DNA from: Candidatus Magnetocorallium paracelense
GTDB taxonomy: Bacteria; Nitrospirota; Thermodesulfovibrionia; Thermodesulfovibrionales; Magnetobacteriaceae
NCBI GenBank assembly: GCA_029001845.1
Contig: JAREWP010000095.1
Coordinates: 1 to 64,000 of the forward strand
Length of the DNA: 64,000 bases
Reading direction: 5' to 3'
Shown here: piece by piece, positions 1 to 64,000 of the stretch
Numbering within the stretch: position 1 is the first letter of the stretch
How the letters are laid out: every line of letters begins with the position of its first letter
Notes under the pieces: generated by a model
Told to the model about the DNA's origin: nothing
The model's database searches: none
What the model saw: only the letters and a program-made list of their open reading frames with translations
Made by a program: the position numbers and the translations under genes

Positions 1-511
1 CTTCCGTTACTTCCATATTGCTTCCGTTGTCCCCGGAATCGTCATTGACACCCCAAAAATTCCCGATCTCGTCGTCCTGCAGCCCGTCTCCCGTGCCTGC
101 TTCGATAAGTAAGAAAGCCTGACCGTTTTCACCCATTGGAGCCGAAACTTCAAGGTCAGCCGAGTAACTGCCGTCGATCACATCCTCTCCGGTCTCATTG
201 TCATCGTTACCGGATGTACCCTGGCCGATCATGGTAATACCGCCGCCGATTTCTACGTTCCCCACGACATTGGGAATGACGCTTCCCAGCTTATCGACCT
301 TTTCCTCTATCTGAGATACTTTCTCCTCGATAGAGTCCTGATCCTTTAATTCGGACATGACTTCGTCATACTCCGACTGAGTGATAATTCCCTTTTTAAG
401 CAACATCTTCATTATGATGTCTGCTTCGGACGCCATCGTGACAGATGCGATCGATGTCGTAAAAAGGGTAAAAATCAATACCTGTAGAACAATAGACACC
501 TTTTTGAGCAT
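1..511 (-). CDS. Porin-like outer-membrane protein, 5' part only
   Basis: This is the first 170 codons of a gene that continues past the left edge. I translated it by hand from an ATG at 511-509, which is preceded by a strong Shine-Dalgarno (complement of 521-530). Residues 1-28 form a signal peptide (KK, then a hydrophobic stretch ending near ASVTMAS). Next comes a short coiled-coil segment with the motif LLKKGIITQSEYDEV near residues 37-51, followed by EEKVSQIEEKV. Such a segment precedes the barrel in OprO/OprB-like porins. The region from about residue 80 (EIGGGITMIGQGT, then YSADLEVSAPMG) resembles the first strands of carbohydrate-selective porins. The role would be solute diffusion through the outer membrane. 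The family assignment is inference from pattern. The reading frame and start are clear. Confidence 0.72.
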   Translation of the reverse strand, partial: MLKKVSIVLQVLIFTLFTTSIASVTMASEADIIMKMLLKKGIITQSEYDEVMSELKDQDSIEEKVSQIEEKVDKLGSVIPNVVGNVEIGGGITMIGQGTSGNDDNETGEDVIDGSYSADLEVSAPMGENGQAFLLIEAGTGDGLQDDEIGNFWGVNDDSGDNGSNMEVTE

Positions 512-843
512 TATAAATTCCTCCTTTAAGTTTTATTTTGTAACGACTCGGGAGTCAGAAATCAGGGTAAAAGTATTATCAGAATTTACATAAAAATATC
601 ATAAGTAAAACAAGAGTTGTAAATAAATGACTGTTAAAAATGTTTATTCTGCACTCTGACCGGTAATTTCCAAACACCTGAGCAGTTGCCGGATTGTTAA
701 AGTGTAACTTTAACATAATCGGTACACTTAGATAAAGACTTTAGTAAAAAAAATGTAAACCTTCACAGTTTAGGCGTTTTGAAGAAGCAGTTATATCTAT
801 TCAGTAAAAGGAAATATCTCTTATACTTGCCTGATTGAGTTTG
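512..843. other. Intergenic region upstream of the porin-like gene
   Basis: About 330 bp lie between the start of the leftward porin gene and the end of the leftward PfkB gene. The region is AT-rich. It holds one clean palindrome at 696-714 (GTTAAAG, five-base spacer, CTTTAAC), which lies about 190 bp upstream of the porin start and could be an operator or a weak terminator of the PfkB transcript. I see no other gene in it. Confidence 0.45.
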
Positions 844-1806
844 TTATATTGGAAAAGCATCGCCGCCAAAAACCGATTTAAATCTTTTGTTAAAGGATTC
901 CATGGAAAATTCAAAGTTCTGCGGGCCGTCGGCTTCGACTGAATAAGCTGCTGCAAGTGCTCCCAGCTTTCCTGCATGAGCAATATCACCGGCCGATAAC
1001 AATAACCCTTTGATCAGTCCACCCCTGAAGGAATCGCCCGCTCCTGTGGGGTCAAGGACCTTCTTAATTTTAACAGGAGGAATTTCTATTGTTTCCCTGG
1101 CGCCGTTTTCGTTATATAAGATTGTCGCTCCCTTTTCGCCCTTAGTCGTTATGAGCATGCCGGTTAATTCCAGGATATCGTCTAAAGACATCTCTGTCTT
1201 TTCCAGAGTAAGGCTTAATTCATAGTCATTGCTTATAAATATACCGGACCCGTTTATCATATCCTTTAACTGTATACCCTCCCAGGCAGGCAAAGACTGG
1301 CCGGGGTCAAAGATATAACCGATCCCTTTGTCTTTGTAAATCTTTGAGAAATTACGCATATCGTCAAGATTCCCGGGAGATACAATTGCTATTGTTTCAT
1401 CCGGTTTTAAAGTGTCAAAATCGTAATCCGCACTGTGCTTCATTGCACCGGGGTTGAAAACGGTTATCTGATTATCTGAGTCATCGGTAGTAATATATGC
1501 TCCGGCAGTCAGCTCAGTATCTAAAACCTTAATATGATCGAGAGGTATATTATGTTTTAAAAGCCATTCTCTGTAAGATGCAAAATCACGTCCCGCCGTT
1601 GCGATTATATCGGGTCTCTCCCCCAAAAGTGAGAGTGTGTAAGCTATATTACCGGCAGTGCCTCCAAAGTTTTCTTTCAAATCGCTTATCATGAAGCAAA
1701 CATTGATATTACTTATTTTATCTGTAAGTATATGTTCGTTGAATTTACCGGGAAAATCCATTATCCTGTCGTAAGCGATAGAGCCTGAAATAAGTATTTT
1801 TTTCAT
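844..1806 (-). CDS. PfkB-family sugar/nucleoside kinase
   Basis: A ribokinase/PfkB-fold kinase of 320 residues that should phosphorylate a sugar or nucleoside with ATP in the cytoplasm. The N-terminal substrate-site signature GGTAGNIA is at residues 48-55. The C-terminal PfkB signature DPTGAGD is at 252-258, with D258 the expected catalytic base, followed by SFRGG of the anion hole. Length fits the family (300-330). The ATG at 1806 is preferred over an in-frame TTG one codon upstream because GGAGG (complement of 1814-1818) is spaced 7 nt from it. The N-terminal half looks closest to adenosine-kinase-like bacterial PfkB members, but substrate cannot be read from sequence. The gene stands alone. 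Confidence 0.88.
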   Translation of the reverse strand: MKKILISGSIAYDRIMDFPGKFNEHILTDKISNINVCFMISDLKENFGGTAGNIAYTLSLLGERPDIIATAGRDFASYREWLLKHNIPLDHIKVLDTELTAGAYITTDDSDNQITVFNPGAMKHSADYDFDTLKPDETIAIVSPGNLDDMRNFSKIYKDKGIGYIFDPGQSLPAWEGIQLKDMINGSGIFISNDYELSLTLEKTEMSLDDILELTGMLITTKGEKGATILYNENGARETIEIPPVKIKKVLDPTGAGDSFRGGLIKGLLLSAGDIAHAGKLGALAAAYSVEADGPQNFEFSMESFNKRFKSVFGGDAFPI

Positions 1807-1890
1807 CAAAAGACCTCCATTAAGTAATTAATTGATGTATAATATAACTGTTTTCATTTTTATTTTCAAATTTTCCTGCAAAGTATAAAT

Positions 1891-2023
1891 TAATGGCATT
1901 AATTTAAGGAGCAAAACACCTTCCGCCTTCACCGGCTATACTCGAAGGCTCCGCTTCGCTGCGCCTTCCCAAGCATGCCCGCTTCCGTCGGAAGGTGCTT
2001 CACCCTTTAAGTTAATGGTATTG
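1891..2023 (+). mobile_element. 133-bp MITE-like element, copy 1
   Basis: One of four near-identical 133-bp elements. The ends are imperfect inverted repeats of about 30 bp, with a left end of the type CATTAAYTTAAGGAGC and a right end whose complement reads CAATACCATTAACTTAAAG. Inside is a hairpin around GAAGGC...GCCTTC. It is flanked by a 10-bp direct repeat AAGTATAAAT at 1881-1890 and 2024-2033, which looks like a target-site duplication. It is too short to encode a transposase, so any movement would need a protein supplied in trans. This copy has more substitutions at its left end than the others. Confidence 0.85.
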
Positions 2024-2049
2024 AAGTATAAATATAACAGTACTTACTC

Positions 2050-2077
2050 AGGTCTTCAGTCTGAAGACTGAAGACCT
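2050..2077 (+). promoter_or_regulatory. 12-bp perfect stem-loop in leader of the 2107 gene
   Basis: AGGTCTTCAGTC (2050-2061) pairs perfectly with GACTGAAGACCT (2066-2077) around the tetraloop TGAA. It ends 16 nt before the ribosome-binding site of the gene starting at 2107. No T-run follows, so it is not a typical intrinsic terminator. It may be an mRNA-stabilising or protein-binding leader element. Confidence 0.6.
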
Positions 2078-2106
2078 AAAACAAAGAAATAAAGGAGGTT
2101 TCGTAT

Positions 2107-4437
2107 ATGTCACTTTCTGCACATACATTTATTTTTAACATAAAATCGTTAAAGCCATTATCAACTGTTTTCATTCTGATTTTACTTTTTGCGCCTGCCG
2201 TTTATGGCGAGACATTACTTCTTAAGTCCTCGGGGTATGTCGATGAACTCTCCTATTGCACTCTCAATTATGTTACTCCCCTGCAATACATCCCTCCAAA
2301 ACCCGAACCATTCCTTGGAATCACATTCGCCCCACATAAACCGGAGCGTCTGATCCCTGATTCAGAATGTAGCGAAGTCATAAAAGTAATGGATGTTATA
2401 CAGGGAACATCTGCAATGAATGCCGGAATAAAAGCCGGAGATTTAATTCTTTTTATCGATGGCCAATCGATCTGTGAGGGAGAAGGAGATATTCTGACTG
2501 AATTCAGAGAGAGAATAAAAAGATTTAACATTGGCGCCATGACGGAAATAGAGGTTTTCAGAGAGGAGGAGCATCTTACTTTTAACGTGGAGCTTACTGC
2601 AAAACCTGTTTACAGACTCACAGAGGCAGTGCATCTAAAGCCGAACCGATGCGGCGCCGACATTTCGATCCTTCAGAGGGCTTTGTCGGACAAAGGCGCT
2701 TTATCGCTCTTTAATGACATTCGCAGAGGTCTGGATTATCGTAGTGACACCATGCATAATATGAATTGGTTCTACAGGCAGCTTTACAACCCTTTTCAAA
2801 GTAAAGAACTCACATATATGATGCGACATCCAATGGCCGCACCTGAGACGGCAGAGGAAATATCGTCGGAACTTCTTGAAATATCTGAAAAACAGGACAT
2901 AGAAAATTTGATGAAAGCTGTGACACCCCTTATGAGCGTAGATATTTCCGGTACTTCTTCTCAGGTCGACATATCCTTTCAAGGATTGCTCGATGCATTC
3001 GAAAAGGCGTCTCTCGATATGGAAAAGATCTTAAAGCAATTGACAGAGAAAGAGCGGGACCTCGTTTATAAAAGCGCATTAAAGCCGTGGGAGGGAGAGA
3101 GGTGGAATTTAATACTTGAACTCGCTTTAAAGACGGATATCAGAGGCACGATAAAGGCGCTTTACCCTCTTTTTTCCTATATGGAACCTGTCAATTTAAG
3201 ATATCTCTACGAAGATATACGCAATAATTTCGATAATCTTGAAACTTCCACAGTGTATGAGTCATCTCCTTTTTTCGGAAAAATTATTGTTGGTGGCCGG
3301 GGACCGAATATTTATGATGAAGATGTGGCCCTCTTAATCGACATGGGAGGTGACGATATGTACCTTAACAATGCCGGTGGTACCAGAAAGGGTATGCCGG
3401 TTTCCCTGGTAATTGATTTTGCCGGTAACGATAGTTACATAACAAAAGAGAATTTTTCTCAGGGATCGGGAATTTTAGGAGGAGGTTTTTTAATCGATTT
3501 TGCAGGCAGAAATACATTTAGCGCTTTCAAGGGGAGTCAGGGCGCAGGTTTTTTTGGTGTCGGTATAATTATTAACAGAGGCGACAAAGCAGTATTTGAA
3601 ACCCGATCATTTTCCCAGGGTGTTGCTCAACTGGGTGTCGGTCTTGTAATAAACAGCGGAGGCGACAGCAAATTTATCTGCTCCCAGTGGGGCCAGGGAC
3701 TTGGTCTTTTCGGAGGTGCAGGTGTTTTAATCGATACAACGGGGTCGGACTTCTATTATATGCCCGGCATTCAACCGGACTTTCGGGACCCCTCCCAATC
3801 CAAAGTAAGCATGGGCCAGGGTTTTGGCAGAGGATTCAGACCAACGGGAGAACGTATGGGAGTATCGGGAGGTACGGGTATTTTGATAGACGGTAATGGC
3901 GACGATATATACATTGCCGATTATTTTGCACAAGGGAGCTCTTACTATTATGGTTTAGGGATTCTTTTTGACAGAAACGGCAGGGATCGGTATCTTTCAG
4001 GCAGATATTCACAAGGCGCCGGTATACACTCAACAACGGGAATTTTAATTGACAGCGGGGGAGACGATCTCTACTATGCATCATACGGCGTGTCTCAGGG
4101 AACGGGACATGACTTTGGCATTGGCTTTCTTAAAGACCTTTCAGGCAACGATCAATACTACGGCAAAACTCTTGTTCAGGGCGCCGCCACACGAGGAAGT
4201 ATCGGTATATTATCGGACATAAAAGGCAATGACAGATATAATATAATTGAAAACGGTCAGGCCTTTGCACAGAACAGGAAAGCAATGGGAATATTGCTTG
4301 ATCATGATCCCGAAAAAGACATCCTCAGTAAGCATAAAATACCTGAAAAAGTCAGACTGGGCTATAAGAAAGCCAAAACAGGAAAACCCTTACCAAGAGG
4401 TATAGACGAGATAAGGAGAAAGTACTTAAAACCCTAG
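2107..4437 (+). CDS. Secreted PDZ protein with a glycine/aspartate tandem-repeat domain
   Basis: A 776-residue exported protein with no function I can name. Residues 1-34 are a long signal peptide (cleavage near VYGE). A PDZ domain covers about 68-165, with FLGITF at its start and AGIKAGDLILFIDG as its core. Residues 165-390 are a helical region. From about 395 to 738 there are about 11 repeats of roughly 25-35 residues with the pattern G-x-G-[IVL]-L-I-D-x-x-G-[DN]-D-x-Y, followed by an S-Q-G-x-G turn. These resemble a beta-solenoid and may bind calcium through the GDD/GND turns. The C-terminal 35 residues are basic. The ATG at 2107 is supported by AAGGAGG. PDZ plus repeats suggests a surface or periplasmic scaffold. 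This is inference only. Confidence 0.8.
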   Translation: MSLSAHTFIFNIKSLKPLSTVFILILLFAPAVYGETLLLKSSGYVDELSYCTLNYVTPLQYIPPKPEPFLGITFAPHKPERLIPDSECSEVIKVMDVIQGTSAMNAGIKAGDLILFIDGQSICEGEGDILTEFRERIKRFNIGAMTEIEVFREEEHLTFNVELTAKPVYRLTEAVHLKPNRCGADISILQRALSDKGALSLFNDIRRGLDYRSDTMHNMNWFYRQLYNPFQSKELTYMMRHPMAAPETAEEISSELLEISEKQDIENLMKAVTPLMSVDISGTSSQVDISFQGLLDAFEKASLDMEKILKQLTEKERDLVYKSALKPWEGERWNLILELALKTDIRGTIKALYPLFSYMEPVNLRYLYEDIRNNFDNLETSTVYESSPFFGKIIVGGRGPNIYDEDVALLIDMGGDDMYLNNAGGTRKGMPVSLVIDFAGNDSYITKENFSQGSGILGGGFLIDFAGRNTFSAFKGSQGAGFFGVGIIINRGDKAVFETRSFSQGVAQLGVGLVINSGGDSKFICSQWGQGLGLFGGAGVLIDTTGSDFYYMPGIQPDFRDPSQSKVSMGQGFGRGFRPTGERMGVSGGTGILIDGNGDDIYIADYFAQGSSYYYGLGILFDRNGRDRYLSGRYSQGAGIHSTTGILIDSGGDDLYYASYGVSQGTGHDFGIGFLKDLSGNDQYYGKTLVQGAATRGSIGILSDIKGNDRYNIIENGQAFAQNRKAMGILLDHDPEKDILSKHKIPEKVRLGYKKAKTGKPLPRGIDEIRRKYLKP

Positions 4438-4462
4438 TATAGCAGCGATTTGTTGGTATATA

Positions 4463-5458
4463 ATGAATATACAATTATGGCTGGAAAAGAGAATTATCTT
4501 TGAGTGTCTCGCCGGTTCCCATGCCTATGGTATGAATACACCGGATAGTGATGAGGATTACAGGGGCGTTGCAATTCCTCCGCTTGCATATAAATTCGGA
4601 CTGAAGCGATTCGAGCAGTTCGAATCGGGAAAAGAGGATCGCACAATATTTGATATTAACAAATTTATCAGCCTTGCCGTTCAAAACAATCCAAATATAC
4701 TGGAGCTTTTATTCATATCTGAGGATTGTATTAAAAAAACTACGTCATTCTGGGACTCCCTTATAAAGGAGAGAACTCTCTTTCTCTCCAAAAGATGCAG
4801 AAATACATACACAGGTTACGCCTTTGCTCAACTTAAGAGAATCAAAACCCACAGAGGCTGGTTGTTGAACCCTCCGGCCAAAGAACCCCTCCGTGAGGAT
4901 TTCGGACTGCCTGAACAACAAAAATTGGCGAATGACCAGATAGGGGCTATAGACAGTGTACTACAGACAGAATTGGGAATTACAAGAGAGGATATTGACA
5001 GAGACAACTTCACAATCGAGGATATAACTATATTCCCGGAAGATATAATGAAGATATACGAACGGGAGAGGAGATATAAAAACGCAAGAAGATACTGGGC
5101 TCAGTACAACAACTGGGTAAAAGCCAGGAATCCTCAAAGAGCGGAACTGGAAAAGAAATTCGGTTACGACACCAAGCATGCAAGCCATATTTTCAGACTG
5201 CTTATTCAGGGAGAGGAGATATTGACAGAAGAGAAATTATCGACGCGGTTGAGCGATGATAACCGCAGGCTCTGTATGGATGTAAGAAGAGGGGCCTTTA
5301 CATATGAAGAGCTAATCGAGCATGTAGAGAGGAAAATCTCGGATTTCGATCGAATATACGACAGCTCGACACTGAGAAAATCACCTGATATCGAGATAAT
5401 CGAGAAAAGGTTGATCGAAATAGTTGTGAGTTTTTATAAAAAATATGGTGAGATATAG
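4463..5458 (+). CDS. RlaP-type nucleotidyltransferase (Pol-beta superfamily)
   Basis: A 331-residue predicted cytoplasmic nucleotidyltransferase. The nucleotidyltransferase signature is at the N-terminus: GS at residues 18-19 in AGSHAYG, then SDED at 29-32, whose D30 and D32 are the expected metal ligands. This arrangement (E-C-x-x-G-S-x-A-Y-G...S-D-x-D-x-R-G) is typical of the RlaP family (RNA-ligase-associated Pol-beta-like proteins). No RNA ligase is visible nearby. It lies 25 bp after the PDZ repeat gene on the same strand and may be co-transcribed. The start is an ATG without an obvious ribosome-binding site. The substrate is unknown. Confidence 0.8.
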   Translation: MNIQLWLEKRIIFECLAGSHAYGMNTPDSDEDYRGVAIPPLAYKFGLKRFEQFESGKEDRTIFDINKFISLAVQNNPNILELLFISEDCIKKTTSFWDSLIKERTLFLSKRCRNTYTGYAFAQLKRIKTHRGWLLNPPAKEPLREDFGLPEQQKLANDQIGAIDSVLQTELGITREDIDRDNFTIEDITIFPEDIMKIYERERRYKNARRYWAQYNNWVKARNPQRAELEKKFGYDTKHASHIFRLLIQGEEILTEEKLSTRLSDDNRRLCMDVRRGAFTYEELIEHVERKISDFDRIYDSSTLRKSPDIEIIEKRLIEIVVSFYKKYGEI

Positions 5459-5517
5459 TGGTAACTACTTGGATTAACAGGCTGATGATTAAAAAACAGA
5501 TACCTGCATTGGATTAT

Positions 5518-6153
5518 CTATTCGTTATGAGTCAAATTTTTTATGACATTAACATATTTTTCGGCAGCCTTAAATATATCTCTCTTTTTTGCAATACCCG
5601 AGGCAATGGCAGCGGCGTTTGCGCCTGCCGATATTACTTCCCCTATGGTGTCATCTTTTATTCCGCCTATGGCTACGACAGGTATGGTTATATGCTTTTT
5701 TATTTCTTTTATCATATCGATACCCACGGGATCCCCTGCGTCTTTTGTTTTTGTCTTAAATATGGGGCCAAAACCAATATAATCGGCGCCGTCTTCCTGG
5801 GCCTTTAATGCCTGTTCCATATTGTGTGTGGATATGCCAATGATTTTCTCTCCCATTATTTTCTTAGCTTCTCTAAGGGGAAGGTCATCCTGTCCCAAAT
5901 GAACCCCTTCGGCATTTACTGCAAGGGCTATATCAGGATGGTCGTTTATGATAAGAGTTATACTATTGGCGGAGGTAATGGATTTCAATATTCTGGCGGA
6001 TTTATAAATCTGCGCTCTCGTACCCTCTTTGTCTCTCAGTTGAATCCACGTTACGCCTGCATGTATAACCTCGGAAGCGATATCGAATACATTCTTTCCC
6101 CTCGTCTTCCTGTCGGTTATAAAACAGAGACCATTTTGATAAAGATAGGTCAT
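5518..6153 (-). CDS. thiE: Thiamine-phosphate synthase
   Basis: A 211-residue TIM-barrel enzyme that joins HMP-pyrophosphate and the thiazole phosphate to form thiamine phosphate. Family motifs are all present: WIQLRDKE near residues 35-42, NDHPDIALA near 94-102, GVHLGQDDLP near 107-116, IGFGPIFKTKTK near 147-158 and VVAIGGI near 179-185. Length is normal. The start is 3 bp after the accC stop, so it is the last gene of the efp-accB-accC operon. It converges on the RlaP gene with a 59-bp gap. I see no thiamine riboswitch upstream, which fits co-expression with the operon instead of TPP control. Confidence 0.93.
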   Translation of the reverse strand: MTYLYQNGLCFITDRKTRGKNVFDIASEVIHAGVTWIQLRDKEGTRAQIYKSARILKSITSANSITLIINDHPDIALAVNAEGVHLGQDDLPLREAKKIMGEKIIGISTHNMEQALKAQEDGADYIGFGPIFKTKTKDAGDPVGIDMIKEIKKHITIPVVAIGGIKDDTIGEVISAGANAAAIASGIAKKRDIFKAAEKYVNVIKNLTHNE

Positions 6154-6156
6154 TCG

Positions 6157-7503
6157 CTATATAATCTTCACTCTTTCCAGGAAACTGGTGCTAAAATTGC
6201 CTGAGATAAAATCGGGGTGAGCAAGCACTTTCTTGTGAAAGGGAATCGTGGTTTTAACGCCTTCGATTACATATTCATTTAAGGCCCTGAGCATTCTTTC
6301 GATCGCTTCCATGCGATTCCGTCCCCTCACTATAAGTTTTGCAATCATGGAATCGTAATAGGGAGGTATTGTGCAACCACTGTAAACATGGGTATCCACT
6401 CTCACTCCAGGGCCTCCCGGCTGATAGAGGAAGGTTATCTTTCCGGGAGATGGTATAAAAGTGTAAGGATCTTCTGCATTTATACGGCATTCTATGGAAT
6501 GCCCCTTTACGGTAACCTCTTTCTGTTCGAAGGCAATAGGCAGCCCTGAGGCGAGTTTTATTTGTTCCTTTATAATATCGATACCTGTTACCATCTCTGT
6601 CACCGGATGTTCGACCTGTACACGTGTATTAATTTCCATAAAATAGATATTGTCGTCTCCGTCTACGATAAATTCAATGGTTCCGACGTTTCTGAACTTA
6701 AGAGCTTCTGCTGCTTTTATGGCGTAATCGCCCAGTTTTTTCCTCAGTTTTTCAGTAGATATAGGTGACGGCGACTCCTCGATCAGCTTCTGATGTCTTC
6801 TCTGAATGGAGCAGTCTCTTTCACCGAGATGTACTGTTTTCCCGGAATTATCGGTAGCAATCTGTACTTCAATATGTCTTATCTGTGGTATGTATTTCTC
6901 TATATATAGTTCTCCGTTGCCAAAGGAGGTGAGAGATTCGCTTTCTGCGGCAGATAAAGAATGATCGAGAACTGACTCTTCCGTTACGATCCTCATACCT
7001 CTGCCTCCGCCGCCGGCGGAAGCCTTGATAATAACGGGATATCCGATTTTTCGTGCTATGGCGGAGGCGCTTTTTTTATCTTGTAATGCACCGCTGCTTC
7101 CCGGTATTACGGGAATACCCTTTTTCCTGAGAATCTGCTTGGCTTTAGACTTGTTTCCGGCAAGACGTATATTTTCAGATGTCGGGCCTATAAAGGAAAT
7201 CTTAGATTTTTTACAGGCCTCTGCAAATTGCGGATTCTCAGAAAGAAAACCGTAGCCCGGGTGAATAGCCTCTGCATCGGTTATTTCAGCGGCGCTCAGA
7301 ATGCCCGGGATGTTGAGATAACTGTCAGCTACGCTTGCAGGCCCTATGCATATTGCTTCGTCGGCAAGTCTGACATGCATGGAGTCTTTTTCTATATCCG
7401 AAAAAACAGCTACAGTGCCGATATTCAGCTCGCGGCAGGCACGGATGATCCTGACTGCGATCTCTCCTCTGTTGGCGATCAGTACCTTTCTGAATAACTT
7501 CAT
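6157..7503 (-). CDS. accC: Acetyl-CoA carboxylase, biotin carboxylase subunit
   Basis: The 448-residue ATP-grasp subunit carboxylates the biotin of AccB with bicarbonate and ATP, the first step of fatty-acid synthesis. The N-terminal signature KVLIANRGEIAVRIIRA is intact. The glycine-rich loop ASAGGGGRGMR lies near residues 160-170, and the catalytic/metal region MEINTRVQVEHPVTEM near 285-300. Length matches E. coli AccC (449). The ATG overlaps the accB stop by 4 bp, implying translational coupling. Confidence 0.97.
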   Translation of the reverse strand: MKLFRKVLIANRGEIAVRIIRACRELNIGTVAVFSDIEKDSMHVRLADEAICIGPASVADSYLNIPGILSAAEITDAEAIHPGYGFLSENPQFAEACKKSKISFIGPTSENIRLAGNKSKAKQILRKKGIPVIPGSSGALQDKKSASAIARKIGYPVIIKASAGGGGRGMRIVTEESVLDHSLSAAESESLTSFGNGELYIEKYIPQIRHIEVQIATDNSGKTVHLGERDCSIQRRHQKLIEESPSPISTEKLRKKLGDYAIKAAEALKFRNVGTIEFIVDGDDNIYFMEINTRVQVEHPVTEMVTGIDIIKEQIKLASGLPIAFEQKEVTVKGHSIECRINAEDPYTFIPSPGKITFLYQPGGPGVRVDTHVYSGCTIPPYYDSMIAKLIVRGRNRMEAIERMLRALNEYVIEGVKTTIPFHKKVLAHPDFISGNFSTSFLERVKII

Positions 7504-7949
7504 CTCGCCACCGTATCGGGTTCCAGAAGAAAAAGAGGCTCACCATATTCCACGGCTTGTCCGTTTTCCAAAAGAACTTTAATAACCGTACCGTCCGTTT
7601 CACATTCCACTTCATTCATAAGTTTCATCGCTTCTACTATGCAAAGCACCTGACCTTTTTTTACATAATCGCCAACCTCAATAAAAGGTTCGGAGTCAGG
7701 AGAAGGGGATCTGTAAAAAGTTCCCACAATCGGAGAAGTTACGGTAATGGTTCTGCTATCTTCCCCATCAAAGGAATAACGTTCCTCTGCCGGTTGAGAT
7801 GGAGGAACTCCCGGAGGGTGTGTCTCGTGTGGGAAATGAACGATTCCTCGTTTTAATCTGATTTTTGAGCCGTCCTTTTCGAAAAAAAGTTCGGTTATGT
7901 CGGTTCCTTCCATAAGTTTGATAAATCTTTTTATATCCTCGAATTCCAT
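7500..7949 (-). CDS. accB: Biotin carboxyl carrier protein of acetyl-CoA carboxylase
   Basis: The 149-residue carrier holds the covalently bound biotin shuttled between AccC and the carboxyltransferase. An N-terminal helical segment (residues 1-35) is followed by a flexible Pro-rich linker (about 42-65) and the biotinyl domain (about 68-149). The biotinylation motif EAMKLM is at 106-111, so K109 is the modified lysine. The stop/start junction with efp overlaps by 1 nt (TAATG) and that with accC by 4 nt, so the three form one translationally coupled unit. Confidence 0.97.
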   Translation of the reverse strand: MEFEDIKRFIKLMEGTDITELFFEKDGSKIRLKRGIVHFPHETHPPGVPPSQPAEERYSFDGEDSRTITVTSPIVGTFYRSPSPDSEPFIEVGDYVKKGQVLCIVEAMKLMNEVECETDGTVIKVLLENGQAVEYGEPLFLLEPDTVAR

Positions 7950-8509
7950 TATTTTACCCTTTCGATATATTTCGCATCCCTTGTATCGATTTTGATTATA
8001 TCGCCTTCATTAATATGAAATGGTACTTTAATTGTTACACCTGTTTCAAGTTTAGCCGGTTTACTGCCGCCAGAGGCCGTGTCTCCCTTAAAGCCCGGCT
8101 CTGTCTCAGCTACTTCCAGCTCTACAAACATCGGCAAGTCAACTGCCAGCGGATCATTCTGATAATATAGTACTTCTACGTTCATGCTCTCTTTTAAAAA
8201 ATCCTTTGCAGCACCAAGCTGGTCCTCTGTTAAAGGAAACTGTTCATAACTGGTCATATCCATGAAATAATATAGACCATCCTGTGTATAGAGATATTGC
8301 ATCTCCTTTGAAACCAGGTCCGGTTTTGGAAATTTATCTCCTGCGTTAAAAGATTCCTCAAGAGACTTACCGCTTTTCAGCCCCTTAAGCTTAACCCTTA
8401 CGAAAGCACCGCCTCTACCTATTTTTACATGTTGAAAATCGATTATCTCGTATGGCTCTCCTTTGTGCTCTATCTTGGCTCCCTTTCTGAAGTCGCTGGT
8501 CGTTATCAC
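7949..8509 (-). CDS. efp: Translation elongation factor P
   Basis: EF-P (186 residues) relieves ribosome stalling at proline runs. The N-terminal KOW-like domain (residues 1-65) and two OB domains are of normal length. The tip of the modification loop reads KIGRGGAF, putting Arg at residue 32 where Lys34 (E. coli) or Lys32 is common and where EarP-type EF-P has a rhamnosylated Arg. No earP or epmA/epmB gene is in the window. The ATG at 8509 is preceded by GGAGG (complement of 8515-8519). It sits between a proline peptidase gene and accB, a common efp neighbourhood. Confidence 0.96.
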   Translation of the reverse strand: MITTSDFRKGAKIEHKGEPYEIIDFQHVKIGRGGAFVRVKLKGLKSGKSLEESFNAGDKFPKPDLVSKEMQYLYTQDGLYYFMDMTSYEQFPLTEDQLGAAKDFLKESMNVEVLYYQNDPLAVDLPMFVELEVAETEPGFKGDTASGGSKPAKLETGVTIKVPFHINEGDIIKIDTRDAKYIERVK

Positions 8510-8557
8510 AAAAACCTCCGGTTATTTAAATAATTATATTAACGGATACACTCTATT

Positions 8558-9622
8558 TTACAATATTTCCAACTTTCTTGAAAGGCTTGTCAATATTTTA
8601 GCCTTTTTTTCTTTTACCATGACCATATCTTCTATCCTCACTCCGCCTACATCAGGGATATAAATACCCGGTTCGATAGTAAAAACCATGCCGACTTCGG
8701 CATAGGTTTTACTTCCCCTTTCCGATACATGGGGAATTTCATGGACATCCATTCCGACTCCGTGGCCCGTGGCGTGTCCGAAATAGTCGCCATAGCCGGC
8801 TTTTTTTATAATATCGCGGGCAAAGGAATCTATCTGCTTCATCGACACACCCTGAGTGACTCCGGCGGCAGCCTCTCTGTTGGCTTTGCGCACTGTTTCA
8901 TAGATATCCTTTTTTTTACCGACCTCTTCTCCATGTAAGATAAAAGTTCTTGTCATATCGGAGAAATACCCGTTATACTCGGCGCCCCAGTCTATAATTA
9001 CAAAATCCCCTGATTCCAGTTTTTTGTCAGTATGTCCGGCATGGGGAAGAGCCGAATTTTTTCCGGAAGCTACAATCGTATCGAAGGCAGGCTTATAAAC
9101 TCCCAATTGTCTCATATTTTCCTCAAGTCTCAGAGCGATGGATCTTTCGGAATTTCCCGCCTTTATATAAGGCTTTGTTTCAAGAAAAGCTCTCTCCGCC
9201 CTGCTAACCGCTTCCTCAATATTGGCCAATTCTTCTTTATCTTTAAGGGCCCTCAGCTTTTCCACAATCTCTTTCATCGGAGCCGGTTGAAGGGTTGTTG
9301 AGAGAGCCTTGTATGTTCTGTACGAAATTGTATCTTCCGGAACAACTCTTTTAATCCCCAGTTTTTTTATGTAATTCTTTATAAACCGGATACTGTCTCC
9401 CTTTGTAATAACCACATCGAAACCTGAAACTTCACGGTCGGACTGCTCTTTATACCTGAAATCGGTAAAAAATGCATCTCTCTTGTCGGATAGCAATAAA
9501 AAGCCCGACGAACCGGTAAAACCTGTCAGGTACCGGATATTTTTCAAATTCGTTATCAGAAATGCAACATTCGAATTTTTAATTATATCTCTTTTAAGTC
9601 TTTCTACTCTCGAAGTATTCAT
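8558..9622 (-). CDS. Xaa-Pro aminopeptidase/dipeptidase (M24 family)
   Basis: A 354-residue cytoplasmic pita-bread metallopeptidase that releases the residue before proline. Residues 1-130 form the creatinase-like N-terminal domain (IRYLTGFTGSSG). The catalytic domain shows the two-metal ligands: Asp in IIDWGAEYNGYFSDMTRTF, His in GHATGHGVG, and Glu in FTIEPGIYI and VRIEDMV. Its placement directly before efp is the classic pepP/pepQ-efp pairing in many bacteria. It overlaps the upstream TPR gene by 29 bp. Confidence 0.93.
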   Translation of the reverse strand: MNTSRVERLKRDIIKNSNVAFLITNLKNIRYLTGFTGSSGFLLLSDKRDAFFTDFRYKEQSDREVSGFDVVITKGDSIRFIKNYIKKLGIKRVVPEDTISYRTYKALSTTLQPAPMKEIVEKLRALKDKEELANIEEAVSRAERAFLETKPYIKAGNSERSIALRLEENMRQLGVYKPAFDTIVASGKNSALPHAGHTDKKLESGDFVIIDWGAEYNGYFSDMTRTFILHGEEVGKKKDIYETVRKANREAAAGVTQGVSMKQIDSFARDIIKKAGYGDYFGHATGHGVGMDVHEIPHVSERGSKTYAEVGMVFTIEPGIYIPDVGGVRIEDMVMVKEKKAKILTSLSRKLEIL

Positions 9623-11150
9623 TTCGTCTCCTTAATATCCCGTACAGAAAATTCTCATATCTGTTTATAATGGCAAGACTGTCTTTCTCGTTTACCTTTT
9701 TTTTGATGTTCTCTATGAGCCCTTTGATTTGGCTGTCTTTCGGATGTTCCGCCAGAAGCTTCTCACAGGCTGTTACCGCGTCCAGAAGTCTTCCGCTGTT
9801 TATTAAAGTTTCTACTTCATCAAGCCTGTATTTCTCGATACCCTCTCTATCTTCTTCATTGCCTGTAATATATTCACTTTTAGGCCCGGTTGTATCGGTA
9901 GCGGGAATATCGGGGCCATAAGATTCCCCCGACTCATTTGCCTCCAATGTTTCGAATGATGTGTTATCAATATCGTTATCGTAATTTCTGCTTTGAGTAC
10001 GTATAGATTCATCCGAATCAGGCTCCGTGATATCGGATGCAGGAAATGAACGTAACGCCTCTGTTTCCAGGGTCTCAAAAGGTATCTCGTCAATCTCTCC
10101 ATCATGACTCTCCTGAACTGCATTTAAAGGCGAGGCAGAATCAAATATTGCAATTTCGTCGGATAGAGATTTTGTATCATTGTCTCCCTCAAGCTCCTCA
10201 AATGGGATTTCGTCATCTGTCGACTCTTCCAGTTCGTCCCACTCTATGGCGTCTTCATTATCAACAAAGTCGTGGTCGATCGGTTCTGTATCGGGAATCT
10301 CTGAAGATTCTGTGTCCGCTTCTTCAGGTTCACTCAAATCCTCTGATTCATTGAAGTCATCCATATCTCCATTGTCACCGTCATAATCGACTGATTCCGA
10401 AGCCATTTCACCGGTAGCGGTAAAATTATTGTCTGCGCCGGTAACGTCGATTTCAAGTTCAACGGAATCATCTTCGGAATATTGCGTTTCAGATAACCAA
10501 TCAGACTCCCTGTCGTCACTTTTCTCCTCAGTATATACTTCTTCTTCCTTATTATAAAGAAGCTGCGTCTCTCCGGTTAACCCCTCTTCCGGATCACCGG
10601 CGTCATCACCTGCCGGTGCGCCTTCTTCCCGGATTTCTTCTCCCTCTCTGTTTTCATTGCTGTTACGCATTTTCTCTATATCAATACTCTCTACATCGTT
10701 GTCATCGATTTCGTTAAATTCAGTTCCTCTCTTACTATCATACGATACCAACGTTCTCAATGCAGCGGATGCGACTTCATCATAGGGATTGATAAAGAGT
10801 ATATTTCTGTAAGACTCCTCGGTCTTTTCAATATCTCCAATGGAATTATACAGAGCGGACAATTTTTTATGCGCAAGAAGATGCGTAGGGACTCTCTCTA
10901 CAACTCGTTCGAATTCATCAATCGCTTTATCGAGAAGTCCCATTCCAAGATAAAGTTTGCCAAGGGCCATATTTGCATTAAAATTGTCCGGATATTGAGA
11001 TGTACATGTTTTAAGAGTCTCCACTGCTTTCTCCGGCATATCTTTTGCTATGTACTTTTCTGCAAGAGTAAGTAACTCCACAGGATCCAAAGGCTTGGAA
11101 AACCTTTTTTTTATCTTTTCGAAAATACTACGCATAGGATATTCAGGCAT
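9594..11150 (-). CDS. TPR protein with a long acidic central region
   Basis: A 518-residue protein with an N-terminal TPR array (residues about 20-145, repeats such as NFNANMALGKLYLGMGLLD and KLSALYNSIGDIEKTEES). About 280 residues follow that are very rich in Asp, Glu and Ser with little predicted structure (about 150-430), then a short C-terminal helical repeat (AVTACEKLLAEHPKDSQIK). No catalytic motif is visible. It is the first gene of the pepP-efp-accB-accC-thiE run and overlaps pepP by 29 bp. The start is uncertain: the ATG at 11150 and another at 11135 both lack a clear ribosome-binding site. It may be a protein-interaction scaffold. No further function can be read. Confidence 0.8.
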   Translation of the reverse strand: MPEYPMRSIFEKIKKRFSKPLDPVELLTLAEKYIAKDMPEKAVETLKTCTSQYPDNFNANMALGKLYLGMGLLDKAIDEFERVVERVPTHLLAHKKLSALYNSIGDIEKTEESYRNILFINPYDEVASAALRTLVSYDSKRGTEFNEIDDNDVESIDIEKMRNSNENREGEEIREEGAPAGDDAGDPEEGLTGETQLLYNKEEEVYTEEKSDDRESDWLSETQYSEDDSVELEIDVTGADNNFTATGEMASESVDYDGDNGDMDDFNESEDLSEPEEADTESSEIPDTEPIDHDFVDNEDAIEWDELEESTDDEIPFEELEGDNDTKSLSDEIAIFDSASPLNAVQESHDGEIDEIPFETLETEALRSFPASDITEPDSDESIRTQSRNYDNDIDNTSFETLEANESGESYGPDIPATDTTGPKSEYITGNEEDREGIEKYRLDEVETLINSGRLLDAVTACEKLLAEHPKDSQIKGLIENIKKKVNEKDSLAIINRYENFLYGILRRRNEYFESRKT

Positions 11151-11396
11151 ACAGACGGAAGACCAAAAGGAAAAGGGGGTGCTATACTGAGTGCAGTTAA
11201 ATGGTTTTACGCCTTTAATTGATTTTTTTTAGTCACAGATTTATATTGATTCTAAACAGGCATAGCCGGAACCAAACACGTTATAGGGCATAAGGCAACA
11301 GGCGTTAAAAAATATTGTGTATATTTTCATTCATAAGCGACTAAAGCATGTTTTTAAATTACAATAGCAAAAAACTCCTCTATTAAAAAAACACGC

Positions 11397-12569
11397 TCAT
11401 CTTCTCAAGGCAACGACTCTGTCTAAAATGGCATGGGCGACTTCTTTCTTGGTCATTTGAGGCAGATGTTCTTCCTTATCTCCCGTCATTATCGTTACAA
11501 TATTTGTGTCTACATCGAAACCGGCGCCTTCCTGTGTTACATCATTAAATACTATCATATCGAGATTCTTACTTATCATTTTACCTCTTGCCCTGTCGAT
11601 GTCTCTTCCTGTTTCTGCAGAAAAACCGACAATCGTCATGTTTTTCTTTTTCATAGCAATATTTTTAATGATATCTCTGTTTTTAACGAGATTAAGGGAG
11701 AGGATGTCCGACTTATCCACCTTAACATTTGAGACATTGCTGCACCTGAAATCTGCAACTGCTGCAGACATGATTATTACATTGCACTGCGATAAATTTT
11801 CATTAACCGCTCTTTCCATCTGCTCCGATGTTTCGATACCAATATACTGAATTCCCTTTATGGATTTTAAGCAGTTCGGTCCGCTGATTAATATGACATC
11901 GGCTCCTCTCATATAAGCGGCTTCGGCAAGGGCGAATCCCATTTTACCTGAAGAACGGTTGGAAATAAATCGTACTGGGTCTATAAATTCCCTTGTAGGC
12001 CCTGCTGTAACTATAATTTTTAATCCCTGTAAATCTTTTTCGTGTAATGCTTTTTTTAATGTATCTACAATAGTCTCTACAGCGGCCATTCTCCCTATTC
12101 CTTCCTCTCCGCAGGCAAGATGACCCGATTCGGGAGCGACCTCTATAAAGCCCTTTGATTTCAGATATTGCAGTTTATCGGTAAATATCTCATTTGAGTA
12201 CATTCGCCAATTCATGGCAGGAGCAACGATTTTTATCTTATTAAAGGCAAGAGCAAGGGATAAGAGAAGATTATCGGCAATACCGGAGGCCATCTTTGAT
12301 ATCGTGTTACCTGTGGCAGGAGCTATCAATAGTGCATCAGCTTCTCTTACAAGATCGATATGGGCAAATGGAGGATCAAAGAGGTTGCAAAAGACAGGGT
12401 GCTCGGAAGCAATTTCCAATGAAAGAGGTGTAACGAAACGTCCGGCGGCCTCGGTAATGACAGAGCGTACGTCGACACCTTCTTTCTTAATTTCCCGAAC
12501 CAGGTCGGGCGCTTTATAAGCTGCCACGCTTCCTGTTATGCCGACAATCACCCTTTTATTTTTAAGCAT
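11397..12569 (-). CDS. coaBC: Bifunctional phosphopantothenoylcysteine decarboxylase / phosphopantothenate-cysteine ligase
   Basis: A 390-residue fusion enzyme of coenzyme A synthesis. The CoaC flavoprotein half (residues 1-185) has the N-terminal [11 protein letters not shown], the substrate clamp APAMNWRMY near 115-123 and the catalytic-Cys region [14 protein letters not shown]. The CoaB half (about 187-390) has [18 protein letters not shown] and the SSGKMG signature, plus MSAAVADF. Both active sites look complete. It starts 14 bp after the rpoZ stop in the conserved gmk-rpoZ-coaBC order. Confidence 0.96.
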
Positions 12570-12583
12570 TAAGCTGCTCGAAT

Positions 12584-13261
12584 TTAATCGGTTTCACCCT
12601 CTGCTTCCATGTCGTTTCTATCCTCACTCACTTCAGAGTCAAATGCTCCGTAGTTGCTCTCTTCCGTTGCACTCTCTTCAAAACTTGCAGGGTTGGAAGT
12701 TTCTTCCTCAAACGTTTCGCTTTCAGAGCTACTGTTCTCGGAATCTTCGCTGTTATCGAAGTCATTTCTGTAGTCGGAGTCTTCGCTGTCGTCGGATGTT
12801 TCTTCATCTGTATACTCCTTCATTGCAGATTCAATAACTTCGGACTCCCTTCTGGTCCTCTCTTCCGACGTTTCACCGGCCTCGCCGGTTATGACGAATA
12901 AATCGTCGATTTGAGACTTCTGGGGGTCGTCTTTTTCGTTTAAATAAAATTTCAGATCCTTTTCAAGCTCGGAGAGATCCTCCTGTTCAGTAGCTCTCTT
13001 TTTCTCTTCGAGAAATCTCTTGTAATCCATTTTTCTGGCATTTTCATTAGCCTGTTTGGCCTCTTCTCCGGTTATGTATTCAAGAGTTTCGGCAACGGCT
13101 TCCTCTATGGCGATTGTGGTTACTTTTTTCGATTTCGTCTGTATTTTGGGTTTACTGTCGCCGACAAGCTCCTTAGCCCTTTGAGATACTATATTAATAA
13201 GCCTGAAGCGTCCGTCTATATCCGTTTTCTCCAGCTCAATGGGTGAAGAAAGAACATCCAT
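12584..13261 (-). CDS. rpoZ: RNA polymerase omega subunit with long acidic C-terminal tail
   Basis: Residues about 13-70 match the omega subunit, which helps fold beta-prime and bind ppGpp: RFRLINIVSQRAKEL, then AIEEAVAETLEYITGEEA. Gene order (gmk, rpoZ, coaBC) confirms the identity. Unusually the protein is 225 residues instead of about 70-100. The extra part has a charged helical segment (about 75-125) and a tail (about 145-225) composed mainly of Asp, Glu, Ser and Asn. The ATG at 13261 has a perfect AAGGAGG upstream (complement of 13267-13273). The tail lies in one open frame with normal codon texture, so it is not a frameshift artefact as far as I can see. Confidence 0.88.
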   Translation of the reverse strand: MDVLSSPIELEKTDIDGRFRLINIVSQRAKELVGDSKPKIQTKSKKVTTIAIEEAVAETLEYITGEEAKQANENARKMDYKRFLEEKKRATEQEDLSELEKDLKFYLNEKDDPQKSQIDDLFVITGEAGETSEERTRRESEVIESAMKEYTDEETSDDSEDSDYRNDFDNSEDSENSSSESETFEEETSNPASFEESATEESNYGAFDSEVSEDRNDMEAEGETD

Positions 13262-13420
13262 TTTAACCTCCTTTATAACTTTAATTTGTAAATTCTCGAT
13301 AAGCCAATATCTGACAAAGGGGCAGGTTATAATTCAATAAAGCCCCGGCCTTTTGAGAAGGTATGTTGATTTTTCATAATTGCTTTATTTGCTTCAGCCT
13401 TAAAATCTAAACACTCAACT

Positions 13421-13553
13421 CAATGTCTTTAACTTAAGGAGCAAAGCACCATCCGCCTTCATCGGCTAAACTCGAAGGCTCCGCTTCGCTGCGCCTTCTC
13501 AAAGATGACCCGCTTCCGTCGGAAGGTCCTTCACCCTTTAAGTTAATGGTATT
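13421..13553 (+). mobile_element. 133-bp MITE-like element, copy 2
   Basis: Same element and orientation as copy 1, exactly 133 bp. It is flanked by an 11-bp direct repeat AACACTCAACT at 13410-13420 and 13554-13564. It sits between rpoZ and gmk. Its right end supplies the first two bases of the present gmk stop codon (minus strand TAA at 13554-13552), so insertion changed the 3' end of gmk. The inverted ends and internal stem would form a long hairpin in the gmk-rpoZ transcript. Confidence 0.88.
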
Positions 13554-14196
13554 AACACTCAACTGTTAAAAAAGCTTCTTTTATCCAGTGCTCGTCCAGA
13601 TTTTCTCTTCTCATGCCTGCCGCCAGGATAATGGTTTCAAGTTCGCTCACGGCATTTTTAAGATTATCGTTCATTATGACATAATCGTAAAATATATAAT
13701 CTTTTATCTCGTCTTTGGCTTTGTCCAGCCTCCTTTTTATTGTTTCCCCGGAATCGGTTCCTCTTTTGTTCAATCGTTCCGACAACTCCTTTATTGAAGG
13801 GGGAAGTATAAAAATAAAGGAGGTGTTCGGAAACATACCTCCCTCTTTCTCAATTCTCTCTCTTATCTGTCCTGCACCCTGAGTATCAATGTCCAGCAGT
13901 ACGTCTTTACCTTTATCGAGAAGTGACTTAATTCTCTTTGCCGATGTACCGTAATAATTGCCGTGAACCTCCGCCCATTCGAGGAATTCATTCCTTTTTA
14001 TCATACTTTTGAATTCATCGGTTTCGATAAATGAGTAATCTACATGATCGACTTCACCCTTCCTGGGGCTTCTTGTCGTATATGATACCGACTCCTCGAG
14101 ATTGATGAACTTCTCTTTCAGTCTCCAACATATTGTTGACTTGCCTGTTCCGGAGGGCGCCGAAATTATGAAAAGATGACCTTTGTTTTTTCTCAT
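13552..14196 (-). CDS. gmk: Guanylate kinase
   Basis: Guanylate kinase (214 residues) phosphorylates GMP to GDP. The P-loop SAPSGTGKST is at residues 12-21. The GMP-binding region has SVSYTTRSPRKGEVDHVDY, then LEWAEVHGNYYGT, and the LID contains NKRGTDSGETIKRR. Length is slightly above the usual 200-207. The start overlaps the yicC stop by 4 bp. The stop codon is created by the inserted 133-bp element. Without the insertion the frame would run on for about 27 codons to a stop at 13330-13328. The catalytic domain is complete either way. Confidence 0.96.
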   Translation of the reverse strand: MRKNKGHLFIISAPSGTGKSTICWRLKEKFINLEESVSYTTRSPRKGEVDHVDYSFIETDEFKSMIKRNEFLEWAEVHGNYYGTSAKRIKSLLDKGKDVLLDIDTQGAGQIRERIEKEGGMFPNTSFIFILPPSIKELSERLNKRGTDSGETIKRRLDKAKDEIKDYIFYDYVIMNDNLKNAVSELETIILAAGMRRENLDEHWIKEAFLTVEC

Positions 14197-15044
14197 TGTA
14201 TGTTTTGTATCTGCTCTCTGAGCTTTTCCACAAGGTTTTTAAAATCCACAACCAGGGCATTGATCAGATATTCGTCAGCTTTGGATGATATTGTATTTGA
14301 CTCTCTGTTGAGCTCCTGTAATATAAAATCCAGTTTTCTTCCTATTTTATCACTATTGGACAAGTTTTTTCTGAATTCGCTTAAATGACTTTTAATCCTC
14401 GTTATCTCTTCGGTAACATCGCCTCTTTGAGCGAGAAAAGCAGCTTCCTGCAACAGCCTCGGCTCCAAAGTTCCCGTGTCACCGAGTAGTTCTCTTATCT
14501 TCGTACGGACTTTATCCAACATCTTTTCTGAAAGATCTGCACTGCAAGACTCTATCTTTTCTATTGTCATATCCATGGAATCGAGATAGGACGCTATCTC
14601 TCCATATAGTGTTTCTCCTTCTTTTGCTCTCATCTCTTTAAGCTTCTCAACGGCGCAGTCAAAGACTTCTATCACTATATCCTCTCCGATAACGGCCGGT
14701 TCGCTTTTACTAAATGAATCCTTAAATTGAAGAACTGTATCTATTGTAATATCTCCGTCAAGGTTACAGGATTCCCTGGCCTCTTTTAATTGTTCTGAAA
14801 TTCTTGAAATAAATTCGGTATTCACTGAAATTTCGGACGCTGTTTCCTGAGCCATAGAGATCAAAACGTCTATATGACCTCTGTGAAAGTGCTGCTTTAA
14901 TACACCTCTGAGACGCATATCCAGCTCTGTGGGTATATTGTTTCCCTTTATATTTATATTGAGGTAACGATGGTTCAAAGATCTCAGCTCCACTGTACAC
15001 CCCTCTTTCTCGCAGGAACCGAATCCGGTCATACTCTGTATCAT
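14193..15044 (-). CDS. yicC: YicC family endoribonuclease
   Basis: A 283-residue YicC-family protein, now linked to RNA cleavage in E. coli. The N-terminal signature IQSMTGFG and SLNHRYL (residues 2-30) and the C-terminal signature GRKLDFILQELNRESNTISSK (given here as two joined motifs) are both present. The latter contains the conserved acidic residues. Length is typical (about 290). The ATG at 15044 has an AAGGAG upstream. It forms the head of the yicC-gmk-rpoZ-coaBC operon, an order kept in many bacteria. Confidence 0.93.
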   Translation of the reverse strand: MIQSMTGFGSCEKEGCTVELRSLNHRYLNINIKGNNIPTELDMRLRGVLKQHFHRGHIDVLISMAQETASEISVNTEFISRISEQLKEARESCNLDGDITIDTVLQFKDSFSKSEPAVIGEDIVIEVFDCAVEKLKEMRAKEGETLYGEIASYLDSMDMTIEKIESCSADLSEKMLDKVRTKIRELLGDTGTLEPRLLQEAAFLAQRGDVTEEITRIKSHLSEFRKNLSNSDKIGRKLDFILQELNRESNTISSKADEYLINALVVDFKNLVEKLREQIQNIQ

Positions 15045-15265
15045 ATTTTCTCCTTCACGTCAATACAAGAAATATTACCAAAAAAGAGGGGAATATCTCA
15101 ATAAGACAAATGCAATTACTAATTTACTTGTAGTAATAAGGTAACAGCACCCATTTACTGAAGTAACCATCTCCAGGCAGGAAGCACTACAGCCTTTTTA
15201 TCCTTGCAGAGAAATAAGCAGTAAGACAGTTAAGAGTGTTTTAAATATAGACAAAGTCGAAAAAA

Positions 15266-17398
15266 TCAGTAGTATGAAAAAACAGACGCTGTCGTAGATT
15301 TATTTTTGTAAACAGGAATTACTCTGACACCGTTTTCGGCCTGTTGGCATACAACGGCAAAGATGTCGTCGGCCTCACCATTAATTTCGAACTCGGCGGA
15401 AAATGTAGTCGCTGTCAGTCCAAAACTATCTGCAATATCCGATGCCCGGTAAAGATTTGTAGAGCTTCTCTCTATATCCTTCAGACTTCCGCTGTACACC
15501 TGACCATCATCGGTCCTGACAATTACGGACACTTCGGCGTTGCTGCTCTCTGACCAGTTATTAATCTTTATAAATGTATTGTAATCGGGTGAAGTATTTA
15601 AATATGGAGTGATCAACTTAATCGGTTTGCTTGTATTCTCTTTATCGGCTCTGTAAACAGGTATCACTCTCTGACCACTTGTTGTATTCATGATACTTAC
15701 GCCATGAACATCGTCGAGCTCGCCGTTGCGCAGTAAAAGTCGCACGGCAAAGGCGCTGCCTGTTAAATCCGCATTTTCAGTCAACACATCGGAATAGATT
15801 ATCAGTGTTTTATCCTGAGTAATTTCAGCAATACCTGCTATTGTTTTCCTCTCGCCATAGTCGCTCATTAACTCAACATCCAGCGTGATTGTCGTAAATC
15901 CCGTATTGGAGATTTTGATAAAACTCTTATAATCATCGCCTCTGTTGAGATAGGGTATAACGAGTATCGGCATAGAAGGCGGCGGTGCGATACCTGTCTG
16001 GGTAACATCGAAGGTTTCTTCTGCTATTGTCATTGTTCCTGCCCGTGAATAGATATCTGTATTTTCCGTAACACGAAAGTCGACATACCCGTCTCCGTAT
16101 CCTTCGGTTTCCGATGTCAGCTCTATCCATGTATCGTTGCTGACAGCACTCCAGGCGCACGAGGGGTCAGTCGTGGTTATTGTTATCCTCACTCCCTCTC
16201 CTCCGTCACTGTCAAATGACTGAGACAGAGGGTCTATTTCATAGGAGCATGAGATTTCAACATTTTCCTCTCTTCTTCCGCTGTGAGATTCGTCATGTCT
16301 GAACATTGGCCATGCCGATTTGGACAGCCCTCCGGAGTCTCCGTTTATAGAGTATATATGGTTATCCCTTGAGCCGACATAGATCGTACTGTCAGGTGCG
16401 ATTACAGGAGAGGAGTGTATCTGGTCTTCGGTAAGATACTTCCATTTTTCACTTCCGTCACTGTTTAATGCATAAAGATATTTATCCCATGATCCGAAGT
16501 AAACAGTCCTGTCCGCGCCGACAGCAGGGGTTGAAGTTACGGCACCGCCGGTAAGGAACTTCCACTGTTCCGTACCATCCGGATTTATGGCATATAAGTA
16601 GTTATCCAGAGAGCCTATATAAATTGTTCCGTCAATACCGATGGCAGGGGAAGATTCCACACTCCCTCCGGTAAGAAACCTCCACCTTTCGGTACCGTCG
16701 GGATTTAAGGAATAGAGATAGTTATCAGATGAAGCAATATAGATATTTCCATCCAAGTCCTCCGCCGGGGAGGAAAAAATAAGCCCTCCTGTACGGAATC
16801 TCCATTTCTCTGTTCCGTCACTGTTGATTGCATATAAATAACTATCTAAAGAACCGATATAAATAGTCCCGTCAAGGCTTATGGCAGGTGATGAATCAAT
16901 ACCTCCGGCCGTAAGAAAACTCCATTTTTTAGTGCCGTCAGGGTTGATGGCGTAAAAGTAATCATCAAGTGAACCAATATAGATAGTACCGTCAACTCCT
17001 ATGGCAGGAGAAGAAGAGATCAGATTGTCTGTAAGAAATTTCCATTTCTCCGTGCCATCGGGATTTATTGCATAGAGATAGTTGTCCCATGAGCCTACAT
17101 AAATCGTTCCGTCCTGAGAAATCGCAGGAGAGGAGTCAATGTGCCCGCCTGTAGGGAATGTCCCTTTCGCACTGTCCTCGGGCACGATTTCAGAATAGAA
17201 GGCATAGACGTGATTGTCCCAGGAACCGACATAAATGGTTCCGTCAGTGTCTATGGCAGGAGAGGAGTCGACTCTACCGCCTGTGGGAAACCTCCAGGCT
17301 AATTCCCCGGGAACGATTTCTGCTTCGGCAACAAAAGTGATAATAAGTAAAACGAAAAAAAATAAAAGCAGCGATTTAAGCGGTATTATATTATTCAT
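15266..17398 (-). CDS. Exported eight-blade PQQ-like beta-propeller protein with BACON-like domain
   Basis: A 710-residue secreted protein. A signal peptide covers residues 1-26. Residues about 32-365 hold eight copies of a 40-residue PQQ/BamB-like blade with the core SSPAIGxDGTIYIGSxDNYLYAINPDGTEKW (shown as a pattern), ending in a WPMFRHD motif. About 378-465 is a BACON/Ig-like beta domain (WSAVSNDTWIEL). Two related beta domains of about 110 residues follow (both begin with I-PYLN and end with RVIPVY). No quinone or metal site is evident. It is probably a periplasmic or surface interaction protein. Blades 3-7 are nearly identical, suggesting recent duplication. No Shine-Dalgarno is clear before the ATG. 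Confidence 0.82.
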   Translation of the reverse strand: MNNIIPLKSLLLFFFVLLIITFVAEAEIVPGELAWRFPTGGRVDSSPAIDTDGTIYVGSWDNHVYAFYSEIVPEDSAKGTFPTGGHIDSSPAISQDGTIYVGSWDNYLYAINPDGTEKWKFLTDNLISSSPAIGVDGTIYIGSLDDYFYAINPDGTKKWSFLTAGGIDSSPAISLDGTIYIGSLDSYLYAINSDGTEKWRFRTGGLIFSSPAEDLDGNIYIASSDNYLYSLNPDGTERWRFLTGGSVESSPAIGIDGTIYIGSLDNYLYAINPDGTEQWKFLTGGAVTSTPAVGADRTVYFGSWDKYLYALNSDGSEKWKYLTEDQIHSSPVIAPDSTIYVGSRDNHIYSINGDSGGLSKSAWPMFRHDESHSGRREENVEISCSYEIDPLSQSFDSDGGEGVRITITTTDPSCAWSAVSNDTWIELTSETEGYGDGYVDFRVTENTDIYSRAGTMTIAEETFDVTQTGIAPPPSMPILVIPYLNRGDDYKSFIKISNTGFTTITLDVELMSDYGERKTIAGIAEITQDKTLIIYSDVLTENADLTGSAFAVRLLLRNGELDDVHGVSIMNTTSGQRVIPVYRADKENTSKPIKLITPYLNTSPDYNTFIKINNWSESSNAEVSVIVRTDDGQVYSGSLKDIERSSTNLYRASDIADSFGLTATTFSAEFEINGEADDIFAVVCQQAENGVRVIPVYKNKSTTASVFSYY
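16280..17330. repeat. Tandem ~120-bp coding repeats (propeller blades)
   Basis: Eight head-to-tail units of about 120 bp inside the propeller gene. The recurring words TATAAATAGT/ATAGATAGTACCGTC and CTCCATTTTT...CCGTC appear every 120 bp from about 16400 to 17130. The high identity among the central units makes this stretch prone to recombination and assembly collapse. Confidence 0.8.
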
Positions 17399-17688
17399 AT
17401 TTTAATAGTAGCACATAAAAGCGTTTCCGGGCAATCTGATATTACTCTGATAATATAGTGTTATTCATCACTGTTCATATGAGAATAAGCTGTTAAATGG
17501 AAACTTCTTTAGAACATGGGAGTGGTGAGATCAAATTATCACAGAAAAATTTTGAAAAATTGAGAGAAAATTAAAGAGGATAGTGAGATGATATTATATC
17601 AACAGTTCAATGGGGCGGATGGAAGAATGAGAAATATCCACAAAAATTCAGCTATAATTTAGTCATCAATGTTGTTTGTTTGTGTCTG

Positions 17689-18312
17689 CTACAGAGTTTT
17701 TTTTGCCAACTCTAACATTTTATCTAAGAGTTCTTTTAAGTGCGGACATTTGTGATATGCAATTTTCGGATCCAGTTTTCCAAAAAGTTCTTTTCCATTT
17801 ACAACTTTTTTATATGACCGTCCCATACACTTAGAATAAAGACGCTCAAGTAAGCTTGATGGAGGCTCATTAAAATTTACCGCTTCAGGTTCTCTAATTT
17901 TTTTCGGAAAGACATTTCTAACAATAGAAGGGAAAATATCCGGTTGACTCAGGAGCCATGCTTCTACTTCATGGACTGCGAAAAATTGAAAAAATTTTGG
18001 ATGATCGACTTTATTTTCGATATCGTTCTTAGCCCATTCATAACGTTTGTTTAATCCTGATAGATGATTGGGATAAAAGGTCGGACCATATAAATCCAAT
18101 AATGAAATAACAGCAATAATTTTATCTGATTGCGGTCCGTTTAAGTGCATTTTTGCTTTCATGGGGACATCTTTTAGCAATTCAGCCCACCCCTCAAAGC
18201 GTACAGTTTTAATGCCGACAGGAGAATCTAATACCGGATCAAGCCATTTTTTGAGAAACTTAGGCAATGCCTTGTCTTCTGTATAGCCTTCTACGAAAAG
18301 AACAAACCTCAT
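17689..18312 (-). CDS. DUF4276-like TOPRIM protein, partner of the AAA ATPase
   Basis: A 207-residue protein resembling DUF4276, a family thought to have a TOPRIM-like nuclease fold. EGYTE at residues 8-12 (E8 the expected first acidic site), LLDLYG with D73, and HEVEAWLL with E115/E117 are the visible acidic motifs. It overlaps the upstream ATPase gene by 4 bp (ATGA), so the two are translationally coupled. ATPase-TOPRIM pairs (OLD/Gabija-like logic) are common in antiphage and conflict systems. Antiviral function here is inference. No neighbouring defence gene or integrase is visible. Confidence 0.75.
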   Translation of the reverse strand: MRFVLFVEGYTEDKALPKFLKKWLDPVLDSPVGIKTVRFEGWAELLKDVPMKAKMHLNGPQSDKIIAVISLLDLYGPTFYPNHLSGLNKRYEWAKNDIENKVDHPKFFQFFAVHEVEAWLLSQPDIFPSIVRNVFPKKIREPEAVNFNEPPSSLLERLYSKCMGRSYKKVVNGKELFGKLDPKIAYHKCPHLKELLDKMLELAKKTL

Positions 18313-19493
18313 CCCATTTGCTCCAATTCACCGGATTTAAAAAGAGACCCAAGTGAGTATTCCTTCAGCCAGTAGTCAAGTTCTTCCCCTTTTAATGTTT
18401 GTAATATAGTCTCACCATTTTCCCATTTTGCAACGGTCGTTGTGGGTTTAATACCTGAAAAAGCATCAAGAAATTGTGGAGAATGTGTTGTCAGAATGAC
18501 TTGAGATCTATTGGCTGCATCAACAGCATATTCTGCAACAAGAGGGAGCATTGATGGATGGAGACCTGTTTCAGGTTCATCTATTGCTAAGATCGGAGCA
18601 GGTGACGGGCTTGCCAGGACAGTTAATAAAAACAAAAATCGTAACGTTCCATCTGAAAGTTCAGCAGCCGATTGCTCTCGTTTCAATGATTTCCAGCGAA
18701 TTCGCATTTGAATTCTCTGGTCAGAGGCAGGTGGAAAAATCAACTCCTCAAAATCATCTCCAAATGCGGCCTGCATGGCGGAATTAATATCCTTTTTAAA
18801 TTCACGATCACTTGTATAAAGTGTGTGCATTACTGAAATAAGATTTTGTCCGTCAGGATCGACTCGCTTTTCCATTCGAGAAATAGCAGGTTGACGAACA
18901 GAGGCATCTTTATTGGTGTGAAGATCATGATAAACAGCTATTGAAGCCAATGCCCTTTGGAATGGTGGAATGAAGTGATTGTTAATAAACGGGCCCGATG
19001 CTATTGAAAGAAGACTCTCCTCGTCTGATATAAACTCTTCGGGAGTAGTAAAAGTGTGCTCTTTTTCATCAAAGATAACCGCAATTTTTGAAAATCGTTC
19101 CAGAAATTTAAATGGTTTTTTTTCAATTCTTCTCCTTAGCTTATGAGAGTTTGTCAAGAGTTCGTTTTCGACTTTATATGAACTCCCAACACCGAGACGA
19201 GCCAGTTCCAGCTCGTAATGTTCAGGGCCCAATTCCCCTCCCTCAGGCGTTGATTCAAGAACCAGTCTTATGGAGGTCGTTGCTCCATCCCAAACGATGG
19301 GGTCCATGCCGCCTAATGACTGAATGTACTTCCCCAGCCTGCCATGTGCAGACATTGAGATTAATTCCATAAAACGAAGCAAGTTTGATTTGCCTGTTCC
19401 ATTAGGGCCAATGATAACATTGAGGTCACCGGGAAGCCAGCTTGCCTTTCGCAGAGAACGAAAACCTTCAATGTCAAGTTTTTTTATTTTCAT
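18309..19493 (-). CDS. AAA (ABC/RecF-like) ATPase
   Basis: A 394-residue SMC/ABC-type AAA_21 ATPase. Walker A GPNGTGKS is at 29-36. The ABC-like signature LSDGTLRF lies near 273-280, Walker B LAIDEPETGLHP near 302-313 (D305, E306) and the switch His in TTHS at H337. Between Walker A and the signature is a long insert, as in OLD-family and defence ATPases. It should hydrolyse ATP and control the downstream TOPRIM-like partner. The ATG at 19493 lacks a strong ribosome-binding site. The gene is divergent from mnmA across a 354-bp spacer. Confidence 0.85.
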   Translation of the reverse strand: MKIKKLDIEGFRSLRKASWLPGDLNVIIGPNGTGKSNLLRFMELISMSAHGRLGKYIQSLGGMDPIVWDGATTSIRLVLESTPEGGELGPEHYELELARLGVGSSYKVENELLTNSHKLRRRIEKKPFKFLERFSKIAVIFDEKEHTFTTPEEFISDEESLLSIASGPFINNHFIPPFQRALASIAVYHDLHTNKDASVRQPAISRMEKRVDPDGQNLISVMHTLYTSDREFKKDINSAMQAAFGDDFEELIFPPASDQRIQMRIRWKSLKREQSAAELSDGTLRFLFLLTVLASPSPAPILAIDEPETGLHPSMLPLVAEYAVDAANRSQVILTTHSPQFLDAFSGIKPTTTVAKWENGETILQTLKGEELDYWLKEYSLGSLFKSGELEQMG

Positions 19494-19847
19494 TCTATGT
19501 CTTCATTTAAATATATTAAGTATTATCGCGCCGGACGTTTAGGCTGGTGGAGATAACGCGCCAAACGTATTGTATACGTCTTGTAAGTGTAGGCTGACGG
19601 GGTTAAAGCACCCTCAGAAAAGGATAACTGTATACGATAGAAGTATACCATATCATACGGCTGAAGGCAATACTCACGGGGGACGAAATAGTGATGTATA
19701 TTTATGAGGATGGTAACGATCAAACCTGCCGTATGGTATTTACATTCTAATTACCTATATGATAATGTTTTCTTCATAATTTGGTAACTGTTTAGCTCTT
19801 AATCATTATGACAGAATTAAAAGGAATCTTTTAAATTTTATACAATT
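19494..19847. promoter_or_regulatory. Spacer between ATPase/TOPRIM unit and mnmA with three GTATAC sites
   Basis: The 354-bp divergent spacer carries three copies of the palindrome GTATAC (19572-19577, 19630-19635, 19643-19648), two of which form a larger dyad. It also has an imperfect long inverted repeat pairing TACCATATCATACGG (19644-19658) with CCGTATGGTA (about 19729-19738). These lie upstream of the ATPase gene and could be operators. No gene is evident. Confidence 0.4.
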
Positions 19848-20927
19848 ATGCCATCAGTACTAGTCGGAATGAGCGGGGGGGTGGACTCCTCGGTGACGGC
19901 CTTTATGTTAAAGGAAGAAGGATATGACGTGCACGGTATCAGCTTCATGATATGGGACGTCAGAGACAAAGGAGACAGCAAATCATGTTGTTCGTTGAAA
20001 TCCGTTACCGATGCATCTGTTACAGCAAAGCAAGCCGGCATAGAGCATTATTTTTTTGACGCCAGGGGAGAATTTGCCGATAAAGTCATCGAACCCTTTA
20101 TTAACGGATACAAAAGGGGATTCACTCCAAATCCTTGTGTACTGTGTAACAAACACATTAAATTCCCTCTTCTTCTTAAAGAAGCAGATAGAAGAGGAAT
20201 TGACTATATTGCAACGGGCCATTATGTCTGTATAGAAAAATGTGAGCCTGTTTGTCTTAAGAAAGGTATTGACAAAAAGAAAGATCAATCCTATTTCCTC
20301 TATGTCATGACGAAAGAGGAGATAGAGAGGAGTATTTTCCCTTTAGGTCGATACAAAAAAGAGAAGGTCAGAGAGATTGCCGGCAGATTAAATCTCACAG
20401 GTGCGGAAAAGAGGGAGAGCCAGGATATTTGTTTTGTCGAAAAGGGTAAGTACAGGGAGTTTATCGAGTCTTTCGTCCCTGGCGATTCTTCCGGCCCGAT
20501 ACATGACTTAAAGAGTAATATCATAGGCAATCACAATGGAATTCATGCTTATACCGTTGGTCAGAGAAGGGGGCTCGGAATAGCAGCGGGGCAACCTCTT
20601 TATGTCACGAAAATCGATACACAAAACAATACGATTATCGTCGGGCCGAAAGAGAGCTGCCTGGCCGGGGAATTTCGCGTAACTCAACTGAACTGGATTA
20701 TCCAACCTTCCGTGTATTTTAACTCAGCCCCGGAACCATCCGTTTACAAGCTCTCTGTAAAATTCCGCTCTACAATGAATGAAGTCAATGCCGGTGTCTA
20801 TATACCGGATTCAAAAAGTGCAATTGTCACGCTAGATGCCCCGGGATGGGCGCCGGCTCCGGGACAGAGTGCGGTATTTTACAGTGAAGATGTTGTGTTG
20901 GGAGGAGGAATCATTGCAGGAACATAG
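19848..20927 (+). CDS. mnmA: tRNA 2-thiouridylase
   Basis: A 359-residue enzyme that thiolates the wobble uridine of tRNA-Lys, Glu and Gln. The ATP-pyrophosphatase PP-loop SGGVDS is at residues 9-14. The active-site Cys97 lies in NPCVLCN, and the partner Cys195 in SQDICFV, which together form the thiol pair. ATGHY, KDQSYFLY and GQRRGLG are also intact. Length matches the family. Start at ATG 19848 gives a protein beginning immediately with the beta-strand before the PP-loop. There is no strong ribosome-binding site. Confidence 0.96.
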   Translation: MPSVLVGMSGGVDSSVTAFMLKEEGYDVHGISFMIWDVRDKGDSKSCCSLKSVTDASVTAKQAGIEHYFFDARGEFADKVIEPFINGYKRGFTPNPCVLCNKHIKFPLLLKEADRRGIDYIATGHYVCIEKCEPVCLKKGIDKKKDQSYFLYVMTKEEIERSIFPLGRYKKEKVREIAGRLNLTGAEKRESQDICFVEKGKYREFIESFVPGDSSGPIHDLKSNIIGNHNGIHAYTVGQRRGLGIAAGQPLYVTKIDTQNNTIIVGPKESCLAGEFRVTQLNWIIQPSVYFNSAPEPSVYKLSVKFRSTMNEVNAGVYIPDSKSAIVTLDAPGWAPAPGQSAVFYSEDVVLGGGIIAGT

Positions 20928-21059
20928 ATATTTAAAGTATAATGAATGCTTTACTCAGGCTTAAGACAGATAAAAATCGATTTATAGTTGCTACCCTGAG
21001 CAGCCGATTCTGATTTGTAACCAGTACCGGCGCAAGATATATATTGATTTGGAGGATTA

Positions 21060-22235
21060 ATGAAGAGAGAGATGATTATCGAAACAGCGGACAGGCTGAA
21101 GACGCTTCCCCCCTATCTCTTTGCAGAGATCGACAGGCTTAAGGGTGAGGCTGTTAAAAAAGGTATAGATATTATCGATTTGAGTATAGGAGATCCCGAT
21201 ATACCCACTCCCGGACATATCGTAGACGCCATGAAAGTTGCAGTTGAAAAACCGGAGCACCACCGCTACCCCTCTTATACAGGAATGCTCACTTTCAGGC
21301 AGGCTGTAGCAGAGTGGTATTCAAAACGTTTTAATGTTTCCCTTGCTCCTGAAAATGAAGTGGTTTCCCTTATCGGTTCTAAAGAGGGTATCGGTCATAT
21401 ACCGCTTGCCTTTGTTAATCCCGGAGATATTGTTCTCTGTCCTACGCCATCCTATCCGGTATATCCGATCGGAACGATGTTTGCCGGCGGTACGCCCTAT
21501 TTCATGCCTCTTAAAGAGGAAAATTCCTACTTCCCCGACTTTTCTTCTATTCCCTCGGATATCGCGAAAAAAGCGAAACTTATGTTTTTAAATTATCCCA
21601 ATAACCCTACAAGTGCAGTTGCAACGACAGATTTTTTTAAAGAGGCCATAGAGTTTGCTTTTAAGCACGGAATTATTATTTGCCACGACGCAGCATATAC
21701 AGAGATGTATTATGACAACAGAAAGCCTGTCAGTTTTCTGGAAACCGACGGCGCCATGGATGTGGGAATAGAAATGCACTCGTTGTCTAAAACGTACAAC
21801 ATGACAGGATGGAGGATCGCATTCGCCGTCGGGAATAAAGATGTTATCGCCGGACTGGGAAAGATCAAAACCAATATCGATTCCGGCATATTTCAGGCCA
21901 TACAGGAAGCCGGAATTGCAGCTCTTAAAAGTGACGAATCCGTGCTTACGGAACTTAGAGATATTTATCAGACCAGGCGGGATGTTCTGTATAACGGACT
22001 TGTGGAGTTAGGACTTACATCGTTAAAACCAATGGCTACATTTTATCTCTGGACAACGACGCCCGATGGTTACACATCATCTGATTTCACCTCCTTTCTT
22101 CTTGAAAAAACCGGCGTCCTGACAACACCGGGAAATGGTTTCGGAGACCCCGGAGAGGGTTATATCAGATTTGCCCTTACTGTATCGTCAGAGAGACTGA
22201 AAGAGGGTATAGAGAGAATAAAGAAAGTATTATAG
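21060..22235 (+). CDS. dapL: LL-diaminopimelate aminotransferase
   Basis: A 391-residue class I/II PLP aminotransferase that converts tetrahydrodipicolinate directly to LL-diaminopimelate for lysine and peptidoglycan. The PLP lysine is K244 in SLSKTYNMTGWR. Other family marks are DLSIGDPDIPTP (near 41-52), the NYPNNPTSA segment and the YIRFA arginine near the C-terminus. The overall pattern is closest to the DapL2-type enzymes of archaea and deltaproteobacteria. GGAGG at 21051-21055 precedes the ATG. folK follows within about 10 bp. Confidence 0.9.
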   Translation: MKREMIIETADRLKTLPPYLFAEIDRLKGEAVKKGIDIIDLSIGDPDIPTPGHIVDAMKVAVEKPEHHRYPSYTGMLTFRQAVAEWYSKRFNVSLAPENEVVSLIGSKEGIGHIPLAFVNPGDIVLCPTPSYPVYPIGTMFAGGTPYFMPLKEENSYFPDFSSIPSDIAKKAKLMFLNYPNNPTSAVATTDFFKEAIEFAFKHGIIICHDAAYTEMYYDNRKPVSFLETDGAMDVGIEMHSLSKTYNMTGWRIAFAVGNKDVIAGLGKIKTNIDSGIFQAIQEAGIAALKSDESVLTELRDIYQTRRDVLYNGLVELGLTSLKPMATFYLWTTTPDGYTSSDFTSFLLEKTGVLTTPGNGFGDPGEGYIRFALTVSSERLKEGIERIKKVL

Positions 22236-22245
22236 CCGGGTGTAG

Positions 22246-22725
22246 ATTATTCAAAGCGTTTTTCTTGGAATCGGTTCTAATATCGGCGATCGACAATACA
22301 ACTGCAACGACGCTGTTAAACGACTGCAAAAGGGGGAGATAACAGTAATAAAGAATTCCTCTATGTATGAGACCAAACCATGGGGAGAGTTACATCAAGA
22401 CAATTTCATTAACATTGTCGTCCTGGCTGAGACCTCTCTCTCCCCTGTTGAACTGTTAAAGCGTATAAAATGTATCGAACAGGACATGGGCAGAAAGGAA
22501 ACTTACAGGTGGGGACCGAGAATTATCGATATCGATATCCTGTTCTACGACTCAATAATTCTAAAAACAGAGGATCTCATAATCCCCCACCCTTTACTTC
22601 ATAAAAGGGATTTTGTCTTACAACCTTTCATGGAACTTTCCCCTGAATTTATCCATCCGCTGCTAAAAAAGAGTATTCGTAATCTCTACAGCGATTTCTT
22701 AACTATAACAATGTCATTAACTTAA
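22246..22725 (+). CDS. folK: HPPK (folate pyrophosphokinase), apparent AUU start
   Basis: FolK transfers pyrophosphate from ATP to 6-hydroxymethyl-dihydropterin. The complete family signature begins at SVFLGIGSNIGDR, which lies upstream of the first in-frame ATG (22363). The frame is closed by TAG at 22243-22245, so the only possible starts before that signature are the two ATT codons at 22246 and 22249. I therefore call an AUU start, 10 nt after the dapL stop, which would suit translational coupling. Further motifs are GPRIIDIDILFYD and IIPHPLLHKRDFVLQP. The result is 159 residues, normal for FolK. The C-terminal residues MSLT and stop come from an inserted 133-bp element. Confidence 0.88.
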   Translation: MIQSVFLGIGSNIGDRQYNCNDAVKRLQKGEITVIKNSSMYETKPWGELHQDNFINIVVLAETSLSPVELLKRIKCIEQDMGRKETYRWGPRIIDIDILFYDSIILKTEDLIIPHPLLHKRDFVLQPFMELSPEFIHPLLKKSIRNLYSDFLTITMSLT

Positions 22726-22842
22726 GGAGCAAAGCACTTTCCGCCTTCATCGGCTAAACTCGAAGGCTCCGCTTCGCTGCGCCTTCTCAAACATGACCCG
22801 CTTCCGTCGGAAAGTGCTTCACCCCTTAAGTTAATGGTATTG
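22709..22842 (+). mobile_element. 133/134-bp MITE-like element, copy 3
   Basis: Same element and orientation as copies 1 and 2, with one extra base. It is flanked by AACTATAA (22701-22708) and AACTATAG (22843-22850), an 8-bp direct repeat with one mismatch. Its left end provides the last four codons and stop of folK. It precedes pcrA. Confidence 0.86.
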
Positions 22843-22905
22843 AACTATAGAAAAGAAGTAAAACAGTCCGCCAATACCTGAGGACTGAATACAATTGTTC
22901 TCATT

Positions 22906-24927
22906 ATGGATATATACGAAAGAATAGCTCGCCTGAATCAAAGACAAAAAGAAGCAGTCATGCACATGGACGGTCCTTTACTCATTCTGGCCGGCGCTGG
23001 GTCCGGGAAAACGAGAGTGATAACCATGAGGGCGGCCTATCTGATACACAGGGGGATTAAACCTGACTCTATTCTTGCTGTAACATTTACGAATAAAGCC
23101 GCCAAGGAGATGAAGGAGAGAGTTAAAGGAATGATCAGGAAAAAAAGAAATACTCCTGTTGTTTCCACCTTCCACTCTTTTTGTCTTCATATACTCAGAA
23201 AAGAGATCGAGCATATAGGATACAAACAGAATTTTACAATTTACGATACATCGGAGCAGGTTTCCCTTGTACGGGACATTCTTTCGGATATAAAATTTCA
23301 CGACGAAAGTTTTAAAGCGGAAAACATACTGGAAAGAATCAGTAAAATAAAAAACGGCTTTCCCTTACAAGAGACCGACGATTTCATAAATCCACTTGAA
23401 AAGGCAACTTCATTGATCTATCCCAAATATTTGGGGACAATGAAAACCTTAAATGTACTGGACTTTGACGATCTCTTACTGCTGACAGTGAAACTTTTTA
23501 AAGAGCACAGGGATATTCTGAAAAAATACAGAGAAGAGTTCAGGTACATAATGATTGACGAATATCAGGATACAAACCGAGTGCAATATGATTTTATCAG
23601 ACTTCTTGCAGGTAAAGGGGGCAATATTTGTGTTGTGGGCGACGATGACCAGTCAATCTACGGTTGGCGCGGGGCCGATATAAATAATATTCTCGATTTC
23701 GAGAAAGATTTCCCTGATACCATAATCGTCAGACTGGAGCAAAACTATCGATCCTTTGATCACATACTAAAAGCTGCAAACGGAGTAATACAAAACAATA
23801 AAAAGAGAATGGAAAAGACTCTCACCACTAAGCGAGGTCACGGCCCGAAGGTCAATATATTCAAAGCACTCGATACAGAGGACGAGGCAGACTGGGTTAT
23901 TAACAGATTAATAACCATTAAAACCGAAAAGGATTTACAATTCGATGATATTGCCGTTATTTACAGGGCCAACACATTTTCAAGACCCTTTGAAGAGGCA
24001 TTGAGAAGACAGAGGGTTCCTTATTCCGTTGTAGGAGGTACCGGTTATTTTGAACGTCGGGAAATCAAGGATCTCACTGCCTATCTGAAAATCATGGCCA
24101 ATCCCTCTGACGATCTGAGTCTTTTAAGAGCTGCAAATGCGCCCAGGCGAGGGCTGGGAACATCTGCACTCGATCAGCTTTCAGAATATGCACACGCTTC
24201 GGGAGGTACTCTTCTGAACACCTTTGGAAGGGCCAATGAGATTTCAGGCCTGAGTAAAAAGGCTGCCGATTCAGCAAATTCTCTTTTTGATCTTATCGGG
24301 AAATACAGGAAAATGTTCGACAAAGGAAGAGAAATGGGAGACTCTCTCAAACAACTTATAGAGGAGATTAATTATAAGGATTATATAATCAGTCTCTATA
24401 AAACCCCTGAGGCGTCATATAGAAGAAACGAAAATATCGAAGGTTTGATCGAGTCCGTTACAGATTACGAAAAAAAAGAGATATCCCCCTCTCTCCTCGG
24501 TTTTCTCCAGGCCATGGCCCTTACCGACATGCTTGAGGAGAGAGATGAAAAAGAGAGGCGCGGCGTTACTCTGATATCTTTACACTCATCCAAGGGGCTT
24601 GAGTTCCCGGTCGTATTCATATCCGGTGTTGAAGAGGACATGCTGCCCCATAAGAAATCCGCAGACAGTGACGAAGGCATCGAAGAGGAGAGAAGGCTTT
24701 TTTATGTAGGCATTACAAGAGCAATGAAGGAGCTTTTTATTACATACACGGAATTCAGAGCCAAATACGGTAAAAAAAGACCTTCCGCGCCATCGAGATT
24801 TTTAGAGGAAATACCGGAAAACGTAGTCAAGAGGCTCGACAGATTCGAGGAAACCGATCCTGAGGAGGAGAGGGCCTATGTTAAAAAGCTGTACGCCGAA
24901 TTAATGGCTAAACTGGACGGGAAATAA
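22906..24927 (+). CDS. pcrA: UvrD/PcrA-type DNA helicase
   Basis: A 673-residue superfamily 1A 3'-5' helicase for DNA repair and replication-fork clearance. Motif I AGAGSGKT is at 29-36. Motif II MIDEYQDTN lies near 217-225, motif III VGDDDQSIYGWRGA near 245-258 and motif IV LEQNYRS near 282-288. Motif V/VI region HSSKGLEFPVVF and RRLFYVGITRA lie in the last quarter. It is shorter than E. coli UvrD (720) at the C-terminus, closer to PcrA. The ATG at 22906 starts just before the Q-motif (LNQRQKEAV). No strong ribosome-binding site. Confidence 0.95.
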   Translation: MDIYERIARLNQRQKEAVMHMDGPLLILAGAGSGKTRVITMRAAYLIHRGIKPDSILAVTFTNKAAKEMKERVKGMIRKKRNTPVVSTFHSFCLHILRKEIEHIGYKQNFTIYDTSEQVSLVRDILSDIKFHDESFKAENILERISKIKNGFPLQETDDFINPLEKATSLIYPKYLGTMKTLNVLDFDDLLLLTVKLFKEHRDILKKYREEFRYIMIDEYQDTNRVQYDFIRLLAGKGGNICVVGDDDQSIYGWRGADINNILDFEKDFPDTIIVRLEQNYRSFDHILKAANGVIQNNKKRMEKTLTTKRGHGPKVNIFKALDTEDEADWVINRLITIKTEKDLQFDDIAVIYRANTFSRPFEEALRRQRVPYSVVGGTGYFERREIKDLTAYLKIMANPSDDLSLLRAANAPRRGLGTSALDQLSEYAHASGGTLLNTFGRANEISGLSKKAADSANSLFDLIGKYRKMFDKGREMGDSLKQLIEEINYKDYIISLYKTPEASYRRNENIEGLIESVTDYEKKEISPSLLGFLQAMALTDMLEERDEKERRGVTLISLHSSKGLEFPVVFISGVEEDMLPHKKSADSDEGIEEERRLFYVGITRAMKELFITYTEFRAKYGKKRPSAPSRFLEEIPENVVKRLDRFEETDPEEERAYVKKLYAELMAKLDGK

Positions 24928-25298
24928 GAGCCTTTTTATGTCCTCAGTAAACTCTGAAGGATTTGGTTTTTCAGATATTCATTTTGCCTTCGTCCGGTGG
25001 TTGTGGTATACTCTTGAATGTATATATACCGTCATTCTCCAGGAGGAGACGTCCATCCCCTCTTTTTGCACACATGTGGGGCTGTAAAAGGTGTATTCTA
25101 TCGCTCCAATGCCAAACTTATACGTTCCCTGACAATACCATTAACTTAAAAGGGTGAAGCGCCTTCCGACAGAATCGGGTCATGTCTGAGAAGGCGGAGA
25201 GAAGCGGAGCCTTCGAGTTTAACCGATGAAGGCGGAAGGTGCTTTACTCCTTAAGTTAATGACATTACGTTCCCTGATAAAGCAAGAAGAGGTGAAAA
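24928..25298. other. Intergenic region carrying a mobile element
   Basis: 371 bp after pcrA. The right-hand part is the 133-bp element (25133-25265) with its direct repeats. The rest shows no convincing gene. A short open frame at 24963-25157 ends inside the element and has no ribosome-binding site. Confidence 0.5.
25133..25265 (-). mobile_element. 133-bp MITE-like element, copy 4 (reverse orientation)
   Basis: Exactly 133 bp, inverted relative to the other copies. It is flanked by a perfect 12-bp direct repeat TACGTTCCCTGA at 25121-25132 and 25266-25277. The perfect duplication and close match to the other copies suggest recent insertion. It lies between pcrA and the ABC exporter gene, 33 bp before the latter's start codon. 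Confidence 0.9.
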
Positions 25299-27503
25299 TT
25301 GGATAAAACAGAAGAGCCCGGCAAAAAGGATTACCCAATGGGTCTGTTTTTTAAAGATATTCTTCTCCTGTTACGCACTTACTTAAAAAGTTGCATCCTT
25401 GCCCTGCTTGGTATTCTCATAGGAATCGCCTTTACCCTCATCATTCCCATAGGATTAAAATATATATTCGACAGCGCCGTCAGTAAAGGCGATCTCAGGT
25501 TGTTGTTTATTTTAATAGGCGCCCTTGCTCTCACTTTTGTTTTCAGAGCCTTAGCCGCAGTAGGACAGGATTACATCGCTGCCCAAATCGGCGCCCATGT
25601 TACAAGATATCTCCGTACAAGGATGTTCCAACACCAACAACAACTTCCGGTGAGTTTTTTTCAAAGGACCCAAAGCGGCGATGTTATGTCTTATTTCACC
25701 AATGATTTGATAGCAATCGAGACAGCTATTGTGAGGGGGCTCTTTCCGGGGCTCTTTTTTTTCCTCATGATCTTCTCTAACGCACTTTTACTGTTTATTA
25801 TTGAGTGGCGTCTGGCCCTTACAACTTTTATACTTACTCCCCTTGTGCTGATGCTTTCAAAACCTTTCGCCCAACGGGCAAACCGAAAAAGCATTGAAAG
25901 CAAAGAGTATGAGGCAGGCATATCCGAGATGGTTCGTGAAAATATTAAAGGTAATATTACAATCAGAGCCCTTGGTTTGCAAGCCGTGATGAAACACTCG
26001 TTCAATCAAATTATCGTCAAATTGGCCAGGTCCATGATTCAGTTAAATTTTTTGAATTCTTTAATTGGTAGAATAGCAGTATTGGGGATTTCCTTTATTG
26101 TCATTATGATTATCGGGTTCGGGGCCTATCTGGTGATCATCGGAGTTATGACGATTGGCGCCTTAATGGCTTTTATCAGCCTTCTCCTGAATATTCAGGA
26201 CGGTTCCAATGGCATGAATATGGTAATTCCCCATATATTTCAATCTGTCGGAGCGATGCGCAGGGTAAAAGAATTTCTAAATCAAAGGGTTACGGACGAT
26301 TTCTCTTCAGCTTCACTCTCTTTATCGCCTTTTTCCAATGAAATCAGTTTTGATAATGTGAGCTTTGTCTATTCGGACCAAAATTACGCCTTAAAAAATA
26401 TAACCCTTAGAATCAAAAAAGGACAGAAAGTTGCGATCGTAGGTCCCAGTGGTTCCGGAAAGAGTACTGTCTTAAACCTGCTGATGCGTTTTTACAGACC
26501 TTCCCGGGGAGGGCTGACCTTTGACGGGCAGGACATATGGAATATTGCAGAGGAAAGTCTCAACTCACAAATTGGTTTTGTAATGCAGGACACGTTTCTG
26601 TTTAATACATCCATAGGGGACAACATCCGCAATGGTAAATTATCCGCCTCCAATGAAGAAACAGAGCAGGCAGGCATATTGGCGGAAATACATGATACAA
26701 TACGCAGTTTCCCAAAAGGATATGACACCATAGTCGGCGAAGGCGGAGGAAACCTGTCAGGCGGACAAAGACAGCGCATTGCCCTGGCAAGGGCATTGAT
26801 TCGTAAGCCGGCTGTTTTACTTTTAGATGAGGCGACATCGGCCTTAGATCCGAAAAGTGAAGCAGCGATTTATGAAACCATAGGGAATCTTGGTCATAAC
26901 TACACAATCATTTCTGTCACACACAGACTTTCGACTGTCGTGCACATGGATCATATTTTTGTCTTAAAGAACGGGCAGTTAGTGGAGGAAGGAACCCACA
27001 ATTCGCTCTTATCATTCAATGGAGTCTATAAAGGACTGTGGGAGAAACAGCATGGTCTCACATTGGATGAAAGCGGTGACAGAGCTTGGGTTGATATCGG
27101 TTCTCTGAAGAGTATTCCTGTTTTATCAAAACTTTCGGAGAAGTATCTTGAATATTTATCCAATCGTTTTATAACGGTTCGGTTTGATAAAGGAGAACAT
27201 ATTATCAATCAGGGATCACCGGGGAGGGCTTTTTATATTATTGTAAAAGGCTCCGTGCTTGTAACATTCACCGATCACAATGATGAACAACAGGTTCTTA
27301 CTGTCCTTGAATCGGGAGATTATTTTGGTGAAATATCTTTAATCAGGGAAATACTGACAACAGCGACGGTTACTACCCGCAGTCATACCATTTGCCTCTC
27401 TCTGGCGCGTGAACATTTTCTCAATCTCATAGACCGTAACCCGGAAGTAAAGCAGATAGTTGAAGCAGAGATGGAGGAACGTATCAATAAAAGCAAGAAG
27501 TAA
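25299..27503 (+). CDS. ABC exporter with C-terminal cyclic-nucleotide-binding domain
   Basis: A 734-residue half-size exporter fused to a regulatory domain. Six transmembrane helices occupy about 25-325. The nucleotide-binding domain (about 345-590) has Walker A GPSGSGKST near 382, signature LSGGQRQR near 486 and Walker B VLLLDEATSAL near 506, all intact. After a linker, about 615-730 is a cNMP-binding domain with the phosphate-cassette sequence FGEISLIREILTTATV. The PR-x-A motif of true cAMP sites is not fully kept (TTATV). It starts at TTG, with AGAAGAGGTG just upstream. It heads a run with a LolA-like carrier and an outer-membrane barrel, suggesting cargo moved across the whole envelope. 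Cargo is unknown. Confidence 0.9.
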   Translation: MDKTEEPGKKDYPMGLFFKDILLLLRTYLKSCILALLGILIGIAFTLIIPIGLKYIFDSAVSKGDLRLLFILIGALALTFVFRALAAVGQDYIAAQIGAHVTRYLRTRMFQHQQQLPVSFFQRTQSGDVMSYFTNDLIAIETAIVRGLFPGLFFFLMIFSNALLLFIIEWRLALTTFILTPLVLMLSKPFAQRANRKSIESKEYEAGISEMVRENIKGNITIRALGLQAVMKHSFNQIIVKLARSMIQLNFLNSLIGRIAVLGISFIVIMIIGFGAYLVIIGVMTIGALMAFISLLLNIQDGSNGMNMVIPHIFQSVGAMRRVKEFLNQRVTDDFSSASLSLSPFSNEISFDNVSFVYSDQNYALKNITLRIKKGQKVAIVGPSGSGKSTVLNLLMRFYRPSRGGLTFDGQDIWNIAEESLNSQIGFVMQDTFLFNTSIGDNIRNGKLSASNEETEQAGILAEIHDTIRSFPKGYDTIVGEGGGNLSGGQRQRIALARALIRKPAVLLLDEATSALDPKSEAAIYETIGNLGHNYTIISVTHRLSTVVHMDHIFVLKNGQLVEEGTHNSLLSFNGVYKGLWEKQHGLTLDESGDRAWVDIGSLKSIPVLSKLSEKYLEYLSNRFITVRFDKGEHIINQGSPGRAFYIIVKGSVLVTFTDHNDEQQVLTVLESGDYFGEISLIREILTTATVTTRSHTICLSLAREHFLNLIDRNPEVKQIVEAEMEERINKSKK

Positions 27504-27601
27504 CCTTTACCCTCAATCCGGCAATCCGGCACAGCCGGAATCAAGTACGTTTTAGGAAGAATGGTCATAACACTTAAAATCTTTATATTGGAGGATGAAA
27601 A

Positions 27602-28435
27602 ATGAATAAGAGAGTACCGGCTATACTATTCATACTTATATTATACCTTTCTTTCTGTATATCTTCTTATGCAGAGGAGGAGAAGCTCTCCGGCTATGAT
27701 ATCATCTATGAAGCCGAAGAACGTTATAATGGCGATACCGTTATAACCGACACAACGATGATATTGATCGATTCCCGCAAAAATAAACGTGTTCGTCAGA
27801 TGAAGATGTTCAGAAAAGACTTCGGTGAAAACAATAAAGATGAAAAATCCCTCTCCTTTTTTATCACTCCTGAAGATATAAAAAATACGGCCTATCTCAG
27901 CTATGAATATGACGATGAAAATAAGGAAGATGATTCATGGCTTTATTTGCCGGCTCTTAAAAAGGTAAAACGCCTGGCCTCTTCCGATAAATCGAGCTCT
28001 TTTATGGGCAGCGATTTTACTTATACTGACCTGAAGTCGTCGAAACGGGAATTTTGGAACTATAAAGTAATAAAATCGTCGGATTTGGTTGACGGCCATG
28101 ACTGCTGGGTTGTAGAGGGTGTGCCGAAAGAGGGCAAAAAGGTTAAAGTACTCAAGGAAACAGGTTATACAAAAGTGAATATTTGGGTGCGTAAGGACGT
28201 TTTTGTAAAGGTGAAAGCCAAGTTTTGGATTAAAAAAGGCAAGCGTATAAAGTTTTATAAGGCATCTAACCTTAAAAAGATCGATAACATCTGGACTGTT
28301 ATGGAAAGGCAGATGATTACAACAAAAAAAGGCCGTGTAGAGCACTCAACAGTTATGAAAACCGATAAAATAGTATATAATGAAGAGCTAAAAGACTCTA
28401 TATTTACACAGCAAAGAATGAAAGTGGGGATGTGA
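27602..28435 (+). CDS. Outer-membrane lipoprotein-sorting (LolA-like) protein
   Basis: A 277-residue periplasmic protein with a signal peptide (1-25, cleaved near SYAEE). The body matches the LolA-like family PF17131, which usually sits beside RND/MMPL or ABC exporters: GYDIIYEAEERYNGD, then SWLYLPALKKVKRLAS and SFMGSDFTYTDL are diagnostic. The fold is a half-barrel that carries a lipid-like cargo. GGAGG lies at 27591-27595. It overlaps the downstream barrel gene by 4 bp (GTGA), so the two are coupled. Confidence 0.9.
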   Translation: MNKRVPAILFILILYLSFCISSYAEEEKLSGYDIIYEAEERYNGDTVITDTTMILIDSRKNKRVRQMKMFRKDFGENNKDEKSLSFFITPEDIKNTAYLSYEYDDENKEDDSWLYLPALKKVKRLASSDKSSSFMGSDFTYTDLKSSKREFWNYKVIKSSDLVDGHDCWVVEGVPKEGKKVKVLKETGYTKVNIWVRKDVFVKVKAKFWIKKGKRIKFYKASNLKKIDNIWTVMERQMITTKKGRVEHSTVMKTDKIVYNEELKDSIFTQQRMKVGM

Positions 28436-29892
28436 AAAGAAGTATCCTTGCGCCGGTCTTAGAATACTTTCTTTCTCTTTTACAATTGAAGCTTCCTTGC
28501 CATCATATACATCACATTACTCTCTTATGTCTTATACTGTTAAGCCTTCAGGTTTCTTTTGCCCAGGAACCGGAAGACGACATATTTATGGAAGACGATA
28601 TATTTATTGATATAGATACTCTCGATATTGCACCGGTAGAACAAAAAAAACTGGAACTTGGCGGTTTTCTTGAAGAAAAAATATCCTATAGTTTTGACCA
28701 CTCTGATTCGGATTTCAGCCAAATCATAACTCGTTTAGGTCTGAATGCAAAGTTCCATATAAGCGAAAAATGGAAGGCCCGCTTTAAGGGGTACGGGCAG
28801 TATGATTTATCATATATTACCAGAGGGAGAAGCGATTTTACCGATGAAATACTCGATGACTATGAAGAACGGTATGAAATAGAAGAGTGCTTTATCGAAG
28901 GGTATATAACCGACTGGTTATATGTCGGAGCAGGAAGGCAGATCATCTCCTGGGGGAATACAGAGGGAGAGCAAATTACGGATATCGTTGTTCCCAGGGA
29001 TATGCTCGAGCCCGGCCTGTTGGATGTCGAAGATATGCGTCTGTCCGTTACAACGGTACAGCTTTCCCTGATTAAAGAGGCATTCGAGCTAAACCTTTTG
29101 GCCATACCGGAGATACGGGAAAGTAAGATCGGACCAAAGGGATCGGAGTTTGACTACTATAAATCATTAAGGAAAACCAGGACATATCTTGAAAACGAAG
29201 AGGTGCCCGGAAGCAGTATACGGCATATGGAATTTCTGGCGCGCTTATCATGGTCTTTAAAAAACAGTGATATTCATATCATCTTTGGCGATGTATATGA
29301 TGACAGACCCTATCTTGACTTTTCGGGATATAAAGACAGAAGAACCATTTCACTGGTTCCGCGCCATAAACGTATACAAGTATTTGGTTTATATGGAAAC
29401 TACGTCACAGGTCCGTGGCTTTTCAAAACGGAACAGGCTCTGAAACTGGGTAAGCCGATACCAAGAACGGATTTGCAATCTCAAACCATGCTGAATCCTA
29501 TGGATGTAAAGACATACAAAGAAAAAGACGTTGTACAGTCAATGATCGGATTCGAATACAATGGCTTTTCCAATTTATATGTAATTTTTGAATTTGTAAG
29601 CGAAAAGATTTTTGGACATGAAGATATTCTTTTAAACGATACATTTAACTACTACTCCACAATTATATTAACCTATGATGCTTTCCGTGAAACATTGAAT
29701 ACAGAGCTTTTGTGGAGTTATTATCCACAAAATAATGAACACTTACTACGCTTAAAAGCTGAATATGATATTACTGACAACATAAGCATAAATGCCGGAT
29801 TGGTCGTCTACACTTCATATGAAGATAGAGGGCTTCTATACGGTTTTAGAAATAACGACAGAGTGTCGGGTGGTATAAAATATAGTTTTTAA
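28432..29892 (+). CDS. Outer-membrane beta-barrel protein (DUF1302-like)
   Basis: A 486-residue protein beginning with GTG inside the previous gene's stop. An extended N-terminus (about 45 residues) ends in a hydrophobic signal peptide (cleaved near SFAQEP). The rest alternates amphipathic strands such as LYVGAGRQIISWGNTEG, and finishes in YSF, the terminal aromatic typical of BAM substrates. The GRQ-x-x-x-WG motif is common in DUF1302-type porins that pair with LolA-like proteins and exporters. It is the likely outer-membrane part of the 25299-29892 system. Confidence 0.82.
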   Translation: MKRSILAPVLEYFLSLLQLKLPCHHIHHITLLCLILLSLQVSFAQEPEDDIFMEDDIFIDIDTLDIAPVEQKKLELGGFLEEKISYSFDHSDSDFSQIITRLGLNAKFHISEKWKARFKGYGQYDLSYITRGRSDFTDEILDDYEERYEIEECFIEGYITDWLYVGAGRQIISWGNTEGEQITDIVVPRDMLEPGLLDVEDMRLSVTTVQLSLIKEAFELNLLAIPEIRESKIGPKGSEFDYYKSLRKTRTYLENEEVPGSSIRHMEFLARLSWSLKNSDIHIIFGDVYDDRPYLDFSGYKDRRTISLVPRHKRIQVFGLYGNYVTGPWLFKTEQALKLGKPIPRTDLQSQTMLNPMDVKTYKEKDVVQSMIGFEYNGFSNLYVIFEFVSEKIFGHEDILLNDTFNYYSTIILTYDAFRETLNTELLWSYYPQNNEHLLRLKAEYDITDNISINAGLVVYTSYEDRGLLYGFRNNDRVSGGIKYSF

Positions 29893-30076
29893 CTATATTT
29901 ATTTTGTTTACGTTTAGCCTGAGCAGGATTTATTTGACAAGAAACATCTCTTGGGGAGACAGAATAGAGAAAGTAACTTTTTCCCGTCACCTCTCTCCGG
30001 ACTCCTGAATTCCTCTCTTATTCTGCGCATAGGCGAACTATTTTACGTTATTCTAACTAATTCGGAGGTAATAAAG

Positions 30077-31042
30077 ATGTCTAAGTTACTTGATTTTTGC
30101 AGCAATTTTGACAAAAAGGATTTTTCGGCGGGACAGGACATGATAGCAATCGGAGAACACTCTAAGATTGTATACATATTAATCAGCGGCAGTGTCGATG
30201 TCATGGTAAACGACACTTTTATTACGAATTTGAGCGAACCCGGAACTGTGGTTGGAGAAATATCGGCTTTGCTCGAGATTCCCAGAACCGCTTCCGTTAA
30301 GGCTAAAGAGGCGTGCCGGGCATTTGTAATAAGTGATATTAGCAACTTATTTGACACCAGTATAGATGCCTCTCTCGAGATAACCAGACTGGAATTTGAC
30401 AGATTGTTCAAAGCAGCGAATAATCTGATACTCTTGAAAGAGGAGTTTTTGGAAGCCGCTTCTCATGCCGGTTTGGATCTGACAAAAATTCCACAGATGG
30501 CGGATTATATGGCTCAGTGGGAGAAAATCCAGGAAAGCTCGGCAGGAAAATTTCCCTTTGTCACTGAAAAAGCCATCGGAGAGGATAGGGAAATTACTTT
30601 GAATCCCGGTGATACGCTCCTGAAAGAGGGAGACAATGTTGAGAAGTTCTATGCTCTCAAAAGCGGTACAGTTACACATTCCCGACAGGACGGCGCATTC
30701 TCCTTCGATGTGTCTCAACCGGGAACGGTACTGAATGTGGGATATGCATTGGTCAATTGCGAAGCTATGACAACAGTGAAAGCGAAAGACAGTGTCATTA
30801 TAAAAGAGATTGATGACGTGAGAAACCTCTTTAGAACGGAACGGTCGGCAGGCTATGAGATTTTAAAACAAATAGCAGAGAAAATCGTCATGCTCACTCG
30901 CACCTTTGTCGATATGAAGGGAAAGCTCTTTGGCATTGCAGAAAGCATAAGCGGAGAGCATAAGGAGGGCATGAAGAAATTAACGGATTTACTCGTACAA
31001 AGAGAAAAGGATTTGAGGGCAACTTTAAGCAAAGCCGATTAA
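30077..31042 (+). CDS. Protein with two cyclic-nucleotide-binding domains
   Basis: A 321-residue cytoplasmic protein. The ATG at 30077 is chosen for GGAGGT at 30064-30069. A longer frame starting at TTG 29951 lacks such support. Domain 1 (about 10-110) has the cassette GEISALLEIPRTASV, close to the canonical G-E-x-A/S-L...P-R-T/S-A. Domain 2 (about 180-280) keeps the fold but its cassette (LNVGYALVNCEAMTTV) has lost the Arg and Glu, so it likely does not bind. A C-terminal helix region follows. There is no HTH or catalytic domain. It is the last of four plus-strand genes after the ABC-cNMP exporter. Confidence 0.85.
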   Translation: MSKLLDFCSNFDKKDFSAGQDMIAIGEHSKIVYILISGSVDVMVNDTFITNLSEPGTVVGEISALLEIPRTASVKAKEACRAFVISDISNLFDTSIDASLEITRLEFDRLFKAANNLILLKEEFLEAASHAGLDLTKIPQMADYMAQWEKIQESSAGKFPFVTEKAIGEDREITLNPGDTLLKEGDNVEKFYALKSGTVTHSRQDGAFSFDVSQPGTVLNVGYALVNCEAMTTVKAKDSVIIKEIDDVRNLFRTERSAGYEILKQIAEKIVMLTRTFVDMKGKLFGIAESISGEHKEGMKKLTDLLVQREKDLRATLSKAD

Positions 31043-31076
31043 TATAACGATCCGATTTATCATATCATACATTGAT

Positions 31077-31098
31077 ATGGATAAACTTGTTTATCCAT
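31077..31098. terminator. Perfect stem-loop downstream of the dual cNMP gene
   Basis: A 10-bp stem (ATGGATAAAC / GTTTATCCAT) with a two-base spacer. It lies 34 bp after the stop of the 30077 gene. A near-identical GGAYAAACTTGTTTATCC core recurs at 33070-33087, so it may be part of a dispersed repeat and act as terminator by position. There is no T-run. Confidence 0.45.
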
Positions 31099-31160
31099 GA
31101 CCACAAAGCATGAAAATTATTCGTGATGCTTCGTAGGGGCGAACCTGTGTGTTCGCCCCG
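31097..31160 (+). repeat. Dispersed repeat family B, copy 1
   Basis: The core CCACAAAGCATGAAAATTAT followed by TCGTGATGCTTCGTAGGGGC is shared with 53190-53320 and 54515-54590 (both reverse) and partly 31480-31530. The end forms a 9-bp stem hairpin GGGGCGAAC...GTTCGCCCC. Confidence 0.7.
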
Positions 31161-31548
31161 GCCGCGTGCCGTTTCTCCGGTGTGTTTGTTCGTTCACCAC
31201 CGCCGAGGCAGGTACGCAGGTCTGCCTCGACATTACTTAAGTTAAGCTGACTCTGGCAACGACTTTTTTTTTGCTCCCTCTCCCCCTTTGAAGGGGGAGA
31301 GGGTTGGGGTGAGGGGGTGCGGTAAGGTACTCGATAGAGTAACGCTTCTGTACCGTCACCCCTCACCTTGCTTAATCCTCTTCCCTCAAGGGGAGAGGAG
31401 ACTTAAAAGGGAATTTCTTTGAAATTCCTTAGCATAGAATTAAGTCATTTCAGGTCTATTTCGGGATAAACGCCTATGGCCCTCCGAGCCACCACAAAAC
31501 AATGAAAATTCAATCCCTTCGGGTCCATTGTTAGAGCAAATATGAATT

Positions 31549-32967
31549 TTATTCTCCCTCCAAATAATTATAAAGCGCCTCCGCCACGACACTATGCCCT
31601 ATGGGAGTCCAGTGCTGATCATAGGTAAAATAGGCCTGCTCGCTGTTTTTTATAGATTCTCGCAGTTGATTGGTGACACTGACAAACTCTATTCCCTCCT
31701 TTTCACAAAATTCCCGTACAGCTTCTTCCTGAGCAGATAGATTTTTAAAAATCGCTGCCTTTGTCTCCTTGGGCCCCGGAAGGTCTCTCTTTTTTAAAGC
31801 AAGAAATTCACGGATACTCTCTGCAGAGACCCTCTCTCGAATAAGGGGCATCACTACGTGAGGCTTATCGGGCGCAAAGACAACAATTAATCTTGCATCG
31901 ATTTCTTTACAAATCTCTTTTATCTTTAAAATCGCCAGTGAGGCTGTTTTCATTCCCGAAGACCTCATGAACTTCTCTTTGCTGACGTAGTGCTTTAACA
32001 ATCTTTTCACTGTAAAATCATAATGTCTGACACGATTGCCTTCAGAAACGGACACAGGCATCCATGAAAGAGGATTACTTGCAGCAAAAAGAGTTGATTC
32101 CCTTTTTACACCTGACCTCTGAAAGGAGAAAGTATTAATTAAAAATCTTTTTACTGCACTTCGAAGAGGAGAACTTTTGTAATAGGCCCTTATTCTTTCT
32201 CTGAAACCTGACTCCTTAGCTGTTCTGTCGATTAGTTCTCCTGAACCGCGAAAATCATTTCCCTCATAGAGCATTAAAAAAACGATATCAGGGGAGAGTT
32301 GTACTCCGAATTTCTCAAGAGTCTCTACATAGGTACCCGGATTTCCTCCGGACATTCCGAGATTATAAACCTTTTTTCCGCTGAGGGACTCATAAAGAGT
32401 CGGCCAGGCGTCTTGATCAGTGACTTTAGACCCTTCAGCGAATGAATCACCTAAAACCAGGACATCGTATGTATCGAAATCACTGCGATTTCTAAATCCC
32501 CTCTTATCTACTGTCAGTGTATAGGGTACATCGGGATACCCCTTTGGAGGGTTTGTATAGGAATGTCTGGTTTCCGGTATATCTCTGAAAACTCCTGATG
32601 TTTGGATGTTTGGGGGTCTGTGGTAAATATCGTCTGTCCTGACATAGCGCGGCTTAACAATCAGGCGTGCTCCTGTATCTACAATTATTATGCTGACAAT
32701 CAGTCCGAGCAATAGAGCGACAACTTTAAAACAACGTTTTTTTCTGTTTTTATGCTCGCAGTTGAAGATATAAAGTAAGAGTAACGAAATAAAAAGAAAC
32801 GCAACCATGGTGCAGAATCGTCCGACAGAGTAACGTCCCAAAAGAACCTCCCTGTGTTGGGCGATCAAATAATCTATTTTGCCGGGCGCCATCCACCAGA
32901 TAAGGTTGACTGAGATAAGAATTGCGGCTATAATCGGACGGGAATGTTTACGTAATCGTAAATTCAT
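31549..32967 (-). CDS. Membrane-anchored SGNH/GDSL hydrolase-like protein
   Basis: A 472-residue protein with N-terminal membrane helices (about 10-27, 52-70, 83-105) and an extracytoplasmic SGNH domain (about 150-470). The blocks are all visible: block I VLVLGDSFAEG (Ser near 172), block II NLGMSGGNPG, block III LYEGNDF, and block V DQHWTPIGH with the catalytic Asp/His. This architecture resembles AlgX/DHHW-type acyl esterases or acetyltransferase partners that modify surface polysaccharide. Partner genes are not visible nearby. The family is confident, the substrate is not. Confidence 0.82.
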   Translation of the reverse strand: MNLRLRKHSRPIIAAILISVNLIWWMAPGKIDYLIAQHREVLLGRYSVGRFCTMVAFLFISLLLLYIFNCEHKNRKKRCFKVVALLLGLIVSIIIVDTGARLIVKPRYVRTDDIYHRPPNIQTSGVFRDIPETRHSYTNPPKGYPDVPYTLTVDKRGFRNRSDFDTYDVLVLGDSFAEGSKVTDQDAWPTLYESLSGKKVYNLGMSGGNPGTYVETLEKFGVQLSPDIVFLMLYEGNDFRGSGELIDRTAKESGFRERIRAYYKSSPLRSAVKRFLINTFSFQRSGVKRESTLFAASNPLSWMPVSVSEGNRVRHYDFTVKRLLKHYVSKEKFMRSSGMKTASLAILKIKEICKEIDARLIVVFAPDKPHVVMPLIRERVSAESIREFLALKKRDLPGPKETKAAIFKNLSAQEEAVREFCEKEGIEFVSVTNQLRESIKNSEQAYFTYDQHWTPIGHSVVAEALYNYLEGE

Positions 32968-33012
32968 CTGCAGAAAAGGGTTATGGTTTACAGGCTCTAA
33001 GTCTCTTTTTTT

Positions 33013-33132
33013 GTGAGTGTTCAGTTAAGGGCGTTGTTTTCTTAAATCTTTATATTAAGAGGGTGGCATGGACAAACTTGTTTATCCATGCCACCCATAC
33101 TGAATTTTGGGCGCTCTTTACTGAACGCTCAC
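33013..33132. repeat. 120-bp inverted-repeat element with nested hairpin
   Basis: The ends are about 22-bp imperfect inverted repeats (GTGAGTGTTCAGTTAAGG on the left, the complement of CTTTACTGAACGCTCAC on the right). The centre holds a long hairpin, GGGTGGCATGGA (33061-33072) pairing with TCCATGCCACCC (33085-33096). Flanking T-runs make any target duplication unreadable. It looks like another non-autonomous element, unrelated in sequence to the 133-bp family. Confidence 0.65.
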
Positions 33133-33477
33133 CTTTTTTTTTACTTGCATATTCATTACGTCTGCTTACTCTTCCCCTTAAATGGGTAAGAAAATAACAC
33201 AATAATAACTTTTATTACAAGCTCTTCTATTCATTTTTAAATCCGAAAACAGGCAACAACGCACTGAAATGAGCTGCATTCATATCTATTCCTCTAATCG
33301 TTCACTTAATCCCTAAGGGCCTGTCTGTTGCACATTTTCATTGCTTTGTGGCAGTTCGCAGTAAGAATTATTGACTTTTGCTCATTCCCTCGATAAACTT
33401 GTATGACTTACCAAAAAATTATAATATTGGCGCAATTCTTATCGTTTTTGATATACTTTCATGATTATCTATGTTGT

Positions 33478-33500
33478 TTATACTAAAATCATTAGTATAA
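33478..33500. promoter_or_regulatory. 9-bp dyad upstream of PPi-PFK
   Basis: TTATACTAA (33478-33486) and TTAGTATAA (33492-33500) form a perfect dyad with a 5-bp spacer, about 195 bp before the PFK start codon. It has the look of an operator. No partner regulator is identified. Confidence 0.4.
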
Positions 33501-33693
33501 CAGCATTATGAATAAGAAATTTCGCAAAGACAGGAATAACTCGATTTGCCCTTTACCTTTGCTTCAACAAATATTCTCGTAATTGTCCTCTTTTTCTCTG
33601 TCTTTAGCGCCTTTGTGATAATAATTTTCTCTGATAAATAATAGAGGTAGTAGCTTAACTACCGCATTTTTCTAATACAAGGAGGATTTGTAC

Positions 33694-34899
33694 ATGCCTA
33701 AGAAAGTTGCTCTTTTAACGGCAGGCGGTCTGGCGCCGTGCCTGAGTTCCGCAGTGGGAGGTCTTATCGAACGTTACAGTGAGACCTTACCTGATACTGA
33801 GATAATCGGATTTATAAGTGGTTATGACGGTCTTTTACGTAAAAATTTTATGACTGTTACTCCTGAAATCAGGAAGCAAGCCTCAGTTCTCCACGATTTT
33901 GGCGGCAGCCCTCTGGGAAACAGCCGCGTAAAATTGACAAATGTCAAAGATTGTGTAAAAAAGGGTCTCGTCAAAGAGGGTGAGGACCCGCTGAAGGTGG
34001 CTGCTGAAAATCTCAAAGAACTGGGTGTCGAAGTGCTCCACACAATAGGCGGAGACGACACAAGTCTGACTGCCGCAGATTTGGCGAAATACCTGAAGGA
34101 CAACAATTATGACCTCACTGTGGTAGGACTGCCTAAAACAATCGATAACGACGTCGAACCGATTGCCCAGACCCTTGGCGCTTACACTGCCGCCCAAAAC
34201 GGTGCTCAGTTCTTTCAAAACGTTGTGGCGGAAACATCGGCTAACCCGAAAATGCTTATCGTACATGAGGTTATGGGCAGAAGCTGCGGTTATTTAACGG
34301 CCAAAACAGCTCAGGTATACCAGGAGATGATTGAACACAGGAGATTTCTTGACATCTTCGGTGTCAGCCATGCTCAATACTCGGTCGATGCCGTTTTAAT
34401 GCCTGAAGTGGAGTTCGATATCGATAAACTGGCAGCATACCTTAAAGAACGCCTTGAGAAAAACGACTGCGCCAAAATTTTTATCTCCGAAGGCGCAGGA
34501 GCGGCAGGTATTGTACATGAGCTCGAGACAAAGGGAGAAGAAATACCCAGAGACGCCTTTGGTCATGTTAAGCTCGATAAGGTGAATGTGGGGCAGTGGC
34601 ATGCAGACGTGCTTTCGAAGAAGATAGGCGCAGGCAAGTCTCTTGTCCAGAAAAGCGGATACTTCTCAAGAGCGGCGAATCCCATTCTTCAGGATATTAT
34701 GCTCATTAAATCGATGACTGACCTTGCAGTAGAGTGCGCCGTCAAAGGAGATGCCGGTATAATCGGGCATGATGAAGGAAGAGGTAACGTACTCAGAGCC
34801 ATAGAGTTCGACAGAATTAAAGGCGGTAAACCCTTTGATACCGATTCCCAATGGTATAAAGACCTTTTGAAAGATATTGGACAGCCGGACCTCAAATAG
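33694..34899 (+). CDS. pfp: Pyrophosphate-dependent 6-phosphofructokinase
   Basis: A 401-residue phosphofructokinase that uses pyrophosphate, so the step is reversible. GGDDT near residues 112-116 has Asp at the position where ATP enzymes have Gly, the standard mark of PPi use. The catalytic loop PKTIDND is near 140-146 and the substrate loop EVMGRSCGYL near 190-199. The ATG at 33694 has GGAGG at 33681-33685. An in-frame TTG two codons earlier is less likely. It is monocistronic, followed by a strong hairpin at 34919-34943. Confidence 0.93.
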   Translation: MPKKVALLTAGGLAPCLSSAVGGLIERYSETLPDTEIIGFISGYDGLLRKNFMTVTPEIRKQASVLHDFGGSPLGNSRVKLTNVKDCVKKGLVKEGEDPLKVAAENLKELGVEVLHTIGGDDTSLTAADLAKYLKDNNYDLTVVGLPKTIDNDVEPIAQTLGAYTAAQNGAQFFQNVVAETSANPKMLIVHEVMGRSCGYLTAKTAQVYQEMIEHRRFLDIFGVSHAQYSVDAVLMPEVEFDIDKLAAYLKERLEKNDCAKIFISEGAGAAGIVHELETKGEEIPRDAFGHVKLDKVNVGQWHADVLSKKIGAGKSLVQKSGYFSRAANPILQDIMLIKSMTDLAVECAVKGDAGIIGHDEGRGNVLRAIEFDRIKGGKPFDTDSQWYKDLLKDIGQPDLK

Positions 34900-34918
34900 C
34901 ATACCCCGTCATATCGAA

Positions 34919-34943
34919 GGTCAGGGCGCATTGCGCCCTGACC
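34919..34943 (+). terminator. Stem-loop terminator after PPi-PFK
   Basis: GGTCAGGGCGC pairs with GCGCCCTGACC around a short loop, giving a GC-rich 11-bp stem that begins 20 bp after the stop codon. The trailing sequence has only a weak T content (CTCTT). Confidence 0.65.
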
Positions 34944-35046
34944 CTCTTGAATCCTCACAACGATCTGAGACTAACTCCCTCTTGTAAGATATGATCTATT
35001 TAACAGACAACCGATCCCTGATCCTCAGTGAACTTCTTTATATCTG

Positions 35047-35220
35047 TCACCTGCTTTTGTTTTCCTCTATAAATTTATCGATATCCCTTTTATCGAATAA
35101 AGTTCTTTTCCCGATCTTAACGGTTTTCAGTCTTCCTTCTTTAACAAGAGCATAGAGCGTGGTCCTGCCGATTTTAAGGTAATTCAAAGTTTCGTTAACT
35201 GTTAAAAGCCCCTCTGTCAT
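35047..35220 (-). CDS. Small helix-turn-helix (excisionase/HTH_17-like) protein
   Basis: A 57-residue protein read by hand. It starts at ATG 35220-35218 and stops at TGA 35049-35047. The sequence MTEGLLTVNETLNYLKIGR is followed by TTLYALVKEGRLKTVKIGKR and a short tail, which is a full MerR-like winged-HTH of the excisionase type (L-T-V-x-E...L-x-I-G-R-T-T-L-Y...G-x-L-K...I-G-K-R). It faces a 33-residue open frame across 132 bp containing three 20-bp direct repeats, so it probably binds there and autoregulates. No integrase is visible. Confidence 0.82.
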   Translation of the reverse strand: MTEGLLTVNETLNYLKIGRTTLYALVKEGRLKTVKIGKRTLFDKRDIDKFIEENKSR

Positions 35221-35230
35221 CGACAATCAT

Positions 35231-35290
35231 ATCAATACTCGATTCTGTTCGTCAATAGTCGTTATTGTTCTGCAATATTCGTTTTTTCTT
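35231..35290. promoter_or_regulatory. Three 20-bp direct repeats, likely operator array
   Basis: Three abutting units of exactly 20 bp at 35231-35250, 35251-35270 and 35271-35290, consensus NTCAATANTCGNTNTTGTTC (third unit degenerate at its end). Related words in inverted form (CGAATA, AACAATATCG) follow at 35319-35332. The array overlaps the space just upstream of the HTH gene, and its end touches the -35 box of the rightward promoter. Confidence 0.65.
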
Positions 35291-35318
35291 GACAGATTGA
35301 ATAGCAACGAATTATAAT
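35289..35318 (+). promoter_or_regulatory. Sigma-70-type promoter for the microprotein
   Basis: TTGACA (35289-35294) and TATAAT (35313-35318) both match the consensus exactly, with an 18-bp spacer. It drives rightward into the 33-codon frame at 35353. Confidence 0.75.
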
Positions 35319-35352
35319 GAACAATATCGAATAATAAAGAATAGGAGGCCCT

Positions 35353-35454
35353 ATGGAAGACATAATAACTTTAGCTGTTTCCAACACAGCATGGATCGCA
35401 TTTCTTTACATCGGAGAAATGGCAGTATCTGTAATCGATAAAGTAAAAAAATAA
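35353..35454 (+). CDS. 33-residue microprotein, possible small membrane peptide
   Basis: A short frame from ATG 35353 to TAA 35452-35454, preceded by AGGAGG (35342-35347) and a consensus promoter. The product begins MEDIITLAVSNTAWIAFLYI and ends in VIDKVKK: acidic start, a hydrophobic helix of about 18 residues, basic end. That is the look of a small membrane peptide (type I toxin-like or regulatory). No homology is claimed. The promoter and ribosome-binding site make real expression likely. Confidence 0.6.
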   Translation: MEDIITLAVSNTAWIAFLYIGEMAVSVIDKVKK

Positions 35455-35510
35455 AAAATTTAATTTCATGTATTGATTTTCTCTTAGGCTCTTTTATATT
35501 CTTAAACATT

Positions 35511-36479
35511 ATGATTGATTACGGAAGCATACTTAATAATTTTAAGAACAAGCATATTCTTATTATTGGTGACGTCATACTGGACCACTTTATCTGGGGA
35601 AATGTTGACAGAATATCACCTGAAGCTCCCGTGCCTGTCGTAGACGTAGTAGGTGAAACCTATCTGCTGGGAGGTGCAGGAAACGTTGCCAATAACATTA
35701 CGGCCCTTGGCGCCAAAGCTTCTATCCTTGGCGTTACAGGCAGCGACCACAGAACAAAAGTGTTGGATGAACTTTTCAGGGAAAAAAATATCAACAGAGA
35801 AGGGCTGGTTAAAGACGAAAGACCGACGACAATAAAGACAAGGGTAATAGCCCATAATCAACAGGTTGTGAGGTTTGACAGAGAAAACAGAGAGGTGATC
35901 GGTAATAAAGCCTTCAAAGCGATAACGGCTTATATTTCCGAGAGAATCTCTTCTTTTGATGCTATCATCGTTTCAGACTATAAAAAGGGAGTTATTACTC
36001 CCAGGCTTATGAATTATATCATTGAAAAGGCAAAGCCCCTTGACCTCTTCATTGCCGTTGATCCGAAGGTCGGCCACTTTCACTATTATAAAAATGTCTC
36101 CTTAATAACTCCAAATAAAAAAGAGGCCTCCGAGGGTTCCGGAATAACCATTAAAGACGACGCTTCTCTTGAAAAAGCCGGCTTCGACCTCTATCATAAA
36201 CTTCAATGCGACTCTGTACTCATAACAAGGGGCGACGAGGGAATGAGTCTTTTTACCAGAGAGGAGGCGCACCATATTCCCACTGTTGCAAGAAATGTTT
36301 ATGACGTAACAGGCGCCGGAGACACTGTCATATCGGCATACACCCTTGCCGCTGTTTCCGGAGCCGATATGCTGCAATCTACTGTAATCGCCAATCATGC
36401 GGCAGGCATAGTAGTTGGCGAACTGGGAACCGCCACAACGACAATTAAACAAATACTCAAATCTATCGATATTCTTTAA
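35511..36479 (+). CDS. rfaE1: D-glycero-beta-D-manno-heptose-7-phosphate kinase
   Basis: A 322-residue PfkB-fold kinase for ADP-heptose synthesis, needed for LPS inner core. RISPEAPVPVV near residues 34-44 is diagnostic for the HldE kinase domain. GGAGNVANN (near 56-64) and the catalytic DVTGAGDT near the C-terminal third are intact. The adenylyltransferase domain of HldE is absent, so it is the single-domain form. No strong ribosome-binding site precedes the ATG. It is 56 bp after the microprotein. Confidence 0.92.
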   Translation: MIDYGSILNNFKNKHILIIGDVILDHFIWGNVDRISPEAPVPVVDVVGETYLLGGAGNVANNITALGAKASILGVTGSDHRTKVLDELFREKNINREGLVKDERPTTIKTRVIAHNQQVVRFDRENREVIGNKAFKAITAYISERISSFDAIIVSDYKKGVITPRLMNYIIEKAKPLDLFIAVDPKVGHFHYYKNVSLITPNKKEASEGSGITIKDDASLEKAGFDLYHKLQCDSVLITRGDEGMSLFTREEAHHIPTVARNVYDVTGAGDTVISAYTLAAVSGADMLQSTVIANHAAGIVVGELGTATTTIKQILKSIDIL

Positions 36480-36640
36480 CTACTCATTCTCTTCACGACA
36501 CGCCATTGTTTATAAAATTTTAATGCTCTCAATTGACAAAACTCTGTTTTTTATGATATTCTTTTTGCCAAATTTCGATCTGAATTCTGGTTAAACATTA
36601 TGTTTTATATATTTTATTAAAATTTAAGGAGGAATCTAAA

Positions 36641-37135
36641 TTGACTGAAAAAAAAGCTGGAAAAACTCAGAAAAGAATGGCGATAATCGCAAGCAAAGGA
36701 ACTCTCGATATGGCTTATCCGCCCTTAATCCTTGCATCGACAGCCGCTGCGATGGATGTAGAAACACAGATATTTTTTACACTATATGGAGTGGATATAG
36801 TAAATAAAAAGAAATATAAAAACCTTCAGGTCGCTCCAATCGCCAACCCGGCCATGCCTTCTCCCGTACCATTTCCCAATATTCTGGGAGTGCTTCCCGG
36901 TATGACCTCCATGGCTACAACTATGATGAACTCGATGATCAAGAAAATTAACTGGCCGAGCATACCTGAAATGGTAGAAGCATGCCTCGATATTGATGTT
37001 AAAATGATTGCCTGCACACCTACTCTTGAGATGACAGGTGTCGCCAAAGAAGACCTCATTGAAGGCGTAACCGTAGCCGGTGCTGCAGAATTTCTCGACT
37101 TTGCCCTTGAAGGCGATATCACACTATTTGTATAG
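36641..37135 (+). CDS. DsrE/DsrF/DrsH-like family protein
   Basis: A 164-residue soluble protein of the DsrE/DrsH-like family, linked to sulfur trafficking. The start is TTG, with AAGGAGG at 36627-36633. The Rossmann-like start MAIIASKGTLDMAYPPLIL and the single Cys in MIACTPTLEMTG match the DrsE-like subset with one active cysteine. A Met/Pro-rich middle (PAMPSPVPFP, then MTSMATTMMNSM) is characteristic of this subfamily. Partner (sulfurtransferase or TusA) genes are not visible here. A strong hairpin follows. Confidence 0.85.
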   Translation: MTEKKAGKTQKRMAIIASKGTLDMAYPPLILASTAAAMDVETQIFFTLYGVDIVNKKKYKNLQVAPIANPAMPSPVPFPNILGVLPGMTSMATTMMNSMIKKINWPSIPEMVEACLDIDVKMIACTPTLEMTGVAKEDLIEGVTVAGAAEFLDFALEGDITLFV

Positions 37136-37146
37136 ATAGCAGAGAA

Positions 37147-37178
37147 TCAGGCGGAAATAGCTGATTATTTCCGCCTGA
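37147..37178 (+). terminator. 13-bp stem-loop after the DsrE-like gene
   Basis: TCAGGCGGAAATA (37147-37159) pairs perfectly with TATTTCCGCCTGA (37166-37178) around a 6-nt loop, starting 11 bp after the stop. There is no T-run, but the stem is strong. Confidence 0.6.
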
Positions 37179-37248
37179 CAACAAAGACAGATGGAGGACA
37201 TGAAAACAATCTGCGAATGCCGCAAAGGCTTCATCAATATTTTTTATT

Positions 37249-38589
37249 ATGAAAAAAAGCACCTCTGTTTATTCTGCATCAGATACGTCGGGCACACAAA
37301 ACATTTTGACCAGACTCTCCTCCTCAGTAAAAAAATATAAAATACTTTTCCTTATTGCTCTCATTTCAATACTCCTGACACTACCTTCACTTTTTCCGCT
37401 TTTAACTGATCGGCACTCTGCAAGAGAAATAAAGGATTCTCTTCGCTCTGACGTCGATGCTCCCGAGGACTTGCCCGTTACAGCCAATGTAGCGATTAAA
37501 GATCCTTACGAGAGAATTTCAGGATACGTTAAAAAAGGTGAGACTTTATATAATATTTTCGAAAAGCATAATCTGAGTATAAAACAGCTGTACGGTATTG
37601 TGAATGCTTCTAAAAAAATCTTTAATCTTGGCGCTATTAAACCGGGAATGACTTATAAAATATTGACTGATGCCGTCAGTAAAGATATCCTTGAATTCAA
37701 ATATGCAATGGACAGCTCTTCACATCTTTTTGTAAAAAAAGAGGATAAGAAGTATGTGGCAAAAAAGATTAAGCTGGAAAACAAATCCCTGCCGGGACTG
37801 ATATCGGGAGCTATAAAAACCAGTCTTATAGAAGCCATCGGTACAGACAGAGAGCATTTGAATGTAACTTTCGATCTTGCAGATATCCTGGCTTGGGATA
37901 TCGATTTCAGTACCGATTTAAGAAAGGGCGATGAATTCAGGATTATCGTCGAAGAGCTTTACAGGGACAATATCTTTTTGGGCTATGGAGACATTCTTTA
38001 TGCCCGCTTTGTCAACAATGGTAAGCAATACGAGGCTTTCGGGTACGCCCTTAGCGGTAAGAGAGAGTACTTTACTTCGTCAGGCAAGTCCTTTAGAAAA
38101 GCTCTGTTAAGAGCCCCTTTAAAATTCAGGTATATCAGCTCCAGCTTCACGCACAAAAGAAAGCATCCAATACTCAAAATATACAGGCCCCATCTTGGAG
38201 TCGATTACGCAGCGCCTAAGGGAACACCCGTTTCCGCAGCAGGAGACGGAACTGTCACATGGGCTGCCTATAAAGGCCAAAACGGCAAACTTGTCGTAAT
38301 AAAGCACTTAAACGGCTATAAAACATATTACGGCCATCTGTCGCGCTATGCTAAGGGTATTAAAAAAGGTAAAAAAGTTAAGCAGGGCCAGATTATAGGT
38401 TATGTCGGCTCAACCGGCCTCTCTACAGGTCCTCATCTCGATTACAGAGTAAAACTGAACAACAAGTCCATCAACCCCCTGAAAATGAAACTCCCCAGTT
38501 CCACCCCTGTGCCTAAAAAGCACAAGGAGGAGTTCAACCGCCATGTAGAAGATATGCGAAGACTCCTTGCCGAATTGTCTGTCAGATAG
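37249..38589 (+). CDS. M23-family murein endopeptidase with LysM-like region
   Basis: A 446-residue cell-wall hydrolase-like protein. One membrane anchor (about 31-52) leads to a periplasmic region. YVKKGETLYNIFEKHNLS near 88-105 resembles the LysM/OapA peptidoglycan-binding start. The C-terminal M23 domain has HLGVDYA (His and Asp zinc ligands) and HLDYRV (H-x-H-like site), plus the H of YYGHLSRY, so it looks catalytically complete. The architecture resembles MepM/YebA. The start codon lacks a clear ribosome-binding site. Confidence 0.9.
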   Translation: MKKSTSVYSASDTSGTQNILTRLSSSVKKYKILFLIALISILLTLPSLFPLLTDRHSAREIKDSLRSDVDAPEDLPVTANVAIKDPYERISGYVKKGETLYNIFEKHNLSIKQLYGIVNASKKIFNLGAIKPGMTYKILTDAVSKDILEFKYAMDSSSHLFVKKEDKKYVAKKIKLENKSLPGLISGAIKTSLIEAIGTDREHLNVTFDLADILAWDIDFSTDLRKGDEFRIIVEELYRDNIFLGYGDILYARFVNNGKQYEAFGYALSGKREYFTSSGKSFRKALLRAPLKFRYISSSFTHKRKHPILKIYRPHLGVDYAAPKGTPVSAAGDGTVTWAAYKGQNGKLVVIKHLNGYKTYYGHLSRYAKGIKKGKKVKQGQIIGYVGSTGLSTGPHLDYRVKLNNKSINPLKMKLPSSTPVPKKHKEEFNRHVEDMRRLLAELSVR

Positions 38590-39388
38590 TATTTAGCTGT
38601 CGAATCATTCCTGATTACTGTTACTACAGTCCAATACCTCCCGCTTTTAAGCCCATAGGTCTGAAAACTGTTAGAGTTTCACCTGAGAATGAAAATTTCT
38701 CCTGCCTTATCTGTTTTGTCAACAAGGCATCCGACTCTCCTTGTTTGTACTTCGATATTACAGAATACCGAAAAAAATATTTTAAAAATCAATCTGTCGT
38801 CTTTCGTAATTAATATCTGATTTAACTTGTATACCTGGACCAATTACAGTCAACACCTCTCCTTCCACAAGGTCAAGAATACTCAAGCCTCTCCAGTTTT
38901 TGCAAGAGTTTTCTAATTTTTTAGAATCACGCTTCACATTATTTTTTTCTTGACATCTAAACCATGTTCAATTATAATATAGACCATTCAACAAATAATC
39001 TTTCCGGCGCTTTTTTATTTATACTAACTATAGGGATAAAGTAAATTTACAAGACATTAATTCATTTTTTGATGTCATTTTTGAAAGATACTCTCCAATA
39101 CATAATGTGATAATATTGCTTATATATTTTTTGTGTTTTAAATATTTTTATGATTATTTGATTTGTCATAACATAGTCAATAACAGATTTTTAAGTTGGG
39201 AAATCCTATTTAAAACTTTTGCACTTTAATGCTACAGCAACTCTTTATATTAATCACTATTTAAGCAACAGGTTCTCTGTAAATAACAAAGTATCGCAGT
39301 AATAGTAAGTCTTAATACTTATAGATATATAAGTGGAAATACTTACTATGATTTTTTACCAAGAGGATCGCTTTTAATTTGTATCTTG
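38590..39388. other. Long AT-rich intergenic region
   Basis: About 800 bp with no supported gene. It contains an exact consensus promoter at 38950-38978 (separate entry) directed rightward, then about 400 bp of AT-rich sequence before the next start codon. This may be a long leader for the 39389 gene or a short RNA. I see no ribosome-binding-site-linked frame. Confidence 0.45.
38950..38978 (+). promoter_or_regulatory. Consensus sigma-70 promoter
   Basis: TTGACA (38950-38955) and TATAAT (38973-38978) with a 17-bp spacer, an exact match to the consensus. It points toward the 39389-44900 cluster, about 400 bp ahead of the first gene. Confidence 0.72.
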
Positions 39389-39943
39389 ATGTTTTTTTCA
39401 ACTACTCCATATAATTTTCTTCATGGCGACGGTGACTGGATTGTTATTTTTGTGCTTACCGCAACGACATTTCTTGTAAGCTACCTTCTTGGCAAACAGG
39501 GTAAGTGTCTTATAAATGAAAAGGCGCCTTATGGGATTATATCTATTGAATTGCCTTGGAACGAGAAGAGGGCGTTGGAAATTGTAGAATCCTGGAAGGA
39601 TGGCTTAATACCGGTTGCAAAAAAACAGGTGCTATGGGACTTTTTATTTTTGTTGCTATACCCGCTTACCCTTAGTATCGCCTGTGCATTGCTTGCAAGG
39701 TATTTTTCAGGAATGGCAGGTTTTCTCGGAGTAACGATCTCGTGGGCAGTATTGCTTGCGGCTCCCCTTGATGCAGTTGAAAATATCTCAATACTAAAAA
39801 TGCTTTCCGCTTCCATCAGAGCTCCCATTCCACAAATAGCATCCATTTCCGCGACTATTAAGTTTATTTTAGTGTTCATCGCTTTGGGGTATATTGTTAC
39901 AGCTCTGATTCATTGGATGATAAGTCAAATTATTATAAATTAG
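39389..39943 (+). CDS. Small membrane protein of unknown function
   Basis: A 184-residue protein I do not recognise. Hydrophobic segments lie at about 15-32, 85-107, 112-130 and 155-180, so four membrane spans are likely. Between the first two is a soluble segment with a paired pattern (IELPWNEKRALEIVESW). No catalytic motif is visible. The start is ATG 39389 or the TTG just before it. It precedes the large sensor-like gene by 176 bp and may belong to the same transcription unit. Confidence 0.7.
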   Translation: MFFSTTPYNFLHGDGDWIVIFVLTATTFLVSYLLGKQGKCLINEKAPYGIISIELPWNEKRALEIVESWKDGLIPVAKKQVLWDFLFLLLYPLTLSIACALLARYFSGMAGFLGVTISWAVLLAAPLDAVENISILKMLSASIRAPIPQIASISATIKFILVFIALGYIVTALIHWMISQIIIN

Positions 39944-40119
39944 AGGAATGTGAATGAGGAACAAGTAATTTCTAACTACTCAAGTCGAGTGAAGTGATTA
40001 AGAAGACAATGAACAAAATGAATGGAGATAATCGCATTATAATTTTTATATGTAAACTATCTGAAGAGTTACAAATTTTTTTGTTTCCGGCTTTACCTGA
40101 TTAGAATTGAAAGTAAAAC

Positions 40120-43100
40120 ATGGAACCTTTTGAAAAAGAAAGCAATACAATGTCAGTGACTGGAGTTATTCTCCTTTTGCTGACTCTGGGTAGTGTTTAT
40201 TTTGCACAATCAACCCTCAAGGTCTCCAGACCTGTGGAAACAAAACCTGTTGAACAGACTTTGGAAGGAGAGGAAAGAACCCGTGCGCGTTTATGGGAAG
40301 ACCCATTTGAGGCTGTGTACAGAGAGATAAAAGATAACCAAAATAAACCTCTTCATTTTACCGGCCAAATTACTTTACAAAAAAGAAGTGAAAATTGGGA
40401 AATTCTTGGTGTAATGGTTCCATCGGGCCCTTACTTTGAAAGTATGGAGATGAGACGCAGATATAGATACGCTGTATTGTCAGCTTTGAATGTAACCGAT
40501 TATGTTCCGCATAAATCTGAATTTATAGGGTATTTAATGCCTTATAAAAATAGAGCCCTGAGCAATACCAGCAGCAGTGACGGTTGTTGGGCCGATTATA
40601 ATCAAGCAAATAACAGGCAGTTGAAAATTCCAAAAGCAATTCCATATGAATGGTTTGCAAAAGCAAACACAGAGAATGAAAAAAGATTGCTTTTGTTATG
40701 GTTGCCTGAGGAATCATTTCAACTGAAACCTTTCATTAAATTAAACAGCATATTCTATAAAGCATTTAAAGGGACTAAAAACGCTTCCTTCACACTTCTC
40801 GGTCCTTTTAGTTCCGGTGTCTTGAAAGTTATGACAGAGGAACTTTCAAAGCTTTCGGAAAAGGAAGGGAGTGACAAGAAGATTCATAAATTGAAAGATT
40901 TTAAAAAATTCAATGTATTTTCACCTTCGGCTACTATAGATAACGATCAGCTTTATATCGATGAAAACGATACTGCTGATATAAGTCTTGACCTTTTATT
41001 TCAAGGGATATTCGGAAAGGAGAGTAGATTCATTCGAACGATTAACTCTAACTGTGTATTAGTCAATTTATTATTAGATGAACTTGGCAGGCGAATGAAG
41101 AAAGTATCGGATATTGTACTAATAACACAGAGTGACACCCAATACAGTCGCTCTCTTTTAGAATCTTTTAAAAGAGAATATGAATATAGAGTAAATAATG
41201 ATAAGGAGAATAGGAAAAAAGCTGAAGATAAGGGCATTTATGATGTGAGTTATATGCGTGGCATAGACGGCATTACAGTCAGTGGTGTCTCTGAGTACTA
41301 CACGAAGAAAGTTAAACAGCAGATAGAAAAAGACTCAGACAAAAAAAGTAATTACGGATTTCGTACCATAAGACCACCAATAGGAAACGGCCAATTCGAT
41401 TACCTGCGTCGCCTTGCAGATAAAATTCATATGATTAAAGGTGATACAAAGGCAATCGGAATATTGGGCAATGATGTATATGATAAGCTTCTAATACTTC
41501 AAGTATTAAAAAACAAGTTTCCAAAGGCGATATTTTTTACCACCGATCTGGATGCGCGCCTTACCCATCCGGATGTATACAGATGGACAAGGAATCTCCT
41601 TGTCGCTTCAAATTTTGGATTAGACCTGCATAATGATTTGCAGCATTATGTTCCGCCATTCAGAGATAATTATCAAACTTCTATATTCCTTGCTACTATT
41701 TTTGCTACAGATACAGAAAAGTATAATGATCGTATTGAGGAAATTAATAAAAACATTAGTAATATCATAAAAGGAAGAATTTTTGAAATTGGCAGGAATG
41801 GCGCTTATCCGCTAAAAATTGGAAACAACAGCAATGAAAAAAATGAATACAATATCCATCCTGAACACTCTGGCTATGAAATAGAAAGAACGAACATCTG
41901 GATATCTGTTTTATCAACCATCTCCGGTATCTTTATCATCATTATCTTATATCCTATCAGAAGGAATCTAAGACCTGCGGATAAAAAAGAAAAAGGTATT
42001 ATTTGGCTTTTTGTCATTCCGGGGATTTTAATATATGCTATAATTTTTTATGCCAATAATTCTAATAATCTTGGAGAGCCCTTATCTTTTACAGACGGTA
42101 TCAGTTTATGGCCGACAGTTATAATAAGAATTATTGCCATTACTTTTACAATGTATTTCTTAAAAAGAATTTATATTGATACGAGAGATAATGTCTTTAA
42201 CACAGACAAAGAGTTTTTTTTAGACGGAGACCCTGAAAATCCTGATACACATACAGGATTGAAGGAATTCAATAAATGGTTTTGGCTGCCAATAATTCTG
42301 TTTTTTGTCGTAATATTCACGCCAAACCTTTTTAAAGGTAATTACGTGATAAACGAACCGATATATCTTTTAGGGGTATCAGTCGTTTTGTTTTTTATTA
42401 TCCTCATAAAGGAATCTCCTGTTCTTCGGTATATTACAGTTCACAAATGGAGATTGCCGAATAAAGGAAATGGAAATAAATATTTTATTGAAGATATCTG
42501 GAGTGCATATTGTCAAAGAAGCTTTACTGCCAATATTTCTCTCCGTGTAGGCTTAATGCTGCTGGTATATTATATTTTCACAGCCACGATGTTTGCACTC
42601 TTTGGCAGCCCGAATATTCCATACAGAGGTGACGTTTCATTATGGATCGAGCGGTTTGTTTTAGCTTTAAATGTTGCGCTTTTTAATTTAATGCTTTTTT
42701 TCGTGATCGATGTTTTGCGGAGAAGTACAAGGATGGTGAATTTGATTGGTTATAATGATAGTGTGTGGCGAGATTCATCTATAATAAAGCTTAAAGCTGA
42801 AACTGAGCTGAAAAATACATTACTGGATAATAACTCATTAAATAAATGGTTTAAAATTAAACTGATAGCAGAGCATACGGAGCTTCTAAACCACCAGATA
42901 AAATATCCCGTTATTATCGTAGTTTTAATGATACTCGCAAGAAGCAATTACTTCGACAACTTCTATACCCCCTTATCTCTTCAAGTAGTGATATTAGCCT
43001 CACTTTTATTTCCTGTTATATTCACTTTTCATCTTTCTAATTCAGCGAACCGTATAAAAGAAAACATATTATACGCTCTGAATAATGAGTTGCCGGGAAT

Positions 43101-43284
43101 CGACTACAATAATGATTCTCAAAATGGTCTGACAGAACAAAAACAAAGTCTTATTAAAAACATAAAAGAGCTGAAGAAGGGCATATTTCTACCTACAATG
43201 CAGCAGCCTGTCATAAAGGCCCTGTTTCTTCTTGTAAGTGGTCTTGGTGTATATCTCTCTGAATATTTTATCTTTTTGTATTGA
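40120..43284 (+). CDS. 1054-residue sensor-like membrane protein (periplasmic-binding-like domain plus C-terminal membrane domain)
   Basis: A large protein with one N-terminal helix (about 12-30), an extracytoplasmic domain (about 50-585), and about ten membrane spans in the last 460 residues (near 592, 625, 662, 720, 746, 807, 842, 928, 952 and 1031). The outer domain has the rhythm of a type I periplasmic-binding fold: LLGPFSSGVLK, then FSPSATID, FIRTINSN, DIVLITQSD and IGILGNDVYDKLLIL resemble Peripla_BP_6/ANF-like receptors. The membrane domain matches nothing I know. Placement before a nucleotide cyclase suggests a ligand sensor. The start may also be ATG 40150. Function is inference. 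Confidence 0.78.
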   Translation: MEPFEKESNTMSVTGVILLLLTLGSVYFAQSTLKVSRPVETKPVEQTLEGEERTRARLWEDPFEAVYREIKDNQNKPLHFTGQITLQKRSENWEILGVMVPSGPYFESMEMRRRYRYAVLSALNVTDYVPHKSEFIGYLMPYKNRALSNTSSSDGCWADYNQANNRQLKIPKAIPYEWFAKANTENEKRLLLLWLPEESFQLKPFIKLNSIFYKAFKGTKNASFTLLGPFSSGVLKVMTEELSKLSEKEGSDKKIHKLKDFKKFNVFSPSATIDNDQLYIDENDTADISLDLLFQGIFGKESRFIRTINSNCVLVNLLLDELGRRMKKVSDIVLITQSDTQYSRSLLESFKREYEYRVNNDKENRKKAEDKGIYDVSYMRGIDGITVSGVSEYYTKKVKQQIEKDSDKKSNYGFRTIRPPIGNGQFDYLRRLADKIHMIKGDTKAIGILGNDVYDKLLILQVLKNKFPKAIFFTTDLDARLTHPDVYRWTRNLLVASNFGLDLHNDLQHYVPPFRDNYQTSIFLATIFATDTEKYNDRIEEINKNISNIIKGRIFEIGRNGAYPLKIGNNSNEKNEYNIHPEHSGYEIERTNIWISVLSTISGIFIIIILYPIRRNLRPADKKEKGIIWLFVIPGILIYAIIFYANNSNNLGEPLSFTDGISLWPTVIIRIIAITFTMYFLKRIYIDTRDNVFNTDKEFFLDGDPENPDTHTGLKEFNKWFWLPIILFFVVIFTPNLFKGNYVINEPIYLLGVSVVLFFIILIKESPVLRYITVHKWRLPNKGNGNKYFIEDIWSAYCQRSFTANISLRVGLMLLVYYIFTATMFALFGSPNIPYRGDVSLWIERFVLALNVALFNLMLFFVIDVLRRSTRMVNLIGYNDSVWRDSSIIKLKAETELKNTLLDNNSLNKWFKIKLIAEHTELLNHQIKYPVIIVVLMILARSNYFDNFYTPLSLQVVILASLLFPVIFTFHLSNSANRIKENILYALNNELPGIDYNNDSQNGLTEQKQSLIKNIKELKKGIFLPTMQQPVIKALFLLVSGLGVYLSEYFIFLY

Positions 43285-43478
43285 GGATATTACATAAATA
43301 ATTATGAAGGGTATATAGAAGTGAAACTTTGCTGAGATGTCTAACAAGATTTAGGAGAATTTTTGAGTTTTTAAGAAAGTATCAAGTATTTCCCATTTAG
43401 GTCAGCGTTTGTTTACCTGACCTAATAATTGGTTATACCTAACTGATTGAAATCCTGCTGCTAAAAGGAGTTTTGATT

Positions 43479-44900
43479 ATGGAACGAACACATGCATACA
43501 TAATGTTTTCCGATATTAAAGGTTTTAGTAAGCTTTCAGAAGATGAGCTGACGATCTTTGCAGAGGAAGTTTGGCCAAATGTATTGAAAATTTTTAGAGG
43601 TGTTCCGGATATTAAAATATTCAACACCTGGGGTGACGCCATATTCATGGTATTTGGTTCCTCCGGCGTGGCTAAGGAGATAATCGCCTTTCGCGATTAC
43701 TTTCGACATCAACATTTTGGTGATATTGGGCTTCCGCAATTATCAGTACGAATCGGGTGTCATTTTGGAGATTTTTTATCGAGAACGGACCCTCAAACAG
43801 GCGAATTTAGTGTTATCGGTACAAACATTACTACGACAGCACGAATTGAACCGGTAACAAGACCTAATGATATCTTTGTAACCAAAGAGTTTGTCGACGC
43901 CTTTGAAAACAGTAAAGATACTTCGAAACCGGATAATATCGAGTTTGATCTAATAGGCGATATCAAACTGGCAAAGAATTTCGGAGAACACCAGGTCTGT
44001 CTTATGAGGAGAAGTAGCGATGAAAAAAATATTATCGATAAAATCGTAAAACTTGATTTAAAAATTCAGCTTCCCGATGCCAAACCAATGGAAGAACGTC
44101 AGAAATCACAGCTTGATGCTTATAAAAGCCTGTCTCCACAAGATTTTAAGAAGATGATTGCTCAACAGAACGTCACAGATGACAATGCTGAATATGTATT
44201 AAAAGTGGCAAGTATATGTAAAAGCAAAGGCTTATATGATGAAGCAATCGTGTTAATCAAAAAGCTGGAGGAATACTCAATAGAAGATATTGGCATGAAT
44301 GTGTATCCTTACAGAAACAGGGTGGATATAAATAAAGTAAAAGCAAACGCCCTGAGCAAAATTGGAGAATATCAGGAAGCATCCGAAATTATTTATTCAT
44401 TATGGAAGTGTGGGGTTGAGGACAGTGATACTCTTAGTATGCTTGCAGCTCAGTATAAACGAAGTGCAATGTATGATGAGAATAATAAATTACAGGAAAC
44501 GTTTCACAGAGAGATGCTTGTCAGAGCCAGAGATTTATATATAGAGGCATTTCGCAGAAATATCGATGACTATTATCCTGCTATTAATGCTGTTTATTTA
44601 AACGTTATCTTGGGAGGCGATGACAGGGGAAAAGGGCGCAGGCTGGCTAATTACATAATCACTGCATGGAAAAAAGATTTTGGCTCTGACTGGTGGGTAA
44701 GTTCTACAATTGCAGAGGCGGAACTTATTAACGACGGTTTTGAGGAGTCTATAGAGTATTTCGATAAAGCACTTTTTGAATGCAAACCTGAAGTCTTCGA
44801 TGTGGCATCGACATTAGAACAAATTAAACTTTATAAATTCTACATTCCTGCAGAGCCACGTATTGACGATGTAATAAAGGTGCTTGTTGACTACATCTAA
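43479..44900 (+). CDS. Class III nucleotidyl cyclase fused to TPR (TPR-S-like) domain
   Basis: A 473-residue cytoplasmic protein starting at ATG 43479, with AAAAGGAG at 43463-43470. Residues 1-180 are a class III adenylate/guanylate cyclase domain: FSDIKGFS with metal Asp12, NTWGDAIFMVF with Asp53, and TARIEP with Arg122. The position of the usual transition-state Asn (four before Arg) is Thr118. Residues about 195-473 are helical repeats that look like the DUF4071/TPR-S family (VYLNVILGGDDRGKGRRLAN, SSTIAEAELINDG), which has been linked to bacterial conflict and nucleotide signalling systems. It is 194 bp downstream of the sensor-like gene. The cyclase call is firm, the TPR-S call is moderate. 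Confidence 0.85.
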   Translation: MERTHAYIMFSDIKGFSKLSEDELTIFAEEVWPNVLKIFRGVPDIKIFNTWGDAIFMVFGSSGVAKEIIAFRDYFRHQHFGDIGLPQLSVRIGCHFGDFLSRTDPQTGEFSVIGTNITTTARIEPVTRPNDIFVTKEFVDAFENSKDTSKPDNIEFDLIGDIKLAKNFGEHQVCLMRRSSDEKNIIDKIVKLDLKIQLPDAKPMEERQKSQLDAYKSLSPQDFKKMIAQQNVTDDNAEYVLKVASICKSKGLYDEAIVLIKKLEEYSIEDIGMNVYPYRNRVDINKVKANALSKIGEYQEASEIIYSLWKCGVEDSDTLSMLAAQYKRSAMYDENNKLQETFHREMLVRARDLYIEAFRRNIDDYYPAINAVYLNVILGGDDRGKGRRLANYIITAWKKDFGSDWWVSSTIAEAELINDGFEESIEYFDKALFECKPEVFDVASTLEQIKLYKFYIPAEPRIDDVIKVLVDYI

Positions 44901-45504
44901 AAATATAAGAAGAGTTTAAAAAACAATAGTTTTTATCTATGTGAATTCTAACGTCATTATGACAGACGCCCCCGCGCAAAGCTGCATAATAGGTGTTTGT
45001 CAGCAATTTATTTCATTGTCAGGACAAACACCTGCTGCATCGGGAGTCGATGCTATACAGAGGTGTATTACAAAAATGACCGGCAGGTATTTGAAATACA
45101 GGTTTTTTCCAAAGAACAAGTAAGAATATCGCCTTTGTCTCGCGTTTGACTTTTACCTCTCTTCATTACTATACTTTTACTAAATATAGTATCATTCATT
45201 TGAAACATATTCAGACCGGTTTAACAGTACGACAATCATGACAAATAACTAATAATTTATCATTGTTCTGTTAGCCTGTTAAAAATTAAACTAAAAACAG
45301 CCGTCAGCAGTCAGCTCTCAGCGGTCAGCCTTCAGCCTGGGAAAGAATTGATGTTATGCCAATAATAAACTTCACCTTACGGGTGAAGCTGTTTTAAACC
45401 ATAAAGTGTTGCAATTAAAGAGCTGACAGCTGATGACTGACAGCTAAATGCTGTTTTTAAGTTAAAGCCTTAACTTTACAAAATCCATATTATGAGAGGA
45501 AATA
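44901..45504. other. Intergenic region with a repeat element
   Basis: About 600 bp. The right half is a repeat element with inverted ends (45289-45463). A weak dyad TACTATA/TATAGTA lies at 45167-45191. A 60-codon frame at 44941-45123 has no ribosome-binding site and no domain, so I do not call it. GAGAGGA just precedes the next start. Confidence 0.45.
45289..45463. repeat. Repeat family C (CAGCTGAC-type inverted-end element), copy 1
   Basis: 175 bp with inverted ends AACTAAAAACAG and CTGTTTTTAAGTT. Next to each end is a run of GTCAGC-type heptads (for example CAGCAGTCAGCTCTCAGC) that can pair with each other, and inside is a hairpin CTTCACC...GGGTGAAG (45370-45388). Related copies are at 51625-51759, 57041-57170 and, partial, 54625-54656. 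Confidence 0.65.
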
Positions 45505-46716
45505 ATGAAGATTCGAAATAAGTTGAAACCAGGCAGCCGTGCTTTTCATGTTCTGCTGCATACATTGCCGATTATCCTTTTTTTTATTTTTAAAACCGAC
45601 AACCTTCATTCATATGTCAGTTCTCATAAAAGCACTCAGGAAATTGAACAAAAAGTGAAAAGTAAATCCGATAAAAAAATCGAAATTGCAGGCATTGAGG
45701 TGACCGATATGATGGAAATCGATGAGATTGTTAATAAGATTTCTGAAAAAAACATTATTTATGTAGGAGAGAAACATGACAGATATGAGCATCATCTTTC
45801 GCAGCTTGAAATAATAAAAGCAATTTATAACAAAAGCCCCAAAGTCGCAATCGGAATGGAGATGTTTCAGAGAAATAATCAGAAGGCATTGAATGATTAT
45901 GTCGAAGGTATTATTGACGAACGAGAGATGTTGAGAGAGTCCGGATATTTTAAAAACTGGGGTTACAACTATTTTTTATACAGAGATATTTTGAGTTATG
46001 CCAGAGATAAGGGAATCCCTGTGGTAGCCCTCAATTTAAAAAGAAAAATCGTCAGCAAGGTATATAGAGGAGGTTTTGACGGTCTTACAACAGAGGAGAG
46101 TAAAACCATTACCGAAGATATCGACTTAAGCGACAATGAGTATAAAGAAAGGTTAAAGGAGATTTTTCAGGGACATGCAAATTCAGACGAAAGGAGTTTC
46201 GAATATTTCTATCAGGCTCAGGTATTGTGGGACGAGACAATGGCGGAATCGGCGGATCTGTTTTTAAAGGAGAATCCCGGTTATAAAATGGTGGTCCTTG
46301 CAGGATCGGGTCATCTAATGTACGGATCAGGTATTCCGAAAAGGGCACACAGAAGAAACGGCCTGGATTATTCAATTATCTTGAATGACGAAAGTATTGA
46401 AAGAGGAAAGTCCGATTTTGTACTTTTTCCAAAAGAGGCGGAGCCTGAAAAGCCGCCCCTTTTAATGGTCTATTTGAGTAAGGATGAAGAGGGCGTTAAA
46501 ATAACGGGCTTTCCAAAGAACAGTATATCGGAACAGGCGGGTATGTACAAAGACGACATAATCCTTTCTATAGACAATGAAGAGATTAATACAATAGAGG
46601 ATATTAAGATCGCTCTTTTTTATAAAAGTAAAGGGGACACGATCAAAGTGAAAGTCAGAAGAGCGATGTTTCTATTTTTAGGGTCTCGTGAGAAGGTCAT
46701 TGAGGTTGTTCTGTGA
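45505..46716 (+). CDS. ChaN-like (DUF399) protein with C-terminal PDZ domain
   Basis: A 403-residue exported protein. A hydrophobic N-terminus (about 14-30) precedes the ChaN-like domain (about 65-290): NIIYVGEKHDRYEHHLSQ has the family's GE-x-H-D motif, then GMEMFQRNNQ and VVLAGSGHLMYGSGIP near the end. Family members bind heme or act as surface lipoproteins. About 305-400 is a PDZ domain (NSISEQAGMYKDDIILSID). There is no lipobox Cys, so it may be membrane-anchored. The gene overlaps the U32 gene by 4 bp. Confidence 0.88.
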   Translation: MKIRNKLKPGSRAFHVLLHTLPIILFFIFKTDNLHSYVSSHKSTQEIEQKVKSKSDKKIEIAGIEVTDMMEIDEIVNKISEKNIIYVGEKHDRYEHHLSQLEIIKAIYNKSPKVAIGMEMFQRNNQKALNDYVEGIIDEREMLRESGYFKNWGYNYFLYRDILSYARDKGIPVVALNLKRKIVSKVYRGGFDGLTTEESKTITEDIDLSDNEYKERLKEIFQGHANSDERSFEYFYQAQVLWDETMAESADLFLKENPGYKMVVLAGSGHLMYGSGIPKRAHRRNGLDYSIILNDESIERGKSDFVLFPKEAEPEKPPLLMVYLSKDEEGVKITGFPKNSISEQAGMYKDDIILSIDNEEINTIEDIKIALFYKSKGDTIKVKVRRAMFLFLGSREKVIEVVL

Positions 46717-47921
46717 AAAAGCCGGAGCTACTGGCCCCTGCCGGTAATTTCGAGAAATTAAAGACAGCACTCCATTATGGTGCCGATGCGATATACATGG
46801 GCTTGTCGGATTTCAGCCTAAGGGCTAAGGCCGGTAATTTTACGATACCGGAATTCTCCAATGCTGTCGATTATACCCGAGCCAAAGGAGGGAGAGTATA
46901 TGTCACTATCAACATTTTCCCCCATAACAGGGATATCCTGCCGGTAAAAGAACATATATCTTTATTAAGAGATATCGCCCCTGACGGAATCGTCTTGTCG
47001 GACCCCGGTGTTTTCGAGATGGTAATGGATGGAGCACCGGATATACCAATTCATATAAGCACGCAGGCGAATATTACCAACTACAGGTCTGCTTTATTTT
47101 GGGAGAGACTGGGTGCTAAAAGACTTATTCTTTCAAGGGAGCTTTCCATCAATGAAATAAGAGAAATAAGAGAGAACCTCTCAATTGAGCTCGAATGTTT
47201 TGTACACGGCTCCATATGTATCTCCTACTCAGGCAGATGTTATATAAGCAGTTTTCTTACAAACAGATCCGCCAACAGGGGAGAGTGTACGAACTCATGC
47301 AGGTGGCGTTATACATTATGTGAAGAGAAAAGGCCGGGGGAATACTTCCCTCTGTATGAAGACGACAGAGGTACTTACATTATGAGCTCGAGGGATCTTT
47401 GTATGCTTGGTTATTTAGATCTCCTGGTCGATGCCGGCATAGACAGTTTTAAAATCGAAGGCAGAATGAAAGGCATTAATTATCTGGCAGGTGTAGTGAA
47501 GACTTACAGGGAGGCTATTGATTCCATTGGGAGTCATTCCTATGCCGTTAAAGAGGAGTGGCTGAAGGAACTCTTGATGTTTTCCGGCCGAGGCTTTACA
47601 ACCGGTATGTTTTTGGGGAATCAGCCTGAGAATGATTATAATCATGATGAAGAGAACGTATACAGGATGACACATGAACTCGTCGGCATCGTGGAATCCG
47701 TTAATAACGGGAGCGGCCTTGTTGCATTACGAAATACCATCAAACCCGGAGACTTTGTAGAGTTTCTTTCTCAGGGACAACGAAACGAACCTTATGAGAT
47801 TACGAGACTCTTCGATACAGAAGGCGGCAGAGTCGAATCCGGCAGAAACGAAGAGAGTATAATAATGAATATTCCCCGCGGCGTGAGAGAGAACGATATT
47901 ATCAGACGGAAGTTGAAGTGA
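46713..47921 (+). CDS. Peptidase U32 family protein (TrhP/YegQ-like)
   Basis: A 402-residue U32-family protein, whose better-known members (TrhP/YegQ) act in tRNA uridine hydroxylation. PELLAPAGNFEKLKTAL at the N-terminus, ADAIYMG, then VHGSICISYSGRCYIS and GECTNSCRWRY contain the conserved cysteines that bind an Fe-S cluster. FKIEGRMKG is also diagnostic. Length matches the single-domain YegQ-like group. The start is GTG, overlapping the previous stop (GTGA), so it is translated with the ChaN-PDZ gene. Confidence 0.93.
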   Translation: MKKPELLAPAGNFEKLKTALHYGADAIYMGLSDFSLRAKAGNFTIPEFSNAVDYTRAKGGRVYVTINIFPHNRDILPVKEHISLLRDIAPDGIVLSDPGVFEMVMDGAPDIPIHISTQANITNYRSALFWERLGAKRLILSRELSINEIREIRENLSIELECFVHGSICISYSGRCYISSFLTNRSANRGECTNSCRWRYTLCEEKRPGEYFPLYEDDRGTYIMSSRDLCMLGYLDLLVDAGIDSFKIEGRMKGINYLAGVVKTYREAIDSIGSHSYAVKEEWLKELLMFSGRGFTTGMFLGNQPENDYNHDEENVYRMTHELVGIVESVNNGSGLVALRNTIKPGDFVEFLSQGQRNEPYEITRLFDTEGGRVESGRNEESIIMNIPRGVRENDIIRRKLK

Positions 47922-47996
47922 ATTTTTCCGACAATATCGATAAAAAATAATCCTCTCCGTTTCATAAACCACGAGGCGAACTTCTACAATAGAGTC

Positions 47997-49649
47997 ATGA
48001 GATTACCGATAGGCAGAAGCGATTTTAAGTCACTACGAGAGGATGGCCTCTATTATATCGATAAAAGCCTCTTCATAAAGGAGATTATCGAAGATAATGG
48101 AGATATAATTCTTTTGCCGAGACCCAGGAGGTTTGGAAAGAGTCTTAATCTGTCGATGTTAAAATATTTTTTTAACGATCCTGACTCTAAGGAGTTATTT
48201 AATGGCCTTAACATATATAGGGATGAGTTGTTTCATATTCATCAGGGGAGATACCCTGTCATCTTTTTGACTTTTAAAGATATCAATTTCAATAAGCTCG
48301 AGGATTCTTATGATCATATAAAGGGTCTGATTGTATCGGAGTACAACAGGCTCGATTATTTGTTAATGGATAATCTGAGAGATGATGAGAGAAAAAGCTT
48401 TATACGTATTAAAAATTCTGACGGAACGATACAGGATTATACAAAGTCGATTTTATTACTAACGAAACTTCTTTATGAACATCACAATCAAAAAGTAGTA
48501 TTATTGATAGATGAATATGATACCCCTGTCCACACTGCCTTTTCAGAGGGGTATTATGACGAAATGATACGGTTTTTGAGAAACGTTCTCTCTCCGGCTT
48601 TGAAGGACAATATTTATCTCTTTAAGGGTGTGTTAACCGGAATACTCAGAGTGGCGAGAGAATCCATTTTCAGCGGCTTAAATAATCTGGCGGTCTATAC
48701 AATATTATCAAAGAGGTACAATACCGCCTTTGGTTTTACAGATAAAGAGACGGAATGCATATTAGAGGATTTTAAGTTAGAGCATAAATTTGGTGATCTG
48801 TCAGAGTGGTATAACGGATATTTATTCGGAGGGGAGATTATCTATAACCCCTGGTCCGTACTGAATTATATTAATTATGGCTGTGAACGCAGGCCTTACT
48901 GGATTAATACTTCATCCAATGATTTGATTAAATATTTGATACGACACAGCACTGCTGCATTCAGGTATGAACTTGAAGTTTTGATTCATGGGAATTGTAT
49001 AAAAGCGAAAATCGATGAAAATGTAGCGTTCGAAGAATTAAGAGAAGATGAGAGCAATATATACGGCTTTTTATTGTTTAGCGGGTATTTAAAAGCGGAG
49101 TATGATAAGTCTGTTGGAAATGAAGCTGTTTATAACCTGACAATTCCGAATATAGAAGTACGGTTAATTTATGAAAGAAAGGTCTCGGAGTGGATAAACA
49201 GGGGATATGAAAGCAATAAACTGCAAGAAATGCTTAAGGCTCTGGTAACAGGGGAGATAAAAATCTTTGAGAGATACTTGCAGGATTTTGTGGTAAGCAC
49301 GCTTAGTTACTTTAACACTTCAAGAAATATAGAGGCTGTATATCAGGCCTTTATCCTCGGATTACTGGTAAACCTGAACACTCACCATGTTAAGTCAAAC
49401 AGGGAGAGTGGTTTCGGGAGGTATGACATCATGGCGATTCCTAAGGATAAAAGAGGTAAAGGCATTATAATGGAGCTGAAAACCATAGATGATTTTGAGG
49501 GAGAGAATAAAGAGAGCTCTCTAAACAAGGCCCTGAAGCAGATAGAGGATATGAGATATGAAGATGAGTTAAGAGATCAGGGGGTGAGAGATATTCTTAA
49601 ACTGGGAGTGACTTTTGACGGGAAAAGGGCTTGGGTCAAGCATGCTTAA
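47997..49649 (+). CDS. AAA-ATPase-like / PD-(D/E)XK nuclease protein
   Basis: A 550-residue member of the common pair PF09820 (AAA-ATPase-like) + PF08011 (PDDEXK_9). Residues 1-20 (LPIGRSDFKSLREDGLYYIDKS as joined motifs) are a typical start. PRRFGKSLNLSML at about 42-54 is the P-loop, and LLIDEYDTP at about 163-171 is Walker B. The C-terminal nuclease-like region has RYDIMAIPKD and IIMELKT, giving D...E-x-K. The function of this widespread family is unresolved, and a mobile or conflict role is often suspected. It is a single gene. Confidence 0.92.
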   Translation: MRLPIGRSDFKSLREDGLYYIDKSLFIKEIIEDNGDIILLPRPRRFGKSLNLSMLKYFFNDPDSKELFNGLNIYRDELFHIHQGRYPVIFLTFKDINFNKLEDSYDHIKGLIVSEYNRLDYLLMDNLRDDERKSFIRIKNSDGTIQDYTKSILLLTKLLYEHHNQKVVLLIDEYDTPVHTAFSEGYYDEMIRFLRNVLSPALKDNIYLFKGVLTGILRVARESIFSGLNNLAVYTILSKRYNTAFGFTDKETECILEDFKLEHKFGDLSEWYNGYLFGGEIIYNPWSVLNYINYGCERRPYWINTSSNDLIKYLIRHSTAAFRYELEVLIHGNCIKAKIDENVAFEELREDESNIYGFLLFSGYLKAEYDKSVGNEAVYNLTIPNIEVRLIYERKVSEWINRGYESNKLQEMLKALVTGEIKIFERYLQDFVVSTLSYFNTSRNIEAVYQAFILGLLVNLNTHHVKSNRESGFGRYDIMAIPKDKRGKGIIMELKTIDDFEGENKESSLNKALKQIEDMRYEDELRDQGVRDILKLGVTFDGKRAWVKHA

Positions 49650-49799
49650 GAGGTGGTGTGAAGGGACATGCAATTTATACAACTAAAAGTGAATGCACCC
49701 ATCTCCTTCATCTTCTGGCAGGTTTGCGGGATACATTTTTAAGCTCCGCTTAATAAAACACATTCAATCAGGGGATTCAAAAGCTGATTCGACGAACTT

Positions 49800-51560
49800 T
49801 TAAGTAACTTCACATTCTGTAGTGGAGGACATTTGTTGTCTCCACATGGCGGCGTACAGGCCGCCTGCTTTTAGCAATCCTTCATGGTTGTCTGATTCGA
49901 CGAGGACTCCATTTTCAAGCACATAAATATGATCCGATTTGGACACCGAAGAGAGCCTGTGTGTTACAATAATTGTAATTACATCGGGTCTTAAACTTTT
50001 TATATCGAATATCGTGTCTGTAATAGCCTTTTCCGTAATGGCATCAAGGCTGCTGGTGGCCTCATCGAATATTATGATATCGGGATCGCGCAGAAGGGCT
50101 CTGGCTATGGCGAGGCGCTGCCTCTCGCCACCGGAGAGTTTAAGGCCGCCTTCACCGATTTTTGTATCCAACCCTTCATCTCCCCGATCCAGAATATCAA
50201 TTACAGAGGCCAGCTCAAGGGATGCAAGGCAATCACTGTCATTGGCATCGGGATTGGCGAACGAAAGATTATACCTGATCGATCCGGCGAATAACTGAGT
50301 CTCCTGAGTAACCAATCCGATTCTGTTTCGCAGTTCCCTGTAGTTGATTTCAGATGCTTTAATATCATTAATTAAAATATTTCCCTTTTGAGTAGAATAA
50401 AGCCCTGCAAGGAGTTTTATGATCGTTGTCTTTCCCGAACCGGAAGGCCCTACAATACCGATGGTATGACCGGCCTTGAAACGGAGGTTAATACTGCATA
50501 CAGCCGCTCTCTTGGATGAAGAGTAAGCAAAACCGGCATCCTCAAAAGTTATACGTCTGATCCTCTCTTTTAAATGAACTTTGCCATTTGTCTCCTCAGG
50601 CTTTATTTGTAATATCTCCTGAAGCATTCCCAGGCTTGCCAGCGTCTCCTGGTATTGAGTAGCCACTCTTCCAAGATCGGTCATTGGGGAGAAAAGATAG
50701 AATGAATAGAGAAAAAGAGTAAAAAACTCTCCTATCGTAATTTCCCCGGAATAGATCAGCCACAGCATAAAAATCATAAGAATAACCCGCATAGAGCTGA
50801 TAATCGATCCCTGAAAGAATCTGAATGTTCTTATTAATTTTACTTTCTTTAACTCAAGACTCAAAATATTGTCATTCGCCTGATTCAGCCTGTGAATCTC
50901 CTGAGCTTCCAATCCCAGACTCTTTACAAGTTCCACATTTCTGAGAGTCTCAGTTGTAAAGCCGGCGAGAGACGACTGGTGTGCAACAATTGTTTGCTGA
51001 GGAGACCTTATTTTTCTGCTCAACATCATCGTAACAAATCCTATAAAAGGAGTAAGAACAAGAAAAACCATGCCTAAAAGGGGATGAACAAAAAAGGAGT
51101 AAATAATAACAAATGTAACGGCAATTACCAGATAATAGATCAACCTTATAAGGTTGATTATCAGCTCCTGTGTATCTGTACGCGCTTTTTCCAGCTTCTG
51201 AAGTATTTCTCCGGATCGCTGATCTTCAAAGATGTGATAAGGTAATGAGAATGCGTGCTCCACTCCGTCAGCGTAAAGAGTGGCTCCTACGTGTTGTGAA
51301 ACGACACTTCCATAATACTCCTCTAAATTATTTGAAATTTTGGCAGTCAGTTCAACGGCTATATAAAGGACCAGCAGCAGGGAAACTCCCTTAAAAAACT
51401 GAGAGGCCGATAAATCCATAATTTTGCCTGCATAGTTGTCTACAATCAGTCTGAATATCTGAGCATCCAGGAAAGCGAATACATTGCTCACCGATGCTGC
51501 CAGCAATGCCAGGAAGAGAAAACGTTTATGTTTCTTTATATATGACCATAAAAATTTCAT
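49800..51560 (-). CDS. ABC exporter (permease-ATPase half transporter)
   Basis: A 586-residue type IV exporter with six membrane helices (about 15-310) and a nucleotide-binding domain (about 335-575). Walker A GPSGSGKT is near 371, signature LSGGERQR near 474 and Walker B IIFDEATSSLD near 495. It has the normal length and no extra domain. The likely class is a lipid or multidrug exporter. It stands alone and converges on the AAA-PDDEXK gene. The start codon is preceded by no strong ribosome-binding site. Confidence 0.93.
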   Translation of the reverse strand: MKFLWSYIKKHKRFLFLALLAASVSNVFAFLDAQIFRLIVDNYAGKIMDLSASQFFKGVSLLLVLYIAVELTAKISNNLEEYYGSVVSQHVGATLYADGVEHAFSLPYHIFEDQRSGEILQKLEKARTDTQELIINLIRLIYYLVIAVTFVIIYSFFVHPLLGMVFLVLTPFIGFVTMMLSRKIRSPQQTIVAHQSSLAGFTTETLRNVELVKSLGLEAQEIHRLNQANDNILSLELKKVKLIRTFRFFQGSIISSMRVILMIFMLWLIYSGEITIGEFFTLFLYSFYLFSPMTDLGRVATQYQETLASLGMLQEILQIKPEETNGKVHLKERIRRITFEDAGFAYSSSKRAAVCSINLRFKAGHTIGIVGPSGSGKTTIIKLLAGLYSTQKGNILINDIKASEINYRELRNRIGLVTQETQLFAGSIRYNLSFANPDANDSDCLASLELASVIDILDRGDEGLDTKIGEGGLKLSGGERQRLAIARALLRDPDIIIFDEATSSLDAITEKAITDTIFDIKSLRPDVITIIVTHRLSSVSKSDHIYVLENGVLVESDNHEGLLKAGGLYAAMWRQQMSSTTECEVT

Positions 51561-51624
51561 GGAAGAAATGTATCCTAAGCAGTTTTCGTCGGAAGGTAAC
51601 AGTTCAGAGCCTTAAATAATTATC

Positions 51625-51759
51625 AAAAAGCAGTCAGATATCAGCAGTCAGCCTTCAGCTGAGGAAATATTCGACATTATGCTTGAAATAAGTATCATCC
51701 TAGGGCGAATATAATTTTTAGCTGTTCCGATTAAAAAGCTGACGGCTAAATGCTTTATT
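51625..51759. repeat. Repeat family C, copy 2
   Basis: About 135 bp with GCAGTCAG/TCAGCAGTCAGCCTTCAGC heptads on the left and AAGCTGACGGCTAAATGC on the right, which pair with each other. It lies upstream of the ABC exporter, between it and alr. Confidence 0.6.
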
Positions 51760-51798
51760 TCACAGAATCGAAGAATAATTTAAATCCTGCTTGATTAT

Positions 51799-52905
51799 TT
51801 ACCGTATGTAAGTCTTTTCGTTTATCCTTCCAATCGAGGTTAGCACCTCATAGGAGATTGTATCCGTTTTTTTCGCTATATCCTCTGCAGTAATTTTACA
51901 TTCTTTGCCGTTTCCGATCAGTATAACGTCATCGTTTACTCTTGCATCTTTTATGTCCGTTAAGTCAATCAGTACAATATCCATACATACCCTGCCAATA
52001 ACAGGCGCTGTTTCATTATTGATTATTACGGAGCCTTTGTTCGAGAGCCCCCTTGGATATCCGTCAGCATACCCGAAAGGCAAAACACCGATTAGGCTGT
52101 CTCTTTTTGTAGTAAAAGTTCTGCCATAGCTTATAGATTTTCCGGCGGACACCTTTCTTATATCGGATAGTACGCTTTTTACTGTCATTACAGGTTTTAA
52201 AAAATTTTTAATTGTATTGCCCCCTGTAAAAGGCGAATAACCATAAAGCATCAATCCAGGCCTGACTGCCTTGAGAAAAGAGTTTTCAAAGGACAACACA
52301 GCTGCGCTGTTCGCCATATGCCATATAATATCCTTATCCGGTGAGGGAAAATTGTTTTTTATGTCAATAAATCTTCTCAATTGCAATGACGCATAGTCCA
52401 TATCGTTCAGATCGGCATCGGAGAAATGGCTCATGACACCTCTGATTCTCAATCCCTTCATTTTCAGAAGTCGATCTATATGGACCAATGCTTTTTCATG
52501 AAGGAAACCAACCCTTCCCATTCCTGTATCAATATTAATATGGACGTCTATTTTCATGTTTCTGTAAAGTGCTTGTGAAGAGAGGTCAGAGGCCATGGAT
52601 TCATTAAAAACAACAGGAGTGAGATTATAATCAAGAATGTCGTCTATGTTGCAATTATCGAAAAATACAATGATCGGTTTTTTTATACCTGCCTCTCTCA
52701 GAACTGCCGCTTCGGATACGTATGCAACGCCAAAGGCGTACACGTCAAGCTTTTCCAGAAAAACAGCCACTTCCGACGATCCGTGTCCATAGGCGTCTGC
52801 CTTTACTACGGCTATTACTTTAGCGCCAAAGGTTCTCTTTTTTAGGAATTCGAAGTTGCTCTTTAATGCAGGCAGATCTACTTCTATCGTTACTCCCCTG
52901 TTCAT
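51799..52905 (-). CDS. alr: Alanine racemase
   Basis: A 368-residue PLP enzyme that makes D-alanine for peptidoglycan. The PLP-lysine motif VVKADAYGHG has K35. The second catalytic Tyr lies in the segment GRVCMDIVLIDLTDI/FGYADGYPRG region near 265-310. Fold-type III barrel plus C-terminal beta domain are of normal length. It starts 3 bp after the tatA stop, so the two are co-transcribed. Confidence 0.96.
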   Translation of the reverse strand: MNRGVTIEVDLPALKSNFEFLKKRTFGAKVIAVVKADAYGHGSSEVAVFLEKLDVYAFGVAYVSEAAVLREAGIKKPIIVFFDNCNIDDILDYNLTPVVFNESMASDLSSQALYRNMKIDVHINIDTGMGRVGFLHEKALVHIDRLLKMKGLRIRGVMSHFSDADLNDMDYASLQLRRFIDIKNNFPSPDKDIIWHMANSAAVLSFENSFLKAVRPGLMLYGYSPFTGGNTIKNFLKPVMTVKSVLSDIRKVSAGKSISYGRTFTTKRDSLIGVLPFGYADGYPRGLSNKGSVIINNETAPVIGRVCMDIVLIDLTDIKDARVNDDVILIGNGKECKITAEDIAKKTDTISYEVLTSIGRINEKTYIR

Positions 52906-52908
52906 TTT

Positions 52909-53118
52909 TTAGTTGTCCTTTTTCTCCTTTTCAGGCTCCGGATCGGATGGAGGTTTCGGTGTAACGTCAATTTCGTCAGGTTCGGATGTCGCCTTTTTAA
53001 AATTCTTTATAAAGGCTCCCATACCCTTGCCAAGTTCGGGAAGCCTTGATGCTCCGAATAGTACAATAACAATCATAAGTATGATAATTAACTCTGACGT
53101 TCCCAGGCCGCCTATCAT
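52909..53118 (-). CDS. tatA: Sec-independent (Tat) translocase subunit TatA
   Basis: A 69-residue TatA/E protein. A single membrane helix (about 8-24, [24 protein letters not shown]) is followed by the FG-x-x-LPELGKG hinge and an amphipathic helix, then an acidic/Pro/Lys-rich tail. AAGGAGG precedes the ATG (complement of 53124-53130). tatC is not in the window. Confidence 0.96.
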
Positions 53119-53189
53119 TTGTTCCTCCTTTCAGATCAGTGTACAGTAAAAGAACATCTCTTATCAATAGATATTATCACGAAAATAAA

Positions 53190-53320
53190 TAACCACAAAA
53201 AAAGTAGGGGCAGACCTGTGTGTCTGTTCCAACAGTGGTGAACACACATGTTCTCCCCAACACATCATCATGAATAATTTTCATGCTTTTTTAGTGACCC
53301 CGAGGGGCATGGATGTTTAC
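53190..53320 (-). repeat. Dispersed repeat family B, copy 2
   Basis: The reverse complement carries the same core as the copy at 31097 (AAGCATGAAAATTATTCATG, then GATG). It also has the GGGGCAGACCTGTGTG word at its left edge. It lies between tatA and mobA and just overlaps the mobA stop. Confidence 0.6.
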
Positions 53321-53907
53321 TCATATTCCAAATTGTAGCTTTTGGATATTTTTTTAAAATCATCAGGTGTGTTTATATTTATGAAACACTCTTCGGCATT
53401 TTCTATAACGAGCAGGTCCTTACTCTCAATAAATTTTGTATGAACTCTGCTTAACAACGCTCTGAGGCTGCGAATACCTTCGTTTAACATCATCTTTGCT
53501 GTCGGAATTATACTCTTTTTATATACTCCAAGGAGCGGATGAGATTGTCCGCCATAAAGAGGGACAACAACGTCATAATTTTGTGAAAAAGAGCAGATTA
53601 ATTCCACCATATCTTTTTTTATAAGCGGCATGTCACAGGCGGTAACGAATATGTCACTGCATAATCGATTGCTCAAACAGGAGTATATACCTGTGAGAGG
53701 GCCCTTCATATCGACAATATCGCCAATCATAGGGAGATGTAAATAGTCGTACAGTTCCGGAGAGTTGGTGCTTATTACTACGTTGCCAAAGCACTCGTTT
53801 AATATTCCTGTTGCTTTTTCAATAATGGGAATGCCGTTTATCTTAATAAATGCCTTATTTACAGGAAAACGTCTGTTTTCTCCGCCTGCCAATACTACGC
53901 CTGTCAT
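53317..53907 (-). CDS. mobA: Molybdenum cofactor guanylyltransferase
   Basis: A 196-residue nucleotidyltransferase that adds GMP to molybdopterin. The glycine-rich N-terminus VVLAGGENRRF with a downstream Lys (NKAFIKING) is the GTP site. MKGPLTGIYS and VTACDMPL (metal Asp) are the other MobA marks. Length matches MobA (about 190-200). It converges on nothing, with the tRNA gene 52 bp beyond its start on the other strand. Confidence 0.93.
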   Translation of the reverse strand: MTGVVLAGGENRRFPVNKAFIKINGIPIIEKATGILNECFGNVVISTNSPELYDYLHLPMIGDIVDMKGPLTGIYSCLSNRLCSDIFVTACDMPLIKKDMVELICSFSQNYDVVVPLYGGQSHPLLGVYKKSIIPTAKMMLNEGIRSLRALLSRVHTKFIESKDLLVIENAEECFININTPDDFKKISKSYNLEYE

Positions 53908-53959
53908 AACAACTTATAGATTAGCAATAATTAAACATGAAATGCTATAATAAAAATTT

Positions 53960-54034
53960 GCGGGTGTAACTCAGTGGTAGAGTGAGAGCTTCCCAAGCTC
54001 TTGGTCGCGAGTTCGAATCTCGTCACCCGCTCCA
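53960..54034 (+). tRNA. tRNA-Gly(CCC)
   Basis: A complete cloverleaf of 75 nt including CCA. The acceptor GCGGGTG (53960-53966) pairs with CACCCGC (54024-54030), discriminator T and encoded CCA at 54032-54034. The anticodon stem AGAGC/GCTCT encloses the loop TTCCCAA, giving anticodon CCC. The T-arm has GCGAGTTCGAATCTCGT. A TATAAT box lies at 53946-53951. Confidence 0.96.
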
Positions 54035-54103
54035 ATAACCCCCTTATTCTTCCGGAATTTAAACCCCTTGTTTTTCAGTTCATAACCTATTTATAATAAA
54101 CAC

Positions 54104-54496
54104 ATGGCTGTAATAACCATCCCCAAACCACTAAAAGACAAGCTCGGTGATGAAGCTGCCGATGCCTTTGTTGAAGTTGTAAATGAGATAGACCTTTCTG
54201 CAAGGCAGGAAGCAATACTCATAGCTGAAGAACGCTTTGAAAGGCGGCTGTCAGAGGAGGTTGCCGGGCTGAAACAAGATATTCTTCGGCTTGAAGGTAA
54301 AATATATCAAGTCAAAGCCGAGCTTGAAGGTAAAATAGATCAAGTCAGGGCCGAGCTTAAGGGTAAAATAACAACATCCTCTGAAGCTTTAAAGGTTGAA
54401 CTTAAAGCTGATAAAGCCGATATACTTAAATGGATGTTCATCTTTTGGGCGTCGCAGATTGGTGCTGTATTTGCTCTTTTAAAATTCTTCATTTAA
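54104..54496 (+). CDS. Coiled-coil protein with C-terminal membrane helix (LA_3696-like)
   Basis: A 130-residue protein of the LA_3696/DUF1640-like type. Residues 1-60 are helical. About 62-95 contain three 11-residue near-repeats (LEGKIYQVKAE, LEGKIDQVRAE, LKGKI) that form a coiled coil. A membrane helix lies near 110-129 (MFIFWASQIGAVFALLKFF). It follows the tRNA gene and lacks a strong ribosome-binding site. Related genes are small membrane-tethered proteins of unknown role. Confidence 0.75.
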   Translation: MAVITIPKPLKDKLGDEAADAFVEVVNEIDLSARQEAILIAEERFERRLSEEVAGLKQDILRLEGKIYQVKAELEGKIDQVRAELKGKITTSSEALKVELKADKADILKWMFIFWASQIGAVFALLKFFI

Positions 54497-54850
54497 TTCT
54501 CTTTATCAGAGAAATCCTTTTCACCCCTACGAATCATTAGGAATAATTTTCATTCTTTGTGGTGACCCGGAGGAGCATGAATGTTTGCTCTATAGCCGGC
54601 ATCACATCATTTCTTTCCTTAGCTTAAAGCTGACCACTGACAGCTGACGGATGTTCTATGATGAAATCTATTTTCTCCATCAATAATGTACGATTGTTTG
54701 TTTCTGCTATTTGCGAAAGACGTAATGATAGATTATAATATTTATATAGTTAGAAGGAAGGAGCTTTTCATTGTGCTCCTTACGGCTTAGCAGTAAACTC
54801 GTATAAACAGCTTTACCTGTCAGCTGTTCCTGAAGATAAGGAGATTAGAG
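54497..54850. other. Intergenic region with family B and partial family C repeats
   Basis: 354 bp containing a family-B repeat (54515-54590, reverse) and a short family-C heptad run AGCTGACCACTGACAGCTGA near 54631. The remainder is AT-rich. AAGGAGA precedes the next start at 54851. Confidence 0.55.
54515..54590 (-). repeat. Dispersed repeat family B, copy 3
   Basis: The reverse complement shares CCACAAAGAATGAAAATTAT, then TCCTAATGATTCGTAGGGG, with the copy at 31097. Confidence 0.65.
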
Positions 54851-55066
54851 ATGATAACGATGATAAAAAGGTTATGGGCTTTGCTGGTTTTTAACATCGT
54901 TCTTTTTATTACTGAAAACGATGCCTTTTGTGGAAATGTCGGAAATGTGAGAAGGCATTTAAGAAGTCAGCAGGACAGCCCCTTTTTAATACCGGGAATT
55001 GTTGCAGCGGTACTCATTTTTTTGATTTATATTGCAGTCACTGCCGCCAAGAACAAGAAAAAATAG
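54851..55066 (+). CDS. Small membrane protein
   Basis: A 71-residue protein with an N-terminal signal-like helix (about 5-22), a short soluble segment, then a second helix (about 45-65, GIVAAVLIFLIYIAVTAA) and a Lys-rich end. AAGGAG at 54838-54843 precedes the ATG, which supports expression. There is no family I recognise. Confidence 0.65.
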   Translation: MITMIKRLWALLVFNIVLFITENDAFCGNVGNVRRHLRSQQDSPFLIPGIVAAVLIFLIYIAVTAAKNKKK

Positions 55067-55449
55067 CCTGACTACTCATGCACAGAGAAGTTAGTACCTG
55101 GAATACGGTGTAAAAGCTTCTTACATGTAATAAATCATTCACTGTTCAGGTAAAAAATCTTCATGCGTTTTAATGACGCCGGTTTCCTGACTTCTGAATA
55201 CCGAGTCGTTTTGAGTGCTTTACTCTTACGTAACTACACAGGTATAAAGGGTCAGGTCAGAAGCAAAATATCAAATGACTTGTGAGTGTCGGCCAATAAA
55301 AAACTCAAAATTTAATCGATAATGCATGCTTTACCTAATCGCCTTCAGCCTATACACCTAAGCAGTTACACTACTTATATCTTCCTTGAAAAACTCGCCA
55401 TACATCATGAAGTGCTCAATACAGACAGCAACAAACAACACCGGAAGCT
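55067..55449. other. Intergenic region without visible features
   Basis: 383 bp between two plus-strand genes. I see no gene, repeat or strong promoter. The GGAAG before the 55450 ATG is weak. Confidence 0.4.
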
Positions 55450-57015
55450 ATGACAATCCTTAAAAAACTCTACAACCTGTTTTCTGTAAAAGAGATATCC
55501 TTCCTTGCTCTTATTCTTCTGCTGGGATGGTTCTATAGTCAGGAAAAGATATTTATAACATCCGATCTCGGACGCCATATACAGAACGGGAAACAATTCA
55601 TTGAACATGGGGTCGTTGTAAAAACCAATTATTATTCCTATACAGAACCGGAACGTCAGGTAATCAATCATCACTGGGGCAGCGGTGTTTTATTCTATCT
55701 TCTCCGGGATCATTTCGATTTCAAAGGAGCCAGGATTTTTTTCGTTATTATATCTTTAATAACGGTCTGCCTTTTACTGGAAGCTGCCATCCGATTAAGC
55801 GATTTTAAAACGGCCTATATTTTTTCCGTCTTAAGTATCCCCTTACTGGTGTATCGTTGTGAAATCAGGCCGGAGATTTTCAGTTATTTTTTTCTGGCTC
55901 TTTATCTCTTCCTTCTTCTCAATGTAAGAGAGAGAAAACTGCCTTTTCATTTTTTATGGATATTAGGTATTACACAAATCCTCTGGGTCAATCTTCATAT
56001 TTTTTTCTTTTTGGGGCCATTTCTGGTTCTTACTTTTTTAATAGACAGTTATTTAAATAATAATGACATTAGAGAAGTTAAAAAATATACCCTTTTGATT
56101 CTTCTTTTATGCCTGACTTCGACTATAAATCCTTATTGGATAAAGGGTGCTCTGACTCCTTTAACGATTTTCAGTGAATATGAATTCGAAATAGCCGAGA
56201 ATTCCTCGTTATTTTTTATTCGTAGTCGTTTTCCCCGGATAACAACCTTTCTTCATACAGAAATCCTCCTGTTTATTGCCTTTTCAGGAATAATTTTGAC
56301 TGCTTTGGTAAAAAAAGTGCGGCAAGCAATTATCCCTGTTATTATAATGACGCTTTTTGGTTTATTGACATTTCGTGTAAACAGGACCATGCCTGTATTT
56401 GGTTTCTTTTTCATACCAATGGGGGCTTATATCTTCCATCTGTTATTACAATGTGTAAAGAATCGGCAGGTAATACACTTTTCCAAGTATTTACTCTTTG
56501 TGTTCGCCAACCTTGTCGTGTTCTCCGCTTTTTTTATGAATGGATTTTATTACTCTCCACTTAAAGTAACTTCTCATGATATTCGTGTGGATCAATATTC
56601 CGCCAATTTTTTCAAAGAAAATAATATAAAAGGACCGATTTTTAATAATTATGATATAGGCGGTTATTTAATTTTTAATCTCTTTCCCGATCAAAGGGTT
56701 TTTGTAGATAATCGCCCGGAGGCATACAGCGCTGATTTTTTTACAGATACTTACATCCCCATGCAAAGGGATGAAAAGGCATGGAACAGAATCGATGCTA
56801 AATACGGCTTTAATGCGATTTATTTTTACAGGCTCGATATGGCTGAATGGGCGCAGCCTTTTTTAATGCGGAGAGTCAGAGATCCTTTATGGGCGCCTGT
56901 ATTCGTAGATAAATATTCGATCATTTTATTACGAAGAAACAAGGTTAATGAATACATAATCAGCCGCTACGAATTACCGTCCGCCTTTTTTTCAAGCAGT
57001 AAGGTTACAAAATAA
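55450..57015 (+). CDS. Polytopic GT-C-like membrane protein
   Basis: A 521-residue protein with about 10 membrane helices. The N-terminal motif DLGRHIQNGKQFIEHG, followed by NYYSYTEPE and NHHWGSGVLFYLL, is that of GT-C glycosyltransferase-like proteins, where the acidic residue in the first loop is the catalytic site. A soluble C-terminal domain (about 370-510) has YDIGGYLIFN and VFVDNRPEAY. It likely adds sugar to a lipid-linked or surface acceptor. Substrate is unknown. Confidence 0.8.
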   Translation: MTILKKLYNLFSVKEISFLALILLLGWFYSQEKIFITSDLGRHIQNGKQFIEHGVVVKTNYYSYTEPERQVINHHWGSGVLFYLLRDHFDFKGARIFFVIISLITVCLLLEAAIRLSDFKTAYIFSVLSIPLLVYRCEIRPEIFSYFFLALYLFLLLNVRERKLPFHFLWILGITQILWVNLHIFFFLGPFLVLTFLIDSYLNNNDIREVKKYTLLILLLCLTSTINPYWIKGALTPLTIFSEYEFEIAENSSLFFIRSRFPRITTFLHTEILLFIAFSGIILTALVKKVRQAIIPVIIMTLFGLLTFRVNRTMPVFGFFFIPMGAYIFHLLLQCVKNRQVIHFSKYLLFVFANLVVFSAFFMNGFYYSPLKVTSHDIRVDQYSANFFKENNIKGPIFNNYDIGGYLIFNLFPDQRVFVDNRPEAYSADFFTDTYIPMQRDEKAWNRIDAKYGFNAIYFYRLDMAEWAQPFLMRRVRDPLWAPVFVDKYSIILLRRNKVNEYIISRYELPSAFFSSSKVTK

Positions 57016-57040
57016 CGTTAAATACAACAAGTTTTTATCC

Positions 57041-57170
57041 GAAAAACAGCATTCAGCTATCAGCCCTCTGTTTTCAACGTTTTGCAAATAACCGGCATAT
57101 CACTTTTGATGAGTGTTGTTTTTAACGTAACGCTTTGATTTTTCTTAGCTGACTGCTGACAGCTTTTTTT
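57041..57170. repeat. Repeat family C, copy 3
   Basis: About 130 bp bounded by AAAAACAGCATTCAGC on the left and GCTGACTGCTGACAGC on the right, which pair as inverted ends. Inside is a further inverted pair AACGTTAAATACAAC (57013 area) / GTTGTTTTTAACGT (57115-57128). It lies 3 bp from the stop of the 4Fe-4S gene. Confidence 0.6.
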
Positions 57171-57172
57171 AG

Positions 57173-57942
57173 TTATTGCTCTCCTGATTTATCAAATCTT
57201 TTTTTAACTTCCTTTTCAAGTTTTAAGGGAAGTTCGGAAAGCGTTCCTATGGGACATATGTAGTTGCAGAAAAATCTGTATTCAAAAATCGAAATAACAT
57301 AAACAACCAAAAAGAATAGAGATACGCCCAGAGTAAAGCTGAATGTGTCTTTAAAAAGAAGTATATATATGTCACCGGTCGTAAAAGAGGGATTTCTCCT
57401 GATCTGAAGGATATGGAAATAGCAATAGATAATAAAGAGAAGTACGAGATACCTGGTTATCGATAAAAAGTCGGGAAATACTGATCTTCTTTCTCTATAG
57501 CCCGGCGGGAAGTCCTGAATTTTTCCCAGGGGACACCATCTGAAGCACCAAATGCGCTTGTTACTATTCAGAATCAGAAATGCAGGTATCGTATAGGGCC
57601 TGAGATATCCGAATATGCATCTTCTCGGACATACGTGGCAAAAGAGATAGGGCGCCCTGAAGTAGCATCGAATTATCGGGTAAATCGCCAGAGGGATGAA
57701 GAGTATAATGATAAAAAGATTGAGGAGTTTTTTTTTACCTCTGTAACGGGAAAGGCAAAGGGCTTGATTCTTAAAACAGCAAGCAAAGCGTAGGCAAGTG
57801 ATAGAAAGATCAGCGCCGAGTAAAGTGGATGAAAAGTAAGACTGTATAAAAATTGATTGACGCCATCAATATAGATGGCGCAGCAAAATGCAATGGTTAT
57901 AAAGAGTAAAGTTATAAATTCCGCTCTTTTATCAAACTTCAA
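57173..57942 (-). pseudogene. 4Fe-4S polytopic membrane protein with a frame break at A9
   Basis: The frame from TTG 57942 encodes two or more membrane helices and runs into other-frame stops at 57673. The natural continuation is in the next frame, which I read by hand to a TAA at 57175-57173. It carries four membrane helices and the cysteine clusters CHVCPRRC, CFRWCPLG and CNYICPIG, typical of NapH/CcoG/NosR-like ferredoxin membrane proteins. The switch is at a run of nine A (minus strand; T9 at 57728-57736): with ten A the two halves join as V-T-E-V-K-K-K-L-L-N. So it is a homopolymer frameshift (error, phase variation or programmed slippage), a real but interrupted gene of about 256 residues. 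It may relate to the exporter upstream. Confidence 0.8.
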
Positions 57943-58011
57943 CGGTTTCTGTCCCGCCTTTTAATAAATTCTTAGTTATTATAGCATGAATTATTCACCT
58001 TTGCACTTATA

Positions 58012-59646
58012 CTATTCCTCAATCTTCTGAAGTCCCTTTTTTAGGGGTAAATAAAATGCCGTCATATTCATCATAATTATAATAACAGAGCATAGTATAA
58101 TCCCCATGAATTCTGCAATACGGAGACCTTGCCCTGTTGTAAGGGCCTCTTTATACAGATATAAGGACCACCCCTGAAGGGAGACTGTAATAATCACAAT
58201 AAAAAAGGCAATAAGCATGAAAAGAAGGCTGCCCGGGCTTATTGAGATATCCGTTATATTTTCATATTTAAATTTCGGCATCTGTGCTCCCAGACCAAGA
58301 GCCAGCCCGTTTATTGAAACACACAAAATAATTACAGTCACAATAGAAAAATATTTTAGGATCCCCTCTGGTCCGATTATCTCGTTCGTCAACACGACCA
58401 CGGTAACCATTACCGCCGTCATTGGACAGGCGCCTGCAATGAATTTCGTAAAGAGAAAATTCCTCATCTTCACGGGGGATGCCTTTATAATCCAGAACGC
58501 TCTGCCCTCTATGCTGACGGATGTGAAGACAAAACGCGCTGAAAGGGCGGTTACTATCAGACCGAGCATCATAACATTGAGCATAATCATTATCTCGCCT
58601 GCATAGGGTGTCAAATCTGTTAATGCCTTTACAGGTATGGTCTTAAAATTATACACATAAATCATAATCAGAGAGGCGATTATAAATAACTGGGACCACT
58701 GACCGGCATCTCTGAAAAAAATCTTACTATCTTTCCATATAATCGCCATGCCCGTGGGAGGATAATTAAAGAGAGACCTCTTTTCGCTATTTTTATCGGA
58801 CTCCACGATTTTTTCAATATTGGCGGAAAAAAAAATCTTTCCCCCTTCAAAGGAGAGTAAAAGAGCGAATGCACTGCTTGAAAAGAGCAGCAGGGGGTAG
58901 AGATAATCCTGCCGGTTCCCGTGCAAAATCCTGACAATGACCTCCTTTAACCAGTAAGAGGGCAAAAAGGGCGAGTGAATATCAAAGAGTAAAACAGCGC
59001 CTGCAATGACATCTATGTTACCCTGACTTTCTGTTGCAAGTGATTGTAAAGAGAGATAAATAAAAAGAAGAAGCCCGCTCCCTGTGGCGATTAACAGATT
59101 TCTGGTCTGTTTAACGGGGAAAATCCTTATGAGTATATGTGAAATAAAAATACCGATCCCTCCGGGAATAAGGACAAAGGGAAGAAACATGACAGGCAGA
59201 AGGACATAATAAAAAAAACCGGTATTATATACAACACCGTATGCAATAAACAGTGGCGGCAAAAAAGACAGCACCATCCAGGAAGACTTGAAGATCGTTT
59301 CAATCATCTTCATAACCGATAAGTCTCCTTTGTCAACCGGTAAGGGCATCAGCATTCCGATCTCTTTTGACATATAAAATGTGGAAATTGTATTAATCAT
59401 ATTGCTTATAAGAAGAAAACCCAGGAGACTGACCAGAAATATGGATAACAGACTCATGGATACCATATCTCCGATAATATCTATCGTATTTAAAAAACTC
59501 AATAATTTGAAAGCACCCCAATATATAAAAAACCAGAAAGCCAGAGTAAAGGGAAGCAAAAGCGATTTTTTCAAAATATATTTCCATGTCACAGAGTTCT
59601 TTATACTTAAAAACAGAGGAAAAAAGAGAGTCATCACGGTTTTCAC
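58012..59646 (-). CDS. ABC-2-type exporter permease-like protein
   Basis: A 544-residue polytopic protein with about 12 hydrophobic segments, directly coupled to an ABC ATPase gene by a 4-bp overlap. The pattern (paired half-modules around a cytoplasmic loop ending in SDKNSEKRSLFNYPPTG) resembles large ABC-2-type exporter permeases with no named family. There are no soluble domains. It is the likely membrane partner of the 59643 ATPase. Confidence 0.82.
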   Translation of the reverse strand: MKTVMTLFFPLFLSIKNSVTWKYILKKSLLLPFTLAFWFFIYWGAFKLLSFLNTIDIIGDMVSMSLLSIFLVSLLGFLLISNMINTISTFYMSKEIGMLMPLPVDKGDLSVMKMIETIFKSSWMVLSFLPPLFIAYGVVYNTGFFYYVLLPVMFLPFVLIPGGIGIFISHILIRIFPVKQTRNLLIATGSGLLLFIYLSLQSLATESQGNIDVIAGAVLLFDIHSPFLPSYWLKEVIVRILHGNRQDYLYPLLLFSSSAFALLLSFEGGKIFFSANIEKIVESDKNSEKRSLFNYPPTGMAIIWKDSKIFFRDAGQWSQLFIIASLIMIYVYNFKTIPVKALTDLTPYAGEIMIMLNVMMLGLIVTALSARFVFTSVSIEGRAFWIIKASPVKMRNFLFTKFIAGACPMTAVMVTVVVLTNEIIGPEGILKYFSIVTVIILCVSINGLALGLGAQMPKFKYENITDISISPGSLLFMLIAFFIVIITVSLQGWSLYLYKEALTTGQGLRIAEFMGIILCSVIIIMMNMTAFYLPLKKGLQKIEE

Positions 59647-60350
59647 GATGTTACCTCTATAAAAATATCCTCAAGAGCGCCTTTTGCACCGGCAAACTCC
59701 TCTCTCTCCTTTATTGCAATAAGTGAGCCCTGCTTTATAATTCCCACTCTTGAACACAATTCCTCAGCCAGATGGAGGCTGTGAGTAGCCAGAAAAATAG
59801 CGACCCCCCTTGAACAGAGGTCTCTTAAAATCTCCTTGATCAGCCGCACACCGTATGGATCGAGCCCCACAAAGGGTTCGTCAATAATCAGCGCTCCCGG
59901 GTTATTAATAAGGGCGGATGCAAAGAGCAGTCTTTGACGCATTCCGTGAGAATAGCCCTCTATAAGATTGTCTTTCACATCGCCTAAACCAAATATCTCG
60001 ATAAGCGATTCCGTTCTCGCCAGTGCCGTCGTCTTGTCAAGTTTGTATAAAGAAGCAAGAAAACTCATGAACTCGACGGCTGTCAGCTTTTCGTAGAGAA
60101 AAGAGTTGTCAGGTACATAGCCTGTCAAGGATTTGACTGCTATGGGTTCTTTCATGATATCGCAGCCGTTTATTACAACTCTGCCTTCTGTCGGCCTAAA
60201 CAACCCTGTCATCATTCTGATAGTCGTTGTCTTGCCGGCGCCGTTTGGACCGAGCAGTCCGAATAACTCGCCTTCCTCTACGGAAAATGTAAGTCCCTTG
60301 ACAGCCCACTTACCTCCATAGGCCTTTCCGATATTATTCAATTCGATCAT
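59643..60350 (-). CDS. ABC transporter ATP-binding protein
   Basis: A 235-residue ATPase with Walker A GPNGAGKTT at 36-44, signature YSHGMRQRL near 138-146, Walker B LIIDEPFVGLDP near 156-167 and the H-loop in ATHS. The order and SHGMRQR variant are those of ABC-2-type export ATPases (CcmA/YhaQ-like). It overlaps the permease gene by 4 bp and is followed by the BaiN-like gene's end 24 bp upstream of its own start. Confidence 0.95.
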   Translation of the reverse strand: MIELNNIGKAYGGKWAVKGLTFSVEEGELFGLLGPNGAGKTTTIRMMTGLFRPTEGRVVINGCDIMKEPIAVKSLTGYVPDNSFLYEKLTAVEFMSFLASLYKLDKTTALARTESLIEIFGLGDVKDNLIEGYSHGMRQRLLFASALINNPGALIIDEPFVGLDPYGVRLIKEILRDLCSRGVAIFLATHSLHLAEELCSRVGIIKQGSLIAIKEREEFAGAKGALEDIFIEVTS

Positions 60351-60374
60351 GGAAATACTGTGTGTATCCTTTTT

Positions 60375-61676
60375 TTACAGGCCTTTGCCACAGGCCGATA
60401 GTCCCGCCAACCGTCCTGTAGAAAAGGCTGCCTGAAGATTATAACCACCTGTTTCTCCATCTATATCCATCACCTCTCCTGCAAAATAGAGATTTTTTAT
60501 AATCCTCGATTCCATCGTTTTATGATCGACTTCGGCTCTGTCAACACCTCCCGCCGTAACCACGGCTTCTTCAAAGGAACGAAAAGAAGAGACCGTAAGA
60601 GTCAGTGACTTTAACCAGAGTCGTAATTTTTTTCGCTCTTTGGCGGATACCTGAGAGGATGGTTTCTCAGCTCTTATATTCAGGTCTTCGCAACAGACGA
60701 ATGGCATTTTACCGGGTAAATAGTACTCAAGAATGGTTCTGAATCGGCGATTTCCATGTCCGTTAAAGTGTCTCTTTAACTGCATATCGATTTGCTCGTG
60801 ATCCAGATCGGGAATTAAATCGATTGACAGCATGGTCTCTCTTTCATCGATCACTCCCTCTACAGCAGCTCTGCTTATATTGAGAATCACCGGGCCGGAC
60901 AGGCCGTAATGTGTAAAAATAATTGCTTCTCTCCGGGACATAACTTTTTTATTATCTATCCAAAGGGATACAATAACATCGGGTAAACTAATTCCCTGTA
61001 ATTTCCCGGCTGTACTACCCTTGACGATCAGTCCCGTAAGAGCCGGTTTTGGAGAAATCACGGAGTGACCTGCCGTCCCGGCAAGCCTGTAACCGTCTCC
61101 TGTAGAACCGGTCTGAGGATATGATTTACCGCCTGTGGCCAAGATAACGGCATCGCCGTGAAAAGAGAGCCGTTGTTGTGATGAGTTCTCTGCAATTACT
61201 CCGATTACATGATCTTGTTTTAAAAGCAGTTTCCTTACCTTCATATCAGGCAGTAAACGCACACCCTGGTCAAGAGCCCATTTCTGAAAGGCAATCGATA
61301 TTGTACGACCATTATCGTTTACAGGCAATACGCGACCACGGTCCTCTTCATGAAAAGAGATGCTCAAATTTTCAAAGAATGAGATCACATCGTAATTGGA
61401 AAAACTATACAACGCATGTTTGAGAAAACGGGAGGAGTAGTAGTAATGACTTGGAAATTCTTTTATGGGACACATATTCGTAATATTACATCGTCTGTTG
61501 CCTGTAATGCTCAACTTACGAGCTGTAACCGAATTTTTTTCAAGCAATGTTACTGCTGCGCCTGCCTGAGCCGCCGTGCCTGCCGCCATTAAACCCGATG
61601 CGCCTCCTCCAATAACGATTATCGACTTTTTTGTTTTACCTGATCTGTTATCGTCTGTCACAATTACTCTTAACAA
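60375..61676 (-). CDS. BaiN/HI0933-family FAD-dependent oxidoreductase
   Basis: A 433-residue flavoprotein. The dinucleotide-binding GGGASGLMAAGTAAQAG lies near residues 21-37. SITGNRRCNITN, GGKSYPQTGSTGDGY and a C-terminal GETGGYNLQAAFSTG are diagnostic of the HI0933/BaiN family (FAD-dependent, uncertain substrate). The frame starts at TTG 61676 or more likely GTG 61661. Its end is 24 bp before the ABC ATPase gene, so the four leftward genes could form one operon. Confidence 0.9.
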   Translation of the reverse strand: MLRVIVTDDNRSGKTKKSIIVIGGGASGLMAAGTAAQAGAAVTLLEKNSVTARKLSITGNRRCNITNMCPIKEFPSHYYYSSRFLKHALYSFSNYDVISFFENLSISFHEEDRGRVLPVNDNGRTISIAFQKWALDQGVRLLPDMKVRKLLLKQDHVIGVIAENSSQQRLSFHGDAVILATGGKSYPQTGSTGDGYRLAGTAGHSVISPKPALTGLIVKGSTAGKLQGISLPDVIVSLWIDNKKVMSRREAIIFTHYGLSGPVILNISRAAVEGVIDERETMLSIDLIPDLDHEQIDMQLKRHFNGHGNRRFRTILEYYLPGKMPFVCCEDLNIRAEKPSSQVSAKERKKLRLWLKSLTLTVSSFRSFEEAVVTAGGVDRAEVDHKTMESRIIKNLYFAGEVMDIDGETGGYNLQAAFSTGRLAGLSACGKGL

Positions 61677-61820
61677 AGCATAAAATAATGATCTGCTCGG
61701 AAATTTCTTAAAGCTAATAACGATTATATACTTTTTCCATATACTCAGACAATATCTCCATTCTTGGACGACAGGTGCGTTATATGCTATAATTCCTGAT
61801 TACGATTATCTTTCAAAATC

Positions 61821-63101
61821 ATGAAAATACTTTTAATACAATCCTACCTTGGCGAAAAGGAACCGCCCGTTTTACCTTTAGGATTAGCCATTGTTGCTGC
61901 TAACCTTGATGGCCATGAAATTCAGGTGCTTGACATGAATATCGTGGATCGTCCTTTTGACACCCTTGAAGCCCGCATAAAGCAATTCGAACCGAATGTC
62001 ATCGGAATATCGATTCGAAATATAGATTCCACTAACAAACGAAAAGTAAACTGGTATTACGAACACCTCAAGCCTCTTATAAACACCATATCCCAAACCG
62101 GCATTTCTTTACAGATTATAGTGGGAGGTGCAGGATTTTCAATGTTTGCAAGAGCTGTCATGGAGGACCTTCGTGAAGTCGATTTCGGTGTTTATCTCGA
62201 AGGCGAAGAGACGCTGCCCGAATTATTGGATAATATCGAAAATCCTGACAGGGTCAAAGGCGTTTTCTATAGAAAAAATGGAGATATCCTCTTTACCGGT
62301 GAGAGGAAAAAAGTCGATTTGTCGAATTCTCCCGGTCCACGATGGGCTCTGCTTGACATGGAACGTTACACCTCTGTTCGAAATGCAATAGGGATCGAAA
62401 CAAAGAGGGGTTGCTCACTCTCCTGCCTTTACTGTCCCTATGCTTTTTTAAACGGACGTAATTACAGATTAAAGCCTGTAAATCAAGTTGTCGACGAAAT
62501 TGAAGAATTAAAGAAGGTTTATAATGTCAGGCAAATCACCTTTACCGACTCGATATTCAATCTTCCTCTTTCCCATGCCGAGAATATTTGTAAGGAGCTT
62601 ATTAAAAGAAATCTTTCCGTAGAGTGGACAGCCTGGTTCAATGAAAAAAATATAACAAAGGCATTCCTCCTGCTTGCAAGGAAGTCAGGGTGCATCCGTT
62701 TTATTTTCTCCCCAGATGCTTTTTCCGACAAAACGCTTGAGAGGCTTCGTAAAAATATAAGAAAAGCAGACATAATGAGGACCTTTTCGATTATAAGGGA
62801 GATCGGCAATCTCCCGGTTTCTTATAATTTTTTTAAAAACCCTCCAGGTCAGACGCCGGCGACTGCCTTAAAAATGCTTACTTTTATTATAAAGGCCAAA
62901 GCAGCTCTAGGAAAAAACAACGCTGACTTCGAGCTCAGTTCAATCAGAATCGAACCCCATACTCACCTCTGCTCGCTTGCTCAAGATCAAGGTATGATAG
63001 ACAGAGACGATGACCTCCTTTATCCGAAATACTACAGTAATCCCTCTACACTGTATATTGAAAAAATTTTCAACCTGCTCTTAATGTTAAAAGGTAAGTA
63101 G
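61821..63101 (+). CDS. B12-binding-domain radical SAM protein
   Basis: A 426-residue radical SAM enzyme. An N-terminal B12-binding-like domain (about 1-150, LPLGLAIVAANLDG, VVGG-like IIVGGAGF) precedes the radical SAM barrel with the 4Fe-4S motif CSLSCLYC near 198-205. Its placement before an O-antigen ligase-like gene suggests a role in polysaccharide or lipid synthesis, but this is inference. No ribosome-binding site is evident. The next gene starts 4 bp after the stop. Confidence 0.87.
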   Translation: MKILLIQSYLGEKEPPVLPLGLAIVAANLDGHEIQVLDMNIVDRPFDTLEARIKQFEPNVIGISIRNIDSTNKRKVNWYYEHLKPLINTISQTGISLQIIVGGAGFSMFARAVMEDLREVDFGVYLEGEETLPELLDNIENPDRVKGVFYRKNGDILFTGERKKVDLSNSPGPRWALLDMERYTSVRNAIGIETKRGCSLSCLYCPYAFLNGRNYRLKPVNQVVDEIEELKKVYNVRQITFTDSIFNLPLSHAENICKELIKRNLSVEWTAWFNEKNITKAFLLLARKSGCIRFIFSPDAFSDKTLERLRKNIRKADIMRTFSIIREIGNLPVSYNFFKNPPGQTPATALKMLTFIIKAKAALGKNNADFELSSIRIEPHTHLCSLAQDQGMIDRDDDLLYPKYYSNPSTLYIEKIFNLLLMLKGK

Positions 63102-63105
63102 TAAA

Positions 63106-64000
63106 GTGCTCTATTCTCTCAAATTCAATATGACCCGGATAGTGTTACCCCTTGTATTTGTTATGCTCTTATTTGTTGAGTTCTTTCTCGGATTCACACT
63201 CATATTCCACCCTCTGATACCTGTGGCTCTGGTCTTTATATTCGCCGCCGTGGTTACAGCCCTGATAAATCCGGGACTTGGAATTACCGTTTTGATTTTT
63301 ACGGTTCCCTTTGCTCACGGGAAATTCAATATTCTGGTCACTGATTTTTATGAGATGTCAGTGATTAATGTTATGGTCTTTTGTATCGCCTTTCTCTATT
63401 TAATAGAGATTTCTTATAAACAAAAGCTTGTCAGCCAAAGGTCTCCGATCGATTCTTCTATTATCCTTTTTTTGTGCTGGGCCGTTTTCACGCTCTTCTG
63501 GTCTCCCAGTCTCTTTGTGGGAGGCGTACACCTTTTTCTTATTATTACCGTTGTTCTCTTATACTTTGTCCTCGATTACGCCATACAGGACATGCAGACC
63601 TTCGAATATGCCGTTCTGGGTTGGTGGGTAACAGGAGTCTTTTTTTCGCTCCTTGGATTCGCTCAATACCTTGGGGTCGTTAAAATGGAGACCGAATTTC
63701 TGACCGGTCTTCTCGAAGGATATTCCAGAGTCGTCGGCCTGAGTGGTTCTCCAAGCACCTTTGCAGGTACGATGCTCCTGGTTTTTTTTACAATGCTCGG
63801 TGCTTACCATCTGTATGACAATAGGGAGAAAAAACTGCTTGTAGGAATATGTCTCATCTTTTCTCTGCTTACAATTATATTAACACTTTCCAGATCCGCT
63901 TTTATCGGACTGTCGGCAGGTATCATGCTGTACACCTTTCGGTATATTTTTAGAATAAAGAATCTGCTTTTTTTCATACTGATAAGCATAATTTTCTTTA
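63106..64000 (+). CDS. O-antigen ligase/polymerase-like membrane protein, 5' part
   Basis: A frame continuing past the right edge, read by hand. The GTG at 63106 follows AAAGGTAAG; an ATG eight codons later has no ribosome-binding site. The first 298 residues contain about eight membrane helices and the motif TLSRSAFIGLSAG near 270-282, which is the family mark of WaaL/Wzy-like O-antigen ligases. It lies 4 bp after the radical SAM gene and should ligate or polymerise surface glycans. Confidence 0.82.
   Translation, partial: MLYSLKFNMTRIVLPLVFVMLLFVEFFLGFTLIFHPLIPVALVFIFAAVVTALINPGLGITVLIFTVPFAHGKFNILVTDFYEMSVINVMVFCIAFLYLIEISYKQKLVSQRSPIDSSIILFLCWAVFTLFWSPSLFVGGVHLFLIITVVLLYFVLDYAIQDMQTFEYAVLGWWVTGVFFSLLGFAQYLGVVKMETEFLTGLLEGYSRVVGLSGSPSTFAGTMLLVFFTMLGAYHLYDNREKKLLVGICLIFSLLTIILTLSRSAFIGLSAGIMLYTFRYIFRIKNLLFFILISIIFF

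What the first reader, a model, noticed from the sequence alone, without database searches (positions are those of the whole stretch)
39389..44900. Possible undescribed signalling/defence cluster: small membrane protein, sensor-like protein and cyclase-TPR
Three consecutive plus-strand genes follow a perfect promoter. The sensor has a periplasmic-binding-like outer domain joined to about ten membrane helices. The last gene has a class III cyclase joined to a TPR-S-like domain, which occurs in nucleotide-signal conflict systems. Together they could convert an outside signal into a cyclic nucleotide with the TPR as effector or receptor. I do not recognise this arrangement.
Basis: inference. Interest (0 to 1): 0.75.

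Follow-up and report, generated by a model that had tools for sequence, protein, structure and literature searches.

The report
Defence-type cyclase–TPR-S, not three-gene system
One of the three genes encodes a predicted signal-making enzyme fused to an ASK1-like sensor domain, whose relatives in other bacteria sit beside known kinds of anti-virus genes, but the other two genes belong to unrelated families and the three are neighbours only here.

Summary
The three ORFs are real, but they do not form a conserved system. The 1054-aa membrane protein belongs to a large family with no Pfam or NCBIfam name. It was found in 85 of 396 genomes of the window's phylum, and none of 30 relatives examined has a cyclase-TPR or small-protein gene nearby. 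Its outer part is probably periplasmic-binding-like (profile score 41.1; 100 shuffles, maximum 25.2). The small 4-TM protein is elsewhere the neighbour of patatin phospholipases. The third gene is the interesting one: a class III nucleotide cyclase fused to a TPR-S domain that folds like the ASK1 central regulatory region (Z 20.1). Of seven full-length relatives, five have a TIR gene close by; in Cohnella it lies between two TIR genes, and in Priestia it is in a gene run with PycTM and RyR. I read it as the signal generator of an undescribed Pycsar/Thoeris-like defence family, here without its usual TIR neighbour. No known defence model (PADLOC) identifies it, and its base-selecting residues match neither adenylyl nor guanylyl cyclases nor published Pycsar cyclases. 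Catalysis, product and defence are untested. The window copy carries Thr where the catalytic Asn is expected.

The parts
43479..44024 (+). Class III nucleotide cyclase domain (residues 1-182) of the cyclase-TPR-S protein; metal Asp12 and Asp53, Arg122, base-site Asn49/Ser111, Thr118 where the catalytic Asn is expected
   Evidence: PF00211 E 2.1e-8; AF2 model matches Rv1900c 1ybt (Foldseek E 3.7e-8; Z 15.7); residues
44088..44897 (+). TPR-S region (residues 204-473), ASK1-central-region-like TPR solenoid
   Evidence: PF20308 E 2.4e-13 at residues 253-374; Z 20.1 to 5ulm over 253 residues
40120..43284 (+). 1054-aa membrane protein: N-terminal anchor, outer periplasmic-binding-like domain, about ten C-terminal TM segments; probably a separate gene
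   Evidence: No Pfam family; relatives in 85/396 phylum genomes; hydropathy
40783..41199 (+). Stretch of the outer domain (residues 222-360) aligned in register with Peripla_BP_6 proteins
   Evidence: hhalign score 41.1, prob 34%, P 4.2e-4; 100 column-shuffled profiles reach at most 25.2
39389..39943 (+). Small 4-TM membrane protein of a patatin-associated family; probably a separate gene
   Evidence: Relatives next to patatin genes in L093-L095 and L099
38950..38978 (+). Perfect sigma-70-type promoter match, about 410 bp upstream of the first gene
   Evidence: 12/12 match
43397..43425 (+). 9-bp perfect inverted repeat (TTAGGTCAG...CTGACCTAA) between sensor and cyclase genes; terminator or operator possible, no T run
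   Evidence: sequence, part of predicted fold

Best explanation
The 473-aa protein is a stand-alone nucleotide-signal generator. Its N-terminal class III cyclase domain would form a dimer and make a cyclic mononucleotide from an NTP. Its C-terminal ASK1-like TPR-S solenoid would sense an infection- or stress-derived ligand or partner and switch the cyclase. The cyclic nucleotide would then activate an effector; in relatives the likely effectors are the adjacent TIR (NAD-consuming) or PycTM (membrane) proteins. In this genome no effector is adjacent, so it would act on an unlinked effector (seven TIR matches lie on other contigs) or has lost its partner. The upstream sensor and small membrane protein are independently acquired or resident genes that happen to lie next to it. 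Shown: domains, predicted folds, homology and gene neighbourhoods. Inferred: catalysis, product, ligand, effector and role in defence.
For: Domains: PF00211 and PF20308. AF2 model (mean pLDDT 73.6): residues 1-180 match class III cyclases, residues 204-473 match the ASK1 central region at Z 20.1. Seven full-length relatives with one conserved architecture. Neighbours: Cohnella L086, ThsB_TIR 11 bp upstream and a TIR_2 gene overlapping the cyclase stop, type I restriction genes beyond; Priestia plasmid L081, closely spaced genes PycTM - two unknown - cyclase-TPR-S - RyR, then a TIR gene; Magnetococcales L087, FHA-GGDEF-TIR gene 69 bp downstream; L148, divergent ThsB_TIR; L149, convergent TIR-NTPase. 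TIR_2 matches number 26 in the six chromosomal genomes of about 27 Mb, so one within 5 kb is expected at roughly 1% of loci; 3 of 6 have one, and a fourth has a ThsB_TIR. A Caballeronia plasmid protein carries TPR-S and cyclase in the opposite order, also near a TIR gene. Both metal Asp and the Arg are kept in all eight.
Against: The window copy itself has no TIR, PycTM or RyR neighbour and no TIR_2 match on its 163-kb contig. Thr118 replaces the catalytic Asn, which is present in only four of eight members. L150 and L151 lack a recognisable TIR neighbour. PADLOC gives only a 22-residue E 0.011 PycC match for the window protein and none for the relatives tested. No experiment.
Confidence: 0.6

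Rival explanations
1. One reading: the membrane protein binds an outside ligand and passes the signal to the neighbouring cyclase-TPR-S, which makes a cyclic nucleotide; the three genes are one new pathway peculiar to this lineage.
For: Same strand, consecutive, all three absent or rare in the window's own family; outer domain is binding-protein-like; no TIR partner is present, so the sensor could have replaced it.
Against: No co-occurrence in 30 sensor, 7 cyclase-TPR-S and 4 small-protein loci; sensor absent from the Cohnella and Magnetococcales genomes and the Priestia plasmid; 176- and 194-bp gaps with an inverted repeat. The sensor family stands alone, several copies per genome, beside metabolic genes.
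Confidence: 0.15
2. The cyclase-TPR-S is an ordinary stress or metabolic cAMP/cGMP cyclase with a TPR regulator, unrelated to defence.
For: TPR-regulated class III cyclases are common; two relatives have plain metabolic neighbours or no recognisable partner (L150, L151); closest solved fold is a mycobacterial adenylyl cyclase.
Against: TIR or Pyc effectors near five of seven relatives, overlapping genes in Cohnella; base-site residues do not match adenylyl or guanylyl cyclases; patchy distribution across phyla.
Confidence: 0.2
3. The window copy is a degenerate, inactive remnant that only binds nucleotide: effector lost, catalytic Asn replaced. (This can be true together with the best explanation for the family.)
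For: Thr118 in place of Asn, Ser111 where all seven others have Asn; no effector near.
Against: Intact 473-residue frame with metal Asp, Arg and the NTWGD motif conserved; Asn is also replaced (His, Ile, Val) in three relatives, of which two have a TIR neighbour.
Confidence: 0.15

Closest known systems
Pycsar (PycC cyclase with PycTM/PycTIR effector), PMC11224242
   Same: Class III cyclase as signal maker; a PycTM effector gene in the same gene run in the Priestia relative; TIR genes near others
   Different: Cyclase fused to TPR-S; no significant PycC profile match; the neighbouring TIR genes scanned have no Pfam cyclic-nucleotide-binding domain; base-site residues Asn49/Asn111 (window Ser111) differ from the published PycC residues; no effector beside the window copy
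Thoeris (ThsB TIR with ThsA)
   Same: ThsB-type TIR genes directly beside two relatives (L086, L148)
   Different: No ThsA seen; the partner is a cyclase-TPR-S; the window has no TIR
TPR-S / ASK1 central regulatory region (PF20308, 5ulm)
   Same: Pfam match above cut-off and Z 20.1 over 253 residues
   Different: No kinase; N-terminal partner is a cyclase
Mycobacterial adenylyl cyclase Rv1900c (1ybt/1ybu)
   Same: Best fold match of the cyclase domain; also has Asn in the N-T-x-G-D motif
   Different: Rv1900c carries an alpha/beta-hydrolase, not TPR-S; its other base-site residue is Asp

Membership tests
Class III nucleotide cyclase | Cyclase domain with two metal-binding Asp | tested here: met
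   PF00211 E 2.1e-8; Asp12 and Asp53 align with solved cyclases, invariant in eight members
Class III nucleotide cyclase | Transition-state Asn and Arg | tested here: inconclusive
   Arg122 invariant; Asn is Thr118 in the window, Asn in four of eight members
Class III nucleotide cyclase | Cyclic nucleotide product | not testable with these tools
   needs enzymology
Pycsar | Cyclase matches a PycC family | tested here: not met
   PADLOC PycC E 0.011 over 22 residues only; no match for three relatives
Pycsar | PycTM or PycTIR effector beside the cyclase | tested here: not met
   None in the window neighbourhood; met in the Priestia relative
Pycsar | Pyrimidine cyclic nucleotide as messenger | not testable with these tools
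   base-site residues match no published PycC set
Thoeris | ThsB TIR together with ThsA | tested here: not met
   No TIR_2 on the window contig; relatives have TIR, but no ThsA was recognised
TPR-S domain proteins | PF20308 above gathering score | tested here: met
   51 bits against 27.6
Type I periplasmic-binding fold (sensor outer domain) | Profile similarity to Peripla_BP_6 | tested here: met
   Score 41.1, shuffles at most 25.2, but HH probability only 34% and no Pfam match
Type I periplasmic-binding fold (sensor outer domain) | Two-lobed fold in a structural model | tested here: inconclusive
   Single-sequence model unusable, pLDDT 32

The most novel reading that the evidence does not exclude
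Cyclase-TPR-S with TIR (or PycTM/RyR) genes is a distinct, undescribed class of anti-phage system. An ASK1-like TPR-S sensor is wired in cis to a cyclase of new base specificity, feeding TIR or membrane effectors. The window carries a version whose effector is unlinked or replaced by a membrane sensor.
Probability: 0.35. Interest if true: 0.7.

Novelty: new variant of a known kind. Interest (0 to 1): 0.5.

Why it matters
If the reading holds, it adds a cyclase family in which the sensing and messenger-making steps are in one protein, with a regulatory domain shared with animal ASK1 kinase, and with unusual base-site residues that may mean a new messenger specificity. It is a small set of proteins that can be tested directly. 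It also points to two unannotated membrane families: a multi-copy binding-protein-like receptor and a patatin partner.

Tried and rejected
Single-sequence AF2 of the sensor's outer domain: pLDDT 32, discarded; its relatives came from whole-genome searches and are not on the structure tool's list of accepted sources, so no aligned job was sent. Profile of 30 sensors against PDB and Pfam: nothing meaningful. Viral contigs: no relative of cyclase-TPR-S or sensor; phage records: no relative of cyclase-TPR-S. Plasmids: the sensor had only one weak partial match. Rfam in the region: none. Synteny of the M23 and ChaN flanks to show an empty insertion site: the flanks are not syntenic in the family genomes examined, so no empty site could be read. 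Conserved neighbours of the sensor (SelO-, esterase-, NnrS-, DnaE-like) judged plain chromosomal synteny. L151's neighbour looked TIR/DRHyd-like by eye but had no Pfam match, so it was not counted. Papers: no held paper describing this cyclase-TPR-S/TIR module was found; Burroughs and Aravind 2020, the likely source for TPR-S, is not held.

Full report
Observation. The three ORFs exist on the plus strand at 39389-39943 (184 aa), 40120-43284 (1054 aa) and 43479-44900 (473 aa). The 'perfect promoter' is real (TTGACA-17-TATAAT, 38950-38978, 12/12) but lies about 410 bp before the first gene. The intergenic gaps are 176 and 194 bp, and the second holds a perfect 9-bp inverted repeat without a T run. 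The predicted RNA fold of that gap is only mildly better than shuffles (z -1.3). One transcript is therefore not shown.

Gene 3, cyclase-TPR-S. Pfam gives Guanylate_cyc (E 2.1e-8) and TPR-S (E 2.4e-13), both above cut-off. A model built with two relatives (mean pLDDT 73.6) has two parts. Residues 1-180 match class III cyclases, best by Foldseek Rv1900c 1ybt (E 3.7e-8). Residues 204-473 match the central regulatory region of human ASK1 (5ulm, Z 20.1, 253 residues, rmsd 3.6). The next unrelated helical-repeat matches score about 15, so ASK1 stands clearly above them.

Relatives of gene 3. Seven full-length relatives were found: a Priestia aryabhattai plasmid (35% over 98%), Cohnella lubricantis and a Magnetococcales MAG, and four genomes drawn from the phylum of that MAG. 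Only one of 399 genomes of Cohnella's class has it, Cohnella itself, and no full-length relative appeared in 396 genomes of the window's phylum other than the window. The family is rare and scattered, as expected of horizontally moved genes.

Neighbours of the relatives. Cohnella (L086): type I restriction genes, a ThsB_TIR gene ending 11 bp before the cyclase, and a TIR_2 gene overlapping the cyclase stop. Priestia (L081): PycTM, two unknown genes, the cyclase and a RyR gene close together on one strand, with a TIR gene 1.7 kb on. Magnetococcales (L087): FHA-GGDEF-TIR gene 69 bp downstream. L148: divergent ThsB_TIR. L149: convergent TIR-NTPase. L150 and L151: no TIR recognised, and L151 is close to a contig end. 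The six chromosomal genomes hold 26 TIR_2 matches in about 27 Mb, roughly 1% per 10-kb stretch. Finding one beside 3 of 6 loci, and a ThsB_TIR beside a fourth, is very unlikely by chance (my estimate, order 1e-5). A Caballeronia plasmid has the same two domains in inverse order near a TIR gene.

Active site. All eight proteins keep both metal Asp, Arg122 and the motif N-T-W-G-D. At the base-selecting sites they have Asn49 (all eight) and Asn111 (Ser in the window). Adenylyl cyclases usually have Lys and Asp/Thr, and guanylyl cyclases Glu and Cys (established knowledge). The published PycC base residues are different again (PMC11224242). Rv1900c shares the first Asn. The catalytic Asn is Thr118 in the window and Asn in four of eight, so activity of the window copy is open.

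Gene 2, the sensor. It has no Pfam or NCBIfam match. Relatives (25-35% identity) occur in 85 of 396 genomes of the phylum, concentrated in two families and often several per genome, but not in the 18 other genomes of the window's own family. Around 30 of them the recurrent neighbours are SelO-, esterase-, NnrS- and DnaE-like genes (identities read from sequence), never the other two window genes. Profile comparison with nine Peripla_BP_6 proteins of the same genome aligns the family's 'LGP..SG', 'YSPWATA', 'IGSD' and 'IALI.EWDTLYGR.LP..F' motifs in register (score 41.1, P 4.2e-4, probability 34%). One hundred column-shuffled profiles reach at most 25.2, the reversed profile 18.7 and an unrelated M23 profile 18.1. 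The type I periplasmic-binding reading is therefore likely but not proved.

Gene 1, the small protein. Relatives are few: three genomes of the phylum and a Nostoc plasmid. In all four places a patatin-like phospholipase gene lies directly upstream or one gene away. In the window no patatin is adjacent. This links it to phospholipases, not to cyclases.

Conclusion. The three genes belong to three families with different partners elsewhere, and are together only here. Best mechanism for gene 3: TPR-S senses, cyclase signals, a TIR or membrane effector acts; here the effector is unlinked or missing. It works like Pycsar or Thoeris but is not filed as a member of either, because defining features were tested and not met. 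The name of the window's phylum was not tested; Nitrospirota is a guess.

Noticed in passing
window 39389-39943; L093:6750-7313, L094:6584-7129, L095:6395-6739, L099:5959-6516: Unnamed 4-TM family found next to patatin-like phospholipase genes; the phospholipase may need it as a membrane partner or inhibitor.
   Followed up: partly
L031:8449-9789 (own genome, contig C38): Second TPR-S protein with MAP3K_TRAF_bd (E 9e-50), preceded by a 156-aa protein that looks Cache-like.
   Followed up: partly
L083:7783-9549 (Caballeronia plasmid): TPR-S and cyclase fused in the opposite order, in a neighbourhood with a TIR gene: an independent pairing of the same domains.
   Followed up: partly
L082:9001-10074 (Rhizobium plasmid): Related cyclase domain fused to a NUDIX domain.
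   Followed up: no
window 40120-43284 and loci L019-L050: Large multi-copy receptor-like family with no family name in Pfam or NCBIfam.
   Followed up: partly
window 38950-39388: Perfect sigma-70-type promoter match followed by about 400 bp of AT-rich sequence without an evident gene or Rfam match.
   Followed up: partly
window 17689-19493: Minus-strand pair that looks like an AAA ATPase and a DUF4276/TOPRIM-like protein, a type seen in defence modules (by eye).
   Followed up: no
window 47997-49649: 550-aa protein that looks like the AAA-ATPase/PD-(D/E)XK family (by eye).
   Followed up: no
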